A DNA stretch of 64,000 bases, from positions 3,091,001 through 3,155,000 of the forward strand of contig OY282353.1 of the NCBI GenBank assembly GCA_958295465.1, in the 5' to 3' direction. The notes under the pieces were generated by a model. That model had not been told where the DNA came from. It saw nothing but the letters and a program-made list of their open reading frames with translations, and did no database searches. This stretch comes from an uncultured Gammaproteobacteria bacterium (GTDB taxonomy: Bacteria > Pseudomonadota > Gammaproteobacteria > HK1). Made by a program: the position numbers and the translations under genes. How positions within the stretch are numbered: the stretch's first letter is position 1; each line of letters opens with the position of its first letter. Positions 1-64,000 of the stretch are shown piece after piece.

Positions 1-2
1 AC

Positions 3-929
3 GAGTACGGGCGCAACAACACCAACGTCGTGGAGACCTTCGTGCTCGCCGAAAAGGACGAGGGGCAGGTCGCGTACTACGACCCCGGCATCGGCACGGG
101 CGGCTGGGAGTACCACGAAGGGAGCGGAAAGCTCCGCGCCATGGGCGACCAGGCCACCGGATACGGCCTGCAAAAGAACGTCGAGGACGCCTACCGCTGC
201 CTGATGAACCGCTACGACGAAGGCGACCACGTGTACCTGTTCGGGTTCAGCCGCGGCGCCTTCACCGTGCGCTCCCTGGCCGGGATGCTCCACAAGTGCG
301 GATTGCTGGATACCGGCCACGACAACCTCGTCGAGTACGCATCGAAGATCTACAACACCGGGGGCAACGAGGACGTCGCCGGGGGCTTCCGCGAGGCGTT
401 CGGGCGCCGGTGTCCCATCCGCTTCATCGGCGTGTGGGATACCGTCGAATCGCTGGTGCTCAATGCGGGGAAGCGGTTCCACGACGCGACCCTCAATCCC
501 GACGTCGCGTTCGGGTATCACGCACTGGCGATCGACGAGAAACGCCGGGACTTCCCGCCCTGCACGTGGGACGAGGCGAACGCCGTCCCGGGACAGGTGA
601 TCGAGCAGGTCTGGTTCGCGGGTTCCCACTCCGACGTGGGCGGGTGGTACGACGAGCGGGGACTCGCGAACGTCACCCTGCACTGGATGCTCGGCAAGGC
701 CTCCGGGTGCGGGCTCCGAATCAGGGAGCGGGAGCTTGCCGCCCGTCGCCCCGACCCGCATGACGCGCTGCACCCGTCCCATACCGGGTTCTGGAAGATA
801 CGCGGCAGCCGCACGCGGAAGATCCCGGAGGGGGCGCGGATCCACAAGAGCGTGGTCGAGCGCATGGGGGAGCCGGGCAACAGGTACAAGCCCGGGAATC
901 TGCCCGCCGAATACGAGGTTGTGGAATAA
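3..929 (+). CDS. DUF2235-family alpha/beta hydrolase (5' end outside the window)
   Basis: The reading frame is open to the left edge, so the true start lies upstream; the GTG at 30 is only an internal candidate. DUF2235 proteins are alpha/beta hydrolases that include the Tle1 phospholipase effectors of type VI secretion. The nucleophile elbow GFSRGAF lies near residue 83 of the visible part. A Thr-Asn-Val stretch at the clipped N-terminus and the later VWFAGSHSDVGGWY motif, typical of the family near the catalytic Asp/His, are also present. No type VI genes are visible, so an effector role cannot be argued from context. The 3' end is intact and the CRISPR array starts about 80 bases downstream on the other strand. 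The family call is firm; the substrate is unknown. Confidence 0.85.
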   Translation, partial: EYGRNNTNVVETFVLAEKDEGQVAYYDPGIGTGGWEYHEGSGKLRAMGDQATGYGLQKNVEDAYRCLMNRYDEGDHVYLFGFSRGAFTVRSLAGMLHKCGLLDTGHDNLVEYASKIYNTGGNEDVAGGFREAFGRRCPIRFIGVWDTVESLVLNAGKRFHDATLNPDVAFGYHALAIDEKRRDFPPCTWDEANAVPGQVIEQVWFAGSHSDVGGWYDERGLANVTLHWMLGKASGCGLRIRERELAARRPDPHDALHPSHTGFWKIRGSRTRKIPEGARIHKSVVERMGEPGNRYKPGNLPAEYEVVE

Positions 930-1010
930 CGCCGGGGTTTCTGGATCCGGGCCTTACGGTTTCACGTCATGGGTGTGGTGTAAGGGGGGCAACAAACCGT
1001 CGTCGAAAAG

Positions 1011-1746
1011 GTCTCGATCCCTTCTTCATCAGGTCTGCTGTTGGAATTCCTCATCAGCCGGAAAGGGGACACGGGGGAGGGTCTTAATTCCTTCTTCGTC
1101 AGGTCTGCTGTTGGAATGAACGGCGGCTGCGTGAACACCATCGGGTCCGAGTCTTAATCCCTTCTTCGTCAGGTCTGCTGTTGGAATCTCACCTCGGCGG
1201 AATATTCTTCAAATGGGACCCGTCTTAATCCCTTCTTCGTCAGGTCTGCTGTTGGAATTCAGATCAAGCGGCGAATGAAACTGTCAATTCGGTCTTAATC
1301 CCTTCTTCGTCAGGTCTGCTGTTGGAATCCCTCGTGGGTCGTGGCTGGCCTCTCCGATGAGTCTTAATCCCTTCTTCGTCAGGTCTGCTGTTGGAATCCA
1401 TCGTGTCGGGAGGCATCGGAAGCGGGGCAGTCTTAATCCCTTCTTCGTCAGGTCTGCTGTTGGAATAAAGATGCAAAAAAGTGTTGACAACCCGAACTGG
1501 TCTTAATCCCTTCTTCGTCAGGTCTGCTGTTGGAATCCATCGCCGGGGACCACATCGACCGGCAGATTGGTCTTAATCCCTTCTTCGTCAGGTCTGCTGT
1601 TGGAATCGAAGAAACCTTGAACATCCTGAAAATCGCACTTGTCTTAATCCCTTCTTCGTCAGGTCTGCTGTTGGAATTCAGATTTCCCCGACATCGATGA
1701 CGCAATCTTGTCTTAATCCCTTCTTCGTCAGGTCTGCTGTTGGAAT
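1011..1746 (-). CRISPR. CRISPR array, 11 repeats of 37 bp and 10 spacers of 32-34 bp
   Basis: Repeats start at 1011, 1081, 1151, 1222, 1292, 1361, 1430, 1500, 1570, 1641 and 1710. Each is 37 bp and starts with G on the plus strand. Spacers between them are 32-34 bp and all different. The repeat at 1011 has three substitutions and the one at 1081 has one; the other nine are identical, so the old distal end is at 1011 and new spacers enter at 1746. This fits transcription on the minus strand, away from cas1 and cas2, with the transcript repeat ending in ATTAAGAC, a plausible eight-base 5' tag after Cas6 cleavage. In the terminal repeat this tag is changed to ATCGAGAC. Confidence 0.98.
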
Positions 1747-2153
1747 CCCCTGCCGCTGTTTTCTGGGTCGAAACAATGCCTTGAGACAGGGGTTGATCCA
1801 TCTTGGTTCGTATGATCGAGCTGACTCCGGATGTGCATGGTGGTGGTATCTGAAAAGCCAGGGTCCATAGGATGGCAAAGCATGATTCCGTTTGCAAGAT
1901 GGCCGCGGCCAAGAGACATCGGCCGGGCCGTTGTCAGCAGCGGATATGCGCGGACATCGTCCTGGCGCGGATCGATGTGTTCCTCGACATCATGAAGCAT
2001 GGCGAGTACCTCATGTCGTGTCGCGATGGCATGGAACACCGAGTACTGCAAGGGAGTCGCATGTCGGCACAATACACGATGAACGCGCTGGATGCGGCGT
2101 GGAGATGCGATATCGTAGCAGAGAAGCCACGGGGTGCGCCTGTTTGCGGGCAT
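1728..2153 (-). CDS. cas2: Second Cas2-like protein with a C-terminal tail encoded by leader and repeat
   Basis: Cas2 is the dimeric partner of Cas1 in spacer integration. The first ~95 residues fit the family: an N-terminal beta strand with the conserved Asp (WLLCYDIASP), RRIQRVHRVL, a Gln-Tyr-Ser-Val-Phe stretch, and DPRQDDVRAYPL. The ATG shares one base with the cas1 stop (TAATG), so translation is probably coupled. There is no stop after the domain. The frame continues ~45 residues through the presumed leader and ends at a TGA at 1730-1728, inside the first repeat, so the last residues (FQQQT) are repeat-encoded. Total length is 141 residues against the usual 90-100. It differs clearly from the Cas2 at 3296-3580, so it is not a recent duplicate. 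Confidence 0.8.
   Translation of the reverse strand: MPANRRTPWLLCYDIASPRRIQRVHRVLCRHATPLQYSVFHAIATRHEVLAMLHDVEEHIDPRQDDVRAYPLLTTARPMSLGRGHLANGIMLCHPMDPGFSDTTTMHIRSQLDHTNQDGSTPVSRHCFDPENSGRGFQQQT
1747..1870 (-). promoter_or_regulatory. Presumed CRISPR leader, embedded in the 3' end of the second cas2 frame
   Basis: By position this is the leader: it abuts the leader-proximal repeat and follows the conserved Cas2 domain. It is not strikingly A/T-rich, and no convincing promoter boxes stand out. It remains open in the cas2 frame through its whole length. The leader function is inferred from array polarity only. Confidence 0.45.
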
Positions 2154-3142
2154 TATGATCGGCTCGCGCCGGCGGGCGCAAAAGATGGAACATCGTGCCC
2201 CCTTTCCTCGAATTCCCGCGCCACGGCGCGCATCTGCCGACGAAGCAGGCGGCGCAGCGCGGTGCCCAGGGGATGGAAACGGGTGTAGAAGTGCTGCCGG
2301 GCGGCCTTGCCGAGCAGGACGGCTCCGCTGTCCTCCCGGAAACCCTTGGCGGTGAGGGTGCGCTCGCGAAACAACGTCCAGACCCATTCATCGACATGGG
2401 GCCGAAGCGGCTCGATGATATCGGCGGCGAGGGACTCCCGACCGTATGCCGGCTCATGATAGAGGCCGAGCAGCGGATCCAGGCCAACGGCGTGGCAGGC
2501 GACCACCGCCTCGAAATGCACGAGGGTATACCCGAGCGAGAGACAGGCGTTGACCGGATCACGGGGCGGGCGGCGGTTGCGGCCCTCGAATTGAAGCGAG
2601 CCGGGGAACAAAGTGCGATAGCCCGCGAAATATGCGGCCGCCCCTGCCCCCTCGATACCGAGCAGGCTGGCGATGTCCGGTGGCTGCGCGGCATCTGTAA
2701 TCCGGATCAACAAGGTTTCGATCTGCGTGATCGCTCGGGTGAGCGGCCTCCGCTTGTCGAGCCGACGCTCCAGCGCCCGGCGAAGCAGGCGAAGCTGCCC
2801 TTTCGTCTTCGCCTCGATCAACCGCCGGGACCACTGCGCCCTCGCCTCCGGGTCACGATAGGTGTCGAACTGCCCGAGCCGCCGGACGACGTCGTTGTGC
2901 GGCCGGCCGACACAGGTGGCGAGATGGCGGCTTTGCCGCCCGCTCAGAGACAGCACTCCGGCGCCCGCCTCGGTCAACGCGCCGAGTACCGAGGTCGAGA
3001 GCTGCACCCGCCCGCGCAGAACCACGCGCTCGATGCGAGACAGAGGCACCGAACCCCGGCGCCCGGCCGGCTCACGAAATTCCAGAGCGCCGCCGGAGAC
3101 CCGGAGCTCGATGTCCTTGCGATCGATGTAGAGCGTCGTCAC
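2153..3142 (-). CDS. cas1: Cas1 integrase
   Basis: Cas1 is the metal-dependent integrase that inserts new spacers together with Cas2. The N-terminus TTLYIDRKDIEL is the usual beta-sandwich start. The C-terminal catalytic domain shows the Glu in LLGIEGAGAAAYFAGY, the His in GLYHEPAYGRESLA and the acidic residues in DIIEPLRP that follow. I chose the GTG at 3142, with GGAG about ten bases upstream, because it places the protein start at the conserved strand; a TTG at 3172 would add ten unsupported residues. Length (329) is normal. It lies between two different cas2 genes on the same strand, 153 bases after the upstream one. Confidence 0.95.
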   Translation of the reverse strand: MTTLYIDRKDIELRVSGGALEFREPAGRRGSVPLSRIERVVLRGRVQLSTSVLGALTEAGAGVLSLSGRQSRHLATCVGRPHNDVVRRLGQFDTYRDPEARAQWSRRLIEAKTKGQLRLLRRALERRLDKRRPLTRAITQIETLLIRITDAAQPPDIASLLGIEGAGAAAYFAGYRTLFPGSLQFEGRNRRPPRDPVNACLSLGYTLVHFEAVVACHAVGLDPLLGLYHEPAYGRESLAADIIEPLRPHVDEWVWTLFRERTLTAKGFREDSGAVLLGKAARQHFYTRFHPLGTALRRLLRRQMRAVAREFEERGHDVPSFAPAGASRS

Positions 3143-3295
3143 TGTTTCGTTGCTCCCGTGTCCCCTGCGCAACGTGCAGCTCCCTGCACACTACGGGGCA
3201 TGGCCGCGATGGAGTGGTGCGCCATCCGAGGCACGAACGTCCCGTTTTCCCGCATGGCAGGCCCGTTGTTGAACGGATGACTCATCGAGGCCCTT

Positions 3296-3580
3296 TCATC
3301 CGACATAGAAGAAATCCGGGTCAACCGCCGGCGTCGCGATCCCGAGCAGTATCGGTCGGGCTCGCTCCTCGACCCGAAACAGCGCCAGACGATCCTCGTC
3401 CTCGTCGATGAGCGCCCGCGCCTCGGCCAGCAGCTCCTTACGCTCCGAAGGCGTGAGGAAGCATTCGAAAACGGATTTCTGGCCTCCGGTCGCGAAACGT
3501 TTGACCACGTGGCGGACCTTGCGCAGTCGGGAGGGCTCCGCAACGTCATACGCTGCGATGTAAAGGACGCGCCTGGTCAT
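3296..3580 (-). CDS. cas2: Cas2 adaptation protein
   Basis: A 94-residue Cas2 of standard length. Visible are the N-terminal strand and Asp of YIAAYDVAEPSRLRKV, the GGQKSVFECFL segment and a C-terminal strand rich in hydrophobic residues. Start: ATG at 3580; an upstream in-frame extension has no ribosome-binding site and no family similarity. It precedes cas1 by about 150 bases. Some Cas2 proteins have nuclease activity, but the main role is structural in the integration complex. With the second cas2 at 1728-2153 this locus carries two unlike Cas2 subunits around one Cas1. Confidence 0.93.
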   Translation of the reverse strand: MTRRVLYIAAYDVAEPSRLRKVRHVVKRFATGGQKSVFECFLTPSERKELLAEARALIDEDEDRLALFRVEERARPILLGIATPAVDPDFFYVG

Positions 3581-3848
3581 GGAAGGCTCCGAATTCCGAT
3601 TGTGGAATGGGAGTAAAGCACGGACGCTGCCGATTCGAACGACTGGCAAGGTTGCCGCCACGGGAGCTGCGGCGCCGACGGGCTTCGGGCGTGCCGTGCG
3701 TTGCCGTATTCCTCGTTCCCGGCGAAAAGGTCAGGTCCGATGCGGGACAGGAGGACGTCGGCGCTCGCGCGGGATTCGGAGTGCTTCCGATTCGATGAAT
3801 CCATGTGACCAGCAGCCCGGCAGGCCGGGGCAGGAAACACCGTACCCT

Positions 3849-4408
3849 TCATCGGATTGCGCGCGTCATGTCGAGTGCGCCGTACCACAGATCGCGAACG
3901 TTCAGGTTCCGAACGCGCTCCAGCATGAACGCCGAGAGAAACCCGACCATGCCGAGATGGCGGAATCCGTGGGTCAGGTCGAAGCTGACGGTACCTTTTT
4001 CGGCACGGCGTCCGCGATGGCGTCCAGGATGCGGTACTGCTCGTTCTCGTCCTGTCCGAATGGGATGAGTCGCGGGAACACGTTACAGTCGACCGCCCGT
4101 TTCATCAGCGGCGCCAACCGGTCGAGCAGCGGCTGTGTAACGGCCCCGGCGACTTCGGCATCGATCAGTTGAAGGCGTGCATCCTCGTCCTTGCCCTCCT
4201 CCGCCAAGTGCTCGACCAGCACCCCCCACTGACTGCTGCACGTCCCGAGGATGACGGTGGAGTCAGGTTTGAGATGCCGCGACAGAGCCAAGCCGAAGAA
4301 CGTGGTTCGATCCTCGGCTCCGTCAGGAAACCGGTAGACCGTCTCTCGATATCCCGTGTCCTTGTTCTCCCGGCTCCTGCCGAGAAACGTCACCAGTGTG
4401 TGGCTCAT
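3849..4408 (-). pseudogene. TM1812-family CARF protein, frameshifted and lacking its C-terminal effector domain
   Basis: The first part (ATG at 4408) reads MSHTLVTFLGRSR, then RETVYRFPDG and LGTCSSQWG, matching the Csx1/Csx2-like TM1812 family of type III CARF proteins. At an A5 run on the minus strand (3996-4000) the frame goes to an early stop. One base back, the protein resumes as VSFDLTHGFRHLGM followed by LWYGALDM, the CARF motif expected next, and ends at 3849. The joined product is about 186 residues, a CARF domain only; full family members continue with a HEPN RNase region that is not found in any frame downstream. It is either a decayed gene with a one-base deletion, a sequencing slip, or a -1 frameshift gene on AAAAAG. 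A CARF-only product could still bind or cleave cyclic oligoadenylate, but that is inference. Confidence 0.75.
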
Positions 4409-4464
4409 GTGGAATGCCCCCGAATCGATGGACAGGCGCGGCAATTGCTAGCCGGTTCGTGATT

Positions 4465-5751
4465 TCAGAAGCTCTCCGGCAGCTCCACCGGAAGTTGCGA
4501 AGGCTCGCTTTTCAGGCCGGCGACGAGCGCCAGAGCCTGCAGAACGGGCAGGAATCGAGCCTGCGTCCACGAATCGACTCGCCGCCAGTCCGCGGCGCCC
4601 ACCGGACGAAATCCGTGCGCCAGTATCGAGCTGTTGCGCAGGTCGAGCAGATCGCGGAGCTCCCGTCCGTGTCCGGCGATGAACACTTGGGCGGGTCCCG
4701 GCAGGCGGTGTTCCACCACTTGCCATGACTGCCAAAGCCCGATCCTGATCTTGCCGTCGCGGCCCGGGGGGGTGTCAGCGTCCGGCGGCAGCAAGTCTTG
4801 GGGGAAATCCGCGGTGTCGGCTCCGAGGACCGTTCGCAGTTGCCACTGGGCCGTCCACTCCACCAGGCGGTACCAGCGTGCCACCGCATCGTCGAACCGG
4901 CCTTGCTTCGCCCTCCGTTCCGCGTTCAGCCAGAGATCGAAGAGGCGTGCGGGTTCGTGTCTTTTGTCGTTCTCGTTCGCCTTCGCCAGTAATCGAAGCG
5001 CGGGCAGCATCTGCGGAAAACGCGGGGCAACCCGGCCGGCGTAGATGTCGATCAACTCGAGCGCACCGCCATGATCGAAGTCGTCCCAACGGGCAAGGGC
5101 ACGGCTCAGTGAGCGTGCAAATCCGAGCCACGCCCTGTCGGGATTGCCGGCGGCGATGCGGATGCCGTCCAGCCCCTCGGCGGCCTCGTGATACGCAAAG
5201 CGGCGCCAAGCATCGAGATAGGGCGTCATCGCACGGTCGAGGCGCAGGCGGGCCACGCTCGCCGCCATCGCCTGCTCGGTGCCGTCTTCCACACGGGAGA
5301 GGTTGGGACGGGCGCCCGCGATGAGTTGAAGCTCGATGTCGTCCCTCTCCAGGGTCGCGCACACCAGCGCCGCCGTCATCGTCTTGGTGCCGCCCGTGTA
5401 GTCGGCGATGAACCGCGCGCCGGGGAATCGTTCGGCCAGCTCGGCGGCGGCATCGCGCATGGCGAAAAAGGCGCTGTCGAGATCGTCGGCCGGAATCGTC
5501 CGTGCTTCGAAGTGCTCGGCATCGAGCCTCGCCTGGGCAGGGATGTTCGGCAGGGTCGGCCCGGCGTCGCCGAAATTTGCCTTGATGACGCTGCCCTTGC
5601 CGGTCACCTGGACGATGGAGCCCGGTCTGCCGGTCCCCGGGTCCCGATCGGTGCAGAAGAAGCAGACGTAACGAGGCGACGTGGACTCGATCGCCCTGAG
5701 AATCGGCTGATGGGCGCCGCCGACGGTGCAAAGAAGGATCGGGTTGCTCAT
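4465..5751 (-). CDS. TIGR02710-type CRISPR CARF-HEPN protein (Csm6/Csx1-like)
   Basis: Such accessory proteins of type III systems bind cyclic oligoadenylate through a CARF domain and, when active, cut RNA with HEPN. The N-terminus ILLCTVGGAHQPI and the motif DYTGGTKTM (residues 117-125) define the CARF half. A helical middle follows. Near the C-terminus, R372NSSILAH379 fits the HEPN R-x4-6-H motif. The length of 428 residues is normal. Start ATG at 5751. It lies 56 bases upstream of the frameshifted CARF gene and reads the same way, suggesting a short operon of sensors. It is intact, so it and the NE0113-type protein are the likely working receptors for Cas10 products. Confidence 0.85.
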   Translation of the reverse strand: MSNPILLCTVGGAHQPILRAIESTSPRYVCFFCTDRDPGTGRPGSIVQVTGKGSVIKANFGDAGPTLPNIPAQARLDAEHFEARTIPADDLDSAFFAMRDAAAELAERFPGARFIADYTGGTKTMTAALVCATLERDDIELQLIAGARPNLSRVEDGTEQAMAASVARLRLDRAMTPYLDAWRRFAYHEAAEGLDGIRIAAGNPDRAWLGFARSLSRALARWDDFDHGGALELIDIYAGRVAPRFPQMLPALRLLAKANENDKRHEPARLFDLWLNAERRAKQGRFDDAVARWYRLVEWTAQWQLRTVLGADTADFPQDLLPPDADTPPGRDGKIRIGLWQSWQVVEHRLPGPAQVFIAGHGRELRDLLDLRNSSILAHGFRPVGAADWRRVDSWTQARFLPVLQALALVAGLKSEPSQLPVELPESF

Positions 5752-5850
5752 GAATCGCTCTCTACCAGGAAGACGGATTGCCGGTATGGTGCCTCGGTGC
5801 TATGGTGCGACCGGCGTTGAGTCGGCGCCTGTGAATCGGAGTGCAATGTC

Positions 5851-6090
5851 ATGGCCCGTCTGACCATCGATCTGGATGACCGGACACATCGGGCACTCAA
5901 GGAAGCCGCGGCGCGGCAGAAGCGTTCCATGGATTCCATCATTGAAGAGAGTCTGGAGTTGAGGGGCATCCAACCCTGTGGCGCCGCCAGGGAGATTGCC
6001 ACGAAGGCGCGCGCGAAATCCGGCCTGGGTACAGAAGAAGCAATGGCTCTGGCGGTCGAGGAAACGAGGCGTTTTCGCAAGGAGGAGTGA
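5851..6090 (+). CDS. VapB-like ribbon-helix-helix antitoxin without a toxin
   Basis: A 79-residue protein beginning MARLTIDLDDRTHRALKEAA, a ribbon-helix-helix DNA-binding start, with a C-terminal tail (SGLGTEEAMALAVEETRRFR) of the kind that wraps a PIN toxin. GGAG lies about ten bases before the ATG. It is the only plus-strand gene inside the CRISPR locus. No vapC follows: the next gene is an opposing nucleotidyltransferase 62 bases away. It may be a leftover of a lost pair, or act on a distant toxin. Confidence 0.8.
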   Translation: MARLTIDLDDRTHRALKEAAARQKRSMDSIIEESLELRGIQPCGAAREIATKARAKSGLGTEEAMALAVEETRRFRKEE

Positions 6091-6152
6091 CATCGTTCGG
6101 TGCCCGCGGCAGAACTGGTCGCACCTCAACCAGTCGGACTGTTTCTCCGACT

Positions 6153-6440
6153 TCACAATGGTTGCGCCTCTTTCAACACCCGGTCGCGCAGCGCAGGGTG
6201 CAGACCCCGTTCAGTGACCACATCTACCCGGCGTTGCAGCAGATCCTGCACGTCCATCAGTAATCCGCCGAGGGCCAGCCCTGTCTTGTCACGGGGAAGC
6301 GAAACCAGCAGATCGACGTCGCTGGTATCGTCCGCTTCGCTCCTGACCATGGACCCGAATACCCGCACGTCGCGAACGCCGTGACGCTCGGCGATGGCGA
6401 GGATCTCGGCGTGGTTGTTTTCGATCAGTGGGTGCATCAC
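6153..6440 (-). CDS. MntA-type minimal nucleotidyltransferase (orphan antitoxin candidate)
   Basis: This 95-residue protein has the minimal nucleotidyltransferase signature G29-S30-x10-D41-x-D43, then a strand carrying a third acidic position (RRVDVVTE). MntA proteins usually pair with a HEPN RNase and silence it by AMPylation (type VII toxin-antitoxin). No HEPN gene is adjacent on either side. It lies between csm5 (65 bases) and the TIGR02710 CARF-HEPN gene, separated from the latter by the lone VapB-like gene. The family call is secure. Whether its target is the nearby CARF-HEPN RNase is a speculative but testable idea. Confidence 0.85.
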   Translation of the reverse strand: MMHPLIENNHAEILAIAERHGVRDVRVFGSMVRSEADDTSDVDLLVSLPRDKTGLALGGLLMDVQDLLQRRVDVVTERGLHPALRDRVLKEAQPL

Positions 6441-6504
6441 GGTCTTTCGATGGATGGATTCACTTCTTCTTATCCGTCCGTGGATTTCCAGGGAAGGCTT
6501 GTGG

Positions 6505-8178
6505 CTATCGCGTGCCTTCTCGGAGAGCGGATATCTGTTCTTTCCGTTCGCGTCCCTTCTTGCCCTTGGGAAAACCGATCCACTCGAAGACTCTTTCGAC
6601 CAGATCCGCAGCCTGGATTCTCATTCCCTCCGGATACTCTCTGGCATCTTTGAGGACTTTGAGCGCATGACCAGCCAGCTCACCGCCCTGGCGGTGCCTG
6701 GATATTTCTTCCTTCCGAGCCGAATCCAACCAGCGTCGCAGTTCGTCGAGCTCCCGCTCTTCGTCCGTCATCGCGGCACGCTTTGCCTCGCGTTCACGCT
6801 CCACCGCTTCCTGTTCGCGCCGGCGCCGCTCGGCCTCGGCTCGTTTGGCGACTTGCGCTTCCTGTTCCTGCCGGAGCGCGGCTCGACGTTGCATGACCTC
6901 GGCACGCCACTTCCGCTCAGCGGACGCGGCGCGAAACGAGTCGAGCACTTCGGCGATGCCGGGTCGTGGCGCGAGCTCGCCGTCACCTTCGGTCATCTCC
7001 ACCAGCACCCATCCGAAAGGCAGCAGACCGGATGAAGCATCGATGTGGTCGGATGCCAGCCACCAGGTGGTCGCTTCCTCCTCGTACCGATCCTCCTGAT
7101 CCTTGGGTGTCTTGATCCAGATGCTGCGCACACCATCCAGGGTTACAGATTCCGCGCTGCTGTGGCGGCCCACGCGGAGAAGAAAGGCGCGATTGGAATC
7201 CATAAGATCGCCCAATCCTTCCTCCTTGAGCCTCTGTACAGCGTCGTACCACCGCTCGTCGAGGAGACCGCGTTCGCGCAACGCCTCCGTCTCGCGTGCG
7301 AAGCTCCGGCGATAGAAACGGTTGCAGGCTCCGGCAATGTCCGCGGCCGTCCAGCGGAGGTCTGCCCTGGGCATCCGCCCGTTGCGTAGATCCGTACAGT
7401 GCAGCCTCAACCCGCCCCGGAATGCCCGCCCGCGCAGAGCGGGCACGACTTCGAGGGTCTGATACAGCCCTTTCTGTTCAGCTTGGGAGCGTACCTCCCG
7501 TCCGCCCTTGTCGGTGATCTTTCGTTTCTTGCGGTTGACCGCGAATACGATGGCCGTGTCCGCAGTGAGATCGTCCATTGCAAGGCCACCGGAGCCCATG
7601 GCGTCCTCGACATGGACGAGGCGCATGGGGTCGGTCTCGAAGCCCCAATAGTTGAAAAGCCGCTGCTGTAATTTGCGCGAATCCTCCCCGCCTTCGAGCC
7701 CCCGGCCTTCGTTCTCCTCGTTCAGAAGCGCGGTGCGGATTGCACCCTTGAGGCTCGACCCCGGCAGGATCGGGATGCGCGTATCGGGATGGGAGAAGGT
7801 CCGTTCGATTTCAAGCTTGTTGATCGCCTTCGTCTCCGTCTGCGCAACGGCCCCGATCCTGAGCTCGTACAGCTCTCGCACTCCGGTCGCCGCCTGCACC
7901 GCACGAGAGGCGTGCGCGATAAGTCCATCTCGCCTCTCGAAGAGAAATTTTCGAACTCCGGTCAGCACACGTTCGCCTTGCGCACCTTCAACCAACCCGA
8001 GCAGTCGGTTGCGGTCGGCCTCGTCGAGAACCGCTGCGAGGGCGCTCGACGAAAACTCGTAGAGCGCATCGGCATCCATCACGTAGCTCGTCGGGTCCAT
8101 GTCCTCGCCGCTGCCGATGTGGACCGGTGAGAGCGGCGTGACGGCCAGCCGGCAGGAAAAGAGGAAATCGGGCGTCAT
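6505..8178 (-). CDS. csm5: Csm5 with a long charged C-terminal extension
   Basis: Csm5 is the RAMP subunit at the 3' end of the crRNA in the type III-A complex. Family features are the N-terminal LAVTPLSPVHIGSGED and LPGSSLKGAIRTALL near residues 138-152. Residues from about 425 to 505 form a highly charged stretch rich in Arg, Glu and Ala (for example RRRREQEAVEREREAKR), predicted to be a long helix or coiled coil. A compact tail follows. Typical Csm5 proteins are about 350-450 residues; this one is 557. Its ATG overlaps the csm4 stop by four bases (ATGA), so the two are translated in sequence. The core assignment is firm; the role of the extension is unknown. Confidence 0.9.
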   Translation of the reverse strand: MTPDFLFSCRLAVTPLSPVHIGSGEDMDPTSYVMDADALYEFSSSALAAVLDEADRNRLLGLVEGAQGERVLTGVRKFLFERRDGLIAHASRAVQAATGVRELYELRIGAVAQTETKAINKLEIERTFSHPDTRIPILPGSSLKGAIRTALLNEENEGRGLEGGEDSRKLQQRLFNYWGFETDPMRLVHVEDAMGSGGLAMDDLTADTAIVFAVNRKKRKITDKGGREVRSQAEQKGLYQTLEVVPALRGRAFRGGLRLHCTDLRNGRMPRADLRWTAADIAGACNRFYRRSFARETEALRERGLLDERWYDAVQRLKEEGLGDLMDSNRAFLLRVGRHSSAESVTLDGVRSIWIKTPKDQEDRYEEEATTWWLASDHIDASSGLLPFGWVLVEMTEGDGELAPRPGIAEVLDSFRAASAERKWRAEVMQRRAALRQEQEAQVAKRAEAERRRREQEAVEREREAKRAAMTDEERELDELRRWLDSARKEEISRHRQGGELAGHALKVLKDAREYPEGMRIQAADLVERVFEWIGFPKGKKGRERKEQISALREGTR

Positions 8179-9224
8179 GCCGGCGTCTCCTCCCCGCCGC
8201 TACGTTCCGGTATACGGATGCCGATCACAGGCGCATACCCCTGGTGCACCGTCTCGCGAATACTGCACGACAGTGGCTGGTTCGCACCGCCGAGCCCCTG
8301 ACCCAAGAACAGGAGTGCGTCGTGGTGGTTCCGGGGCGTCAGGACGGCGCCCGTATCCGCGAGCAGTATCGGAGTCTTGAAGGGATGGCCGAGATGGACC
8401 GCCGCGTTGCCGTGCCGTCCGAAGCGCGTAAACGGGTGATACCAACACCGTTCAGGTTTCCACTCCAAGCCCTGCGGAGCGACGGGCGCCAGCGTCAGCC
8501 AGGAGGTCGCGCCGTCTTGTGAGAGCGGAAGATCGGCTCTGCCTTCGGACGCGCATTTCTCTACCGTGAAACGCCCGAGACCGACGGTGGCGTCGCGCCC
8601 GAAGCCGAACCCACCGATGTCGCTCATGGCCCGCAGCAATGCGTCTTCGTCGATGCGCTCGGCGTCGTAAACGACGTGGCAGTCGAGGCGAGTTCCCTCC
8701 CGATAATGGAATTGCGGCGTCCCGTAAGGTGCGAAGCCTTCGTCCGTCGTCGTTCCGACGCGGCGGTCGATCGAGTTTCGGAATCGTGTTTCACGTTCGA
8801 CCAGCGGGCGCCGTCCGGAGGCGGATGGAGCGACCGAAGCCGGGCCGCCGCATGCGTCGTGGGGGTTCTCCACCATGCAGCACAACCACTCACGTACCGG
8901 CCGGGCGAAATCTTCATGGCGGAGCCACGTCCGCTTCTTCATCGTCTTTCGTTTCGCCGGATTGACGTCGCCAAATATCGCCGGGGGAACCACAGGGCGC
9001 GGCCAACAGCCCTCGGGCAGGGCGTTGGAGACGACCGCGAACGGCCTTCCTTCCGTATAGCCTTCCAGCATCTCCCGGAGGCGGTGTTCCCCGAGACGGT
9101 CTCGCAACGCCCAGCAGAGCTGTCCGAAGAGCGTATCGCCCTTCAGCGGGGTGGCGAACGCGGAACACGGCTCGATAGAGAGCGGAAGGTGTTGCATGTG
9201 CATCGACACACCCGCTCCGGTCAC
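8175..9224 (-). CDS. csm4: Csm4 (Cas5-group RAMP)
   Basis: Csm4 caps the 5' tag end of the crRNA and contacts Cas10. The order in the operon, between csm3 and csm5, and the sequence support it: an early STPLKGDTLFG-like motif (ATPLKGDTLFGQLCWAL), the middle IGGFGFGRDATVGLGRF glycine-rich loop, and a second glycine-rich loop near the C-terminus. Start: GTG at 9224 overlapping the csm3 stop as GTGA; ATG codons at 9203 and 9197 are alternatives. The length of 349 residues is in the family range. It is transcribed with cas10-csm5. Confidence 0.9.
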   Translation of the reverse strand: MTGAGVSMHMQHLPLSIEPCSAFATPLKGDTLFGQLCWALRDRLGEHRLREMLEGYTEGRPFAVVSNALPEGCWPRPVVPPAIFGDVNPAKRKTMKKRTWLRHEDFARPVREWLCCMVENPHDACGGPASVAPSASGRRPLVERETRFRNSIDRRVGTTTDEGFAPYGTPQFHYREGTRLDCHVVYDAERIDEDALLRAMSDIGGFGFGRDATVGLGRFTVEKCASEGRADLPLSQDGATSWLTLAPVAPQGLEWKPERCWYHPFTRFGRHGNAAVHLGHPFKTPILLADTGAVLTPRNHHDALLFLGQGLGGANQPLSCSIRETVHQGYAPVIGIRIPERSGGEETPA

Positions 9225-9937
9225 GAATCGAACCGAACGGCCTGGTACTCCGGCTCGATGGATTCGCCGTCGCGGGTGAGATGGATAAATCGGACCTTGC
9301 CGTAACCCCGCGAGCCGGATGCGCCGAGGCCGGTGAGTTCGACGAGGCGCAGGCCGCGCAGGACCTCGGGGAACAGATCTTCGTCGTCGTGCACGCGCAT
9401 GGTCAGCTTGAAACCGAATCGGGCGCCAGCCAGGACGCGCTCGTTACTTCGAGGATTCCTGGCAGCACCGCCGATCCGGTCGATGGTGTTTTCCATCTTG
9501 ATCTCGGTGTATGAAATGCTGCGATCATCCATCTGCCTGGCCCAGCCTTTATCGAGGGGGCAATCCCAGAATGCGAGTCGGGTCGGACCGATGCGGCGGA
9601 CGAATGCATCATCGGGATCACCTTCCGGAGCACCGCCGAAGAGCTTGAGGATGTTCTCGGCGCTGGTACGTTTCCCCCCGTCTTCGATTTTGCCGGCGTC
9701 GCCGAAGCCGATCGGCCTGCCGTCCGTGTCTCCCACGGTGCCCGCCTGCCATTCCATCAGGCTTCTCATCTTGCCCTTGAGGCTGGACCCGGGGATGTAC
9801 GGCCGACGGCTCACCGGGTTCTTGACCACCGGATTGTCGGTACCGCCTATGTGCATCTCTTCGCTGCCGGCTCCGATATGCAGCCCAGTCACCAGCTCGA
9901 TGCAGCCTTCGATCAGGCAGATTTTCGTCAATTGCAT
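9221..9937 (-). CDS. csm3: Csm3 backbone RNase
   Basis: Csm3 forms the helical backbone and cuts target RNA every six bases. The start MQLTKICLIEG and GLHIGAGS followed by an Asp at position 34 (GGTDNPVVKNP) match the family; that Asp is the expected catalytic residue, so target RNA cleavage should be intact. LPGSSLKG-type (IPGSSLKGKMRSLME) and C-terminal GLGASGSRGYGKV glycine-rich loops are present. The ATG at 9937 gives 238 residues, a usual length, and lies 11 bases after csm2. An upstream in-frame extension belongs to the csm2 region and is discarded. Confidence 0.95.
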   Translation of the reverse strand: MQLTKICLIEGCIELVTGLHIGAGSEEMHIGGTDNPVVKNPVSRRPYIPGSSLKGKMRSLMEWQAGTVGDTDGRPIGFGDAGKIEDGGKRTSAENILKLFGGAPEGDPDDAFVRRIGPTRLAFWDCPLDKGWARQMDDRSISYTEIKMENTIDRIGGAARNPRSNERVLAGARFGFKLTMRVHDDEDLFPEVLRGLRLVELTGLGASGSRGYGKVRFIHLTRDGESIEPEYQAVRFDS

Positions 9938-9948
9938 GATTCTCAACC

Positions 9949-10479
9949 TCAGTCTCTCGGACCGTGTCGCTTGTAGAACCCCATGAACGCTTCGAAGAAG
10001 ATCTGGCTGTTGCGCAAGGCGTCCGGGTTGTCGTCTACCTGTTCGAGGCACCGCCGAAGCAGGGTAACGAAGGACGTTCCGACCAGACTTCGGCCCTGGA
10101 CCTTCCGGCCGTTCGCGTAGGCTGCCTTGGCGTTCATCATCCGGATGAGCGGGAGGTGATCGCGCAGCCGGTCCTTCGCACCCTCCGGACCGCCGTCGTT
10201 GACTTTTGCTTCCCAACGCAGCAATTCGTCGTAGAACCTTCGCAATTGGGAAGTCTTGGTTTCGTCCTTCGCAACGATCTTTGCTGCCTTTTCGGCAATC
10301 CTGTCGAACAGGTCCGAAGCGAGCGGCTGTCCTTCAGATCGAACGAGTACGACTTCGAGGCATAGCTTCCTCATCTCGGAGTCGTTGCGCTCGGTATCCG
10401 GACGCCGGTGTTCGGGCCTGGGACGGCGCCCTTGGCCGCCCTGCCGCTCTGATCCGTGTCTTGGTGGGTTCACCATCAT
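9949..10479 (-). CDS. csm2: Csm2 small subunit
   Basis: Csm2 is the small helical subunit that lines the target RNA. The C-terminal two thirds are helical, with FYDELLRWEAKV and LIRMMNAKAAYANGR, the latter the best conserved segment of the family. About 35 extra N-terminal residues, rich in Arg, Gly and Pro, precede the fold. The start ATG at 10479 has a near-perfect AGGAGG just upstream; the next in-frame ATG would be at 10374 (MRKLCLEVV). It begins five bases after cas10 and ends 11 bases before csm3. Confidence 0.85.
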   Translation of the reverse strand: MMVNPPRHGSERQGGQGRRPRPEHRRPDTERNDSEMRKLCLEVVLVRSEGQPLASDLFDRIAEKAAKIVAKDETKTSQLRRFYDELLRWEAKVNDGGPEGAKDRLRDHLPLIRMMNAKAAYANGRKVQGRSLVGTSFVTLLRRCLEQVDDNPDALRNSQIFFEAFMGFYKRHGPRD

Positions 10480-10484
10480 GCCTC

Positions 10485-13262
10485 CTATTTTCGATTTCGA
10501 TACAGGTGGCTGAACAATGCGATTCGGTAGTCGCCGCGGAAGCGCCCGATTCCGCCCTGTACGATCTCCGCGGCCAACCCTTCCAGCCGCCGTCGGCGTT
10601 CGTTTCGATCAATCCATCGAATACTCTCCAGCGTCCGCGACGTGCGGTAGTAGAACCGGGAGCGCCAGAGCGCATTCTCGGGGTGGGAACTCACCTTCTC
10701 GGCCATATCGACGAGGTCCAGAAGCCCGTAGACATAACTGTGACTCATGTGCGTGGCCAGTTCCTGCAAACGTTCGCGCGCCTCAAGCAACTCTCGATAA
10801 TCGGACCAGTCGATGGGTCGGTCGAAACAGGCCGCGGCGTTCTTGGCGCCGCCGGCCTTTCTCCGAAACGTCTTGGCTTTTTCGAGCGAGTGTTCCGCCA
10901 TCTCTCCAAGCTGACGCACCGGCAGCCCCGGTTTCGTCATTGCAAGACCGGCAGAGAAACCGATCCGGTCGTTTTCCGAGACATAGCGGTGGAAGTCGGT
11001 GCGCAGCCGCGTGGCGAGCTCCATCTGGTGCGTCCAGGGACCGATGAGGAAAAAGTCGTCGCCTCCCGCGAACACGGTGTAGGTGTTCTCGAACTTCGTG
11101 CGGCAGAGATACGGCAGGTGTATCGCGAAGAACGCGTTCATCTGCCGTGACATCGCGGCCATGCGGGACAGGCTGGGCGCCTCCAGCCCATGCTGGAAAA
11201 TGGCGCCCAGGTTGTCGACGTCGCCCTTCAGCGTCATGAGCGCGGATACGCCGATCCATCCTTCGGGCTCGTCTGCCTCGGTGACCGACCGACGACGCTC
11301 TCTCGCTTCGCAGGCCAGCGCGTTGAACGTTTTGAGATTCCCGATTTCCGGGTGTTCCGACTCGTCGAGTCCAGCTCTCTGGTAACGCGATCCGTCTTCC
11401 ATGTCCTTCTCGCTGAAGCGAGGCACCCAGGCATTGACTTCGCGTCTCGCATAGCCGTGGAACAACGGTGCTTCGCGGTCCTCTGGCAGCGAGAAATCCC
11501 ATACCCGGAGGAGATTGCCGGACGCCGCGTCATTGCCGAATCTGCCCGAAGCCTCCTCGTCGCCGGTAAATCCGATATGGAATCCGAAGACATCGGTGTC
11601 CAGTGGATCGACGTTGCCGCCCTTCAAGGGGTGGCGGGTCACGAGCAGGCGGTTGCGATGTTCCTTTGCCAACAGATCACCGATCGTGATCTGGTCGTGC
11701 GCCAGACGGCTCACCTTGTCGCCGTCCAGCGCCCCGCCATCTGCCGGCGAGCGTCCGTCCACTGCACAGAGACCGTGCTCACCAATGCGTTCGAGGTAGC
11801 CGTCGAACGCCATGGCGGGAGCGGATTCGCCGCACAGGCCGAACCTTCGGAGCTTGGTATCTTCCAGCGCACGAAACAGACGTTCGACAAGGTGCCGGTA
11901 AGGGCTGCCCTGCCGGCTGCCCTCCTGCAAGTCGTTGCAGGCGGCCGGCGTCCATGCGATGCCGATCCCGGATTGCCCGAAGGTATGGCGCAGGAACCAT
12001 TCGTCCAGATCCTTTCGCACCTCGCCTAGCTTCTCGATCGTCTTCCCGGTGTTGGGCGCGATGATCTGGAACTTGCCCGCGGCGTTGACGATCTGGCTCG
12101 TGGGAGGCAGGGAGAGCGCGTCGAGCACCCGCAGGGCAGCGCATTCCGTGAGCAGGGCGACGAAGAAGGAACGTCCGCGGAGCAGCTTCGCCGCGCGCCT
12201 GGTGGTCGCGCCCCCCGATGCGAAGATGAAATCCTGGATCCCGAAGAGGTCGCCCTGGATGAACAACAGCTTGGGTTCGTCCCAGTCCCCGCGCCTGGAC
12301 AGCCGCTCCCGAACCTCGTCCCGGTCATCGCCGCGTTCATGGTGGTAGCGCCAGATGGCGGCGGTGAGTGCCGATACGACGCGGGAATGGTCGTACAGCG
12401 ACACGTCGGGGATCGTGCGGAACGCGGTGGCGGCCGGAATGGCGTGCGCATACGTCAACCATAGCGTGTCGAAATGATCGAGCCACAGCGCCAAGCTTTG
12501 CCGATGTGAGGATGGGACCTCGTCCAGCCCTTTCCGGAATGCCGTCCAGAGAGCGTGATATTCGGCGCGTGCCGCGCTCCGATCCTTCGATTCGCAATCT
12601 TCGGTCCGCACGGGGAAGATGCTCTCCGGCGAGAGAGGCCGGAGAGGATACCGGTACGTCCAGGCAGGCTCCGTTCTTCCGCTTCCCTGCTCGGTTCCGA
12701 TGTCGATCTGCTCGAACAGGGTGACTTGGCGTGCGGTGTAATGATCCTTGCGGAAGGTCGGGTCGCCATCCCGAGCCTGGTTGTAGAGGTCGAACGTCTC
12801 ACGGTCCAGCCCGGATGCGGCGCGGTCGGCGGTCGCCACGATCCATTGCAGGAAGGTGTCCGGTTTGTGGTGCTTCGCGGCCGCATTGATGAGCGAATCG
12901 TCGGCGCCGCCGGTGTGCGCTTCACCCCACTCCTGGAAAGGGCTCGCGTCCCGGCCCTTGATCGGTGGAAGACAGGATTCGATTGCGTCGAGAGCGAGGG
13001 CGGTGTACGCGGCGTGCACGTGCGAGAACCAGCCCGGACTGTTCGGATGCGGTTTGGGATTGGGGCAGTAGGTCTGCTTGTTGATTTCCAGAAGCTCTCG
13101 ATCCTGCACGGGCATGTCGGCGCGCTCCGCCAGCTTGCCGAGATCGTGCAGCAGGCCGGCCAGCGCCACCCGGCAGGTGGCGTCGAGCAGCGTCCGTCCA
13201 CGCTCGTTGTTCAGAGGCTCCGTCATGATCTTCGTTCGAGCTCCGGTGTCTTCGCCTTGCAT
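10485..13262 (-). CDS. cas10: Cas10/Csm1 with HD nuclease and active cyclase motif
   Basis: Cas10 is the large subunit of the type III-A effector. An N-terminal HD domain (LLHDLGKLA, H39-D40) is the single-strand DNase. The palm domain carries GGDD at 733-736 (VFAGGDDFFLIG), needed to make cyclic oligoadenylate from ATP. A first palm-like domain with FIQGDLFGIQDFIF lies in the middle. Both active motifs are intact, which fits the CARF genes around it. Length is 925 residues, at the large end of the usual range. The ATG at 13262 is used; MTEPLNN at 13226 is an alternative. It starts 12 bases after the NE0113-family gene and leads csm2-csm5. Confidence 0.95.
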   Translation of the reverse strand: MQGEDTGARTKIMTEPLNNERGRTLLDATCRVALAGLLHDLGKLAERADMPVQDRELLEINKQTYCPNPKPHPNSPGWFSHVHAAYTALALDAIESCLPPIKGRDASPFQEWGEAHTGGADDSLINAAAKHHKPDTFLQWIVATADRAASGLDRETFDLYNQARDGDPTFRKDHYTARQVTLFEQIDIGTEQGSGRTEPAWTYRYPLRPLSPESIFPVRTEDCESKDRSAARAEYHALWTAFRKGLDEVPSSHRQSLALWLDHFDTLWLTYAHAIPAATAFRTIPDVSLYDHSRVVSALTAAIWRYHHERGDDRDEVRERLSRRGDWDEPKLLFIQGDLFGIQDFIFASGGATTRRAAKLLRGRSFFVALLTECAALRVLDALSLPPTSQIVNAAGKFQIIAPNTGKTIEKLGEVRKDLDEWFLRHTFGQSGIGIAWTPAACNDLQEGSRQGSPYRHLVERLFRALEDTKLRRFGLCGESAPAMAFDGYLERIGEHGLCAVDGRSPADGGALDGDKVSRLAHDQITIGDLLAKEHRNRLLVTRHPLKGGNVDPLDTDVFGFHIGFTGDEEASGRFGNDAASGNLLRVWDFSLPEDREAPLFHGYARREVNAWVPRFSEKDMEDGSRYQRAGLDESEHPEIGNLKTFNALACEARERRRSVTEADEPEGWIGVSALMTLKGDVDNLGAIFQHGLEAPSLSRMAAMSRQMNAFFAIHLPYLCRTKFENTYTVFAGGDDFFLIGPWTHQMELATRLRTDFHRYVSENDRIGFSAGLAMTKPGLPVRQLGEMAEHSLEKAKTFRRKAGGAKNAAACFDRPIDWSDYRELLEARERLQELATHMSHSYVYGLLDLVDMAEKVSSHPENALWRSRFYYRTSRTLESIRWIDRNERRRRLEGLAAEIVQGGIGRFRGDYRIALFSHLYRNRK

Positions 13263-13274
13263 TCGAGACGGAGG

Positions 13275-14474
13275 TTACCGCGCCGCTTCGTCGAATGCCC
13301 GTGACCGCAAGGTTGCCGTCTTCCGGTCCGGACCGCCCCCACGTTCCAGCATCTCGAAGCGGATGGCGCCCGGGGCGATGTCCAGGCAGTAGAGCCATCG
13401 CGAGTGCGACTGCTGGCGGGAAACCAGATAGGGCGCGGCCTGCCGTCTTCCCAACTCCCTCGTCAGAGTCCGGTGCAACTTGGATTTGGTCTGTGAGAAG
13501 AATTCGTGCGTCATGCCTTCCCGCAAGCGATTCGCGGTACGTTCGTCGTCTCCCATCTCGCCGATGATCATCCGGTACTCGGTCAGAAACGTCTCTGCAT
13601 GACCGGACTCCGGGATATCCGGGACTGGGCATTCCACGCCCTCCCGGCCCTCTTTCCGTCGCCGGGCGAGCCAGGCGAGGAACGCGAGCTGTACCGGGCT
13701 CAGGGTGATGAGCTTGCCTCCGGCGCGCAGGCGTCTTGCCGGGAGATCGATGACGAGCTCGGCCGGCCCGATGGCCCGCTGGGCGGCGGTGACCGCCTCG
13801 CTGAATCGGACTTTTCCCTCCAGAAGATCGTCGGGGAGCTCGTCCCGGAGCCGCACAAAGGGGATGGCGGCCAGCGTAACCTCCGCAGCGCGGGTGTCGT
13901 AGGGGCGGTTGTGCGGCGGCGGGGTGTAGATCACCTGACTCCGGATGGTCGGATAGAAGAATTGCGGATGCGACTCGTACGGCGCACTCACCAGCACGTG
14001 CGAGAGCCGGTCCTGCGCGCGCCCGTACAGGGACAGGGCGTAGCCGAGGTAGAACCCCATGGTCTTGCGCCCCCCGGCGATCGAGACGTGCAGCGCGCTG
14101 CCGTCATCCTGGGTCAGCTCGCGCACTACGTCGGTGATGGTGTCGGCGGCGTGCTCGTTGTCTTCGGGGCTGCGGATGTCGCCGAGCGGCCGACCGCCGG
14201 CATCCTTCAGTACGTGGATGCGCTCCGGCCCGAACGCGATGGGCGGCAGGTCGTAATCGGTGCGCAGCCGGTGGAACCAGCCGCTCTCCGGATGCAAGAG
14301 CGACAGCTTTGCACGTTCGGCGCCTTCTTCGGTGGTGATGAGTCGGACCTCGGTGGGGACGAACGGTGGCTCCTGCCTGACCGCGAGCGCGTACAGGGTC
14401 TCCGTGACGATCTGCGGGGACAGCCCCGTGACGGCGACCAGGAGGCGTCGGGAATGGTCTTGCGGCTGTTTCAT
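13275..14474 (-). CDS. NE0113-family (TIGR02584) CRISPR CARF protein
   Basis: The N-terminus LLVAVTGLSPQIVTETLYAL (residues 11-30) and SIAGGRKTM (131-139) are the hallmark CARF motifs of the NE0113 family, which has been annotated as a Csm6-like ring nuclease. Members are thought to bind or degrade cyclic oligoadenylate. The C-terminal half begins with LITLSPVQLAFLAWLARRR, which looks like a winged-helix element, and holds no obvious HEPN R-x4-6-H motif, so it may be a ring nuclease or regulator rather than an RNase. ATG at 14474 is chosen; the in-frame stretch upstream is low-complexity and unsupported. It is the first gene coupled to cas10. Confidence 0.85.
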   Translation of the reverse strand: MKQPQDHSRRLLVAVTGLSPQIVTETLYALAVRQEPPFVPTEVRLITTEEGAERAKLSLLHPESGWFHRLRTDYDLPPIAFGPERIHVLKDAGGRPLGDIRSPEDNEHAADTITDVVRELTQDDGSALHVSIAGGRKTMGFYLGYALSLYGRAQDRLSHVLVSAPYESHPQFFYPTIRSQVIYTPPPHNRPYDTRAAEVTLAAIPFVRLRDELPDDLLEGKVRFSEAVTAAQRAIGPAELVIDLPARRLRAGGKLITLSPVQLAFLAWLARRRKEGREGVECPVPDIPESGHAETFLTEYRMIIGEMGDDERTANRLREGMTHEFFSQTKSKLHRTLTRELGRRQAAPYLVSRQQSHSRWLYCLDIAPGAIRFEMLERGGGPDRKTATLRSRAFDEAAR

Positions 14475-14715
14475 GAAAGTGTCGATGTCCGCATTCCGGG
14501 TGCCGGGCGCCGGATTCCGGTGCGCGGAACGCCGGCGGCACGTCGTGTTCCACGAGGTGGGCGGGTACGTCCGCCCGTGTCTTCGCCTCTCGATGCGGGA
14601 GCCAACGTAGCTCATCTCCATTGGTCGAGCCGGTCCGGCAAGGTTGCCGTTCCTGTCCTGCCAAGCTGTACGAACGGGCTCGATGCGTACATCCGCCCAT
14701 CCATGACGCCCGGAT

Positions 14716-15996
14716 TCAGAGCCGGCTCGGGGCCGGCCACGTCCTGCCGTTCGGCCCGGAGCCGGCGCCCTCGCTGCCCACCGGCTCGAGTACGTACCGG
14801 CCGAGCCCCATCGAGCAGCCCTTTCCCGCATGGGTCCATTGACCGAGCCACAGGAGCGGCCAGAACCGGTCGAGATCCGTACCCGCCAGCTCGAAGCTGC
14901 CGACCAGTCCGCCCATCTGGAGTTTCTCGTTCTGGCGTGACGAATAGCGGGTCCATTCCCGCCAGTGGAGCGCGCGTCCGGCGATAGGGGTCGATTCGGC
15001 GTGCCGAAGCAGGCCGGCGAAGTCCGTTTCCAGCGGTGTTTCGCCGAAGAAGTACGTCAGGAGCGAGATGCGACGCAGCAGGCCGCCCATCAACGCACGG
15101 AAATCGAAATCCGGCACTCCGACGAAATGCTCGCGCCGTTTGACCCGCAACGGTGTCAGCAGCCGCACCCGCACGGTCCGGGGCGGGGCGGGCGGCGGGG
15201 CCGGAGGCCGCGCCGGAACGGGGGACAGGCCGCCGCCCGGCTCGAAGATGGGCGTCCAGCCGTCCCGTTCGCCTGCATCGTCTGCGTCCCCCGCACCTCC
15301 TGTGTTTCCCGCTTCGCCTGTCCTCTCGGCTTCGTCCATCCTCCTCGCATGGAGCAAAGCTGTTCCCCGCCCGTCCGCGGCGCCGGCCGGGGGGCGACCG
15401 CGCCGGCGGTCGCCCCTCGCATCGGACATATCTCCGGCTTCATCCCCCGCGCCGCCCGCGCCGAGCCCCCGCGAGCCAGCCTGGACGTCCAGCATGTCGA
15501 GCGCCACGCGCCTGCCGGTCAGGCCCTGCCGGCCCGCCTGTTCGAGGGCGTGCACGACGTAGGGCAGATGATCGTTGGCCGATCCGAACAGCGTCACGCC
15601 AAGGTTCAGCGTGCCGTCGCCGGGGCACGTATCGAAGCGCGGGTCGGCCGGCTCCAGCACACAGGGGCCGGGGGTATGCGGATAACGGGTGAGCTTCTTC
15701 GCGCCGGGCGGCGTCCTGCTCTCGAAGAGGAACGGATACGGGCACGAGCGCAGCAGCACGCAGGGGTCGCAGGCGGGGAGGCGGGTCACGCAGACCGCCT
15801 TTCGCAGCGCGTGGCCGAACGCGCCGCGCCACGCAGACCCGAGGTAGCCGGCTTGAGGGGAGGCGAGCGAACAGGCGCCTTGCGGGACGCGCTCGCGGAA
15901 GCGCACGCGATAGCGCGCGAGCGGCAGCATGGGCCGCGGGACGTCCGCGGCGTCGAATGGTGTGTTCACGGCGTGGCCGCCTGGAGTTGATCCCAT
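14716..15996 (-). CDS. cas6: Cas6 pre-crRNA endoribonuclease with a long low-complexity insertion
   Basis: Cas6 cuts the array transcript within the repeats. The N-terminal PLARYRVRF, the GSAWRGAFGHALRKAVC segment, the cysteine-rich CDPCVLLRSCPYPFLFE and the C-terminal GKGCSMGLGRYVLEP glycine-rich loop match the type III Cas6 family (PF10040). Between about residues 174 and 272 lies an insertion of Gly, Ala, Asp and Pro with no structure, part of which is encoded by a palindrome at 15391-15416. The ATG at 15996 is the best of several possible starts; ATG at 15930 would still keep the whole domain. It heads the Csm locus, 241 bases before the NE0113-family gene. Confidence 0.88.
   Translation of the reverse strand: MGSTPGGHAVNTPFDAADVPRPMLPLARYRVRFRERVPQGACSLASPQAGYLGSAWRGAFGHALRKAVCVTRLPACDPCVLLRSCPYPFLFESRTPPGAKKLTRYPHTPGPCVLEPADPRFDTCPGDGTLNLGVTLFGSANDHLPYVVHALEQAGRQGLTGRRVALDMLDVQAGSRGLGAGGAGDEAGDMSDARGDRRRGRPPAGAADGRGTALLHARRMDEAERTGEAGNTGGAGDADDAGERDGWTPIFEPGGGLSPVPARPPAPPPAPPRTVRVRLLTPLRVKRREHFVGVPDFDFRALMGGLLRRISLLTYFFGETPLETDFAGLLRHAESTPIAGRALHWREWTRYSSRQNEKLQMGGLVGSFELAGTDLDRFWPLLWLGQWTHAGKGCSMGLGRYVLEPVGSEGAGSGPNGRTWPAPSRL
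15391..15416. repeat. REP-like palindrome inside cas6
   Basis: An 11-base perfect stem around a four-base loop (core GCGACCGC/GCGGTCGC). The same core palindrome occurs at 16099-16118 and in pepN. Here it is translated as part of the Cas6 insertion. Confidence 0.8.
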
Positions 15997-16318
15997 ATCC
16001 GTGGAGCCTTCGATAAAACGACGAAGGGGCGTTAAAGACGACGTGCGGCGCTTGCGGTTCATCCACCGCGCCGCGATTCAGCGTAGCGGAATCGCCAAGC
16101 GACCGCACCAGCGGTCGCCACTCGCATTGCCGCATCCACTGGCCGTCTTGAAACGTCCATTGAATCGCCACGACCAGACGCTCAGGCGGCAAAAAAGACC
16201 ACGAAATCCCGATGACACGACCACGTTCGGGACGTTGGCGGGAATTGCCGATGAACCGGTAGAAGGCTCCCCCTCCGGGCACGATGCGGCGTATCGTGCG
16301 GTTTTCGAGGAGCGCACG
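15997..16318. other. Divergent cas6/dadA-like spacer with merR remnant and REP-like unit
   Basis: This gap of 322 bases separates two outward-facing genes and should hold both promoters, though none is clear. At 16041-16075 a 35-base piece is nearly identical to part of the MerR-type remnant at 17790-17830 (encoding DDVRRLRFIHRA). Directly after it, 16075-16118, stand two adjacent palindromes: an imperfect ten-base stem (GCGATTC type) and a perfect eight-base stem, GCGACCGC/GCGGTCGC, at 16099-16118. The same pair, in the other orientation, lies in pepN at 55660-55705. Confidence 0.7.
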
Positions 16319-17584
16319 ATGTCGAGCAAAACGAGCGGTCCACCCCACGTCGTGATCATCGGCGCGGGGGTCGTCGGGGCGTGCTGCGCAACGTACCTCC
16401 AGGAGCAGGGTGCGCGGGTCACGCTGATCGATCGGCAGCGGCCGGGAGACGACGGGGCGTCGTCGTTCGGCAATGCGGGGGTGCTGGCCCCGGCCTCGTT
16501 CGTGCCCACGCCGGCGCCGGGGATGCTGGCGAAGGTCCCGGGCTGGCTGCTGAAGGAGGACGGCCCGCTCAGCATCCGCTGGTCGTACCTGCCGAGGCTC
16601 CTGCCCTGGCTCGTGCGCTTCGTCAGGGCGGGCGGCGATGCCGTCCACCAGGAGAAGGCGGCGGACGCACTCGCCGCGCTGCACGCTTCCACGCTCGATC
16701 TCCATTCCCGGCTTGCAATGGAGGCCGGCGTGCCGGGGCTGGTGGCGCCGATCGAGTACCTGCACGTCTACGGCTCCGAGAAGGCTTATGCCGAGGCCGG
16801 GCGCATCCAGACCATGTACCGCGAGCGCGGTGTGGACTTCGAGGTGCTCGGCCGCGGGGAGCTGCACGAGGCGGAGCCCGACCTCGCATCGCACTACGTC
16901 AAGGGCGTGCGCATCAAGGGGCAGGGGCGCACCCTGAACCCCGGCCGGCTCATCCGGGCCTACGTCGATCGAATCGTTGCGGACGGTGGTGAGCTCCGGC
17001 TCACCGAAGTCACCGGCATCGAGGCGAGCGCGGGCCGGGTGAAGGCGGTGCGCACCGGCGACGGAACGATCGAGGGCGACGCCTTCGTGCTCTCGGCCGG
17101 CGCGTTCTCCCGCGGGCTCGCCGATCGGCTCGGGCTCGACCTGCCGCTCGACACCGAGCGCGGCTACCACGTCACCTTTCCGGACCCCGGCGTCACCGTG
17201 TCCCATGTGGTGATGGAGGCGGAGGGCAAGTTCGTCGCGAACCCGATGGAGATGGGTCTGCGCTTCGCGGGCACGGTGGAGCTGGCGGGCGTGGACGCAC
17301 CTCCGAACCCCCGCCGCGCGGAGGCCATCGAGCGGCTGGCGAAGCGCATGTACCCGAAACTGCGGCTCGAAGGCGCGACGCGGTGGATGGGCCGGCGCCC
17401 GAGCATGCCGGACGGGCTTCCGGTGGTCGGTCCGTCCCCGCGGCACGAGAACCTGTGGCTCGCGTTCGGCCACGGACACACCGGGATGATCGCGGGACCG
17501 ACGACCGGGCGGATCGTCGCCGGCATGATCACCGGACCGATGCCGAACCTCGACGTGGCGCCGTTCCGGGCGGATCGGTTCTGA
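16319..17584 (+). CDS. FAD-dependent amine/D-amino-acid oxidoreductase (DadA-like)
   Basis: The N-terminal VVIIGAGVVGACCATYLQEQG is a Rossmann FAD-binding fold of the DAO family. Features of the DadA group include SFGNAGVLAP near the start and the C-terminal FAD contact NLWLAFGHGHTGM. These enzymes oxidise D-amino acids or N-methylated amino acids in the membrane-linked respiratory chain. ATG at 16319 has GAGGAG eight bases before it, so longer in-frame starts are rejected. Length 421. The exact substrate is not readable. It diverges from cas6 and is unrelated to the CRISPR locus by function. Confidence 0.88.
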   Translation: MSSKTSGPPHVVIIGAGVVGACCATYLQEQGARVTLIDRQRPGDDGASSFGNAGVLAPASFVPTPAPGMLAKVPGWLLKEDGPLSIRWSYLPRLLPWLVRFVRAGGDAVHQEKAADALAALHASTLDLHSRLAMEAGVPGLVAPIEYLHVYGSEKAYAEAGRIQTMYRERGVDFEVLGRGELHEAEPDLASHYVKGVRIKGQGRTLNPGRLIRAYVDRIVADGGELRLTEVTGIEASAGRVKAVRTGDGTIEGDAFVLSAGAFSRGLADRLGLDLPLDTERGYHVTFPDPGVTVSHVVMEAEGKFVANPMEMGLRFAGTVELAGVDAPPNPRRAEAIERLAKRMYPKLRLEGATRWMGRRPSMPDGLPVVGPSPRHENLWLAFGHGHTGMIAGPTTGRIVAGMITGPMPNLDVAPFRADRF

Positions 17585-17669
17585 CGCAGAGGCCCTCGAC
17601 ACCATGGAATCTCCCATCGCAACTTCGACGTTCATCGCCACGAGGGACGGAGACGTTGAAAAGCGATCC

Positions 17670-17852
17670 ATGCGTATCGGTGAAGCGGCGCGGCGCTCGG
17701 GCATGGCGGCGAAGACGATCCGCTTCTACGAAGAGGCCGGCCTGATCGCGCCCGCGTCGCGTACCGGCAACGGCTACCGAGGGTTCGGTGAAGACGACGT
17801 GCGGCGCCTGCAGTTCATCCACCGCGCCCGCGACCTGGGGTCCGGCATCGAA
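17670..17852 (+). pseudogene. Truncated MerR-family regulator
   Basis: The translation MRIGEAARRSGMAAKTIRFY to RLQFIHRARDLGSGIE is the MerR helix-turn-helix domain of the CueR/ZntR kind. Similarity stops after about 61 residues; the coiled-coil and metal-binding loop are absent and the frame runs on into the terminator of the opposing gene. A second, shorter piece of the same domain is at 16041-16075. Both look like debris of one regulator. Confidence 0.75.
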
Positions 17853-17870
17853 GCGGCGGGCGTGACACGC

Positions 17871-17898
17871 AAAAAAAGCCCGGGCTTGCGGCCCGGGC
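17871..17898 (-). terminator. Rho-independent terminator of the LivK-type gene
   Basis: Perfect eight-base GC stem GCCCGGGC (17878-17885 and 17891-17898) with a five-base loop, followed on the minus strand by seven U residues (17877-17871). It ends transcription of the substrate-binding gene at 17960. Confidence 0.92.
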
Positions 17899-17959
17899 CC
17901 TGGACTTCCCCGACGCCGTTGAAGGCGGCGTCGTCGCAAAGGCTGGAGCGTGGATGGCG

Positions 17960-19165
17960 CTACATCGCGATGCCGACTTCCATGAACTTGCCGTCCTTGA
18001 CCATCATCTCCACGATGACCCCGGCGACGTCGCCCGCGTCGTCGAACTCGTGGGAGCCGGCGGCGCCCTCGTAGTTCACGTCCTTGCCGGCCCTGATGAG
18101 CTCGGCCGCCTTGCTCCATTCCCCGGGCATGACCACCTCGCCGGGCGCGCTCGCCACATCGCGTAGCGCCGCATTCAGCCCGGCGCGCTCCGCCTTGCCG
18201 TTCTTCTCGATGGCCAGCGCCAGCAGGAACGCCGCGTCGTAGGCTTGCGCCGCGTACGGCGCCTTGGGGTCCAGCCCCGCTTTCTCGGCCGCCATGCTGA
18301 ACTTGTCCGCCCCGGGGATCTCCGGCGTGCCGGGCCGGGTCGAGATCATGCCTTCGAGGCGGTCGCCGCCGATGGCCTCGACCAGCGCATCGCCCACCAT
18401 GCCGTCGCCACCGACGAACTTGTTGAAGTCACCACCCTCCAGAGCCTGGCGGATGATGGTCTGCCCGGAGCCGTCGCCATAGGCGAGCACCACCAGGGTT
18501 CCGGCGCCGCTGGAGGCCAGCGAGCCGAGCTCGGAGCGGTAGTCGGCCTTCTTGTCCTCGTGTGCTTCCTTGGCGGAGACGGTGCCGCCCACGCTCTTGA
18601 ACGCGGCGTCCAGGGAGTCGGCGAAACCCTTGCCGTAGTCGTTGTTGACGTAGGTGATCGCGACGTTGTCGATGCCCTTCGACATCAGCAGCCGCGCCAT
18701 CACCGCGCCCTGGTAGGCGTCGGAAGGCGTGGTGCGGAAGACCAGATCCCTGTCTTCCATCGTGGTGAGCGCGGGGGAGGTCGAGGCCGGCGAGACCACC
18801 ACCACTCCGCCGGGGATGGCGGCGTTGTTCGCCGCGGAGATCGTCGCCCCCGAGCAGAGCGCGCCGACGATGCCGAGCACGTTCTCGGTGTTGACGAGGC
18901 GGTCGCCCGCGTTGGCGGCGGCGGTGGCGTCCGCGCAGGTCGTGTCGCCGCTGGGGACGGCCAGGGTCTGGCCGCCGAGGACCCCGCCCTGATCGTTCAC
19001 GTGGCTGGCCGCGAGCTTCGCGCCTTCGTAGATCGGCGGGACCAGGCTCTCGATGGGGCCGGTGAAGCCGCCCAGGAAGCCGATCTTGACGTCGGCCACC
19101 GCGGCGGCCTGTACCAGCATTGCGCCCGCGCCCAGGGCGAGGGCGGAAGTCAGTCTTGCGGTCAT
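17960..19165 (-). CDS. Branched-chain-amino-acid-type ABC substrate-binding protein
   Basis: A periplasmic binding protein of the LivK/Peripla_BP_6 type. A Sec signal peptide (LTSALALGAGAMLVQAAAVA) is followed by DVKIGFLGGFTGPIES, the first strand of the fold. SGDTTCADATAAA and the conserved FRTTPSDAYQGAVMA segment support the family, which serves amino acids, amides or aromatic acids. ATG at 19165 follows AGGGAGAA. No permease or ATPase gene is next to it, so it is an orphan component or works with a transporter elsewhere. A strong terminator lies 62 bases downstream. Confidence 0.9.
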   Translation of the reverse strand: MTARLTSALALGAGAMLVQAAAVADVKIGFLGGFTGPIESLVPPIYEGAKLAASHVNDQGGVLGGQTLAVPSGDTTCADATAAANAGDRLVNTENVLGIVGALCSGATISAANNAAIPGGVVVVSPASTSPALTTMEDRDLVFRTTPSDAYQGAVMARLLMSKGIDNVAITYVNNDYGKGFADSLDAAFKSVGGTVSAKEAHEDKKADYRSELGSLASSGAGTLVVLAYGDGSGQTIIRQALEGGDFNKFVGGDGMVGDALVEAIGGDRLEGMISTRPGTPEIPGADKFSMAAEKAGLDPKAPYAAQAYDAAFLLALAIEKNGKAERAGLNAALRDVASAPGEVVMPGEWSKAAELIRAGKDVNYEGAAGSHEFDDAGDVAGVIVEMMVKDGKFMEVGIAM

Positions 19166-19275
19166 GGCAGTTCTCCCTCTATTGCTACAGTCGTGTTTGC
19201 AGGTCATGTCGGCCGGACGGAACCGCGACCGCCGTACCGGACGGCGACTGTTGCGGGTTGCGCCCGAGCCCCGGC

Positions 19276-20151
19276 TCAGCCCCCGTGAAAGATGGACATG
19301 ACCATGCGCCGGACGTGGACCGGCAGATGCTGATCGTAGCCCCTCCAGTCGGCGTATTGCGGCAGCTTCAGCTCGTGCTGCCACATCTCCATGCTGGTCA
19401 TGACCTTCATCGGCCCCCCTTCCTGCATGGCCTTGCCGATTTCGCCGCCCACCAGGTTGAACAGGTCCTCGACGAAGGCCGCGCTCTCGTCGACGATGGC
19501 CACCGAGGTGTCCTCCGAGTGGGCGTTCACCGCGTGGCGCAGGTCCATCTTCTGCAGCTCCTTCAGCACCCGCCGGATCGCCAGGTAGTTGTCGTCGTCC
19601 ATCCACATCCCGTTCGTCAGCGAGCGGTGCTCGTAGAGGTCGGCGGTGAACGCCACCCGCTCCTCGGGCAGATGCACCACGGTGGAGGCGAAGCCGTCGG
19701 CCGGGCCGAAGTAGAGGAGGTCCACCGTCGGCCCGCGGAAGTCCACCCGCAGGGAGTCGGTGAACGTCACGTGCACTTCCTTCGGGGACTGCGGGCCCAG
19801 GTCCAGATCGAACACCGCCTGGCAGGCGGCGTGGCAGATCACCTGGGCTTCGGGGAAGACCTCGGTGCCGCCCACGTGGTCGTAGTGCTCATGGGACAGG
19901 ACGATCCTGGTGACGGGCTTGTCGGTGATCCCGGCGATGGCGTTTTTCAGGGACTGGGCCCGGGGGGTGAACGCCGGGTCGGTGATCAGCACCCCGTCCT
20001 CGCCCACCACCACCAGGCTGGTGTAGTGGGACTCGCTCATCATGTACACGTCGTCGGCGAGCTGCTTGACCACCGGCGCCGCGAAGACGGCCGGCGCCGC
20101 CAGAACGGCCAGGGTGCTTGTGACGGCGAGTTTTCTGAACAGGCGCAGCAT
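19276..20151 (-). CDS. Exported metallo-beta-lactamase-fold hydrolase
   Basis: The N-terminus (RKLAVTSTLAVLAAPAVFAAP) is a Sec signal peptide. The zinc motif LSHEHYDHVGG (H-x-H-x-D-H) is complete, and downstream histidines (ICHAACQ, VNAHSED) can complete the two-metal site. This places it among periplasmic MBL-fold hydrolases close to SoxH/quinoprotein-relay-type proteins; the substrate is not evident and there is no reason to call it an antibiotic resistance gene. It reads into the LivK-type gene 110 bases downstream and may share its transcript. Confidence 0.85.
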   Translation of the reverse strand: MLRLFRKLAVTSTLAVLAAPAVFAAPVVKQLADDVYMMSESHYTSLVVVGEDGVLITDPAFTPRAQSLKNAIAGITDKPVTRIVLSHEHYDHVGGTEVFPEAQVICHAACQAVFDLDLGPQSPKEVHVTFTDSLRVDFRGPTVDLLYFGPADGFASTVVHLPEERVAFTADLYEHRSLTNGMWMDDDNYLAIRRVLKELQKMDLRHAVNAHSEDTSVAIVDESAAFVEDLFNLVGGEIGKAMQEGGPMKVMTSMEMWQHELKLPQYADWRGYDQHLPVHVRRMVMSIFHGG

Positions 20152-20543
20152 GAGGTTCCCCTCCGTTTGGTAGAGGGAGGCAGTATTGAAGCAGCGACGA
20201 TTTACGTCAACGTCTGTTTGCCGTTTCCGCTTGCGGCATCCGCACTGCGCATCCGGAGTGGCGCCCTGCCACCCTCCCGGCTACGCCCCGACCCGGGGAG
20301 CGGCCGTGGCCGCAGGCCTTCCCTTTCGGGGGTCGCGGCGTCCCCTCATCCGTGTCATCGGCATGTCCGGTGCGTGTGTCGTGCGCCGTCGAACGACGCC
20401 ATCGTCCCTGCTGCCGCTCTCCGGATCCTTCGGAAATCCATCCGGTGGCGCGGGTAGAATGCTTCCCGCTCCTCGGAATGTGAACAGGATTCTGCCGGAG
20501 CCGGGTTGCGGACGCCATCGGGATTGAAGGAGAACCGCGCACC
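20152..20543. other. Divergent intergenic region
   Basis: 392 bases between the MBL-fold gene and the cupin gene. A TAGAAT at about 20454 could be a -10 box for the plus-strand pair, but no good -35 partner is seen. No repeat or small gene found. Confidence 0.4.
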
Positions 20544-21677
20544 ATGAACGAACGTGGCGGGACGGGCGGCTCATGCGGCGGCGCGACGCAGGCCGAGATG
20601 CGGTTGCCGAGCCGGGACCTGCATGCGGATCTGTCGTTCTTCGGCGATACGCTGGGCTTCCGTCTGGAGACGATCTTTCCCGCCGACGATCCGGCGGTGG
20701 CGGTCATGGCCGGCCACGGCCTGCGGATCAGGCTGGAGCGCGGCGCGGACGAGGCGCCGGGCGCCATCCGCTTGCGGTGCGAACACCCGGGCCGGTTCGC
20801 CGCGGGGGAGACCGAGCTGCGGGCGCCCAACGGGACCCGGATCGAGATCCGCCCGGCAGCCGGTCCGGCTTTCGCGCAACCCCCGACCCGGCATGCCCTG
20901 GTGGTGCAGCGCCTGGGCGAGGGCGGCTCGTGGAAGGTCGGCCGCGCCGGCATGCACTATCGCGACCTGATCCCGGGGCGTCTGGGCGGCGCCGTGATCG
21001 CCTCCCACATCCGCATTCCGGACGGAGGGCCGGTGCCGGACATGGTGCACTACCACACCATCACCTTTCAGCTCATCTACTGCTACCGCGGCTGGTTCAA
21101 TCTGGTCTACGAGGATCAGGGACCCCCGTTTCGCCTGGAAGCGGGAGACTGCGTGATTCAACCCTCGCAGATCCGCCATCGGGTGCTGGAGTCCTCGGAC
21201 CACGCGGAGGTGATCGAGCTGGGCGTGCCCGCCGAGCACCTGACCACCATCGATCATGCGCTCACCCTGCCCACCGGCGCCCTGAACCCGGAGCGCGATT
21301 TCAGCGGACAGCGCTTTTGCCGCCATCGGCGGCGCGATGCCGTCTGGCAGCCATGGCGGCTTCCGGGCTTCGAGGTGCGCCGCACCGGTATCGACGGGGC
21401 GACCGGCGGCGTCGCGAACGCGGAGGTGGCCAGGCCGGTCGACGGCTCCGCGAGCGTGGCCGCGAGCCACGACGCGGACATCCTCTTCACCTTCGTGCTG
21501 GAGGGAGGCATGTGGCTGCGGGCCTCGGATCGGGAAGCCCGGGAGCTGCGAGCCGGGGATGCCTTCGTGGTCCCGCCGCGGACCGGGATCGCCTACGAGC
21601 GGTGCTCCGCGGATCTGGAACTGCTCGAAGTGTCGCTTCCGGGCGCGTTCGAGACCACGATGCACGACGGGCCGTAG
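20544..21677 (+). CDS. VOC (glyoxalase-like) and cupin fusion protein
   Basis: Residues ~18-80 (RDLHADLSFFGDTLGFRLET) resemble one VOC half-module. Residues ~135-245 form a cupin with HYHTITFQLIYCYRGWFNLV and a Gly-Asp turn (LEAGDCVIQPSQIRHRV), and the last 120 residues (ILFTFVLEGGMWL ... RAGDAFVVPP) a second cupin. Histidines suitable for metal binding are in the first cupin. The gene starts at ATG 20544 after AAGGAGAA and lies 147 bases before kynureninase on the same strand, so a place in tryptophan or related aromatic breakdown is likely, but the reaction is unknown. Confidence 0.75.
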   Translation: MNERGGTGGSCGGATQAEMRLPSRDLHADLSFFGDTLGFRLETIFPADDPAVAVMAGHGLRIRLERGADEAPGAIRLRCEHPGRFAAGETELRAPNGTRIEIRPAAGPAFAQPPTRHALVVQRLGEGGSWKVGRAGMHYRDLIPGRLGGAVIASHIRIPDGGPVPDMVHYHTITFQLIYCYRGWFNLVYEDQGPPFRLEAGDCVIQPSQIRHRVLESSDHAEVIELGVPAEHLTTIDHALTLPTGALNPERDFSGQRFCRHRRRDAVWQPWRLPGFEVRRTGIDGATGGVANAEVARPVDGSASVAASHDADILFTFVLEGGMWLRASDREARELRAGDAFVVPPRTGIAYERCSADLELLEVSLPGAFETTMHDGP

Positions 21678-21824
21678 CGAGTCCGCGGAGGCGTTGAAGG
21701 GCCGAAGTACGTCCACGATCCCAACCGGCATGGCTGGAAGCGGAGGCCGGTTGGTGAACGAACCGTCGTCGCCTTGTCGAAGATTTCACGGGCAAGAGGC
21801 TGACGAAGCAACAGCGGAAAGACG

Positions 21825-23018
21825 ATGACCGATTTCACCAGGACCAAGGTGTTGTTCCATCTGCCCGAAGGGGTGATCTACCTGGACGGCAACTCGCTCG
21901 GCCCGCTGCCGCTGGCGGCGCGTGAGCGCGTCGCCCGCCTGCTGCGCGAGGAATGGGGGGAGATGCTGATCCGCGGCTGGAACGACGCGGGCTGGATGGG
22001 TGAGCCGTGCCGGCTCGGCGAGCGCATCGGCCGGCTGGTCGGAGCCCCGGCCGGTACCGTGGTGATGGGCGATACGTTGTCCATCAAGGTCTACCAGGCG
22101 CTGGCCGCCGCCCTGGAGTTGCGTCCGGAGAGGCGCGTCATTCTCTCGGACCACGGCAACTTCCCGTCGGATCTCTATATGGCGGACGGACTGGTCCGCT
22201 CGCTCGGCCGGGGCCACGAGGTCCGGCTGGTCGCCCCGGAGGAAGTCGCCGATGCGATCGACCGGAGCGTCGCGGTGGTGATGTTGACCGAGGTCGATTA
22301 CCGGACCGGCCGGTTGCACGACATGGGGCGCGTGACCGAGGCCGCCCACGACGCCGGCGCATTGACGGTTTGGGATCTGGCACATTCGGCCGGCGCGCTG
22401 CCGATCGACCTCGCCGCCGCCGGGGCCGACTTCGCGGTCGGCTGCACCTACAAGTTTCTCAACGCCGGCCCCGGAGCGCCGGCCTTCATCTACGTCTCGC
22501 CCCGGCACATCGACCACGTCCGTCCCGTCCTCTCCGGCTGGCTGGGCCACGAGGCGCCCTTCGCCTTCGACCGCGACTACCGCTCCGGCCCCGGCATCGA
22601 ACGCATGAGGGTGGGGACCCCGCCGATCATCGCCCTTGCGGCGCTGGACGCGGCGCTCGACGTCTGGGACGGCGTGGCGATCGACGACGTGCGCGCCCGG
22701 TCCGTCGAGCTCGGCGAGCTGTTCATCGCGGAGGTGGAGAAGGGTTGCCCGGATCTCGCACTCGCCAGCCCAAGGGCGGCCGGAGAGCGCGGCTCGCAGG
22801 TGTGCTTCCGGTTCGAGCACGCCTGGCCGGCCATGCAGGCGCTCATCGACAGGGGCGTCATCGGCGACTTCCGCGCTCCCGACGTCATGCGGTTCGGCAT
22901 CGCACCCCTCTATCTCGACGCCGCGGACATGGTCCGGGCGGCGGAGGTCCTGGCCGGGATCGTGGCCGGGCGGCAGTGGGAGCAGCCGCGGTACCAGGAA
23001 CGGCGGGCGGTGACCTGA
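21825..23018 (+). CDS. kynU: Kynureninase
   Basis: A PLP enzyme that splits kynurenine into anthranilate and alanine. The PLP lysine is K210 in VGCTYKFLNAGPG, and the Asp/His that hold the cofactor lie in WDLAHSAGA (184-190). YLDGNSLGPLP and the RVGTPPIIALAALDAALDVW region are typical. Its 397 residues agree with bacterial KynU. No kynA or kynB follows, so the rest of the pathway must be elsewhere. Confidence 0.92.
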   Translation: MTDFTRTKVLFHLPEGVIYLDGNSLGPLPLAARERVARLLREEWGEMLIRGWNDAGWMGEPCRLGERIGRLVGAPAGTVVMGDTLSIKVYQALAAALELRPERRVILSDHGNFPSDLYMADGLVRSLGRGHEVRLVAPEEVADAIDRSVAVVMLTEVDYRTGRLHDMGRVTEAAHDAGALTVWDLAHSAGALPIDLAAAGADFAVGCTYKFLNAGPGAPAFIYVSPRHIDHVRPVLSGWLGHEAPFAFDRDYRSGPGIERMRVGTPPIIALAALDAALDVWDGVAIDDVRARSVELGELFIAEVEKGCPDLALASPRAAGERGSQVCFRFEHAWPAMQALIDRGVIGDFRAPDVMRFGIAPLYLDAADMVRAAEVLAGIVAGRQWEQPRYQERRAVT

Positions 23019-23093
23019 GTGCGCTCGCCACTCGCCGGAGACTGGATCGAGAGCGGACCCGACCGTGTATCCGGCTGAATGGATCGTCGAGGC

Positions 23094-24053
23094 TCAATCC
23101 CGGCCCTTCGGAACCACCTCGTAGCCGGGCGCCTCCGGCTCGTCGTCGACCATCTGCGCGGGAAAGCCGGGGGTGAGGATCGACAGGCCGGTCGCGTCCT
23201 CGAGGCGGCGGATGATGTTCGGCGACCATTCACGCGAGCCGTATCGCGCCTCCCCGTCCTTGAAGATCCCGACCATGAGCGGATTGAGCTCGACGGGGAC
23301 GCCGCACCGGTCGGCGATCGCCTGGAACAACCCGATGTCCTTGCTCACCAGATCCATCGTGAACGAGATGTCGCGCGAGCCGTTCAGGATCACCTGGCTC
23401 TCGGTCTCGTGGACGAAGGAGTTGCCGGAAGAGATCCGGATCGCTTCCCAGGTGGTGTTCAGGTCCATGCCCGCCGCCTTCGCGGTGACCAGCGCCTCGC
23501 AGCAGGAGATCAGGTTGGCGGTAGCGAGGTAGTTGGTCACCACCTTGAGGATGGAGGCCGATCCGAGGGGGCCGGTGTGGAGTATCCGGCGGCCCATGGC
23601 CGTCAGCAGCGGGAGGACGCGCTCGAACGTCGAGCGTTCACAGCCGGCGAAGATCGAGATGTTGCCGGTATCCGCGCGGTGGCAACCGCCGGACACCGGG
23701 CAGTCCACCGGCTCGCCGCCGAGCGCGACCACCCTCTCCCCGAGCCGGCGGACCTCGGCCTCGTCGGTGGTGGACATCTCCATCCAGATCTTGCCCTCGC
23801 CCATCGCCGAGAGCAGCCCGTCCCCGGCTTCCAGCACCGCGGCCGACGCGGCGGGGGTGGGCAGGCAGGTGATGACCGCATCCGCGGCTTCCATCATCCG
23901 CGCAGGGCTCTCCCCCCAGTGCGCGCCGGCGGCGAGGAACGGTTGCGCGGCGTCCCGGTCGAGGTCCCGCACCGTCAGGTCGAGCCCGTTGTGCAGCAAC
24001 GATCCGGCGAGCTTGCCTCCGACGTTCCCAAGCCCGATGAATCCGACTTTCAT
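23094..24053 (-). CDS. 3-hydroxyisobutyrate-dehydrogenase-family NAD(P) oxidoreductase
   Basis: The N-terminal KVGFIGLGNVGGKLAGSL is the dinucleotide-binding GxGxxG fold of the beta-hydroxyacid dehydrogenase family. The substrate signature is DCPVSGG (residues ~127-133), and the catalytic lysine lies in SILKVVTNYL. Substrates of this family include 3-hydroxyisobutyrate, tartronate semialdehyde and other short hydroxyacids; none can be singled out. It reads in line with, and seven bases after, the PotD-like gene, so they probably share a transcript. Confidence 0.85.
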   Translation of the reverse strand: MKVGFIGLGNVGGKLAGSLLHNGLDLTVRDLDRDAAQPFLAAGAHWGESPARMMEAADAVITCLPTPAASAAVLEAGDGLLSAMGEGKIWMEMSTTDEAEVRRLGERVVALGGEPVDCPVSGGCHRADTGNISIFAGCERSTFERVLPLLTAMGRRILHTGPLGSASILKVVTNYLATANLISCCEALVTAKAAGMDLNTTWEAIRISSGNSFVHETESQVILNGSRDISFTMDLVSKDIGLFQAIADRCGVPVELNPLMVGIFKDGEARYGSREWSPNIIRRLEDATGLSILTPGFPAQMVDDEPEAPGYEVVPKGRD

Positions 24054-24059
24054 CGGCTT

Positions 24060-25172
24060 TCAGCGGGCGGACCCCGACAAACCACGCCCCCCTTTCGCCA
24101 GCCACTGCTCCATCTTTGCCGACAGCTCCGCATGGTGGGTCGCCCACCATGCGGCGTCCGTCTGCAGCGCGTTGGCCATGTTCGCCGCCGCGGTGGGCAG
24201 CATCGCCTTCGTCCCCTCATCCACCAGGGCCATCGCCGAGACCCTCGCCGGCCCGTAGGTGATGTACCTGGTCTGCTCCGCCAACGGCTCGGAGCTCGTG
24301 GCGAAGCGGATGAAATCCATCGCCTTGGCGAGGTTTTCGGTGCCCTTGGGGACCCCCCAGGAATCGATATCCCAGAGCTGTCCGTCCCAGACGATGGCGT
24401 AGTCCTTGCCGTCCTCGACCATCGGGCGATACATGCGGCCGTTCCATACGGAGGTCATGGCGACTTCGCCCGAATCCAGGAGTCGAACCGGCTCCGATCC
24501 CGACGTCCACCACACGAGGCTCGTTCTGATCCTGTCCAGAACGCCGAACGCCCGTGCCTGGCCTTCCTCGGTTTCCAGTGTGGCGTAGACCTCGGCCGGG
24601 GCGACCCCGTCCGCCATCAGCGCCCATTCCATGGCCACCCTGGGGTCGCGCCTCAAGCCCCGCTTGCCGGGAAACTTCTTCACGTCGAAGAAGTCCGCGA
24701 GTCCGGCCGGGCGGGCGCCCTCGAACCGGCTGCCGTCATAGCCGACGACGGTCGCCCAGATCATCTGGCCGACGCCGCATTCGGTGAGCGCACCGGGAAT
24801 GAAGTCTTCCGCGGCCGGGGTGCCGTCGCCGCCGGCCGCCAGCTTCCCGTGGTCGATTTTCTCGAGCAGACCTTCACGGCATCCCCGGATGAGGTCCGAA
24901 AGCTCGAAGTCCACCACGTCCCAGACGACGTTCTCGGTGTCGACCTGCTCGCGGATCTCGTCGAGGCCGCCGTTGTAGGTTTCCATCGCCACCCATTCAC
25001 CGCTCCGGCGGCGGAACGGCTTGACGTAGGCCAGCATCTGGCTCCTGGTATAGCTGCCGCCCCACGAGACGATCGTCAGATCCTTTTGCGGCGCGGTCTG
25101 CGCAACCGCGCCGCCCGCCTGCAGAAGGACGACGGCCGAGACGGCGGCTCCAAGGCGAAATAGTGAACGCAT
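24060..25172 (-). CDS. PotD-like ABC substrate-binding protein
   Basis: The signal peptide MRSLFRLGAAVSAVVLLQAG ends near AVAQ. The mature start LTIVSWGGSYTRSQMLAYVKPF is characteristic of the spermidine/putrescine (PotD/PotF) binding-protein group. WDIDSWGVPKGTENLAKAMDFI is the usual C-terminal lobe motif. ATG at 25172 was chosen because it opens the signal peptide. No permease or ATPase is adjacent; a BCCT carrier lies upstream on the same strand. Polyamines or other cationic or betaine-like solutes are possible ligands. Confidence 0.88.
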   Translation of the reverse strand: MRSLFRLGAAVSAVVLLQAGGAVAQTAPQKDLTIVSWGGSYTRSQMLAYVKPFRRRSGEWVAMETYNGGLDEIREQVDTENVVWDVVDFELSDLIRGCREGLLEKIDHGKLAAGGDGTPAAEDFIPGALTECGVGQMIWATVVGYDGSRFEGARPAGLADFFDVKKFPGKRGLRRDPRVAMEWALMADGVAPAEVYATLETEEGQARAFGVLDRIRTSLVWWTSGSEPVRLLDSGEVAMTSVWNGRMYRPMVEDGKDYAIVWDGQLWDIDSWGVPKGTENLAKAMDFIRFATSSEPLAEQTRYITYGPARVSAMALVDEGTKAMLPTAAANMANALQTDAAWWATHHAELSAKMEQWLAKGGRGLSGSAR

Positions 25173-25317
25173 TGCCTTGATCTCCCTTGTTTCGATTCCG
25201 CGATGTCGGCGGGACACCCACGATGTCCACGAGACGCCCACCGTGCCCGCGGGACTCAATGGTCGAGGCGCTGAACCACTTCATTCGCCTCCCGGATCCC
25301 GCTGGCTTCGAGTGCAT

Positions 25318-25346
25318 CGGGGACGGGCGGGTGACGCCCGTCCCCG
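25318..25346. terminator. Perfect 12-bp hairpin after the BCCT gene
   Basis: Stem 25318-25329 with 25335-25346, five-base loop, all G/C except one A-T pair. No U run follows on either strand. It stands ten bases after the BCCT stop, so it may end or protect that mRNA. Confidence 0.6.
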
Positions 25347-25355
25347 CTCAGCCAT

Positions 25356-27014
25356 TCAGGCATGCAACTCGCCACTCAAGCTGGTTCCGTCCGGCGCCCT
25401 CCCCGCGGCTGGCGCGGGCACGGCGCTGGAATCCTCGTTCAGGGATTTGACGACCCCGTACGTCATCAGGAGCATGATCACGCTCACGGGCAGCGCCGCC
25501 GCGATGGAGGCGGTCTGAAGCGCCTTCAGCCCGCCGGCAAGCAGCAGAGCCGCCGCCACGAAGCCTTCGCCGAGCCCCCAGAAGATGCGGAATCGCTGTG
25601 GCGGATCGTCGTCGCCCATGCTCAGCATGGTGGTGATGACGAGCGTTCCCGAATCGGAGGAGGTGATGAACCAGGTGGCGAGCAGGAAGGTCGCCAGCGC
25701 CGCCATCGCCCAGTTCAGCCAGTGAAAGTCCGTCATCCGCTCGATGGTGCCGTAGAGCGCGGCGGGCAGGTTCCAATCCCGGATCAACTGGGCGATCCCC
25801 GCGGTTCCCACCCCGCCGTCCGCGGTCAGCTCCAGGTACATCGCGTTGCCGCCGAAGACGCACAGGCAGAAGAAGGCGATGGTCGTCGGGACGAACATCA
25901 CCCCCAGCATGAACTCCCGAATGGTTCGGCCGCGGCTGATCCGGGCGATGAACATCCCGACGAAGGGCGCCCAGGAGATCCACCAGCCCCAGTAGAAGAT
26001 CGTCCAGCCTCCCTGCCAGGCGGCGGCGCCTTCCTCGTTGAAGGTCTGGAAGCCCATCGGGATGACGTTCCAGAGGTAGTCGCCGACGGCGGTGACGAAG
26101 AATCCCATCAGCCACTGGAACGGCCCGCCGAACAGGAAGTAGGCGAGTAGGACGACGCTCAGCCAGATGTTCCACTCCGAGATGATGCGGATACCGTTGC
26201 CGACCCCGGAGACGGCGGAAAACGTGGCCACGACGGAGATGATCGCGATCAGAATGACCTGGGTGGTCGTCCCGGGGTCCACTCCGAACAGGAAATTGAG
26301 CCCGGTGGCCATCTGGCTGACCCCGAGGCCGAGCGACGTGGCGACGCCGAACACCGTGCCGAACACCGCCAGCAGGTCGACGGCATGGCCGATCGGGCCG
26401 TAAATCCGGTCGCCGATGACCGGATAGAGCGCCGATCGCAGCGTCAGCGGCAGCTTCTTGCGGAATCCGAAGTAGGCGAGGCACAGGCCGACCATCACGT
26501 AGACCGCCCAGCCGTGGAACCCCCAGTGAAAGTACGTCACGCGCATCGCGAGGGCCGCGCGCTCCTCGTTCATCTCGGTGACGAGGGCGCGGTCCGCGAA
26601 GGGATTGTTCGGATAACCCCAGGGCTCGGTGTTGTCGAAGTAGAACATCGGCTCGGCGATGCCGAAGAAAAGGAGCCCGATGCCGACCCCGGCCGAGAAC
26701 AGCATCGCGAACCAGGAGAAGTTGCTGAACTCGGGCTTGCTGTCGTCGTCGCCGAGCTTGATCGCCCCGTGGCGGCTGCACATCAGGTAGAGACAGACGA
26801 ACACCATGATGACGAGCGCGCTGATGTAGTACCAGTTCAGCGCCGACTCGATCCAGCCGCGTACGGCCGAGTAGATGGAGTTGGCGAACTCAACGTTCAG
26901 AGCCGTGAAGACCACGAACGCGGCGACCATGCCCTTCGAAGCAAGTCCCATGGCGGGATTGAGCCCTTTCCAGATGCCTGCCTTTGCCACCTGTGGCGGT
27001 GTTTGCTCTTGCAT
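25356..27014 (-). CDS. BCCT-family betaine/carnitine/choline transporter
   Basis: A 12-transmembrane-segment carrier. The signature EPMFYFDNTEPWG after SAGVGIGLLFFGIAEP, and the substrate-box residues in IFYWGWWISWAPFVGMFIARISRGRTIREF, are classical for BetT/BetP/CaiT. Such proteins import quaternary amines as osmolytes or food. ATG at 27014 (MQEQTPPQV) fits; the extension to 27095 does not resemble the family. The cytoplasmic C-terminal tail is short. Its neighbours, a PotD-like binding protein and an oxidoreductase, would suit uptake and use of amine compounds. Confidence 0.93.
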   Translation of the reverse strand: MQEQTPPQVAKAGIWKGLNPAMGLASKGMVAAFVVFTALNVEFANSIYSAVRGWIESALNWYYISALVIMVFVCLYLMCSRHGAIKLGDDDSKPEFSNFSWFAMLFSAGVGIGLLFFGIAEPMFYFDNTEPWGYPNNPFADRALVTEMNEERAALAMRVTYFHWGFHGWAVYVMVGLCLAYFGFRKKLPLTLRSALYPVIGDRIYGPIGHAVDLLAVFGTVFGVATSLGLGVSQMATGLNFLFGVDPGTTTQVILIAIISVVATFSAVSGVGNGIRIISEWNIWLSVVLLAYFLFGGPFQWLMGFFVTAVGDYLWNVIPMGFQTFNEEGAAAWQGGWTIFYWGWWISWAPFVGMFIARISRGRTIREFMLGVMFVPTTIAFFCLCVFGGNAMYLELTADGGVGTAGIAQLIRDWNLPAALYGTIERMTDFHWLNWAMAALATFLLATWFITSSDSGTLVITTMLSMGDDDPPQRFRIFWGLGEGFVAAALLLAGGLKALQTASIAAALPVSVIMLLMTYGVVKSLNEDSSAVPAPAAGRAPDGTSLSGELHA

Positions 27015-27458
27015 GATTCTGCTCCTTGTTCCGCCTGCGCGACATGTCGGTGCCGGGGATGGCCGGTGTGCTCCGCGCGCCCTGGACCCGTTCAACCGCG
27101 CCGCACACTCCTTCCGGGCCGCACCGCCACTTGCACTTGGCCGGCGCCACCATCTGCCGGCCGGATGCGTCGTGACTCATGATTCGGTATTGACAAATGA
27201 GTCTAACAGAGACAGGACGCTCCCAAATCGGAGTTTGACGCCCGATCGGCCGAGGAGTACAACGCGCCGGGTTCGCGGGAGCGCGGTGACCGCGCTACGG
27301 GCATCCGGTAGAGTTCCCGAGGGACCTTGCCGGGGCCGGCATCCCCGCGTACCGTTCTGTCATCGTGAGGTTCCGGCAGGCGATCCGGTTCCCGAGATGC
27401 TGTCGGTCCTCGCGTCAAGCAGTCGTTCAGCCAGACAATCAATCAGAGGGACGTTTCC
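27015..27458. other. Divergent intergenic region
   Basis: 444 bases between the BCCT and dctP genes. A TTGACA hexamer at 27190-27195 could be a -35 box for either promoter, but no matching -10 is clear. No gene, terminator or strong repeat seen. Confidence 0.4.
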
Positions 27459-28565
27459 ATGCTCAAGGCAAACAGACGATCCGCGGGACTCGCGGGTCTT
27501 GCGGCGGCGATGCTCTTCGCCTCCTCCACGGCGCTCGCCGAAGTGAAGATCCGGGTGCAGTCGGTGATTCCGTCCAAGGCCGACGAAGTGCACATGCTCA
27601 ACGAATTCGCCGCGGACGTCAGTGCGCTGACCAACGGCGAGGTCAAGATCGAAGTCCTGCCGGCCGGCGCCGTGGTCGGCGTCAAGGAAACCCTGGACGC
27701 CGTCGATGCCGGACTGGTCGAGGGCGGCTTCGCCTGGACCCACTACTGGTCGGGCAAGCATCCCGCCGCCATGCTGTTCGGATCGCCCGTCGCCGGCGCC
27801 GGGGTCGGGATCGACAACATCGCGTTCATGTCGTGGTTCCTCTACGGCGGCGGCAAGGAGCTCTACGACCAGCTCTGGAAGGAGATGGGCGTCAACGTCA
27901 AGGGCTTCATGCTGCAACCGGTCGGGCCGGAAGCGCTGGGCTGGTTCAAGGAGCCGATCAACTCGATGGACGACTTCCGCAAGTACCGCTTCCGCACCCC
28001 CCCCGGCATCCCCGGCCAGACCTACAAGGACATCGGCGTCGCCTCGGTGGCCATGGGCGGCGGGGACATCCTGCCGGCGCTGGAGAAGGGCACCATCGAC
28101 GCCGCCGAGTGGTGCTGCCCGAAGCCCGACAGCGTGTTCGGGTTCCAGAAGGTGCTGAAGCACTACTACCTCCAGGGCCTGCATCAGGTCGTCGTCAACG
28201 CGGACATCTACATCAACGGCGACGTCTACGAGAGCCTGACCGACCACCAGAAGAAGGCGATCGAAGTGGCGGCGAACGCTTCGCTGACCAAGTCGCTGGC
28301 CTACCGCATCTACGAGAACGGCAAGGCGCTCAAGGATCTGACCGAGAACCACGGGGTGCAGCTCCACGACACGCCCACCGACTACTTCAGCGCCTACATG
28401 AACGCGGCCAAGGCGTCGCTGGCGAAGAACGCGGAGGAGAACGCCTTCTTCAAGGAGGTGTGGGATTCGCAGAGGGCCTTCGCGGAAATCGCCGTACCGT
28501 TCTGGGCCGGCGCGCAGACCTCGAACGCCAATCTGGGTCAGGCGTTCGCCAAGTCGTTGCAGTAA
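27459..28565 (+). CDS. dctP: TRAP transporter substrate-binding protein
   Basis: The periplasmic receptor of a TRAP transporter. A Sec signal peptide (AGLAGLAAAMLFASSTALA) is followed by KIRVQSVIPSKADEVHMLNEF. The Arg-containing ligand motif (KYRFRTPPGIPGQTYKDIGV) is that of DctP proteins that bind a carboxylate or sulfonate. EVWDSQRAFAEIAVPFW near the C-terminus fits the group with TakP-like receptors for alpha-keto or aromatic acids. It is the first gene of a dctPQM set and is followed by a strong hairpin at 28614, probably keeping it more highly expressed than the permease. Confidence 0.93.
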   Translation: MLKANRRSAGLAGLAAAMLFASSTALAEVKIRVQSVIPSKADEVHMLNEFAADVSALTNGEVKIEVLPAGAVVGVKETLDAVDAGLVEGGFAWTHYWSGKHPAAMLFGSPVAGAGVGIDNIAFMSWFLYGGGKELYDQLWKEMGVNVKGFMLQPVGPEALGWFKEPINSMDDFRKYRFRTPPGIPGQTYKDIGVASVAMGGGDILPALEKGTIDAAEWCCPKPDSVFGFQKVLKHYYLQGLHQVVVNADIYINGDVYESLTDHQKKAIEVAANASLTKSLAYRIYENGKALKDLTENHGVQLHDTPTDYFSAYMNAAKASLAKNAEENAFFKEVWDSQRAFAEIAVPFWAGAQTSNANLGQAFAKSLQ

Positions 28566-28613
28566 GAGCCGGATACCGGCATCGAGCGGCGCGGACGCCG
28601 CGTGGCGGAGCAT

Positions 28614-28637
28614 GGCCTTCGCCGCGCGGCGAAGGCC
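28614..28637. terminator. Hairpin between dctP and dctQ
   Basis: Perfect ten-base stem GGCCTTCGCC/GGCGAAGGCC with a four-base loop, lying in the 335-base gap between binding protein and permease genes. No U run follows, so it looks like an mRNA-stabilising or attenuating structure. The rest of this gap (28638-28900) holds nothing recognisable. Confidence 0.65.
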
Positions 28638-28900
28638 CGTACCCGGACCGGCCCGCGGCCCGATGTGCGCGTCGCCGGGGACCGGGGGGATGAATATCCG
28701 GACCGTGACGGTGTCCCCCGTGGTGTTGCCGGGCGATGGTCGGCGGCGGCGCCTGACGGCGGGGGGATGAACGGCTCGCCGGCAAGCTGGACGCGCAAGC
28801 CGACGCCTTGGCCCGCCTCGCCTGGCGGCGGGGACGAACGGCCCGAACCTTCGACCACGGCGTTGCCGGTGCGGACCGTTCCGGCTCCGGCCGCGGGGAG

Positions 28901-29518
28901 ATGAACGCAACCGTGCCTGAAACACCCCAGGACCTGGACGTCACCGACGAGCTGATCGCCGAACGGCGAAGCGGCGCGCCCGGCGATCTGCCGGACGACA
29001 TGGCGGGCTGGATGCGCTCGGCCATCACCCGGATCGACACGTTCAGCCTGTGGTGCGGCCGTATCTTCTGCTGGATGCTGGTCCCGCTCATGTTGGCCAT
29101 GGTGTGGGAGGTGGTCGCCCGCAAGCTCTTCGTCGCTCCGACGATGTGGGCCTACGACGTGAGCCGGATGCTGAGCGGCGCCCTGTTCCTGGTCGGCGCC
29201 GGCTACGCCCTGATGCGGGGCGTGCACATCCGAGCCGACTTCATCTACCGGAACTGGGCGCCCCGCCGGCAGGCGGCGATCGACGCCGTGCTGTATCTGG
29301 CCCTGTTCTTCCCGGCGATGATCTTCTTCCTGCTGATCTCCTACGGCTTCGCCGAGAAGGCATGGGTGCGCTGGGAGCTGAGCATGGACACCGCATGGAT
29401 GGCGCCGGTCGCGCCGGTGCGCACCGCCATGCCCCTCGGCGCGTTTTTCCTGATCGTCCAGGGGGTGTCGGAGCTGTTGAAGTGCATCTACGCGATGCAG
29501 AAGAACCGGTGGCCGTGA
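28901..29518 (+). CDS. dctQ: TRAP transporter small permease
   Basis: Four transmembrane segments, with the typical WEVVARKLFVAPTMWAYDVSRML between the first and second and GYALMRGVHIRADFIY after the second. A 35-residue N-terminal cytoplasmic extension (PETPQDLDVTDELIAERR) precedes the first segment. The ATG at 28901 has GGGGAG directly before it, which is close; MAGWMRSAITRI at 28999 is a possible shorter start. It ends one base before the dctM start codon. Confidence 0.9.
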   Translation: MNATVPETPQDLDVTDELIAERRSGAPGDLPDDMAGWMRSAITRIDTFSLWCGRIFCWMLVPLMLAMVWEVVARKLFVAPTMWAYDVSRMLSGALFLVGAGYALMRGVHIRADFIYRNWAPRRQAAIDAVLYLALFFPAMIFFLLISYGFAEKAWVRWELSMDTAWMAPVAPVRTAMPLGAFFLIVQGVSELLKCIYAMQKNRWP

Positions 29519-29519
29519 C

Positions 29520-31070
29520 GTGAGCCCCGAAGCCATCGGCTTCATCATGATCGCGGTCATGCTGCTGGCGATCTTCGTCGGGTTCCCGATCTCCTTCACC
29601 CTCATCTTCCTCGGGCTGGTGTTCGGGGCCTGGGGGTTCGGGCCGAAGCTCGTCGTCTACCTGATGACCCTCCAGTTCAACAACGTCATGCTGGAGCAGA
29701 CGCTCGCGGCGGTCCCCCTGTTCATCTTCATGGGGATCCTGATGGAGCAGGCGGGGTTGATGGAGCGGCTGTTCCGCGCCGTGCAGTTGGTGCTTTCGAG
29801 CACCCGCGGCGCGCTCTACATCGCGGTGCTGTTCGTCTCCACGATCTTCGCCGCCGCCACCGGCATCGTCGGCGCCTCGGTGACGATCCTCGGCATCATG
29901 GCGGCCAAGACCATGAACCGGTCCGGCTACGACGTGAAGCTGGCGGCCGGCACCATCACCGCCGGCGGCACCTTGGGGATCCTGATCCCGCCCTCGATCA
30001 TGCTGGTGGTCATGGGGCCGGTGCTGGAGGTGCCGGTCACCGACCTGTTCGCCGCCGCCATCGTCCCCGGGATTCTGCTCGCCTGCCTGTACACGGCCTA
30101 TTCACTGATCCGGTGCGGGCTGAACCCCGCGCTCGGCCCGCCGCTGCCGGAGGACGAGCGCCCGGAGACCTCCGGGTCGATGTGGCTGGAATTCGTCGCC
30201 GCCATCGTCGTTCCGGTGGCGCTCTTCATCGGCGTGACCACGGCCGTGCACACCTTCGTCGCGTCGGCGATTCCCGGAGAGGGGCTGTTGTCCCGGCTGC
30301 TGGGGCTGGCGGCCTATCTCGCGGCGTACGCGGCGCTCGCCCGCGCCATGATTGCGGCGCACCGCTGGCTCGAGGCGAACCGGCCGGGCGGCTTCTACGT
30401 CAGCGAGGTGTGGACCGAGTTCTACCTGGGCCTGGTGCCCCCCGCCCTGCTGGTGGCGTTCGCCCTGGGCTCGATCCTGCTGGGCTGGGCGACGCCGACC
30501 GAGGGCGCGGCCTGCGGCGCGTTCGGCGCGCTGCTGATGACCATCGCATACGGAAAGATGAACCCGGCGAGATTCCAGGAAGCCCTGGTCAAGACCCTGG
30601 AGATCTCGGTGCTGATCCTGTTCCTGGTCGCGGCGTCCAATTTCTTCGGGGCGGTGTTCTCGAGGCTGGGCACGCCCACCATGCTGACCAACGCCCTGCT
30701 GTCGTTCGATCTGTCCCAGATCGAGGTCCTGATCATCGTCATGGCCCTGATCTTCATCCTCGGCTGGCCGCTCGAATGGGTCCCGATCGTCCTGATCATC
30801 GTTCCCATCCTGATCCCGCTGCTGGACAAGATGGGCATCAACCTGACCTGGTTCGGCATCCTGGTGGCGGTGAACCTCCAGACCGCCTGGCTCTCCCCCC
30901 CCGTCGCCCTCTCGGCCTATTTCCTCAAGGGCGTGGTGCCCGATTGGGATCTGAAGGACATCTACCTCGGCATGATGCAGTTCATGGTCATCCAGTTGAT
31001 CGGCCTGGCCCTGATCATGCTGTTCCCGCAGATCGTATTATGGCTGCCGGGCGTCATGTACGGAGAATAG
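29520..31070 (+). CDS. dctM: TRAP transporter large permease
   Basis: A 12- to 14-segment membrane protein of the DctM family: LAAVPLFIFMGILMEQAGLMERLF and GGTLGILIPPSIMLVVMGPV are signature stretches. It uses the sodium or proton gradient with DctQ and DctP. GTG start at 29520, one base after the dctQ stop. At 516 residues it is longer than the usual ~430; the extra loop (residues ~215-290, GPPLPEDERPETSGSMWLEF and following) is as seen in the larger subgroup that takes up aromatic or sulfonated acids. Confidence 0.93.
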   Translation: MSPEAIGFIMIAVMLLAIFVGFPISFTLIFLGLVFGAWGFGPKLVVYLMTLQFNNVMLEQTLAAVPLFIFMGILMEQAGLMERLFRAVQLVLSSTRGALYIAVLFVSTIFAAATGIVGASVTILGIMAAKTMNRSGYDVKLAAGTITAGGTLGILIPPSIMLVVMGPVLEVPVTDLFAAAIVPGILLACLYTAYSLIRCGLNPALGPPLPEDERPETSGSMWLEFVAAIVVPVALFIGVTTAVHTFVASAIPGEGLLSRLLGLAAYLAAYAALARAMIAAHRWLEANRPGGFYVSEVWTEFYLGLVPPALLVAFALGSILLGWATPTEGAACGAFGALLMTIAYGKMNPARFQEALVKTLEISVLILFLVAASNFFGAVFSRLGTPTMLTNALLSFDLSQIEVLIIVMALIFILGWPLEWVPIVLIIVPILIPLLDKMGINLTWFGILVAVNLQTAWLSPPVALSAYFLKGVVPDWDLKDIYLGMMQFMVIQLIGLALIMLFPQIVLWLPGVMYGE

Positions 31071-31085
31071 AGAGGAACCGGCACC

Positions 31086-32306
31086 ATGCTGATCTTCCCT
31101 GAAATCCAGATCTCCGGGGGCCAGGTGGTCACGCGCCTCTCGCCCGCGGCCAACAACGTCGTGCATCCGGTCACCCCGCGCGAGGCGGTCCGCAAGTTCG
31201 AGGCCCAGGGCGCGGAGCGGCTGCACATCCTCGACGTGGACGCCGCCCTCGGCAAGGACGCCGTGAACGACGCGCTCATCCGCGAGATCATCGCCTCGAC
31301 GAGCATCCCGGTGCAGGTGGCCGGCGGCATGAGGACGCTGCACCACGTCGAGGCGTGGTTCGAGGCGGGCGCGGCCCACGTGGTGCTCGGCACGCTTGCC
31401 ATCACCAATCAGCAGTTGCTGGCGGAAGCGTGCGCCCGGTACCCGGCCGCGGTCCTCGCCAACATCGCGACCAAGGACGGCTACGTGATGATCGACGGCT
31501 GGCGGACGCAGACCGCGTACCGGCCCCGGGACATCGTGTACGAGCTCCAGATGGCGGGGGTCGCCGGCATCATCCACTTCGACATCAACCGGTTCGAGGG
31601 CGACGCCTCGACCTCGCTCGCGCTGACCATGGAGATGAAGCAGGACGTGGTCATCCCGGTGTATTCGAGCGGCACCGTGCACAGCCTCGACGACATGGCC
31701 CGCCTGCGCTACCTGCCGAACATCCATGGCGTCATCATCGGCGAGGCGCTGCTCAACGAGCGCTTCAGCCTGCAGGATGCGCTCGACGTCGCCGCGCAGC
31801 GGGAGACCAGTCCCGAGCCGGAGGCGGAGACATCGGTCTCGGTGCGCGGCATCCAGCACTCGGTCAAGGTCTATCTCGCGTCCTACAGCCTGTCTCCCGC
31901 GGTGCGCTGGTGGAACCAGGATCTGCGCCAGGCGGTCACCGACGACAATCCGTATGTCGAGATGCTCATCCCCCAGGAGGATCTCGACATCGATCGCGCC
32001 GAGCTCACGCCCCGCGAGCTGCAAGCGGCGTACGAGAAGGGGGTGGACGATGCGGACGCGGTCGTGGTGGTGCTCGACGGCATCGAGCATGAATCGTGGA
32101 CCGGGTTCGAGTGCGGCTACGCCCGTGCCCGCGGCAAGTATCTGATCGGCATCGCCACCAGCGGCCCGAACGAGGCGCGCACGCACATCGAGGCGATGTG
32201 CGACGAGGTGATCGTCTTCGACCCGCACGAAGACCGTCTCGTCATCTTCGCGTCGATCGCGAAGCAGGTGAACGCGCGATTGCTGATGGACCGCGCTGCG
32301 TGCTGA
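31086..32306 (+). CDS. HisA/HisF-like barrel fused to a nucleoside 2-deoxyribosyltransferase-like domain
   Basis: Residues 1-~240 form a HisA-type TIM barrel (IFPEIQISGGQVVTRLSP, LHILDVDAALGK, IPVQVAGGMRT, then a C-terminal HGVIIGEALL phosphate-loop strand). Residues ~265-400 resemble the nucleoside 2-deoxyribosyltransferase fold: VKVYLASYS, ADAVVVVLDGIE and the Glu-containing WTGFECGYARARGKY. It starts 15 bases after dctM, in the same operon, and is followed by a flavin oxidoreductase gene. No other his gene is present, so histidine synthesis is unlikely. A role in processing a phosphoribosyl or N-glycosidic substrate is inference. Confidence 0.75.
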   Translation: MLIFPEIQISGGQVVTRLSPAANNVVHPVTPREAVRKFEAQGAERLHILDVDAALGKDAVNDALIREIIASTSIPVQVAGGMRTLHHVEAWFEAGAAHVVLGTLAITNQQLLAEACARYPAAVLANIATKDGYVMIDGWRTQTAYRPRDIVYELQMAGVAGIIHFDINRFEGDASTSLALTMEMKQDVVIPVYSSGTVHSLDDMARLRYLPNIHGVIIGEALLNERFSLQDALDVAAQRETSPEPEAETSVSVRGIQHSVKVYLASYSLSPAVRWWNQDLRQAVTDDNPYVEMLIPQEDLDIDRAELTPRELQAAYEKGVDDADAVVVVLDGIEHESWTGFECGYARARGKYLIGIATSGPNEARTHIEAMCDEVIVFDPHEDRLVIFASIAKQVNARLLMDRAAC

Positions 32307-32481
32307 GCACGCCATCCGCACCGTCCCCGGCGTCCTGCGCCATGCGCCGCCGTCGCACCGTACACCCCCGGTACCGCATGGCGGCGGCCATGGACTCGCG
32401 CGCGATACGCCGCCGTCCTGCCGTTCATCCCCGGGCGTCCCGCCCGCCGTTCGCCCTACATCGTCGAAGGAGGCCATCGAG

Positions 32482-33426
32482 ATGAAGATCGGATTCTGCC
32501 TGCCGCACGAGACCGACGCGATGGGCGGGGACACCGCGAGCGGCGCGGACATCATGAGGTTCGCCCGCCGGGCCGAGGAGCTCGGGTTCGACTCGCTGTG
32601 GCTGGTCGATCACTTCTGCTATTCGGCGGCGGGGGAGCTGGAGGCGCTGGGGGCGAGCGCGCCCCCGGAGCTGGTCGGCCGCACCTGTGGGGCGTGGGAG
32701 TGCATGGTCACCGCCGGTGCGCTGGCCCGCGAGACGCGCCGGGTGGAGATCGGCACCTTGGTGGTGAACACGGGCTACCGCAACCCCGCGCTGCTCGCAA
32801 GGATGGCCGACACCATCGACGAGCTCAGTGAAGGACGCTTCATCCTGGGCCTCGGCGCCGGCGACTTCGAGTCCGAGCACGTGGCGTTCGGCTATCCGTG
32901 GGAACGACGGGTCGGCCGCTTCGAGGAGGCGTTGCAGATCATCCGTCCGCTGTTGCGCGGGGAGAAGGTGACCTTCGAGGGCGAGTTCTACTCCACGCAC
33001 GAGGCCGAGAACATCCCCAAGGGGCCGCGGGCGGCGGGGCCACCGATCATGATCGGCGTGCTGGGGAGCGGCCCCCGGATGAAACGCCTGGTCGCGCAGC
33101 ACGCGGACCAGTGGAACTGCTGGCTGGCGTCCGGCGACAGCCACGCCCGGGCCTACGTCGAGATTCGGGACGCGATGCTGGCGGGATGCGAGAAGCACGG
33201 GAGGGACCCCGCGACCCTGGAGCTGAACGTCACGGTACGGGTGTGTCCGCCGGGCGGGCAGCCGGTGTCGGAAGACATCGATCCACTGTCCGGTCCGCCG
33301 GCGCGGATCGCGGAACAGCTTCTGGAGTTCGAGGCGCTCGGGGTCGAGCACATCACGGTGTGGCCGCATCCGAACACGGCCGAGAGCCTGGAGGTGCTGG
33401 GCGACGTGTTGCACGCGCTTCGCTGA
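32482..33426 (+). CDS. LLM-class F420/flavin-dependent oxidoreductase
   Basis: A luciferase-like monooxygenase family TIM barrel. KIGFCLPHE, the substrate loop LWLVDHFCY, GTLVVNTGYRNPALLARMADTIDELSEGRFILGLGAG and GPPIMIGVLGSGPRM are hallmark stretches of the F420-type LLM proteins. Whether it uses F420 or FMN cannot be told from sequence alone. ATG at 32482 follows GAAGGAGG. It follows the HisA-NDT fusion by 175 bases and ends at a large hairpin, so it closes this transcription unit. Confidence 0.88.
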   Translation: MKIGFCLPHETDAMGGDTASGADIMRFARRAEELGFDSLWLVDHFCYSAAGELEALGASAPPELVGRTCGAWECMVTAGALARETRRVEIGTLVVNTGYRNPALLARMADTIDELSEGRFILGLGAGDFESEHVAFGYPWERRVGRFEEALQIIRPLLRGEKVTFEGEFYSTHEAENIPKGPRAAGPPIMIGVLGSGPRMKRLVAQHADQWNCWLASGDSHARAYVEIRDAMLAGCEKHGRDPATLELNVTVRVCPPGGQPVSEDIDPLSGPPARIAEQLLEFEALGVEHITVWPHPNTAESLEVLGDVLHALR

Positions 33427-33428
33427 CC

Positions 33429-33481
33429 GCGGTAGCAGGCGCCGTTGCGGGGAGCAGGCGCGCGGCGGCGCCTGCTACCGC
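33429..33481. terminator. Large hairpin after the LLM gene
   Basis: Perfect 16-base stem (33429-33444 with 33466-33481) around a 21-base loop, overlapping the end region of the LLM gene by proximity (three bases after its stop). No U run; either a factor-independent-like terminator or a palindromic repeat. Confidence 0.6.
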
Positions 33482-33535
33482 CGCCATTGGCCGCCATCGT
33501 GCGCAAGGCTTCATGGATATGGAACCGACTGAGCA

Positions 33536-35410
33536 ATGAACGGCGCCGGCCTGCTGGTCGACACCCTCGCGCGCGCCGGTGTGCGGCGCATCTTCAGCCT
33601 GTCCGGCAACCAGATCATGCCGGTCTACGATGCGTGCATCGACGCCGGCCTTTCCATCGTGCACGTCCGCCACGAAAGCGCCGCGGTGCACATGGCCGAC
33701 GCTTGGGCCCAGATCACCGGCGAGATCGGCGTCGCGCTGGTCACCGCCGGGCCGGGATTCGCCAACGCCCTCTCCGCCCTCTTCTCCGCCCGGCATTCCG
33801 AGAGCCCGGTCCTGCTGTTGAGCGGGGATTCCCCGGTCGCGGCCGACGAAGACGGCGCGTTCCAGGAGATGCGGCAAATCGACCTGACGCGCCCCCTCGT
33901 CAAGACCGCACGGCGCCCCTTGCGCGTCGAGCGGCTCGGGCATGACGTCGCGGCCGCGATCGCCTGCGCCCGCTCGGGGCGGCCCGGGCCGGTGCACGTC
34001 GCGCTGCCGTTCGACGTGCTCAACGCCACGGCGGGCGATACGCACCGGGTGGAGGCGGCGGAGCTCGACCGCCGCCCGTGCGCCCTTCCGGGTCCGGTCG
34101 CCGATGACATTGCGGGGAGGATCGCCCGAGCGAGGCGGCCCATCGTCCTGACCGGTCCGTGCATGAACCGAAGCCGGGCCGGCGCCCGGGTCGCGGCGCT
34201 GGAGGCCGCGCTCCGCGCCCCGGTGGTCGCGATGGAGAGTCCGCGGGGGCTGCGCGATCCGGCCCTCGGAACGTTCTCCGACGTGCTCGCGGCATCGGAC
34301 CTCGTGGTTCTGCTCGGCAAGGCGATCGATTTCTCGGTGGGGTTCGCCCGGCCGCCGGTCGTGGACGCCGCGGCCGACCTGGTGGTCATCGATCCCGACA
34401 ACCGCATGATCGATCGTGCGTACCGGATCGCGGGCGGGCGGGTGGTGGTGTCCGCCTGCGCGGACGCGGACTTCGCGGCGGACGCCCTCACCGCCGCGGC
34501 GCCCGCGGTCATCGCCGCGGGGTCCGGGGTGCCGGACCCCGCCGCCTGGTGCGACGAGGTCGCCGATGCGATCGCGGACCGCACCGCCGCCGAGACCACG
34601 GTCGCCGGGACCGTCGCCGTTGAGGCCACTGCCGTCGGGACCGTCGCCGCCGAGACCACCGCCGAGACCACCGCCGAGGCCGCTGCCGCCGAGACTGCCG
34701 CCGTTGAGGCCGCTGCCGTCGGGACCGTCGCCGCCGAGACCACCGCCGAGGCCGCTGCCGCCGAGACCGTCGCCGCCGAGGCCGCCGCCGTCGAGGCTGT
34801 CGCCGTTGAAACCGCTGCCGCCGAGACCGGGTTCCGCTTCCATCCCCGGCTTCTCTGCGAGGCGGTGCAGCGGGTGCTGGACACCGCCGCCGAGCCGATC
34901 CTCGTCTGCGACGGGGGCGAGTTCGGGCAGTGGGCGCAGGCGTCGTGCACCGCTCCGGTGCGCATCGTCAACGGCCTGTCCGGGGCCATCGGCGGCGGGC
35001 TGTGCCATGCGCTGGCCGCGAAGCTCGCCCGGCCGCGGGCAACGGTCGTCGCCATGATGGGGGACGGCACGGCCGGATTCCACTTCACCGAGCTCGATAC
35101 CGCGGTCCGGGAAGGGGCGGCGTTCGTGAACGTCATCGGCAACGACTTCCGCTGGAACGCCGAGCACCAGATCCAGCTTCGGGACTACGGCCCGGACCGC
35201 CTGATCGGCTGCGACCTCGCGCCGAGCGCCCGCTACGACCTGGCGGCGGCCGGGCTCGGATGCCACGGCGAGCACGTCACGGACCCGACCGGACTCGATG
35301 CGGCCCTCTCCCGCGCGCTCGCAAGCGGTCGCCCCGCCTGCCTGAACGTGGAGATCGACGGTGTGGCGGCCCCGGTGTTCTCTCGAAAGGCCGGACCCGC
35401 GGGGCATTGA
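33536..35410 (+). CDS. Thiamine-diphosphate-dependent enzyme with tandem-repeat linker
   Basis: An acetolactate-synthase-like enzyme. The N-terminal domain carries the catalytic Glu (E47 in HVRHESAAVHMADAW). The C-terminal ThDP motif is GDGTAGFHFTELD with the following Asn-Asp (VIGNDFRWN). In between, residues ~350-432 are an Ala/Glu/Thr/Val repeat (units such as TVAAETTAE, AAAAETVAAEA) encoded by imperfect 12-base DNA repeats; family members have only a short linker there, so 624 residues exceed the usual ~550. The exact 2-oxo acid substrate is unknown. It may belong with the upstream TRAP operon, from which it is separated by a hairpin. Confidence 0.87.
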   Translation: MNGAGLLVDTLARAGVRRIFSLSGNQIMPVYDACIDAGLSIVHVRHESAAVHMADAWAQITGEIGVALVTAGPGFANALSALFSARHSESPVLLLSGDSPVAADEDGAFQEMRQIDLTRPLVKTARRPLRVERLGHDVAAAIACARSGRPGPVHVALPFDVLNATAGDTHRVEAAELDRRPCALPGPVADDIAGRIARARRPIVLTGPCMNRSRAGARVAALEAALRAPVVAMESPRGLRDPALGTFSDVLAASDLVVLLGKAIDFSVGFARPPVVDAAADLVVIDPDNRMIDRAYRIAGGRVVVSACADADFAADALTAAAPAVIAAGSGVPDPAAWCDEVADAIADRTAAETTVAGTVAVEATAVGTVAAETTAETTAEAAAAETAAVEAAAVGTVAAETTAEAAAAETVAAEAAAVEAVAVETAAAETGFRFHPRLLCEAVQRVLDTAAEPILVCDGGEFGQWAQASCTAPVRIVNGLSGAIGGGLCHALAAKLARPRATVVAMMGDGTAGFHFTELDTAVREGAAFVNVIGNDFRWNAEHQIQLRDYGPDRLIGCDLAPSARYDLAAAGLGCHGEHVTDPTGLDAALSRALASGRPACLNVEIDGVAAPVFSRKAGPAGH

Positions 35411-35440
35411 ACGGACGGCGGCCCGCGGCGCCAAGGCGTT

Positions 35441-37711
35441 TCACGCCGTGGACGGATTTCGTGGCGTTGCGCCTGCTCCCGCATCCGCCCCGGCATCCGC
35501 GAAAGTCACGAGCACCGCACCTTCGGCCACCTGCGCGCCTTCCGAGACCATGACCTCGGCGACGACGCCTGCGCGGGGCGCTTCGACGCTCAGCTCCATC
35601 TTCATCGCTTCGAGCACCACCAGCGTCGCGCCGCGCTCGACCCTGTCGCCGCTTCGTACCGCAGTCTTGACCACCTTGCCCGGCAATGGCGCGGTGACGC
35701 GGGTGAGCGCGGCGCCGGCGTCGCCGTCCTCGACCATGCGGCCGGGCAGGGTGACGAACCAGACCCGCCCGGCATGGAGCACGTGCAGTCCGCCGACGGC
35801 GGTAGCGCTCCCGCCACCGGCGGCAGTGTTCGCGACGGCATCCGCTCCTCCACCGGTAACGACGGTCCCGTCACCGGCGGCAATGGTTCCTGCTCCAGCG
35901 GCGACGGCCTCGCCACCGCCGGCAACGATCCGAAGCGTCGCGATACGGTCCGCAAGATCCAGCACCACGCGCGCGCCGTCCCGGCGGACCACCCTCGCGA
36001 CGAACGGCGGGACGCCCGCGAGCTCGGCGCGGATACCGCCGCCTTCCAGGAACGTCACCACCCCCTCGACGATCTCGCCGTCGATGCCGCAGCGCACGTA
36101 CTGACTCGCTTCGCCCCACAGCCGCCAGCCCTTGAGCACCGTCCACGGATCGGCGGCGGGCCGGTCGAGGGCGGTCTCCACGTGCGTCGCGCCAGTGGAT
36201 TCGTCGAAGGCATCCGCCGCGTGTATCCCGCCCGCGGACTTGCCGAAGCCGCCCACCGTGCGTATCCCGCCGGCGGGCGCATCCAGGACACCCGCCGCGT
36301 GCATCGCGGCGGCGGCGAGCACCGGCTCGGGGACCGGGCCGCGCGCGGTCAGGGTATCGAGCGCGCGCTCGATGAGCCCGGTGTCGACGTCCCCGGCCCG
36401 GAACTCCGGGTGCGCGACGAGCCGCGACAGGAAGGGCAGGTTGGTCGTGACCCCGGCGAGTTCGACCGCCCGGAGCGCGCCGGCGAGGCGGTCGAGCGCC
36501 GCGGCGCGGTCGGGGCCGTGGGCGATGACCTTGGCGAGCATCGGATCGTAGTGCGCGGTGACGGCATCGCCCTCGCGCACGCCGTGGTCGATGCGCAGAT
36601 CCCCGGACGCCGGCGGGAACGCGAGATGCGCGATGGCGCCGGTGGCGGGGAGGAATCCGCGCTCGGGGTCTTCGGCATAGACCCGCGCCTCGACCGCGTG
36701 TCCGGTGATCGACAGCGCCGCCTGCCCGGCCGGCAGCGGCTCGCCGGCCGCGACCCGGAGCTGCCATTCCACGAGGTCCGTGCCGGTGACCATCTCGGTG
36801 ACCGGGTGCTCGACCTGGAGCCGGGTGTTCATCTCCATGAACCAGAAGCGGTCCTCGCGCAGCCCCTGCGAGGCGTCGGCGATGAACTCCACCGTGCCCG
36901 CCCCGCGATAGCCGATGGCCTTGGCCGCGGCCACCGCCGCCGCGCCCATCGCCGCGCGCATCGCCTCGGACATGCCCGGCGCCGGGGCCTCCTCCACCAC
37001 CTTCTGGTGGCGGCGCTGCAACGAGCAGTCCCGCTCGAAGAGATGCACCGCGTTGCCGTGGGCGTCGGCGAACACCTGCACCTCGACGTGGCGCGGTCGC
37101 GCGATGCAACGCTCGATCAGCACCCGGCCGTCGCCGAAGCTCGACCGGGCCTCGCGCCGCGCGCCTTCGAGCGCCTCCTTGAATTCGGCCTCGGCATCGG
37201 CGCGCCGCAACCCCTTGCCGCCGCCGCCCGCCACCGCCTTGACCAGCACCGGGAAGCCGATCTCGCGGGCGCGCGCGAGCAGCGTCGCGGGGTCCTGGTC
37301 TTCCCCGTGGTAGCCGGGGACGACGGGCACGCCCGCGGCCTCCATCGCGCGCTTCGCCGCGTCCTTCAACCCCATGGCCCGGACCGCGCCGGCCGGCGGG
37401 CCGACGAAGACGAGGCCGGCGGCGTCGCAGGCTTCGACGAACGCGGGATTCTCGGCCAGGAATCCGTAGCCGGGATGCACCGCGTCCGCGCCCGCCGCCT
37501 TCGCCGCCGCGACCACCCGCTCGACGTCGAGGTAGCTCCGCGCCGCGTCCGCGGGACCGAGCCGCCACGCCTCGCCGGCCGTCGCGACGTGCAGCGCGTC
37601 GCGGTCCGCGTCGGAATAGACCGCGGCGGTACGGATGCCGAGCCGGTGCGCGGTGCGCATCACCCGGCAGGCGATCTCCCCGCGGTTGGCGATGAGGAGC
37701 TTCGTGAACAT
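35441..37711 (-). CDS. mccA: Methylcrotonyl-CoA carboxylase alpha (biotin) subunit
   Basis: N-terminal biotin carboxylase (LLIANRGEIACRVMRTA, then the ATP-grasp GGGGKG loop and FFMEMNTRLQVEHPVTE-type motif), and a C-terminal biotinyl domain with EAMKM near residue 707. It carboxylates biotin in leucine degradation. ATG at 37711. At 756 residues it is about 90 longer than usual: two Gly/Ala-rich inserts sit at about 500-540 (GGIRTVGGFGKSAGGIHAAD) and 610-650. It is read after mccB in the same direction. The pairing with a beta subunit ending FGVFRM makes methylcrotonyl-CoA a better guess than propionyl-CoA. Confidence 0.88.
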   Translation of the reverse strand: MFTKLLIANRGEIACRVMRTAHRLGIRTAAVYSDADRDALHVATAGEAWRLGPADAARSYLDVERVVAAAKAAGADAVHPGYGFLAENPAFVEACDAAGLVFVGPPAGAVRAMGLKDAAKRAMEAAGVPVVPGYHGEDQDPATLLARAREIGFPVLVKAVAGGGGKGLRRADAEAEFKEALEGARREARSSFGDGRVLIERCIARPRHVEVQVFADAHGNAVHLFERDCSLQRRHQKVVEEAPAPGMSEAMRAAMGAAAVAAAKAIGYRGAGTVEFIADASQGLREDRFWFMEMNTRLQVEHPVTEMVTGTDLVEWQLRVAAGEPLPAGQAALSITGHAVEARVYAEDPERGFLPATGAIAHLAFPPASGDLRIDHGVREGDAVTAHYDPMLAKVIAHGPDRAAALDRLAGALRAVELAGVTTNLPFLSRLVAHPEFRAGDVDTGLIERALDTLTARGPVPEPVLAAAAMHAAGVLDAPAGGIRTVGGFGKSAGGIHAADAFDESTGATHVETALDRPAADPWTVLKGWRLWGEASQYVRCGIDGEIVEGVVTFLEGGGIRAELAGVPPFVARVVRRDGARVVLDLADRIATLRIVAGGGEAVAAGAGTIAAGDGTVVTGGGADAVANTAAGGGSATAVGGLHVLHAGRVWFVTLPGRMVEDGDAGAALTRVTAPLPGKVVKTAVRSGDRVERGATLVVLEAMKMELSVEAPRAGVVAEVMVSEGAQVAEGAVLVTFADAGADAGAGATPRNPSTA

Positions 37712-37897
37712 CGATCCCTTCGCGCTAATCCCTTGGCGCTCGAATCTCGGGCGACGCGCCGGGGAAGTTCGAAGCCCGCGCCTTCGCTCCGCCGCGGGCG
37801 GGAGGCCCACGTCCGCAGGAGCGCCGTTCCACGGATCGAAACCGGCCGCCGGCCCTGCCGAGCCGAGTGAAGAACCGCTTCCCGAGCATCGCACGCA

Positions 37898-39505
37898 TCA
37901 CATCCGGAACACGCCGAAGCGGGTCTCCTCGATCGGCGCGTTCAGGGCGGCGGAGAGCGAAAGCGCGAGCACCTCGCGGGTGCGGGCCGGATGGACGATG
38001 CCGTCGTCCCAGAGCCGGGCGCTCGCGTAGAGCGGATGCCCCTCGCGCTCGAACCGCTCGACGATCGGGCGCTTGAACGCCGCCTCCTCCTCGCTCGACC
38101 ACGTCCCGCCCCGGCGCTCGATGCCGCCGCGCCGGACCGTCGCGAGCACCCCGGCCGCCTGCTCCCCGCCCATCACCGAGATGCGCGCGTTCGGCCACGT
38201 CCACAGGAAGCGCGGCGAATAGGCGCGCCCGCACATGCCGTAGTTCCCGGCTCCGAACGATCCCCCGATGATCACCGTGAGCTTCGGCACCCGCGCGGTG
38301 GCCACCGCGGTGACCAGCTTGGCGCCGTCCTTCGCGATGCCCCCCGCCTCGTACTTGCGCCCGACCATGAAGCCGGTGATGTTTTGCAGGAACACGAGCG
38401 GGATGCCGCGCTGCGCGCACAGCTCGATGAAGTGGGCGCCCTTCTGCGCCGATTCGGAGAACAGGATCCCGTGGTTCGCGACGATCCCGATCGGCATCCC
38501 CGCGACGTGGGCGAAGCCGCAGACCAGGGTCGCGCCGTAGAGCTTCTTGAACTCGTCGAGGCGGGAATCGTCCACGATGCGGGCGATCACCTCGCGCACG
38601 TCGCAGGGCTGGCGCACGTCGGGGGGGATGATCCCCAGGATCTCGTCGGGGTCGTAGCGCGGCGGGGCCGGCGCCCGGGTGCGCAGCCCGATGCGCTTCT
38701 CCCGGTTGGCGTTGGCGATGGCGCGGCGGGCGAGATCGAGGGCGTGCGCGTCGTCCGCCGCGTAATGGTCGGTGACCCCCGATTCGCGCGAGTGCAGATC
38801 CGCGCCGCCGAGCTCCTCGGCCGAGACCACCTCCCCGGTCGCCGCCTTCACCAGCGGCGGCCCGCCGAGGAAGATCGTGCCCTGCCCGCGCACGATGATG
38901 CTCTCGTCGCTCATCGCCGGGACGTAGGCGCCGCCCGCGGTGCACGAGCCCATGACCACCGCCACCTGCGGGATCCCCGCCGCGGACATGTTCGCCTGGT
39001 TGTAGAAGATGCGCCCGAAGTGCTCGCGGTCGGGGAAGACCTCGTCCTGGCTCGGAAGATGCGCTCCGCCCGAATCGACGAGGTACACGCAGGGCAGCCG
39101 GTTCTGCCGGGCGATCTCCTGTGCGCGGAGCTGCTTCTTCACCGTGAGGGGGAAGTAGGTGCCGCCCTTCACGGTGGCGTCGTTGCACACCACCATGCAC
39201 TCGACGCCGGCGATGCGGCCGATGCCGGTGACGAGCCCCGCCGAGGGCACCTCGCCGCCGTACATGCCGTGGGCGGCGAAGAGGCCGATTTCGAGGAAGG
39301 GCGAGCCGGGATCGAGGAGCCGGCCCACCCGCTCGCGCGGCAGGAGCTTGCCGCGTTCGACGTGCCGGGCGCGGGCGCTCTGCGGACCGCCCTCCATGAT
39401 TCCGGCCGCGAGCACGGCCGTCTCCTCCACGAGCCGGCGCATCCGGTCGCGGTTGGATCGGAAGGCGTCCGAGCGCACCGGGAGGGTGGATTCGAGCACG
39501 TTCAT
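37898..39505 (-). CDS. mccB: Methylcrotonyl-CoA carboxylase beta subunit
   Basis: A carboxyltransferase of the AccD5/PccB/MccB family, 535 residues. [57 protein letters not shown] and [18 protein letters not shown] are signature stretches of the methylcrotonyl group, and the C-terminus FGVFRM is the usual ending. It transfers carboxyl from biotin on MccA to 3-methylcrotonyl-CoA in leucine breakdown. mccA follows 186 bases later on the same strand; isovaleryl-CoA dehydrogenase and hydratase genes are not in the window. Confidence 0.93.
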
Positions 39506-39577
39506 CGCGTGTCTCGGCGCGTTCCCCCGGACGCCGCTCCGTCGCCGACTTCGGATCAGCGCGACCGGCAGGCCGGC

Positions 39578-40462
39578 TCAGGCGTCGGGATACACCGACG
39601 GGACGAACGTCTGGTCGGTGATCGGCGGGCGCACGTACGCGCCGGCATCGGTGCGTTTCGGAAGCGAGATCGGCTCCGGCGTCAGATCCTCGTAAGGGAT
39701 CATGCTCAGCAGGTGGCGGATACAGTTCAATCGCGCATGCTTCTTCACGTCCGCGTCGACGACGTACCACGGCGCCTGCTTGATGTCGGTGTGCGCGAAC
39801 ATGTCGTCCTTCGCCTTGGAGTATTCGACCCACCGCCGCCGCGATTCCAGATCCATCGGGCTGAGCTTCCAGCGTTTGTGGCTCTGGGTGAGCCGGCTCT
39901 GGAACCGCTTCTCCTGCTCCTCGTCGGAGACGGAGAACCAGTACTTGATGAGCTTGATGCCGGACCGCACGAGCATGCGCTCGAACTCCGGGCAGGTGCG
40001 CAGGAACTCGCGGTGTTCCCCGTCGGTGCAGAAGCCCATGACCCGCTCGACGCCGGCTCGGTTGTACCAGCTTCGATCGAACAGGACCATCTCGCCGGCG
40101 GCGGGCAGGTGCGGCACGTAGCGCTGGAAATACCACTGGGTCTGCTCGCGCTCGGTCGGTGCCGGCAGGGCGACGACCCGGCAGATGCGCGGGCTCAGAT
40201 GCTGGTTGATGCGCTTGATGACGCCGCCCTTGCCGGCCGCATCGCGCCCCTCGAAGATGACCACCACCTTGAGCCCTTCGTGCTTGATCCACTCGACCAT
40301 CTTCACGAGCTCGACCTGGAGCCCGAACAGCTCCTTCTCGTAACGCTTGTTCTCGATCTTCTTCGGGCCCTCCGCCGTCTCCCCGTTGCCCTTCCCCGCG
40401 GTCGTGTCCTTCGTCCGGGTGGTCCCATCCGTACCCTTCCGTGCCTTTTTCGACTTGCCCAT
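39578..40462 (-). CDS. ppk2: Polyphosphate kinase 2
   Basis: PPK2 family P-loop kinase that moves phosphate between polyphosphate and nucleotides. Walker A is FEGRDAAGKGG; the lid and Walker B stretches are FDRSWYNRAGVERVMGFC and IKLIKYWFSVSDEEQ. The ATG at 40462 begins MGKSKKARKG, a Lys/Gly/Thr-rich N-terminal tail of about 40 residues before the kinase. Length 294, class I-like. It stands alone, 72 bases before mccB. Confidence 0.93.
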   Translation of the reverse strand: MGKSKKARKGTDGTTRTKDTTAGKGNGETAEGPKKIENKRYEKELFGLQVELVKMVEWIKHEGLKVVVIFEGRDAAGKGGVIKRINQHLSPRICRVVALPAPTEREQTQWYFQRYVPHLPAAGEMVLFDRSWYNRAGVERVMGFCTDGEHREFLRTCPEFERMLVRSGIKLIKYWFSVSDEEQEKRFQSRLTQSHKRWKLSPMDLESRRRWVEYSKAKDDMFAHTDIKQAPWYVVDADVKKHARLNCIRHLLSMIPYEDLTPEPISLPKRTDAGAYVRPPITDQTFVPSVYPDA

Positions 40463-40500
40463 GTTCCCCCTCCTCTTCTTCGGTTTTGCGCAGCCGGCCC

Positions 40501-42066
40501 TTAGAACAGTTCGCCCTGTGCATTCTGGCACATCCTGCCTGCGCCCGGCAGCATCTCCGCGATCGACGCCACTGGTACGTTGCCGAGTTCCCCAGGCTCA
40601 AGCTTGTGCAAACCACCCCCGTAAACCCGACCCTCACCGAGCATCGCGTTCGGATTGATGTCATTCAGTATCTCCCAGATCCGCGTCTTCAATGCCGGAT
40701 CGCCCTCAAGCGTTCGGGCAAGCAATTCCTTCGGATACAGCATCAGGTACACGTTCGCGGCCGTCGCCAGGGAATAGTTGAGTATAAAACGAAATGGTCG
40801 TCCGTTCTTCTTGTCGTTTCGACCAAGATAGGTACATACGAACGGTGCCGGTGGACGGTGTTCCTGTGTATACCATAGTGTCCTGTGCCGGCAGATGTAA
40901 CGCTCCGCGATACCTCGTGCCTTCCCCGCTTGCAGGTATGCCCACAGCGCTGGATATTGCCACTTGATCTGTTCCTCCTTCAATTGGCAGTCCAGTAAAA
41001 ACAGGCGACGATCGAGCATCGGGTTTCCTTTCGCATCCGCCGTAACCACATTCTCCGGTAAATAGCGTGGACTCGGCAATATCGGTTGAAACATATCAAA
41101 TGGGAGTTTGCGCCTCTCGATATCCTCTACCGACAGAATGAAGTAGCTGTTGTCTCCCGTCGCCAGCCCACGTTTGATTCTGAAGAAATCACCGAGAACT
41201 GGCGTATCCGGATTGTCGTACCCCGCCTGTATCGGATACCGAGTCCACTTCGGGTCGCGGCGCAACGTCTCGACGGGCACCAAGCGCTCCAGCTTCGGCT
41301 GTTCCAGTGATCCGCCATAGGTAAACCGCACCTCATGTTCCGCCCATGGAGCTTCCTTGCGGAACCACACTACGGCCGAGGACACCAGCGCATCGTCAAA
41401 CTGCACGTCGTTTGGATCGAAACGATGAATATGCAGCAGTGTGACCTTGTCGAGCAGATAGCGTTTCACCGAAAGACCGTAGTTAACATCCATGAATTCG
41501 CTCGGTACCAACCATCCCGCCAAGCCTCCTTCTGCCATCCATATATGGCTTAGACCAATAAAATAGCAATACAATCCGGCCAAACCGTTGATTTCCATAC
41601 CGCTCGACTCATACGTGCACGCTTTCAATCTCTGCTTCTCACCATTGACGATATGATGATGCCGCACATACGGGGGGTTGCAGATCAGCAAGTTGAATTT
41701 TTCGGGATCCGGTGGCGATTTCGCTCGCGTGAAGTCCTTCAAGTGTACGTCCAAACCTCTCTCTCTCCAAAGCTTGTCTGCGGGTGCTCCGTAATGGGGA
41801 TCTATTTCGTAGCCGACGGCAGCACTGATGCGAGTCTTCGGTAATACGGTAAGCAAGGCGGAGTAGAATGATCCGGTTCCAACTGCCGGATCAATAAAAC
41901 GAATCTTGTCGCTTTGTCCGAATTCCTCCTTGGCATAGCGAAGAATATCGACAGCCAGAACGGTCGGTGTGGCAAATTGCCCCATGCGGTTCCGTTCCGT
42001 CTGCTCTTTCCTTGCATCCAACGCTCTTTGCAGTGCCAGCCGGCAATTCTCAAGCTCTGTTGTCAT
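40501..42066 (-). CDS. DNA adenine methyltransferase of a XamI-type restriction system
   Basis: A class I SAM N6-adenine methylase of the Eco57I/TaqI type: FIDPAVGTGSFYSALL (motif I), VGYEIDP, and NLLICNPPYVRHHH (motif IV NPPY). The remainder is a target-recognition region ending with LEPGELGNVPV. ATG at 42066. The restriction gene lies 11 bases upstream on the same strand. GC is visibly lower than in the flanking mcc and ggt genes, which suggests transfer. It should protect the site cut by its partner. Confidence 0.9.
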   Translation of the reverse strand: MTTELENCRLALQRALDARKEQTERNRMGQFATPTVLAVDILRYAKEEFGQSDKIRFIDPAVGTGSFYSALLTVLPKTRISAAVGYEIDPHYGAPADKLWRERGLDVHLKDFTRAKSPPDPEKFNLLICNPPYVRHHHIVNGEKQRLKACTYESSGMEINGLAGLYCYFIGLSHIWMAEGGLAGWLVPSEFMDVNYGLSVKRYLLDKVTLLHIHRFDPNDVQFDDALVSSAVVWFRKEAPWAEHEVRFTYGGSLEQPKLERLVPVETLRRDPKWTRYPIQAGYDNPDTPVLGDFFRIKRGLATGDNSYFILSVEDIERRKLPFDMFQPILPSPRYLPENVVTADAKGNPMLDRRLFLLDCQLKEEQIKWQYPALWAYLQAGKARGIAERYICRHRTLWYTQEHRPPAPFVCTYLGRNDKKNGRPFRFILNYSLATAANVYLMLYPKELLARTLEGDPALKTRIWEILNDINPNAMLGEGRVYGGGLHKLEPGELGNVPVASIAEMLPGAGRMCQNAQGELF

Positions 42067-42077
42067 TTTATTGATAC

Positions 42078-43037
42078 CTAAAGCCCAAATTGACTGAGGT
42101 CGTCTATGCGGTGTTCCCATACCCAGTCGATGCGTTCCGCGTCTTTATATTCCAGATACTTGCTGTCGAAATATCCGCACAGGAATAAAATGAACCGCAC
42201 GTTCTTTCCATGAGTTCCACGCAATTGATGCATCTTCGTGGCCTCTTCCTTGCGTCGTTTGTTGACGTTCGTAGAATCACCCGCGGATTTTGCCTCGATA
42301 AGCAAAGGCAACTCACCTGTACGGGCTTTCTTCGGCATCACAACGGCATCGACAGAAATATTGACCGGCTTGTCGGCGTCTTCCTGTTTTCCCGGCACGT
42401 TCAGTCGCAATGAGAACGTCCCCGGATCCATCTCGTTGTACTTCGTCCCTCCGTCTGCGGTCGTGTAATCTCTACTCTTCAGCCAGTTTTTGATCGCCGC
42501 AAGTTGACGCTGTTCCTGAGCATTACGAATGCGCGGATTCGCCACCGCACCGCAGAGACGATCGGCTACGATCGTCGCAGCTCGGTACAGTTCCTTTTTA
42601 GACGGACCATTATCGCGTCCCAGCCACACGAAAATGTCCGGATCGGCCATTTTCTTGATGATCTTGGCGATCCTCTCAAGGTCACGATCAAGCTCGCGCC
42701 GTCCCATTCGTGGCGGCAGCTTCCCCTTCTTCTCCATCACGTTGACAAGGCTCTTCGAAACACCGGCAAGCCCGATCAGCCTGTCTACGGCAAGTGGCGG
42801 GCAGGTGGACATCCGCAGGGTCGGCAGGATACCGGGCCTCCTCTTCAGCAACGCCACGTCGACGTACATCAGGTTGTGCGTTGCTTTCAGCGCCTTCTCG
42901 ACATCCTTGGTGGTCTTCACTCGCGCCTTTCGGTAAGCCTTCGGTGCAAAGCGCAAGAACCATTTGTTGTTCATATACACCGACTGCGCAATATCCTGCT
43001 TCCACCGTTCAGGTTTATCCCGGTTGACTGCCATCAT
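42078..43037 (-). CDS. XamI-family type II restriction endonuclease
   Basis: A 319-residue protein recognised by PPLAVDRLIGLAGVSKSLV and the nuclease core D-x-n-LPLLIEAKSAGD (an Asp in ISVDAVVMP followed by E-A-K), the PD-(D/E)XK pattern of the XamI group. It is followed 11 bases later by its methylase. XamI cleaves GTCGAC; whether this relative shares that specificity cannot be read. Its start codon lies inside the end of the small RHH gene, so expression is coupled. The region is A/T-richer than the neighbourhood. Confidence 0.8.
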   Translation of the reverse strand: MMAVNRDKPERWKQDIAQSVYMNNKWFLRFAPKAYRKARVKTTKDVEKALKATHNLMYVDVALLKRRPGILPTLRMSTCPPLAVDRLIGLAGVSKSLVNVMEKKGKLPPRMGRRELDRDLERIAKIIKKMADPDIFVWLGRDNGPSKKELYRAATIVADRLCGAVANPRIRNAQEQRQLAAIKNWLKSRDYTTADGGTKYNEMDPGTFSLRLNVPGKQEDADKPVNISVDAVVMPKKARTGELPLLIEAKSAGDSTNVNKRRKEEATKMHQLRGTHGKNVRFILFLCGYFDSKYLEYKDAERIDWVWEHRIDDLSQFGL

Positions 43038-43212
43038 TCACTCGATCTTTTCGCATCGCCTGCTGGTATAGCTTCCACATCTCCTGGAAAAGTTTGTTCA
43101 GCCGCACATTTCGCCCGGCTGCTTCTTTCTTGAACGCGACCGCAATCTCCTCCGGCAGTCTGATCCCAACGATCTGTGTCGATCCTCGTGCAATCATTGC
43201 TTTCTCCACCAT
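43015..43212 (-). CDS. Small ribbon-helix-helix-like protein upstream of XamI-type gene
   Basis: A 65-residue protein: STQIVGIRLPEEIAVAFKKEA is a ribbon-helix-helix strand and first helix, and NVRLNKLFQEMWKLYQQAM the second helix. Its 3' end overlaps the restriction gene start by 23 bases. A role as controller of the restriction-modification operon is likely from position, but no operator can be shown. Confidence 0.6.
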   Translation of the reverse strand: MVEKAMIARGSTQIVGIRLPEEIAVAFKKEAAGRNVRLNKLFQEMWKLYQQAMRKDRVNDGSQPG

Positions 43213-43218
43213 CGCATA

Positions 43219-43545
43219 CTACCGCACATAGTTGTCGACAAGTCGACGACTGTCAACATCGGAGCATGACGATTCCAGGATTCGACCGTCCCTGAGAACA
43301 TCGTCCGCATCGATCTCCGTGATCTCGGCGCTGCCCAGTCGCGGGAGGTCGAGCGATCGTCTCACGCTGACGAGTATCCAGCCTTCGATGACTTCCTTCA
43401 GCTCTCGCCGGCAGCCTTCCAACGTTCGACCGCACGCCCACACGCCCGGCAAATCCGGCACCTTCCCGTAGTAGGGGGTTTCTTCGTCTTCGATCAGCTC
43501 GTACCGAGCGCGTCGAAGCGCTTCATCGATGTATTCGGTCAGCAT
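43219..43545 (-). CDS. HicB-family antitoxin-like protein without HicA
   Basis: The start MLTEYIDEALRRARYEL, then YYGKVPDLPGVWACGRTLEGCRRELKEVIEGW, is the partial RNase-H fold of HicB. The protein goes on for 40 more residues than a minimal HicB. HicB genes normally accompany hicA; none is adjacent, the next gene downstream being the RHH gene. It could be an orphan or a regulator. Confidence 0.75.
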   Translation of the reverse strand: MLTEYIDEALRRARYELIEDEETPYYGKVPDLPGVWACGRTLEGCRRELKEVIEGWILVSVRRSLDLPRLGSAEITEIDADDVLRDGRILESSCSDVDSRRLVDNYVR

Positions 43546-43728
43546 GGCGTCGTGGCATCCAATGCACCCGAACGCGACGTCTCATCCGGCTCTCGCGGCC
43601 CTCCCCGATCTGGAGTTGACCCGATTTCGTGGACATCTGACCCTGACCCCTTCGGGAAGGAGGTATCCACCATGACGATATCGAGACCGTCGCCCCGACC
43701 TCGCCACCGTCGTTTCCGGCGCCCACCG

Positions 43729-45516
43729 TTACCAGCCCATCGCGCGGCTCCAGCGCCGCGGGTCGGCGGCGGCTTCGAGCTCACCCGTCGTGAGGTCCTT
43801 GCGGACCGCGCAGACCCCGCCGGTCCAGTGCGTCCAGTCGTCGAGGCGCTCGACGCGGTGCCCGCGCGCGGCGAGCCGATCGCACGCAGCCTCGCCGATC
43901 CGTCCTTCGAGGGTGACCAGTCCGGGATAGGCGGTATGGGGCGAGAAGGTGTCGGGATGGCTGTGGGTGACGAGACGGGGCGCTTCGACCGCGTCCTGCA
44001 GCGCCATGCCGAAGACCAGGTGGTTGAGGAGCGTCTGGAGGTTCGCCTGGATCTGGGTGTCCCCGCCGGGGGTGCCGAACGGCATGATCCAGCGTCCCGG
44101 AGACAGGACGAAGCAGGGATTCGGGGTGAGGCGGGGACGTTTGCCGGGCGCGACGCAGGACGGGTGGCCCCGCACCGCCCAGGACTGGGCGCCGCGCGAC
44201 GACACCGTGAACCCGGCTCCCGGCACCACCGGCGTATCCCAGCTCGTATCGGACGGGGTCGAGCAGAGGGCGTTGCCCTGCCCGTCGATGACGCAGACGA
44301 TCGAGGTGTCGGCCGGCGGGCGGACCGGCGCTTCGCCAGCGGCAGCCTCCGCGGTGGCCGGCGGCCGGATCGGCGCCTCGTTCGCGGCCGGCGGCGCAGC
44401 CCCGGCTACGGCCACCGGTGAAACGTAGGGTGCGTGGCCGGGCACGGCGCCGGGGAGCGGCATCCCCGGGCTGGCCCGGTGGGGGTCGATCGCCTTTCCG
44501 CGCTCCCCCGCCCAGGACTCGCCGATGAGGGCGCCGACGGGGACGTCCACGAAGTCCGGATCACCGAGGTAGCCCTCCCGATCGGCGAACGTGAGCTTGA
44601 GGATCTCCGCGATCGCGTGCAGGTAGCCATCGGTGCCGTGCCCGAGCGCCTCGACGCCGGCCGCCTCGGCGATGGCGAGCGCTTCGAGCAGGAACGGTCC
44701 CTGGGACCAGGCGCCGCACGTATGCACTTCGACCGCCTCGCCGTTGAACCGGAAGCGGCGTGACACCGAGGGCACGATGGGGCAGCGGAACGATTCCAGG
44801 TCCTCCGCCGCGAGGAGCCCGTCGTGCTCGCGCTGGTGCGCGAGGACCTTGCTCGCGACGTCGCCGCGGTAGAACGCACGGCGCACCGCCGCGAGCCCGG
44901 CCATGCGGTCGTCGCCCGCCGCGCGCTCCTCGTCGCAGAGGAATTGCAGGACGCGGCCGAGGTCGGCCTGCACCAGCCGGTCACCGGGCGCCGGGATCTC
45001 GCCGCCCGGCATCCAGATCGCGACGTTCTCCGGCCAGTGCCGCATGTCGTCGGCGTACCGGCGCACGTAGTCGAGCATCACGGGGTGGCGGGGGAAGCCC
45101 CGGGATGCGTAGCGCACCGCGCGCGCCGCCACGTCGCGGAAGGTCATCGTGCCCCAGCGCTCCAGGGCCTGGAGGCAGGCATCGGGGGCGGCCGGCACCA
45201 CCGTGCGCCGCACCCCGAGCGGGATCTCGCCGCCGTGGCGCTCGATGAACGCATCGGGGTCGAGCGCGCGTGGCCAGCCCCCGACCCCGGCGATGGTGAC
45301 GATCTCGCCGGTCTCGGCGAGGCGGATGATCATCGGCGCGACCCCGGCCACGCTCACCTGGTCGCTGTACACCACCCCGAGGGTCAGGATGGCGGCGACC
45401 CCCGCGTCGATCGCGTTGCCGCCGTTCTCCAGCGCCTCGAACGCGGCCAGCGCCGCGAGCTCGTGGCCGGCGCTGACGACGTAGTGATGACCACGGGTGA
45501 CGGGGACGACGGACAT
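43729..45516 (-). CDS. Gamma-glutamyltransferase family protein
   Basis: An N-terminal nucleophile hydrolase. GHELAALAAFEALENGGNAIDAGVAA at the start and the processing site PADTSIVCVIDGQGNALCSTPSD, where the Thr becomes the catalytic N-terminus of the small subunit, are typical; FGTPGGDTQIQANLQTLLN follows. There is an Ala/Pro-rich linker just before the cleavage site (residues ~385-420). I used ATG 45516 with GGAGG just upstream; MSILDV at 45585 is the alternative. No signal peptide, so this is probably a cytosolic GGT-like amidase rather than periplasmic glutathione hydrolase. Confidence 0.88.
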   Translation of the reverse strand: MSVVPVTRGHHYVVSAGHELAALAAFEALENGGNAIDAGVAAILTLGVVYSDQVSVAGVAPMIIRLAETGEIVTIAGVGGWPRALDPDAFIERHGGEIPLGVRRTVVPAAPDACLQALERWGTMTFRDVAARAVRYASRGFPRHPVMLDYVRRYADDMRHWPENVAIWMPGGEIPAPGDRLVQADLGRVLQFLCDEERAAGDDRMAGLAAVRRAFYRGDVASKVLAHQREHDGLLAAEDLESFRCPIVPSVSRRFRFNGEAVEVHTCGAWSQGPFLLEALAIAEAAGVEALGHGTDGYLHAIAEILKLTFADREGYLGDPDFVDVPVGALIGESWAGERGKAIDPHRASPGMPLPGAVPGHAPYVSPVAVAGAAPPAANEAPIRPPATAEAAAGEAPVRPPADTSIVCVIDGQGNALCSTPSDTSWDTPVVPGAGFTVSSRGAQSWAVRGHPSCVAPGKRPRLTPNPCFVLSPGRWIMPFGTPGGDTQIQANLQTLLNHLVFGMALQDAVEAPRLVTHSHPDTFSPHTAYPGLVTLEGRIGEAACDRLAARGHRVERLDDWTHWTGGVCAVRKDLTTGELEAAADPRRWSRAMGW

Positions 45517-45923
45517 GGCGGCCTCCGGGCGGGTTGGGGTGGTGGCGGGGCGGGTCGGTGCAGTATGGACATCGAGTATAGACATCAACCGTCCGTGCCG
45601 GGGGTGGAGCAGGCAGGAGCCGGGGGGAGGGGGGCGGTCCTGCCGATCCGCGGGAGCGCGGGCGGGACGCCCGTGTCCTCGCGGGACACGCCGTTCCCAG
45701 GGATCCGGCGTCGCGGAATCAAGCGCCGGTCGGCGGATCGTTCCTCGCCACTTCGCCCTATGGTTCACGGACAAGAGACTTGCGGGCCGATTCCGGAGGT
45801 AGAGCGTGAAATGCCTCCGCCCGGTGTCCTGACCCGGTGGAGCCGGGACCAGGCAGCGGTCGTGAGCCACGGAACGGCGTGTGAAATGCCTCCGTCCGGC
45901 CATCGAGCACCTTGGCTCCGGCG
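45517..45923. other. Intergenic region with small hairpins and a direct repeat
   Basis: 407 bases without a gene. Two adjoining short hairpins occur at 45659-45673 and 45673-45689. GTGAAATGCCTCCG followed by a C or T and CCGG occurs twice, at about 45807 and 45879. No clear promoter. Confidence 0.5.
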
Positions 45924-46526
45924 TTACCGGAATTGCCGGGGGACGAGGGAGTCGTTCGCGAAGAAGCGCATCGCAGCATGGTCGCTTTCGGCCCCGCGGG
46001 CGGCGAGGCGGCGCAGGAGCCGGCCGAGCGCGGACTCGTTCCACAGCATGGCGTCGATGGCGCCGGCCGGCGGGGCGCCGGGCCTTGCGGTGACCGCCTC
46101 GACGTAGTGCGTCTTCAGGTCCTCGACCGCCGCCTTGAGACCGCGGACGTCGTCCGTGCCGCCGGTGCGGTCCGCTTCGATGACGAGATCCAGGCATTGC
46201 ACGGCGGTGAGCCCCGAGACGCCGGCGGCGGTCCGGCCACGCCGTCGCATCGCCAGCGCGTGCCAGGTGGCGAGCCCGGCGAGCTCGGCGCGGGCAACGC
46301 CGGCGATGTCCTGTCCTGCCTCCACCCGCGCGAAGCGGACCGGACAGGACCAGGGTTCGCCGGAACGGTCGTCCGGCGCCGGGTCGGGGAAATCTTCGAG
46401 CACCGGCCCCCGGGGCCGGTCGAGCAGGGCGAGCGCAGCGGCGATGACCCGGTGCTGGAACGCCGCGTCACCGGCAGCGCCGAGCGGCCGGCCGAGCGCG
46501 AACGGGACCCAGAGCGCGCGCGGCGG
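45924..46526 (-). pseudogene. C-terminal remnant, perhaps of a glycine/betaine-reductase-selenoprotein-B-like protein
   Basis: A minus-strand frame that reads like real protein for about 200 residues (PRALWVPFALGRPLGAAGDAAFQ ... MRFFANDSLVPRQFR) and ends in TAA at 45924. The PPRALWxPFALGRPLG stretch recalls the last part of proteobacterial proteins annotated as selenoprotein-B-like reductases. There is no start codon with a ribosome-binding site before it, and the divergent alcohol dehydrogenase begins 82 bases away, so the N-terminal portion is gone. Family call is tentative. Confidence 0.45.
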
Positions 46527-46607
46527 CGCCCTTGCGGCCTCGCTCGCCCTGGCCGATGCGCCGCGGTATCGTTTGCGGTGTCGATTCGAACGGAGGAGTC
46601 TCGGCCA

Positions 46608-47693
46608 ATGAAGGCAGTCGTCGCCGATGCGCAGGACAGCTACTCGGTGGTGGACGTGGACCTCGCGCCGCCGAAGACGGGCGAGGTGCTGGTGCGGATG
46701 GCGGCGACGGGCGTATGCCACTCGGACCTGTCCATCATCAACGGGACGATCCCGAGCCCGTTCCCCACCGTGCTCGGGCATGAAGGCGCCGGCGTCGTGG
46801 AGGAGGTCGGCGAGGGGGTCACCAACGTCTCGCCGGGCGACCACGTCATCCTCTCGTTCATCCCGCACTGCGGGGAATGCTTCCACTGCGTGCGCGACGA
46901 GCCCTACCTGTGCATCGTCGCGAAGCAGGACGGCAACCTGCTCGACGGGACCACCCGCGTGAGCCGCAACGGCGAGCCCGTGTTCGTCATGTCCTTCCTC
47001 GGCAACATGGCCGAGTACGCGGTGGCGCCCTCGATCAGCGTGGTCCCGATGGCGAAGGACGTGCCGTTCCAGGCCGCCGCCCTCATCGGCTGCGGGGTCA
47101 CCACCGGGGTCGGGGCCGCGGTCAAGACCGCGGCGGTGCGCCCCGGCTCGACGGTGGCGGTGTGGGGCTGCGGGGGGGTGGGGCTGTCGGTGGTCCAGGG
47201 GGCTCGCATCGCCGGCGCTTCGCGTATCGTGGCCGTGGACCTGAGCGCGGAGAAGATGGAGATGGCCAGGCGGTTCGGAGCCACGGATTCGGTGACCCCC
47301 GGCGGCGACGCGGTGCGGGAGATCTTCGAGATGACCGGCCGGATCGGGATCGATTATGCGTTCGAGGTCATCGGCAACCCCAGGACCATCGAGCAGTGCA
47401 TCAAGGTCGTGCGCCGCGGCGGGACCGCGGTGCTGGTCGGAGTCGGGGGCGCGAAGGAGCGCTTCTCGGTGAGTTCGCTGGTTTTGCCGCTGACCGGCAA
47501 GTCGGTGATCGGATGCATGTACGGCAGCGTCAACACCAAGGTGGATTTCCCCCTCTATCTCGATCTCTACCGCCGGGGCCGGCTCGACCTCGACGGGATG
47601 ATCACCCGCACCTACACCCTCGACGAGGCGCCGCGGGCGTTCGAGGATCTGGAGAAGGGAGTGAACGCCAGAGGCGTCATCGTGCATGGGTGA
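46608..47693 (+). CDS. Zinc-dependent alcohol dehydrogenase (MDR superfamily)
   Basis: A medium-chain dehydrogenase: GVCHSDLSIINGTIPSPFPTVLGHEGAGVVEEVG holds catalytic-zinc ligands Cys and His/Glu; CGECFHCVRDEPYLC gives structural-zinc cysteines (one fewer than the classical four, so the structural site may be altered). VAVWGCGGVGLSVVQGARIAG is the NAD-binding loop. ATG at 46608 follows CGGAGGAG by nine bases, setting the start firmly. The substrate is unknown; the class III-like group includes S-(hydroxymethyl)glutathione and aryl-alcohol dehydrogenases. Confidence 0.9.
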   Translation: MKAVVADAQDSYSVVDVDLAPPKTGEVLVRMAATGVCHSDLSIINGTIPSPFPTVLGHEGAGVVEEVGEGVTNVSPGDHVILSFIPHCGECFHCVRDEPYLCIVAKQDGNLLDGTTRVSRNGEPVFVMSFLGNMAEYAVAPSISVVPMAKDVPFQAAALIGCGVTTGVGAAVKTAAVRPGSTVAVWGCGGVGLSVVQGARIAGASRIVAVDLSAEKMEMARRFGATDSVTPGGDAVREIFEMTGRIGIDYAFEVIGNPRTIEQCIKVVRRGGTAVLVGVGGAKERFSVSSLVLPLTGKSVIGCMYGSVNTKVDFPLYLDLYRRGRLDLDGMITRTYTLDEAPRAFEDLEKGVNARGVIVHG

Positions 47694-47850
47694 GCGTGCC
47701 GCCGGGGTTGGCGCCGAAGCACCGCCAAGCACCGACGCTGTGGCCTTGTCCGTCCCTCCATGCAGGCGTCGATCGTGACCGGACGGTCGCCGTGGGCGGC
47801 GCAGTCGGCGGTGGCCGCGCCGGAGTGGGACGTCCGGATGCCGCCCGAGG

Positions 47851-48504
47851 TCACCGCCGCCCGGTGGGGATCCGGTAGACGTGGATCGAATAGCGAAGCG
47901 GTGGGTCGAGCTCCGGATGTGAATCGAACTCCGGCGTCTCGTCGACAAGTATCCAGCGCCCGTTCGATTCCAGCGATCTGCGTCCGCTTGCGAAGCCCGT
48001 CCGCTTCTCCTCGCCGGCGCGCATGCTCAGCACCAGCCAGCCGCCGGGGCGCGTGATGCGAATGAGCTCGTCGAAGGCGTCCGCGCCGGCGTGGCCGGGT
48101 GACATCGCGCCGAGTGACACGACCGCGGCGAAGGTGTCGTCGGGGAACGACAGCGGCCCGCCCAGGCGCATTCGATGCACCGCGCGGTAAATCCCCTTGG
48201 CTCCCGCTTTCTCCAGCATCCCGGCCGAGAGATCGATGCCGACGAAATCGTCGTAGCCATGCTGCCGCAATGTTTCGGCGAGACGTCCGGTGCCCGCTCC
48301 CGCGTCGAGGATCGGCCCGGTGTCGCGGGGGACGTTCCGGCCGCATAGCTCGACGAACCGCTCCATCAGCGCACCGCCGAAGTGTTCGTGGTCGGTATCG
48401 TAGGTATCCGCCCAATCGTCGTAGGCCCGCTCGAGAGCCCGTGCGTCCCGGGCATTGACCGCGTTGGCCGCACGGTGGCCGAAGTCCCGGCGATCCACGT
48501 TCAT
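47851..48504 (-). CDS. Class I SAM-dependent methyltransferase
   Basis: Motif I is PILDAGAGTGRLAETL, then FVGIDLSAGMLEKA and, later, RITRPGGWLVLSM. It is of the small-molecule methyltransferase kind (UbiE-like fold, 217 residues). ATG at 48504; longer in-frame starts cover a separate 30-residue frame. Substrate not evident. GC and codon use are as in neighbouring genes. Confidence 0.82.
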   Translation of the reverse strand: MNVDRRDFGHRAANAVNARDARALERAYDDWADTYDTDHEHFGGALMERFVELCGRNVPRDTGPILDAGAGTGRLAETLRQHGYDDFVGIDLSAGMLEKAGAKGIYRAVHRMRLGGPLSFPDDTFAAVVSLGAMSPGHAGADAFDELIRITRPGGWLVLSMRAGEEKRTGFASGRRSLESNGRWILVDETPEFDSHPELDPPLRYSIHVYRIPTGRR

Positions 48505-48511
48505 TCCGCTT

Positions 48512-48604
48512 TCATGCTTCACCGGCTCGTGGCCCGGAGGACATGTGGAGCTTCGAGACGGTGACCCCCGCGGGGACGGGCTGCACGGATGCGGCCAGGG
48601 CCAT
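48512..48604 (-). CDS. Possible 30-residue upstream peptide
   Basis: ATG at 48604 has GAGGAG six bases before it, and the frame MALAASVQPVPAGVTV... ends with TGA eight bases before the methyltransferase start. It may be a leader peptide, or the stub of a lost gene. Nothing recognisable; the neighbourhood upstream (48605-48834) holds no other gene. Confidence 0.25.
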   Translation of the reverse strand: MALAASVQPVPAGVTVSKLHMSSGPRAGEA

Positions 48605-48834
48605 GGTCGACTCCTCGGTCGTGTCCTCGACAAGGTGCAGGATACGAGCAGCACCAACGCCGAGCCGTGACATGGCCCGAGACGAAGCCACCGGGCCAAT
48701 CGTCCCGACCGCGCTCGCCGTCGCGCCTGCGGTGATGGCCGGGCTCGCCTTCCGCCTTCGACTGCGCTCTCGACGCTGCCGTTGTCCGCGCCGTGCCGCG
48801 GCCGGCCTCCCGGGACGACGCCTCGACCCCTGGG

Positions 48835-49029
48835 TCAGCGCCGGCTGGCCACTTCCTTGCGGATCTCCTTCGCCTTCGCTTCGGGCAGGACCCAGATCGC
48901 GCCGCCCATCATCGGCCCCAGGGCGAGGGTCACCCAGCGCGCGATCCCGGAGCTCGTATCGAAGTAGAACACCGCGGTGCACACCGCGATGGCGAGCACG
49001 GAGACGAGGGCCTTGTAGTGGTTGGGCAT
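48835..49029 (-). CDS. Small membrane protein
   Basis: A 64-residue protein with two predicted transmembrane helices (ALVSVLAIAVCTAVFYF and WVTLALGPMMGGAIWVL) and a charged C-terminal tail (EAKAKEIRKEVASRR). Preceded by GGAGAAAG. It begins 19 bases after the DUF6166-like gene. No known function. Confidence 0.55.
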   Translation of the reverse strand: MPNHYKALVSVLAIAVCTAVFYFDTSSGIARWVTLALGPMMGGAIWVLPEAKAKEIRKEVASRR

Positions 49030-49048
49030 CGCAGCTTTCTCCGGCGTT

Positions 49049-49348
49049 TCAGATGGACTCGAACGCTTCGATCGCGGCCGCCACGTCGTCGCTCGTCATC
49101 TCCCAGGTGTTGTCGAAGTTCGCGACGACCTCGCGCATGAACGGCTCGACGAGAGAAAGGGCGTGGTCCGCGTCGCCAAGATGGTCGGCAAGGATGGCGA
49201 GTGCGAGCTGACGCGACTCGGCGCCTTCGTAGGTCCACTCGAAGCCGTTGTCGCTGTACCGGCGCAGGTCGAGCCGCTGATCGAGCGGGCGGTCGTCGAC
49301 GGTCACGACGATCCCGTCGATGGTCCGATCCCCGGCGTACGTCTTCAT
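49049..49348 (-). CDS. DUF6166-like protein
   Basis: The N-terminus MKTYAGDRTIDGIVVTVDDRPL, then GFEWTYEGAESRQLALAILADHLGD, corresponds to the small uncharacterised DUF6166 family. The ATG at 49348 opens the conserved domain; an in-frame extension upstream runs through the duplicated antitoxin fragment and is not part of the family. Length 99. Function unknown; members occur among mobile and plasmid genes. Confidence 0.7.
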   Translation of the reverse strand: MKTYAGDRTIDGIVVTVDDRPLDQRLDLRRYSDNGFEWTYEGAESRQLALAILADHLGDADHALSLVEPFMREVVANFDNTWEMTSDDVAAAIEAFESI

Positions 49349-49533
49349 GGCGCCGCTCCGATGCGGGAGCCTGAACGCGCCTATCGTAGATTCGTCCGCC
49401 CCGGCGCGCCAGCCGCCCGCCGCACCGCCACCGCCTTGCGAATCAGCCCGGAGGCTGCACCTTGCCTCCCCGTCGCCCGCAGCGGCCAGCCACAAGATCC
49501 GCAAACAAGCGACGCCCTTGGCGGAAATCGCTG

Positions 49534-49657
49534 CGTGTTGCCTGTCACGATGGATCTTCCAGCGCTGATACTGCGTGTTGGCCGCATTCCGGTTGCCGTT
49601 CTCGGCCACGTAACGCTCGATGACCTCATGGCGTTGCGCACGGCGCCCTTTCTCAAG
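49534..49657. repeat. Copy A of a 124-bp duplicated antitoxin segment
   Basis: Matches 53821-53944 in the same orientation with four substitutions in 124 bases. On the minus strand it would encode part of the antitoxin N-terminal domain (RHEVIERYVAENGNRN, QYQRWKIHRDRQH). It ends exactly where the recD-like frame begins. Confidence 0.9.
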
Positions 49658-50434
49658 TGGCGCTTCGACGAGAGGGGCGGGCTCGGGCGCTTCGCCGCCG
49701 CGGTGGTGCGCGGCGACGTCCCCGCCGCGGTCGAGGCGCTCCGGGATCCGTCCGACACCGCCGTCGAGCTGCGCCCCCTGCCCGATGCGGCGGCATTCGA
49801 ACGGCTCGCGGTGCGGTTCGCGGTTGAGTGGTTCGCGCCGGCGCTACGGAGGGCGCGAGAGCTCCGCGGCCCGCCCGACGAGGGCGTCGGGCCGTTGCCG
49901 TCGTTCCGCGTACTCTGCGCACACCGGATCGGCCCCTTCGGGGCGGAGCGCTTCAACCGGTCGGTGGAACGGCGGCTGCGCGCTCTCGGTCTCGTGCGGG
50001 CACATGACGCTTTCTATCCAGGCCGGCCGATCCTCGTCACCCGCAACGACCCGCGAACCCGGCTCTCGAACGGGGATACCGGGGTGGTTCTGCGTGATGC
50101 GGACGGGCGGGCGCAGGTCTGGTTCCCGGAGCTGGAGAACGCCGAAGGAGGGCCGCGGCTGGTCCCGCCGGCCCGCCTGCCCCCGTACGAGAGCTTCTTC
50201 GCCCTCACCGTACACCGGGCGCAGGGCTCGGAGTACGACGAGGTGGCGGTGGCGCCGGGTCCCGCCGATTCGCGGGTGGCGACCCGCGAGCTGCTCTACA
50301 CCGCGGTCACCCGGGCGCGTCGGCGGATGGTGGTGTACGGCGCCGGGGAAAGCGTCGCCGCGGCGGTCGAACGGCCCACGGAACGCTCATCGGGGTTGCG
50401 CGACGCCCTCGCGGGGGCCGCGGTCCGGGAGTAG
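49658..50434 (+). pseudogene. recD: 3' fragment of recD
   Basis: From WRFDERGGLGRFAAAV onward the plus strand reads as the C-terminal third of the exonuclease V alpha subunit, RecD. It includes PGRPILVTRNDPRTRLSNGDTG, the helicase motif ALTVHRAQGSEYDEVAV and the final motif RELLYTAVTRARRRMVVYG. The N-terminal domain and Walker A half of the helicase are absent; upstream of 49658 is antitoxin sequence read on the wrong strand. There is no credible start codon at the junction, and no recB or recC neighbours. It is a clean 5' truncation by recombination. Confidence 0.88.
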
Positions 50435-50654
50435 TGTTCCGAAGCACGGCGAGCATCGGGAGATGGTTTCTGCCGAGTCGGCAGCGCCGTATTGCATGGA
50501 GGAGTCGTGTTCGTGGGCACGGCGGGCGCCGGGAGGCGGCATGTCTCTTGACCTGGGCTCTTGGGTCTTGAGCCGATCTCTCGATGTATCGTCCCTGAGA
50601 CATGCCGCCATGAAGGAGATGTCATGCACGGCACGCCGGAAAGAGGAGCAGGGA

Positions 50655-50999
50655 ATGAACGAGCGGAAGAGAAGACCGGAAGACGAGTTCATGGCCGGAG
50701 CCGTGGAGTACTGGGAAAACAAGACGGGCCGGAAAAGGGACGATTATCCGAAGGAAAGCCTGGACGATGAAGGGCGAAGGAAGCGTCTGGAGCGGATATG
50801 GGAAGCACAGGGGAGAGTCGGCGCCAGGAAAGTGGAGACCTGGAGCCGGAGCGATCTGGAAGCCGGCATCGGGCAGGCGCCGGGGTCCGGGATGGTTGAT
50901 TTCCGGGGCGATGGGGATGCTCTACAGGACAGCGATGCCACAGAGGAGTTGTACGGATTTCGAACCGTGCGCTCGCATATCGCACAGCGCATTGTCTAA
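50655..50999 (+). CDS. Hypothetical charged protein
   Basis: ATG at 50655, preceded by AGGAGCAGGGA, opens a 114-residue frame rich in Arg, Glu, Lys and Asp (MNERKRRPEDEFMAGAVEYW ...). No family recognised. The composition and start site look real, but the later part is weak. It ends at a boundary where base composition drops toward A/T at the NADAR operon. Confidence 0.45.
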   Translation: MNERKRRPEDEFMAGAVEYWENKTGRKRDDYPKESLDDEGRRKRLERIWEAQGRVGARKVETWSRSDLEAGIGQAPGSGMVDFRGDGDALQDSDATEELYGFRTVRSHIAQRIV

Positions 51000-51031
51000 T
51001 TTGGCTACCTAGATTTGAATGGCGATTGTTA

Positions 51032-51997
51032 TTATTGAAAATTTGGGAGCAAAGACGGCTGGGTATTCGGGATATGGTGGCCTACTGTTATCATATCGGC
51101 AATTTTCAGATAGGTCTTTTTTCCGATGCCATGCACCGAGATGATGCTATCAATTGTTTTGAATGGCCCCTCACCTTCGCGATGTGCTACGATTTTCTCG
51201 GCTAGTTTTGGTGTGATGCTCGGCAATGATTGCAAGGCAGCAGCGTGGGCTATATTGATATTGATGAGTGCACGGTCGGCGACAGTGATCGAGTAGTCAG
51301 CAGTTACCTCTGCAATTATAGCTGTATGGGCTTCCGTTGTGACGTCTACTGGACGTCTTCCGCTAGTATCGAGCTGTCCTCGTTTATCATCAGAATCGAA
51401 CTGGCAAATCTGCCCAATCTGCTTGCCGCGCAACAGGAAATCCGGTATGGATAGCGGCTCAACACGCTGCAAAATATCTGTCGGTTCTCTTTTTACTTGT
51501 TCCCGCAGTTCCATCAACAAACGCCCCAGAGCATTGACACCCACCAGGGTTGTATCGTCCACCGGCTTGGCACCCCAAAAATCGTCCCGCCGGGAATGTT
51601 CGACGATTGGTAAATCCCCGGTTTCAAGCAGCGCATCGCTGAATGTATCCCAATTTTGCACCAGCTTCACTTGCAGGCACCATCGCATAATCTTGACCCG
51701 AACCGCGTCCCAATCGGGACGTGAATTCTGCCGGTACGGTTTACCTTTCATCTTTGCCGTCATCGGGCTGCGCTCAGCGATAATCTTGTCCTGAATGTCC
51801 GGCAAGAGGGGAAAACGGCAGGCTTGGTACAAAGCCTCGGAGGTGCGGATGTCAACGCCGTTCACGCGTAACGGGAAGCCGCCAGCCATATTGGATAGAC
51901 CGCCGTATTTCTCTTTAGTTTTGAGGAAAACGGCGGAGTCGGTGCGGTTGTACTCCCGGATTCGGGAATTCTTGTGGTTGTCGGTCACCATAGCCAT
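51032..51997 (-). CDS. NADAR-domain protein with C-terminal helix-hairpin-helix
   Basis: NADAR (YbiA-like) domains are N-glycosidases or ADP-ribose handlers; some reverse ADP-ribosylation of guanine in DNA. Residues ~20-165 show YGGLSNMAGGFPLRVNG, the Glu in TSEALYQACRF (E54), SPMTAKMKGK and SRRDDFWGA, all expected of the family. Residues ~250-305 (LQSLPSITPKLAEKIVAHRE, IISVHGIGKKTYLKIADMI) are a paired helix-hairpin-helix, a DNA-binding module not usual in YbiA. It follows the PRTase-like gene by ten bases. The two-gene unit is distinctly A/T-rich. A DNA base-modification or defence function is an inference. Confidence 0.8.
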   Translation of the reverse strand: MAMVTDNHKNSRIREYNRTDSAVFLKTKEKYGGLSNMAGGFPLRVNGVDIRTSEALYQACRFPLLPDIQDKIIAERSPMTAKMKGKPYRQNSRPDWDAVRVKIMRWCLQVKLVQNWDTFSDALLETGDLPIVEHSRRDDFWGAKPVDDTTLVGVNALGRLLMELREQVKREPTDILQRVEPLSIPDFLLRGKQIGQICQFDSDDKRGQLDTSGRRPVDVTTEAHTAIIAEVTADYSITVADRALININIAHAAALQSLPSITPKLAEKIVAHREGEGPFKTIDSIISVHGIGKKTYLKIADMITVGHHIPNTQPSLLPNFQ

Positions 51998-52007
51998 TTT
52001 GAACAGC

Positions 52008-52952
52008 CTATTGGTGGTAGGTTTTACGTGGAAAGAGCGGGTACCAGAGACCTAAAGGATGGGTTTGTGGGTACGATGGATCGCCATACCAAAGGGCCAG
52101 CGGGCAGTTGTTGGGGCAATTTCGGTAGGTTACGAACAGAGAACCAAAGCCTGGTTCGATAGTGTTATACCCAAGCGGTTTGAGATTTGGGTCTGGATTT
52201 TTAGCGAGCCTCTGTATCTTCTTCCCCGCACTCAAAAACTCTCTTTCAAGTAATTGGCGACCTTCGACACTGGAAAAGAAACAACTCGCTCGTTGATTCT
52301 GGTCGCGCTTTCCAATTTCATCAGGGCGTAGTACGTCGGTAGGCGCAAGTCCGCCTTCTTCGTTATGCCAAGTTTGACGATTCTCGAATATATCTTTCCT
52401 ATTAAATCGCACATTGATCTGCTGCTTAATTCTATTATTGATTCTATATTCGGCATAGCTATGGCTCGCAATCAAAATAATATGCAATCGCGCCTGTCGA
52501 GGAATTCGTTCAATTATCTTTACAAGATCACCTATGACATGATCACCAGTGAACACAGCGTCATCAAGATAAACAAAATCGCCATTATCAGAGCCGTCAT
52601 ATTCTATATTAAGGTCATATCGTTCCTTCAGAATTTCACCGAACAATTTACGAATTTCGGCTTGGCTTTCGCCTTTTTTCTGGATGCTGAGGATATGCGC
52701 TGACTGCCAAAATCTGAAAGAAAATTGATCCGCTACGCCAGCAAGAAACCGGCATATTGTGGGCTGGGATACGTACGTCCGCTGGAACACGTTGTTCAGT
52801 TCGCGCAGCATTGGAACCTGCACTGCTGGCTCGAATTGACCAATCCATCGGTCAACATGGGTCGGCGTAGGCTCGGCAATTTCGCCGGTCCGGTAGTCCT
52901 TGATGGTGCTGGCGATAGAGGCCAGCAGGTCTTCACGTTCTGTCATTATCAC
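52008..52952 (-). CDS. Phosphoribosyltransferase-like protein (PRTase-CE type)
   Basis: A 314-residue protein. FVYLDDAVFTGDHVIGDL (residues 127-143) is the PRPP-binding loop of the PRTase fold (acidic pair followed by TG), preceded by a helical N-terminal domain (MLRELNNVFQRTYVSQPTI). The fold with this layout is the one described as PRTase-CE in prokaryotic conflict systems. The C-terminal ~100 residues hold FGSLFVTYRNCPNNCPLALWY, possibly a metal or nucleotide site. GTG at 52952 has AAGG five bases upstream; ATG at 52946 is nearly equivalent. It sets the start of an operon with the NADAR-HhH gene. Confidence 0.72.
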   Translation of the reverse strand: MIMTEREDLLASIASTIKDYRTGEIAEPTPTHVDRWIGQFEPAVQVPMLRELNNVFQRTYVSQPTICRFLAGVADQFSFRFWQSAHILSIQKKGESQAEIRKLFGEILKERYDLNIEYDGSDNGDFVYLDDAVFTGDHVIGDLVKIIERIPRQARLHIILIASHSYAEYRINNRIKQQINVRFNRKDIFENRQTWHNEEGGLAPTDVLRPDEIGKRDQNQRASCFFSSVEGRQLLEREFLSAGKKIQRLAKNPDPNLKPLGYNTIEPGFGSLFVTYRNCPNNCPLALWYGDPSYPQTHPLGLWYPLFPRKTYHQ

Positions 52953-53135
52953 TGAAACCTTTCAGGAGTGGCGTTACGGAGCATGACCGGTCGGAGAATA
53001 GCGAAGTAACCCGACGATCTGAGGAGAGAGTAAAATATCGTGGAGGCATAGTCAAATCCGTTCGGTGGGCCGGGAGCGGTCGAATGGCGGACTGCCTCTG
53101 CCGCCACAAGCCCGGTTCATCCTTTTCCGTCCAGA

Positions 53136-53516
53136 TCAGCGAATCAGCTCGACCTCGACACCGAGATCGAGTGCCGCCCACGCCCGATCCGCGGTGACGA
53201 CTCCGGCCTGCTCGCGAATCGCCAAGGCCAGGCACGCGCGATCGCCGAGCGACAGGCCTCTCTCCCGCGTTGTCGTCCGTAACAGGCCGGCCGCGACGGC
53301 AAGCGCCGCGTCGAACGGCCGAATCTCCAGCCCGAAGGCAAGAAGCGAGGTACGGGCCTCCTCCCCTCCCGCTCCCAGATCGACAAGCCGCGCGATGACT
53401 TCGGAGGCGTTGACCGCAGACATGATCCCGCCGCCCAGACGGCGCGCCGCGGCATCGGCGCCTTCTTCCTCGAAGGCGATCGCGAGCAGCGCGGAGCTGT
53501 CGAAGACGACGCTCAC
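53136..53516 (-). CDS. vapC: VapC-type PIN-domain toxin
   Basis: A 126-residue PIN ribonuclease: VVFDSSALLA (first acidic residue), NASEVIARLVD, then LSLGDRACLALAIREQAGVVTADRAW (remaining acidic residues). The GTG at 53516 shares GTGA with the antitoxin stop and has GGGGAG five bases before it, which decides the start. It forms a pair with the gene upstream. Confidence 0.9.
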   Translation of the reverse strand: MSVVFDSSALLAIAFEEEGADAAARRLGGGIMSAVNASEVIARLVDLGAGGEEARTSLLAFGLEIRPFDAALAVAAGLLRTTTRERGLSLGDRACLALAIREQAGVVTADRAWAALDLGVEVELIR

Positions 53517-54061
53517 TCTTCTCCCCACATCGCCCGCCGCTCCGAGAGGAACCGATCGACGACGCTCTCGCCCGGTCTCCTGTATTTCTTCAAGCGGGAT
53601 TGGATCTGCCGGACCGCGACGGCCGGGGACACGAGACGGAGCTCTCCGGCCTCGACCCGGGCCGTCACCCGGCCGTTGTCTCCCAAGGCCATCGCCGCGC
53701 GCATTTCAAGGGGGATCAGGACCCGGCCGTCCGGGGCGATCTTGAGGGACTGCGGTTCGACCGTGCGGAGCTTTCCGGACGATGCGGGATCGCTTCCGGG
53801 CGAAGGGGGCTCGGAAATCTCGTGTTGCCTGTCACGATGGATCTTCCAGCGCTGATACTGCGTGCTGGCCGTATTCCGGTTGCCATTCTCGGCCACGTAA
53901 CGCTCGATGACCTCATGGCGTTGCGCACGACGCCCTTTCTCAAGGGTAATCGCGTCGGCGATTTCCCAGACCTGCCCGGTCCTGGTGCCGGGACCTGGCG
54001 GGACGATCAAGAACTCGGCCGCCATCCGATCGGAGGATCCGTTTGACATGTTCAGTTCCAT
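53513..54061 (-). CDS. AbrB-type antitoxin with extra N-terminal domain
   Basis: Residues ~95-155 (LKIAPDGRVLIPLEMRAAMAL) are an AbrB/MazE swapped-hairpin DNA-binding fold, and the C-terminus (SLRRAMWGEE-type tail) should bind VapC. Residues ~25-78 hold a separate small domain (GQVWEIADAITLEKGRRAQRHEVIERYV, QYQRWKIHRDRQH) that is the one duplicated at 49534. ATG at 54061 gives 182 residues, much longer than minimal antitoxins. The stop overlaps vapC. The bipartite layout suggests two DNA-contacting parts. Confidence 0.78.
   Translation of the reverse strand: MELNMSNGSSDRMAAEFLIVPPGPGTRTGQVWEIADAITLEKGRRAQRHEVIERYVAENGNRNTASTQYQRWKIHRDRQHEISEPPSPGSDPASSGKLRTVEPQSLKIAPDGRVLIPLEMRAAMALGDNGRVTARVEAGELRLVSPAVAVRQIQSRLKKYRRPGESVVDRFLSERRAMWGEE
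53821..53944. repeat. Copy B of the 124-bp duplicated segment (in the live antitoxin gene)
   Basis: Matches 49534-49657 in the same orientation with four substitutions. Encodes the extra N-terminal domain of the antitoxin, so this is the parental copy. Confidence 0.9.
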
Positions 54062-54376
54062 TTTATCTCAATCCCGTCAGAAATTAAGTTTATCGTCGAA
54101 ATCTGTCAATCTCCTGTCCTGTCGCTACCCTCACCAGGCGCAGACGTCGAACAGTGCGGCGACGGATGGCCTCCAGGACCGTGTCACTCTGACCGGTGAG
54201 CGGCAAGGCCGCACAAATCAATGCAGGCGGGGTGCCCGCGTGCCCAGGAGAGACCACCGCCCTGATCCGGCCGAACCGGGGCGTGCGCCGGGCTCGCTCC
54301 TCGATCAGGCAGGAAACCTGACCACGACCTCGCGGCCTCGCTTGCAACGGACCCGCTCCGAACCGTGCGCCCTCGA
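54062..54376. other. Intergenic region with a decayed copy of the pepN 3' end
   Basis: 315 bases. At about 54296-54335 there is an imperfect copy of the last ~40 bases of pepN (the piece that encodes EVVSKFLA and stop); the real end is at 54377-54410. Otherwise empty. Confidence 0.6.
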
Positions 54377-57300
54377 TCAGGCAAGAAACTTCGACACGAC
54401 CTCGTAGCAGTCCTTCGACAACCCCGGAACCGCACGAATGTGCTCCAGCTCCGCACGGAGCAGGGCGCGGCGGTCCGGGTCGAGGCGGCGCCAGTGGCTC
54501 GCGGCGCCCAGCAATCGGGCCGCGGTCTGCGGATTGAACGCATCGATGGCCAGCACGTACGAGGAGAGGAAGCGGTAGCCCTCGCCGGAGGCGTCGTGGA
54601 AGCGGCGCTGGTTGGCGTGGCAGAACGCGCCGATGAGCGCCCGCACCCGGTTGGGATTCTCGATGTCGAACGCGCGGTGCCGGATGAGCGTGCGGACGCG
54701 GTTGATGGTGCCGGGCTGCCGGGAGGTGGCCTGGAGCAAGAACCATTTGTCGAGCACCAGCGGATCGTCCTTCCACCGTTCGTGGAACCAGTCCAGCCAC
54801 TTGTCGCGTTCCCAGCCGCGCGCGCTGTTGGCGAAGCAGGCGAGGGCGGCGAGGGCGTCGGTCATGTTGTCCGCGGTTTCGAGCTGGCGGCAGCAATCCG
54901 TCCACACCGCCGGATCGTCGAGCTCCATCAGGTAGCCGAGGCAGAGGTTCTTGAGCGCCCGGCGCCCGGTCTCCCCGGCATCGAAGCGGTACGGACCGCG
55001 GGACCGGTTCGCCTCGCGCACGGATGCGAATGCGTCCGCGAGGCGCAGCGCGAGGGTCGCCTTCACCGCCTCGCGCACCTCGTGGATGGCTTCGACGGCG
55101 ATGATCTCCATCCGGTCGGCGAGGTTCGACTCCGAGGGCAGGGTGAGCGCCTCCGCGATGAACGCCGGGTCGAGTGTCTCGTCGAGGAGCAGGGCGCGAA
55201 GCGCGAGGACGAATTCGTCGGGGAGGTCGACGCCGGCGTCCGGACCGTCACCCGGATCAGCGCCCGCGAGCCGGCCTTCTCCGGCGCCGGCGCCCGCGTC
55301 CATGCACGCGGTCCGACTCTTGCCGGTACCTGTGTCCATGCCCGCGCCCCGGTCCTTGCCGGCATCAGTAGCCGTACCCGTGTATCGCTCCTCGCTGGCC
55401 CCGGCTCCCGCGCCCGTAAGCTGATTCTCGCCGACATCGGCCTTCGCGCCCGCGAGCCGGTCCTCAATCATCCCCAGCATCAGCTTCGTGGAGTACTCCT
55501 GCACCGCGTCCCAGCGGTTGAAGGGATCCGTCTCGTGGGCGATGAGGAATGCAAGCGGCGACCGCTGAGGCGGTCGTGCATCGGTCAGCGCCTCGACTTC
55601 GGCGAGTGGCGACCGCTGGGGCGGTCGTGCATCGGTCAGCGCCTCGACTTCGGCAAGCGGCGACCGCTGGGGCGGTCGCTTGGCGATTCCGCTGCGCGGA
55701 ATCGCGGGCGCCTCAGCCAGCGTCGTGGGTGGGCGGGAAACAGTGTTGTTCCATGTAAGCTCGTCGTCGCCACGCTCGATCTCGACCTTCACCGGCGCCG
55801 AGAAGCCGCGCACCAGCGAAGGGACCGGGCACGCGGGCACGTTCGAGAACCGGAACACATGCCGCGGCTCGCGCACGTCGAGCACCGCCTCGCGCTCGCC
55901 GGCAAGGCCCGCCTCCGCGCAGTGGAGCGGGAGGTCGCGCCCGTCCCCGCCGAGCAGGGCCAAGCGCACCGGGATGTGCAGCGGCAGCTTCTCCGGCTGT
56001 CCCGGGGTCGGAGGCGTGCGTTGCTCGACGTCGAGCACGTATTCCGAGCGCGCCGCGTCGTATGCGCCGCGGGCGGCGAGCACCGGGGTCCCCGCCTGCG
56101 TGTACCAGCGCCGGAACTGCCCGAGGTCCGCGCCCGAAGCGGCCTCCATCGCCGCCACGAAGTCGTCGGTGGTGACCGCTTCGCCGTCGTGACGCTCGAA
56201 ATAGAGCTTCATCCCGGCCTTGAACCCCGCGTCGCCGAGCAGGGTGTGCATCATCCGGATGACCTCGGCCCCCTTGACGTAGATCGTGAGGGTGTAGAAG
56301 TTGCTGATCTCGATGTAGGAGTCGGGGCGCACGGGATGCGCCATCGGCCCTGCGTCCTCCGGGAACTGGTGCGAGCGCAACATGCGCGCGTCGCGGATGC
56401 GCTTGACCGCGCGCGACCCGGTGTCGGCGGAGAACTCCTGGTCGCGGAATACGGTCAGGCCTTCCTTGAGGCTTAGCTGGAACCAGTCGCGGCAGGTCAC
56501 GCGGTTGCCGGTCCAGTTGTGGAAGTATTCGTGGGCGATGACCGCCTCGATCGCCGCGAAGTCGGCGTCGGTGGCGGTGTCGGGGCGGGCCAGCACGTAC
56601 TTCGAGTTGAAGACGTTGAGCCCCTTGTTCTCCATCGCCCCCATGTTGAAGTCGTCCACCGCGACGATCATGAAGGTGTCGAGGTCGTATTCGAGGCCGT
56701 AGACGTCCTCGTCCCAGCGCATCGCGCGCTTGAGCGAGCGCATCGCGTGGGCGCACTTGTCGAGGTTGTGGGGCTCGACGTGGATGCGCAGCGCCACCTC
56801 CCGCCCCGAGCGCGTGGTGAACGTGTCCTCGACACATTCGAGCCGGCCCGCGACCAGCGCGAAGAGGTAGCTCGGCTTGGGGAAGGGGTCCTCCCACACC
56901 ACGTAGCGGCGGCCGTCGTCGAGGGCGCCGCGCTCGACGGCGTTCCCGTTCGAGAGCATCACCGGGAAGCGCCCCGGGTCCCCGGCGATGCGGGCGCGGT
57001 AGCGCGCCATCACGTCCGGTCGGTCGGGGAACCAGGTGATCTTCCTGAACCCCTCCGCCTCGCACTGCGTGCACAGGTTCCCCGACGAGGCGTAGAGTCC
57101 TTCGAGGGACTTGTTCTCGCCGGGCCGGACCGCCACTTCGGTCTCGAGCACGAACGCATCGGGGGCGTCGCGGATCGTCAGCGTCTCGGCGGCGACCTCG
57201 ATCCGGTTCCCCGAGACCGGCTCGCCGTCGATGCGCACCGAGCGGGTGTCAAGTCCCCGCCCGTCGAGGACCAGGTCCGCCGGTGGTGGGGCGGTGGACG

Positions 57301-57646
57301 CGGACGTGGCGGCGGATGCGGGTGGAGTGCCGGGCGCGGATGTGGCAGCGGCGACCGTGGCGGCGGGCGCAGGGACAGGGGCAGATGCAGGTATGGCGGC
57401 AGGCGCGGGCGTGGTGACGGATCCAGGCGTGGCGACGGACGCGGGCGTAGTGGCGGACCCAGGTGCGGCGGTGGGCACGGATGCGGCGGCTACGGCGGCG
57501 GAATTGCGCCGCACCTTGAGCTTCGCCCGCACCAGCGTGCGTTCCTCGCCGAGCTCGAAGTCGAGGTCTACCTCATCGACGAGGAAGGGCGGCGGAGCAT
57601 AGTCCGCGAGCCGGGTGGCGGCGGGTTCGGCGGCGTCGATCGGCAT
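54377..57646 (-). CDS. pepN: Aminopeptidase N with three low-complexity insertions
   Basis: An M1 zinc aminopeptidase. GAMEN lies near residue 337 (MGAMENKGLN) and HEYFHNWTGNRVT near 370, followed by LKEGLTVFRDQEF with the third zinc ligand. ATG at 57646 follows AAGGA by eight bases. Length is 1089 against ~870-890 for PepN. The excess is three stretches: residues ~49-123 (Ala/Pro/Thr/Ser), ~640-697 (repeats of the 17-residue unit AEVEALTDARPPQRSPL), and ~729-805 (Gly/Ala/Asp). These fall between folded domains, so the enzyme can be active. It stands alone on the minus strand. Confidence 0.92.
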   Translation of the reverse strand: MPIDAAEPAATRLADYAPPPFLVDEVDLDFELGEERTLVRAKLKVRRNSAAVAAASVPTAAPGSATTPASVATPGSVTTPAPAAIPASAPVPAPAATVAAATSAPGTPPASAATSASTAPPPADLVLDGRGLDTRSVRIDGEPVSGNRIEVAAETLTIRDAPDAFVLETEVAVRPGENKSLEGLYASSGNLCTQCEAEGFRKITWFPDRPDVMARYRARIAGDPGRFPVMLSNGNAVERGALDDGRRYVVWEDPFPKPSYLFALVAGRLECVEDTFTTRSGREVALRIHVEPHNLDKCAHAMRSLKRAMRWDEDVYGLEYDLDTFMIVAVDDFNMGAMENKGLNVFNSKYVLARPDTATDADFAAIEAVIAHEYFHNWTGNRVTCRDWFQLSLKEGLTVFRDQEFSADTGSRAVKRIRDARMLRSHQFPEDAGPMAHPVRPDSYIEISNFYTLTIYVKGAEVIRMMHTLLGDAGFKAGMKLYFERHDGEAVTTDDFVAAMEAASGADLGQFRRWYTQAGTPVLAARGAYDAARSEYVLDVEQRTPPTPGQPEKLPLHIPVRLALLGGDGRDLPLHCAEAGLAGEREAVLDVREPRHVFRFSNVPACPVPSLVRGFSAPVKVEIERGDDELTWNNTVSRPPTTLAEAPAIPRSGIAKRPPQRSPLAEVEALTDARPPQRSPLAEVEALTDARPPQRSPLAFLIAHETDPFNRWDAVQEYSTKLMLGMIEDRLAGAKADVGENQLTGAGAGASEERYTGTATDAGKDRGAGMDTGTGKSRTACMDAGAGAGEGRLAGADPGDGPDAGVDLPDEFVLALRALLLDETLDPAFIAEALTLPSESNLADRMEIIAVEAIHEVREAVKATLALRLADAFASVREANRSRGPYRFDAGETGRRALKNLCLGYLMELDDPAVWTDCCRQLETADNMTDALAALACFANSARGWERDKWLDWFHERWKDDPLVLDKWFLLQATSRQPGTINRVRTLIRHRAFDIENPNRVRALIGAFCHANQRRFHDASGEGYRFLSSYVLAIDAFNPQTAARLLGAASHWRRLDPDRRALLRAELEHIRAVPGLSKDCYEVVSKFLA
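55555..55705. repeat. Tandem 51-bp repeat built on a REP-like palindrome, within pepN
   Basis: The core GACCGCT recurs at 55560, 55611 and 55662, i.e. a 51-base period of exactly 17 codons. The last copy carries a perfect eight-base stem GCGACCGC/GCGGTCGC (55660-55679) and a ten-base stem GCGATTCCGC/GCGGAATCGC (55683-55705). The same double palindrome is at 16076-16118. Confidence 0.9.
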
Positions 57647-57863
57647 GGGAGGGTCCTTGGCGGGGATGCGGCAGGCCGCAATTATATTCGGGAGCCGGAT
57701 AATGCGTACCGCGGATCGAATGGTGATCGGGTGCGGGGGAGGCGGGTGGCACCGGTCGCGGCCCGGCGGCGGAGCGAGGGAGGTTGACATCCTGAGCCTT
57801 CGGCATGACTCTGAACCAGGATGAACCGTTCTGATGCATCGTCCTTGCCCGGATGAGGATGCC

Positions 57864-58063
57864 ATGACCGCCAAAGTCCGCTTTTCCGTCACACTGGACG
57901 AACATGAATATGACGAGCTCGCCGTCATGGCCCGGAAACACCGGGTCTCCATGGCTGGCTCGTCCGCCACGCCGTCAACGAGTTCTGCGGGCGCTACCGC
58001 AGTGAAGATATTCAGCTCCCTCTGTACCTGACCGGGACGCCTCCTGAATACCGCGGCGCGTGA
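57864..58063 (+). pseudogene. Frameshifted ribbon-helix-helix regulator
   Basis: Frame one reads MTAKVRFSVTLDEHEYDELAVMARKHRVSM, a ribbon-helix-helix start. After that the frame goes to nonsense, while one base away it continues as WLVRHAVNEFCGRYRSED to LTGTPPEYRGA and a TGA at 58061. A single missing base near 57955 explains this. It leads into the restriction operon by 14 bases, so it was probably that operon's controller. Confidence 0.7.
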
Positions 58064-58076
58064 ATGAAGGTCTCCG

Positions 58077-59447
58077 ATGCGGCGCAGCGACCTCCCTTTC
58101 GGCAGCGAGTTTTCGCCTGCCCGGATCGACCTCCCGGTCCTTCTGGAGTTGGCGCACGAACACGGAGCCGACTGGCAGGCTTTCGAGGACGCCGTCCGCG
58201 ATCGATATTTCTCGACGCATGAGACTTCCGACTACAACAAGGGCAAGCTCGCCAACAACACCAAGCTGTCCCTGCGTGCCTATGGTTTGATCGACGAGAA
58301 GGACACCACGCTCAGCGAGATCGGCCGGACGCTCTACGATCTTCGAGGCGACACTCCCGCATTGTATGAAGCCTTCGCTCGGCACATCCTGACAAACTGC
58401 CAGGGAATGAACTTTGTCCAGTGCGTCCTCGACATGCACGCCGCCGGCGAGAAGATCAACCTCAACAAGCTGCGGCACTGGCTCCAGGAACGCGGCATCA
58501 CCGTCCCGCGCGGCGGGAAACACATGAGTACGTTGCGCTTGTGGCTCGAAAAACCCGGTGTCTTCGTCTCCCGTTACCGCGTGGATCAGACGCGCCTCAA
58601 TCGGATTCTCGGTCTCGACGTGGAGGAATTCGAGGCACTTGCCACCTTTACCTCGGAACAGCGCGCCTATCTCAAGGCCATCGCCAATCTGGACAGTGAC
58701 GGCCCGCATCTCTCGAACGACGTCGAGAAACTCGCCGTCGCCACCTACGGCGTCACCTTCAACGAAAAGAATCTGCCCAAGCAGGTGCTCTATCCACTTC
58801 AGGACGCCGGATACCTCCATCTCGAACGCGGAACCAGGGAAGCCGGTCGTGGGGCAAAGCCGTTTCTGGTGACCGCCACCGACAAGCTGGCGAACGACAT
58901 CGTCACACCGTTGATCGAACAGATCGAGAAACAGACCCGGACCGATTTGCGGCCGATGTTGCGCAAATCCCTCAAGGCGATCCGTGAGGAGGTCGAATCA
59001 GGGAATCGCCACATCCGGGGTCTTGCTCTCGAAGCCCTTGCCTTCAAGCTCATGCGCCTTGTCGATTTGACCTACGTGGCCACCCGCCTGCGCGGGGACG
59101 TGACCGGAGGAGCAGAAGTCGATCTGATTTTCGAGAGCGCGCGACTCGTATTTTCCCGCTGGCAGGTCCAGTGCAAGAACACCGCCCGCGTGTCGCTCGA
59201 CGACGTAGCCAAGGAGGTCGGACTCACGCATTTCCTCAAAAGCAACGCCATCGTCATGATCTCGACCGGCAGGATCGGCAATGAGGCCCGCCGCTACGCC
59301 AACAGGATCATGGCCGATTCCAACCTTTGCATCATCATGGTGGACGGCGACGATCTTGCTCTTATAGAGATCAAGCCGGCTGCGATCGTCGATGTGTTCG
59401 CCCGGGAGGCCCGCCACGCCATGGATCTGAAAGAACTCTCTTTATAG
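58077..59447 (+). CDS. Type II restriction endonuclease, Mrr-like C-terminal nuclease
   Basis: A 456-residue protein. The N-terminal two thirds are helical with no known fold (RYFSTHETSDYNKGKLANNTKLSLRAYGLI is like restriction proteins of this type). Residues ~300-400 give a Mrr/PD-(D/E)XK core: GLALEALAFKLMRLVDL, then GAEVDLIFES and WQVQCKNT. It is followed ten bases later by a cytosine/adenine methylase, the typical order of a two-gene type II system. The target site is unknown. Confidence 0.82.
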   Translation: MRRSDLPFGSEFSPARIDLPVLLELAHEHGADWQAFEDAVRDRYFSTHETSDYNKGKLANNTKLSLRAYGLIDEKDTTLSEIGRTLYDLRGDTPALYEAFARHILTNCQGMNFVQCVLDMHAAGEKINLNKLRHWLQERGITVPRGGKHMSTLRLWLEKPGVFVSRYRVDQTRLNRILGLDVEEFEALATFTSEQRAYLKAIANLDSDGPHLSNDVEKLAVATYGVTFNEKNLPKQVLYPLQDAGYLHLERGTREAGRGAKPFLVTATDKLANDIVTPLIEQIEKQTRTDLRPMLRKSLKAIREEVESGNRHIRGLALEALAFKLMRLVDLTYVATRLRGDVTGGAEVDLIFESARLVFSRWQVQCKNTARVSLDDVAKEVGLTHFLKSNAIVMISTGRIGNEARRYANRIMADSNLCIIMVDGDDLALIEIKPAAIVDVFAREARHAMDLKELSL

Positions 59448-59456
59448 GAAAATACA

Positions 59457-60602
59457 GTGTCGAAAAAAACGACATCGGACTTCAGAACCTTCCACGAAAC
59501 GTCCCTCGGCCGGATCATCCACGGTGACAGCGTGGACGTGCTTGCTGCCTGTGCGGACGATTCGGTCGATCTGATCATGACGAGCCCGCCTTTCGGGCTG
59601 GTCCGCAAGAAGGATTACGGCAACGTCGATGCGGACGAATACGTCGATTGGTTCAGACCCTTTGCCGCCGCATTCCACCGTGTCATGAAGGGCGACGCCA
59701 GCTTGGTCATCGACATCGGGGGCGCATGGAACAAGGGCTATCCCACCAGGAACCTCTATCACTTCAAACTCCTGATCATGCTGTGCGAGGAGGTCGGATT
59801 CCATCTGGCACAGGATTTCTACTGGTGGAATCCTTCCAAATTGCCGACACCCGCAGAATGGGTGACGGTGCGCCGCATCCGGGTCAAGGACGCGATCAAT
59901 ACCGTATGGTGGCTATCGAAGACACCTTGGCCGAAGGCGAGCAATCGCAGGGTCCTCCAACCCTACAGCCCCAGTATGCAGGAGTTGCTGGCCAAGGGCT
60001 ACAAGGCGAAGAAACGCCCGTCCGGTCACGACATCAGTGACAAGTTCAACGTTGACAATGGCGCGGCGATTCCGCCCAACCTGATTGCGATTCCGAATAC
60101 GGAGAGCAACAGCTTCTATCTTCGTTATTGCGAAGAAAAAGGTCTCAAGCCGCACCCTGCCCGCTATCCGGCCGAGCTGCCCGAATACTTTATCCGTATG
60201 CTGACCGATTCCGGCGATCTCGTGATCGATCCTTTCGCCGGGAGTTGCGTCACCGGCGAGGTTTGTGAACGCACCATGCGCCGTTGGGTCTGCATCGAGC
60301 TTCTTCACGATTATTGCGAGGCCGCCCTTGGCCGCTTTGTCCGCGATCCTCGAACGACGACCAAATCCGTCGTCAATCCCGAGGAGCCGTCCAACTATTA
60401 TCGCCTGCCGCGCCCCGGCATCCTGTGGAACGGGGAGAACGGCGATCTGCTGCCGGAGGACGGCGGCAGGCATCGACGCCCGAAGCCGAAGGAGAGCCGG
60501 ACCGCGGAATCGGAAAATGCGAAGCTGGTTCCTGTCGATTACAACGCAATTTCCGGCTCGGCTGGAGCCTCCTCAAGGCAGGGAGAGCTGGATTATCGGT
60601 GA
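59457..60602 (+). CDS. DNA methyltransferase (beta-class, N4-cytosine-like)
   Basis: Motif IV TSPPFGL near residue 43 and motif I DPFAGSCVTGEV near residue 260 give the permuted beta-class order; TSPPF is typical of N4-cytosine methylases. The middle (LPTPAEWVTVRRIRVKDAINTVWWLSKT) is also typical. GTG start at 59457, AGGA nine bases before it. It partners the restriction enzyme at 58077. The C-terminal ~60 residues (GGRHRRPKPKESRTAESENAK) are polar and disordered. Confidence 0.9.
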   Translation: MSKKTTSDFRTFHETSLGRIIHGDSVDVLAACADDSVDLIMTSPPFGLVRKKDYGNVDADEYVDWFRPFAAAFHRVMKGDASLVIDIGGAWNKGYPTRNLYHFKLLIMLCEEVGFHLAQDFYWWNPSKLPTPAEWVTVRRIRVKDAINTVWWLSKTPWPKASNRRVLQPYSPSMQELLAKGYKAKKRPSGHDISDKFNVDNGAAIPPNLIAIPNTESNSFYLRYCEEKGLKPHPARYPAELPEYFIRMLTDSGDLVIDPFAGSCVTGEVCERTMRRWVCIELLHDYCEAALGRFVRDPRTTTKSVVNPEEPSNYYRLPRPGILWNGENGDLLPEDGGRHRRPKPKESRTAESENAKLVPVDYNAISGSAGASSRQGELDYR

Positions 60603-60752
60603 CAGAGAGTGTCCGGACTCCGGCGCGTTCCGAGGCCGGAAACGCGTCCGAACGATGGTCAAGGCCGGATGGCGTACCGTATGCCATGACGATCGGATAC
60701 GGGGCATACGGGGGCCGGACGTCACGCGCCGGGCGCCGCGGAGGATGCGTGA

Positions 60753-61256
60753 ATGACCGAGACCGATCCTGGCGCAGCGCCCAGATCGAAGTCGCAACGA
60801 AAGCGCGAGGCGCTGGCGCTTCAGGCGCTCGGTGAGTCGTTGGTGGCCTTGGCCGCGAGCGATCTCTCTCGTCTTCCCCTGTGGCCCGAACTCGAAGCCG
60901 CGGTCGCCGGCGCCCGCGGTCTCGAACGCGCCGCGCTACGGCGGCAGATCCGCTACATCGGGCGCGTGCTCCGGGAAGGCGACGCCGATTCGATCGCGCA
61001 GGCCCTCGACGCTGTGCGCCGGCCCGGCCGGCGTGAAGCTGCGCGCCACCGCCGGCTCGAACGGCTGCGCGACGCGCTCCTCGATGGCGACGGCGAGACG
61101 TTCGGCCGTATACGCGAGGAAATGCCGGATCTGGACTTCCAGGAGCTGCGGCGGCTCGCCGCCGCCGCGCGGCGCGAGCGGGAGGAGGGCGCGACCGGGA
61201 ATGCGAGTGCACGGCGCCTGTTCCGTTTTCTCCGCGACAACGAGCTCGAAAGTTGA
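60753..61256 (+). CDS. darP: DarP/YjgA ribosome-biogenesis factor
   Basis: A 167-residue helical protein of the DUF615/YjgA family: SKSQRKREALALQALGESLVAL at the start, RRQIRYIGRVLREGD in the middle and FRFLRDNE at the C-terminus match DarP, which acts late in 50S subunit assembly. It is confined mostly to beta- and gammaproteobacteria, which supports the host guess. ATG at 60753 follows GGAGGATGCGTGA. Confidence 0.9.
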   Translation: MTETDPGAAPRSKSQRKREALALQALGESLVALAASDLSRLPLWPELEAAVAGARGLERAALRRQIRYIGRVLREGDADSIAQALDAVRRPGRREAARHRRLERLRDALLDGDGETFGRIREEMPDLDFQELRRLAAAARREREEGATGNASARRLFRFLRDNELES

Positions 61257-61843
61257 AGGCGTCGGCGATTCGGCGCCCCGCGCTGACGGCGTGGCTCGCC
61301 GCGTGCATCGTCTGCGGATTCGGCCTGCCGGCGCCGAGGGCATCGGATGCGGCCGGCCCGGTAGTGGAGGTTCCTGACCGGGACGCCGATTCCGAAGCGG
61401 CCGATGCGGCCGGGCCACGGCAGGGGATCGTGATGCAGCGAAGGATGTTGATGGCTGCGCAAAAGCGCGCGTATCCGGCGAACGGTGACACGCGCGTTCC
61501 GGCGGTCGTTCGCGCCGATGGTCCCCGCCCCCCGCTTGCGCGAGGACAGGCGGTACGCGGGATTCGGAACGGGAAGAAGAGGGCGCGTCGAAAGCCGGAG
61601 GCGCGAAGCGCCGTCGCCCGTGAAGCGCTACCACCCTGTCAGCCGAGCCGTCCCGATCGGCCCGATCGGGAGGGCAGCTCTCGAAAGACCGGATTGTCCG
61701 AGCCATTGCCCCATATTGACCCCAAAGATCAGCCTCTTGGCGGTTCCTTGATTGCCGGGGCGGGTATCGGCGAGACTTCGGCGGCATGGGCGCGCGGGTA
61801 CGATGCCCCGCCTTCGCCCGCGGTGTGGGGGAGCTCGAAATGA
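61253..61843 (+). CDS. Hypothetical protein with possible signal peptide
   Basis: TTG at 61253 overlaps the darP stop (TTGA). The first ~30 residues (RRPALTAWLAACIVCGFGLP) look like a signal peptide. The remainder is Arg/Pro/Ala-rich, of low complexity, and matches no family. The end overlaps the start of the Uma2-like gene by four bases. It could be spurious in its second half. Confidence 0.4.
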   Translation: MKASAIRRPALTAWLAACIVCGFGLPAPRASDAAGPVVEVPDRDADSEAADAAGPRQGIVMQRRMLMAAQKRAYPANGDTRVPAVVRADGPRPPLARGQAVRGIRNGKKRARRKPEARSAVAREALPPCQPSRPDRPDREGSSRKTGLSEPLPHIDPKDQPLGGSLIAGAGIGETSAAWARGYDAPPSPAVWGSSK

Positions 61844-62544
61844 CGGTCGAAGTTGCGTCCCGTGCCGATCCAGGCGAGCGGAAGAGCCGTTGCGCCGGGG
61901 AAGCGGCCGCGGCTCCTCGGGAGCCGGCTCCGCGGGAGGTCGCCGCCTCGCAGGCTACGCTGGACGCCCTGCTGTGCGAACTCCTGCCTCGCCAAGGGTG
62001 CTGGAGCGACGAGGGCTACTTGTGGCTTACCGACCACGGCAACCGCCCGGTCGAGTTCACCGACGGCTTCATCGAGGAGCTGCCCTTGCCAACGTCCACC
62101 CATCAGGCCGTCCTTTCGTTTCTTTATGTCCTGTTCCGTGCCTGGGTCCGGCCGCGTGGCGGCATCGCGGCGTTCTCCGCGTTGCGGATGCGCGTGCGCG
62201 AGGGCAAGTTCCGGGAGCCGGACATCCTGTTGCTGCGTGACCGCTCCGATTCGCGCTACCAGGATCGCTACTGGCAGGGCGCGGACCTTGTGGCCGAAGT
62301 CGTCAGCCCGGACCACCCCGACCGGGACTTGGTGGAGAAGCGGGTCGATTACGCCGAGGCGGGTATTCCGGAGTACTGGATCGCGGACCCGCGTGACGAG
62401 ACGCTGACGGTGCTGGTGCTGCGCGGGGAAGCATACGTCGAGCACGGCCGGTACGGGCGGGGAGAGACGGCCGTCTCGATGCTGCTCGAAGGCTTCACGG
62501 CGGAGGTGTCGGCGGTGTTCGACGCTCCGGAGACGGGCGGGTGA
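61840..62544 (+). CDS. Uma2-family (DUF820) nuclease-like protein
   Basis: The Uma2 family has a PD-(D/E)XK fold. Visible features: FTDGFIEELPLPTSTHQAV, FREPDILLLRD, ADLVAEVVSPDHPDRDLVEKRVDYAEAGIPEYWIADP. The acidic residues and the Lys are all in place. ATG at 61840 has GGGGGAG seven bases upstream, which is preferred over an ATG at 61786. About 55 N-terminal residues precede the domain. Function unknown; the family is frequent in bacteria with many mobile elements. Confidence 0.88.
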   Translation: MTVEVASRADPGERKSRCAGEAAAAPREPAPREVAASQATLDALLCELLPRQGCWSDEGYLWLTDHGNRPVEFTDGFIEELPLPTSTHQAVLSFLYVLFRAWVRPRGGIAAFSALRMRVREGKFREPDILLLRDRSDSRYQDRYWQGADLVAEVVSPDHPDRDLVEKRVDYAEAGIPEYWIADPRDETLTVLVLRGEAYVEHGRYGRGETAVSMLLEGFTAEVSAVFDAPETGG

Positions 62545-62657
62545 GGGCGTGAACGCGCTACCGAGAGTCGATCGAACGGATCGGCCAAATGGACCGCGAA
62601 GAAGGAATCGGCACGACACCGGCGGGCAAGGACACGGCAGAACCGGAGAATCGTCAC

Positions 62658-63176
62658 ATGACCCAACCAAACTCGCCGCAATCCGTGCACAGCGAGCAAT
62701 CTTCCTATCGCAAGTTCATCATTGAACATCTGTTTACAGGCGAACTGCTCCGCACTCTCTGGCCTCGTCGCGCCGAGGTGATGAAACCGCAAGTCGACGA
62801 CGGAGGCTACGATCTTGTCGTGGAAGTCGAGGGCATCGTTCGCCATATCCGGCTCAAGACCTCGAAGCGGGCCGCGAAAACGGCACGACAGAACGTTCAC
62901 CTGCGCTTACAGGAAAAACCCAGTGGCTGTGTGATATGGATTCAATTCGACGAACGCAATTTCGACCTGGGACCATTTCTATGGTTTGGGAGTCCTCCCG
63001 ACGAACCTCTTCCCTGCCTCTCCGATATGAGGATCGCTCGCCATACCAAGGGCGATGCGACCGGGGAAAAATCGGAACGACCCGCGCACCGCGAAATTAC
63101 CAAGGGACGATTCAAGAAACTGGAAAACATCACCGAGGTCGTCGAGCATTTGTTCGGTTCCCGGCAAGCGCGTTGA
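62658..63176 (+). CDS. PD-(D/E)XK-like protein of unknown function
   Basis: ATG at 62658 after GGAGAA; 172 residues. FIIEHLFTGELLRTLWPR, VDDGGYDLVVEVEGIVRHIRLKTSK has an Asp, then hydrophobic strands ending in L-K, the spacing seen in restriction-nuclease folds. The C-terminus (REITKGRFKKLENITEVVEHLF) is typical of small HTH-lacking nuclease-like proteins near restriction loci. Overlaps the end of the decayed helicase on the other strand. An active nuclease is uncertain. Confidence 0.6.
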   Translation: MTQPNSPQSVHSEQSSYRKFIIEHLFTGELLRTLWPRRAEVMKPQVDDGGYDLVVEVEGIVRHIRLKTSKRAAKTARQNVHLRLQEKPSGCVIWIQFDERNFDLGPFLWFGSPPDEPLPCLSDMRIARHTKGDATGEKSERPAHREITKGRFKKLENITEVVEHLFGSRQAR

Positions 63177-64000
63177 CGACCGCCTCCGCCGGATTCAGCG
63201 CATTCTCCGTGAACACTTGCCACCCCGCTGCCGCGAATGCGACGGCGCGCGCTTCCTGGTCCGGGAGAAGGACCGCGATCCCGTGCGCCGGCCAGGCAAG
63301 CTCGGCCTCGGCAAGCACCGCGCTCCGGTCTCCGGCGAGTTCGAATCCTGCCTCCGGCACGGGGCGCTCCGCGCTCGGACAGCTTCGCCAGCAGGGCGTG
63401 CGTCTCGGGAGCCGCCAGCCCGATGGCTTCCTCCCAGCCTTCGCCGGGCGGCGGGCCGGACCCGTATTCGGCTTCGGGGCCGGGAGCGGCCGGGCCTTCC
63501 GCCGCGGGGGCGAACTCCGGGTAGAGGCCGCTTCTCGCGCCGCGGCGGGTCGTCCACCACGCGCCGGGCAGGAATTGCAGGAGGTTGAACAGCCGTAACA
63601 CCCCGTTCCAGGCGCGCCGGTAGCCCGGACTCTCGCGGCTCGCCTCGTCGTCGTGAAGGTGCATGATCGCGGCCATTGCGCCGGGATCGTCTTCCTCGAC
63701 GGCAGCGAGCGGCAGCGCGACGAAGAGGTCCGTGTAGAAGTAGAGGTCGTGGGGCTGTCCGGTGGCCACCGTGGCGGTGAGCGCGTTGCCGTCGCGGCGT
63801 CCCGCGCGCCCGATGCGTTGCAGGTAGTTCGCCTGCGCGGGCGGCACGGAGCACAGCACCACGGTGGAGAGGTCGCCGACGTCGATACCGAGCTCCAGGG
63901 TGGTCGTCGCGGAGAGCAGGCGCCCGCCGCCAGCCCATGAGCTGCGCCGCCTGCGCTACCACCACCCGCCGCAGCACTCTTCCTGTGTCCCCGCCGGTGA
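63130..64000 (-). pseudogene. Decayed DEAD/DEAH-box helicase fragment (runs out of the window)
   Basis: The minus strand shows SATTTLELGIDVGDL, then SVPPAQANYLQRIGRAGRRDG (helicase motifs V and VI), YFYTDLFVALPL, then WEEAIGLAAPETHALLAKLSE. Around 63370 the frame changes and real sequence goes on one frame away as ERPVPEAGFELAGDRSAVLAEAELAWP and ENALNPAEAVVNALAG. A stop also appears in frame upstream of about 63930. So there are at least two frame disruptions. The gene is a remnant of a DUF1998-type defence or repair helicase; the 5' end lies outside. Confidence 0.7.

Follow-up and report, generated by a model that had tools for sequence, protein, structure and literature searches.

An HhH-tailed variant of the DS-32 antiphage pair, PRTase and NADAR, and the ties of its relatives to restriction-modification

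The window, a stretch of 64,000 nucleotides from an uncultured Gammaproteobacteria bacterium (contig OY282353.1, positions 3,091,001 to 3,155,000 of the forward strand), carries a two-gene operon that is a new DNA-binding, HhH-tailed form of DS-32, a rare and recently named antiphage family. The first protein scored 292.7 bits against NCBIfam NF053875 (DS32_1_antiphage, cut-off 250) and the second 285.2 bits against NF053876 (DS32_2_antiphage, cut-off 240). Because both equivalog cut-offs are passed, the pair is, on sequence, near certain to belong to DS-32. The arrangement is also that of the family, with two adjacent co-directional genes and the PRTase first, in an order identical to that in E. 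coli. The original prediction described this operon correctly, since both ORFs were confirmed by Pfam matches and coordinates. It was silent on the strand, which is minus for both ORFs, and its spacing of ten bases is exact, with the two genes on the same strand. Its assignment of the pair to defence is supported, the family being a named one in which members have been validated as defence systems. The same name disposes of its statement that no named system contains this pair, and the candidate of an unnamed new system was rejected. The features of the pair are:

52008 to 52946, minus strand: DS-32 first gene, encoding a PRTase-CE protein of 312 aa (PF24390, NF053875, structural model)
52545 to 52565, minus strand: predicted PRPP-binding-loop motif DDAVFTG, residues 128-134, with D128, D129 and G134 invariant in 30 relatives
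51032 to 51997, minus strand: DS-32 second gene, encoding NADAR with a C-terminal HhH extension, 321 aa (Pfam NADAR and HHH_3, NF053876)
51494 to 51928, minus strand: NADAR domain, aa 24-168, with catalytic-type residues E54, R61, K82, W96, R100, E133, D138 and W141 (Pfam and residue mapping)
51086 to 51268, minus strand: ComEA-like HhH DNA-binding module, aa 244-304 (HHH_3, 63.9 bits; Foldseek matches to 8dss ComEA and to Tex)
51047 to 51061, minus strand: C-terminal QPSLL, aa 313-317, a sliding-clamp-binding-like QxxL[FLI] (tail motif, present in 14 of 26 clusters)

DS numbers are those of the DefensePredictor systems (DeWeirdt, Mahoney and Laub, Science 2026, PMC13092281). As far as that paper was available, it reports 42 plasmid-cloned transcription units that gave E. 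coli MG1655 protection from part of a panel of 24 phages; PRTase is listed in the legend to its Fig. 4 and NADAR domains are mentioned in its text. The identification of DS-32 with the PRTase and NADAR pair comes from the NCBIfam naming together with this legend. No mechanism for the pair was found in the available part of the main text, and searches of the literature found neither a published mechanism for DS-32 nor a paper on PRTase-CE.

The E. coli version (L028, WP_021548563.1 and WP_000122138.1) lies inside a lambdoid prophage, with replication gene P on one side and ninE on the other, passes both DS-32 cut-offs and has no restriction-modification genes beside it. It shares with the window pair the two families, the gene order and a spacing of a few bases, whereas its NADAR protein has 203 aa and no HhH, compared with 321 aa and HhH in the window, and the two PRTases are only 31% identical. 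As the E. coli system has no DNA-binding domain at all, such a domain is not essential. At least 80% of E. coli DS-32 was present in 43 of 5,426 complete E. coli genomes. Inactivated copies of the E. coli PRTase gene were also seen, one cut off beside IS1 (L065, NZ_OW968011.1) and one split by ISKpn26 (H59, NZ_CP122823.1). Carriage of DS-32 by phages was tried as a candidate: INPHARED phage records contained no match to protein P0002 or to the E. coli pair, yet the E. coli copy is in a prophage, and on one IMG/VR contig (L040) the pair lies among ORFs that by eye resemble phage tail and baseplate genes and run on the opposite strand.

Alignment with relatives makes the ATG at 52946 the more likely start of the PRTase gene, the in-frame GTG upstream at 52952 being the alternative. 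The product matched PRTase-CE (PF24390) with 158 bits. An alignment of 30 PRTases, drawn from several phyla, showed no change at D128, D129 and G134 in the PRPP loop (DDxx[FY][ST]G), nor at Q89, S94, Q95, R275, N276 and N279. Two of these residues had been singled out in the original prediction as D130/D131, which are D128/D129 when counted from the ATG instead of the GTG; they and E54 of NADAR, also named there, proved invariant. An AlphaFold model of the protein (pLDDT 84) matched uracil, orotate and hypoxanthine-guanine phosphoribosyltransferases and PyrR with Z of about 9-10. With VIA-align the best Z was 10.4, and the PRTase fold was present in all of the best 50 rows, which comprised phosphoribosyltransferases, PyrR, PRPP synthetases and their associated proteins. 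As modelled, the protein thus has a type I phosphoribosyltransferase fold with a conserved PRPP loop. An intact loop is no proof of transferase activity, PyrR being mainly a regulator. PADLOC models for the PRTase of type III-A retrons (PRTase_III-A) also matched the window protein (E = 2.5e-11); unlike in those retrons, the partner here is NADAR, and no reverse transcriptase was seen at the loci whose genes were inspected.

In the second protein, Pfam detected NADAR with 90 bits and HHH_3 at the position given above, with a linker at about 207-241 of low model confidence. Its AlphaFold model matched YbiA, the ADP-ribose-bound NADAR 8BAU and ComEA. E54, R61, K82, W96, E133, D138 and W141 were invariant in the NADAR alignment, and R100 fits the pattern in most rows. 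Mapped by hand from residue spacing on to the ADP-ribose-bound NADAR of PMC11543638, E54, R61, K82, W96, E133, D138, W141 and R100 correspond to E43, K50, K75, W89, E125, D130, W133 and R93. The predicted N-glycosidase site is therefore present, with its catalytic Glu pair, a basic phosphate-binding residue and the Trp and Asp of the ADP-ribose site. Among characterised NADARs, YbiA hydrolyses the N-glycosidic bond in riboflavin intermediates, and that of DarT1-NADAR releases ADP-ribose from guanine (PMC11543638). The Glu at E133, in place of the Asp of the BC4488 type, makes the window protein a NADAR of the YbiA type. R61 stands where characterised DarT1 NADARs have lysine; a K-to-R change of that lysine in a DarT1 NADAR left in vitro activity intact (PMC11543638).

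The likeness to E. coli YbiA (RibX), a riboflavin-intermediate N-glycosidase, extends to the NADAR fold, 35% identity and an equivalent catalytic Glu. With 77.1 bits the window protein also clears the cut-off of 73.7 set for TIGR02464, a riboflavin N-glycosidase model, and its HhH is ComEA-like, as might be expected of a metabolic or DNA-repair pair engaged in clean-up of riboflavin intermediates or ComEA-like DNA handling and having no part in defence. We consider such a role very improbable. The DS32_2 score is far higher, at 285 bits; YbiA differs from the window protein in operon partner, C-terminal module and DS-32-specific sequence; and the patchy distribution (9 in approximately 1,694 genomes), the A/T-rich insertion and the prophage, plasmid and restriction-modification settings all speak against it.

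The original prediction had proposed a neighbourhood survey for co-occurrence, and this found the two genes together almost throughout. The sample consisted of about 31 loci, a small number, many of them from metagenome-assembled genomes. Eighteen relatives were reached from NADAR; L013 ends at a contig edge before the position of the PRTase, and among the remaining 17 the PRTase lay directly upstream of NADAR in 16, the exception being a Variovorax locus (L019). A search with the PRTase alone yielded nine non-query genomes above the cut-off in approximately 1,694 (about 0.5%), and in all nine a NADAR gene adjoined the PRTase. NADAR without PRTase was seen in L019 and in a Vibrio locus (L021). 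Thus the PRTase was always accompanied by NADAR while NADAR was sometimes alone, an asymmetry that fits a PRTase toxin with a NADAR antidote.

Several loci had further genes nearby. In the Vibrio parahaemolyticus locus (L021:5132-6627) the partner of the DS-32-like NADAR, which falls short of the DS32_2 cut-off, is a Dam-family DNA methylase in place of the PRTase. Upstream of the pair in a Chloroflexota locus (L002:3474-4946) is a radical-SAM protein with HhH motifs like those in the neighbouring NADAR tail, and an ORF resembling it precedes the pair in L003. Two Lysobacteraceae (L015:4114-4941 and L016:4121-4948) have a gene of about 275 aa before the pair, 98% conserved and DinD-like by eye; the L016 gene gave no Pfam match.

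In the window the pair lies in a segment of 42-54% GC within a region of about 70%, as the original prediction of A/T-richness had it. Of the two neighbours then named as a defence-island setting, the VapC-like PIN gene (53136-53528) stands; the truncated recD does not count as a meaningful neighbour, being a partial copy of a gene that is intact elsewhere. The bordering features are:

49654 to 50489, plus strand: incomplete second copy of recD, from the 3' part of the gene, 96% identical over 836 bp
49534 to 49657, no strand assigned: left copy of a 124-bp direct repeat bordering the inserted segment, 97% identical to the right copy
53821 to 53944, no strand assigned: right copy of the repeat, 97% identical to the left copy, within a putative antitoxin gene (53513-54061)

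The intact recD encodes 703 aa at genome positions 3,056,073-3,058,184 (G000; L061:3074-5185), 83 kb upstream of the window copy, and the idea that the truncated gene marks a disrupted RecBCD was therefore rejected. A second copied piece of 112 bp (49423-49534) derives from just downstream of the intact recD. With both pieces copied, the left flank is a mosaic. Between the repeats lie the recD copy, DS-32 and VapC. Further along are a lower-GC restriction-modification pair at 58077-60602, in which an Mrr-cat endonuclease of 456 aa is accompanied by a type II DNA methylase (PADLOC PDLC03323, 393 bits), and a weak PD-(D/E)XK match at 62589-63176. An RloB-family gene (PF13707, 110 bits), possibly another defence gene, lies 6 bases beyond the window end (L063:14107-14730). 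Together with VapC these predicted genes form a defence-rich neighbourhood.

Relatives of the pair carry different DNA-related modules on NADAR. HhH tails were found in the window protein and in two Chloroflexota proteins. In four type I restriction-modification operons (L051, L041, L042 and L062) the order is HsdM, PRTase, NADAR::HsdS, HsdR, with a GmrSD-like gene after HsdM in one and a small gene before HsdR in two; by PADLOC profiles the fused HsdS is full length. In three others (L048, L049 and L050) it is HmaA, PRTase, NADAR::HmaB, HmaC, as established by profile throughout for L048, in part for L050 and by similarity to L048 for L049, and the fused part is a full HmaB methylase. The Hma-type gene order is kept in L046 and L047 with NADAR and HmaB unfused. 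These fusions are known as ORFs, from several independent contigs. The window pair, in contrast, is free-standing and HhH-tailed. Five of the nine loci reached through the PRTase alone were of the type I (HsdS) or Hma kind. On the PRTase tree, the well-supported branches require the HsdS association to have changed three times or more, and the Hma association likewise; both have therefore been gained or lost repeatedly. Hma, a type-1 BR (BREX-related) system, has been described with three components, PRTase and NADAR not among them (PMC8565338). Neither is mentioned in PMC12839542, a survey of BREX-related systems published in 2026 in which Hma is discussed, and literature searches for NADAR with HsdS, DUF1156 or BREX gave nothing relevant among the matches listed. 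In L042 a gene between NADAR::HsdS and HsdR (L042:4796-5404) matches the C-terminal region of DarG (PADLOC PDLC02990, 182 bits) and has no macrodomain match; as far as this match goes, it is another tie to DNA ADP-ribosylation systems.

Because relatives have repeatedly been built into restriction-modification machinery, the DS-32 mechanism is suggested to act on DNA, and it is likely that the pair acts on or at DNA. About one-third of the studied loci sit within type I or Hma operons and a restriction-modification pair is near in the window. The pair could accordingly be an add-on serving host restriction, for example by relieving phage DNA protection or self-restriction, and no separate effector, with free-standing pairs using restriction-modification enzymes in trans, for example, in the window, those of the Mrr/methylase pair at a distance of 5 kb. 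We regard this as improbable: DS-n systems were active as isolated cloned units in MG1655, according to the part of the DefensePredictor paper available (PMC13092281), and the E. coli locus is in a prophage with no adjoining restriction-modification genes. Action on small molecules is unlikely too. On infection the PRTase would in that case drain or divert PRPP, nucleotides or an ADP-ribose derivative, or make a nucleotide signal, and NADAR would hydrolyse the product and limit damage. The nearest folds to the PRTase are nucleotide-salvage phosphoribosyltransferases, the substrates of YbiA are small riboflavin intermediates (PMC11543638), and Aravind and co-workers argue that the targets of phage NADARs are mostly ADP-ribose derivatives of low molecular weight (PMC9503650); however, the attachment of HsdS, HmaB, HhH and the clamp-like motif to NADAR, and its position in restriction-modification operons, would then go unexplained.

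This clamp-like motif, Q-x-x-[LM]-[FLI], occurred in 14 of 26 NADAR clusters (80% identity), in the last 30 residues or in the linker before a fused domain. Composition shuffles gave a mean of 0.74 clusters and at most 6 in 5,000 shuffles, for a motif that had been noticed before its enrichment was tested. The forms include QLSLL, QGSLF, QPSLF and QMELF, the window protein having QPSLL near its end and the E. coli NADAR a six-residue form, QSLSLF. None of nine non-DS-32 NADARs found by profile had the motif, and these have practically no tail. We take the QxxL[FLI] motif of the tail to resemble bacterial sliding-clamp-binding motifs and regard it as a putative element of that kind; a docking site for the PRTase would explain it too. 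Taken together, this motif, the HhH tail and the joining of NADAR to HsdS and HmaB connect the pair with DNA more strongly than the original prediction supposed.

The core of the PRTase is far more variable than its neighbours. Between L046 and L047, HmaA, NADAR and HmaB are 92-95% identical, with third codon positions at 84-88%. Residues 51-300 of the PRTase show 33-48% identity, and their third codon positions, at 36-43%, are saturated; similarity is retained over the first 50 residues and at the extreme end. Other pairs of loci behaved likewise: L004/L005 (NADAR 84%, PRTase core 40-66%), L015/L016 (upstream gene 98%, NADAR 91%, PRTase 60%), L048/L049 (HmaA 91%, PRTase 52%) and the E. coli alleles (NADAR 85%, PRTase 52%), where the upstream gene also diverges. 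L037/L045 was an exception (91% versus 93%). Matches in blastn break off inside the PRTase gene. The simplest reading of these alignments is that the core has been replaced by recombination, which would make the PRTase the partner that faces the phage or determines specificity, with the chemistry of NADAR fixed. A conserved NADAR beside a variable PRTase is also more in keeping with an antidote that works as an enzyme than with an antitoxin that works by binding protein.

A PRTase that acts as a sensor fits the hypervariable core equally well, and this is the main rival, one that we find rather doubtful. The PRTase would sense a phage product or a change in nucleotides, as PyrR senses UMP/UTP, and the freed NADAR N-glycosidase would be the effector, steered to DNA by HsdS, HmaB, HhH or clamp and there removing or damaging bases or stripping protective modifications from phage DNA. 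Such a division of labour would account for hypervariability next to a conserved NADAR and for DNA-targeting modules on NADAR and none on the PRTase; the proteins that resemble the PRTase in structure include PyrR regulators, and restriction glycosylases, in the available part of PMC10273834, are a precedent for a glycosidase as restriction effector. However, a PRTase never found without NADAR, and NADAR found without PRTase in L019 and L021, is the opposite of what a sensor-dependent effector predicts, and known NADARs remove adducts, attack on unmodified DNA being unreported.

We rank above it, still tentatively, a mechanism in which the PRTase attaches a group of phosphoribosyl type to nucleic acid and a DNA-held NADAR removes that group from self. 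The PRTase would be the active, phage-facing component, using PRPP or a similar 5-phosphoribosyl donor on infection; the ribosyl-phosphate group would go onto a base amine in DNA or nucleotides, and replication would stop. NADAR would be the conserved eraser, held at DNA by HhH, HsdS, HmaB or the sliding clamp and stripping the group from the cell's own DNA. Addition and removal of a ribose mark, as proposed in the original prediction, is chemically plausible because the active sites are conserved. The scheme would be an enzymatic toxin-antitoxin one as in DarT1-NADAR (DarTG1), with the PRTase replacing the ADP-ribosyltransferase. The two systems have in common a NADAR eraser with a conserved active site beside a nucleotide-transferring enzyme. 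In DarT1-NADAR, however, that enzyme is an NAD-dependent ADP-ribosyltransferase, whereas the window partner is PRTase-CE and no ADP-ribosyltransferase toxin is present in the operon, which is thus not a member of that family. Against the mechanism stand R61, in place of the DarT1-NADAR lysine, and the fit of the variable core to a sensor role.

The constant company of NADAR for the PRTase, with conserved active sites in both, the exchangeable modules on NADAR, the clamp-like motif and the hypervariability of the PRTase appear to be previously undescribed. A broader and more speculative reading, on balance unlikely, sees in PRTase-NADAR an exchangeable effector cassette, used by restriction and BREX-related systems, that would both write a phosphoribosyl mark on DNA and erase it. 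The target would be set by the variable core of the PRTase, and self DNA would be protected by a NADAR that HsdS, HmaB, HhH or the replication clamp puts in place. If true, this would be restriction through base ribosylation instead of cutting. The fusions, the clamp-like motif and the hypervariable core turn a mystery pair into a testable hypothesis, that of reversible DNA base ribosylation coupled to restriction-modification, and the results point to residues, parts and homologues worth testing.
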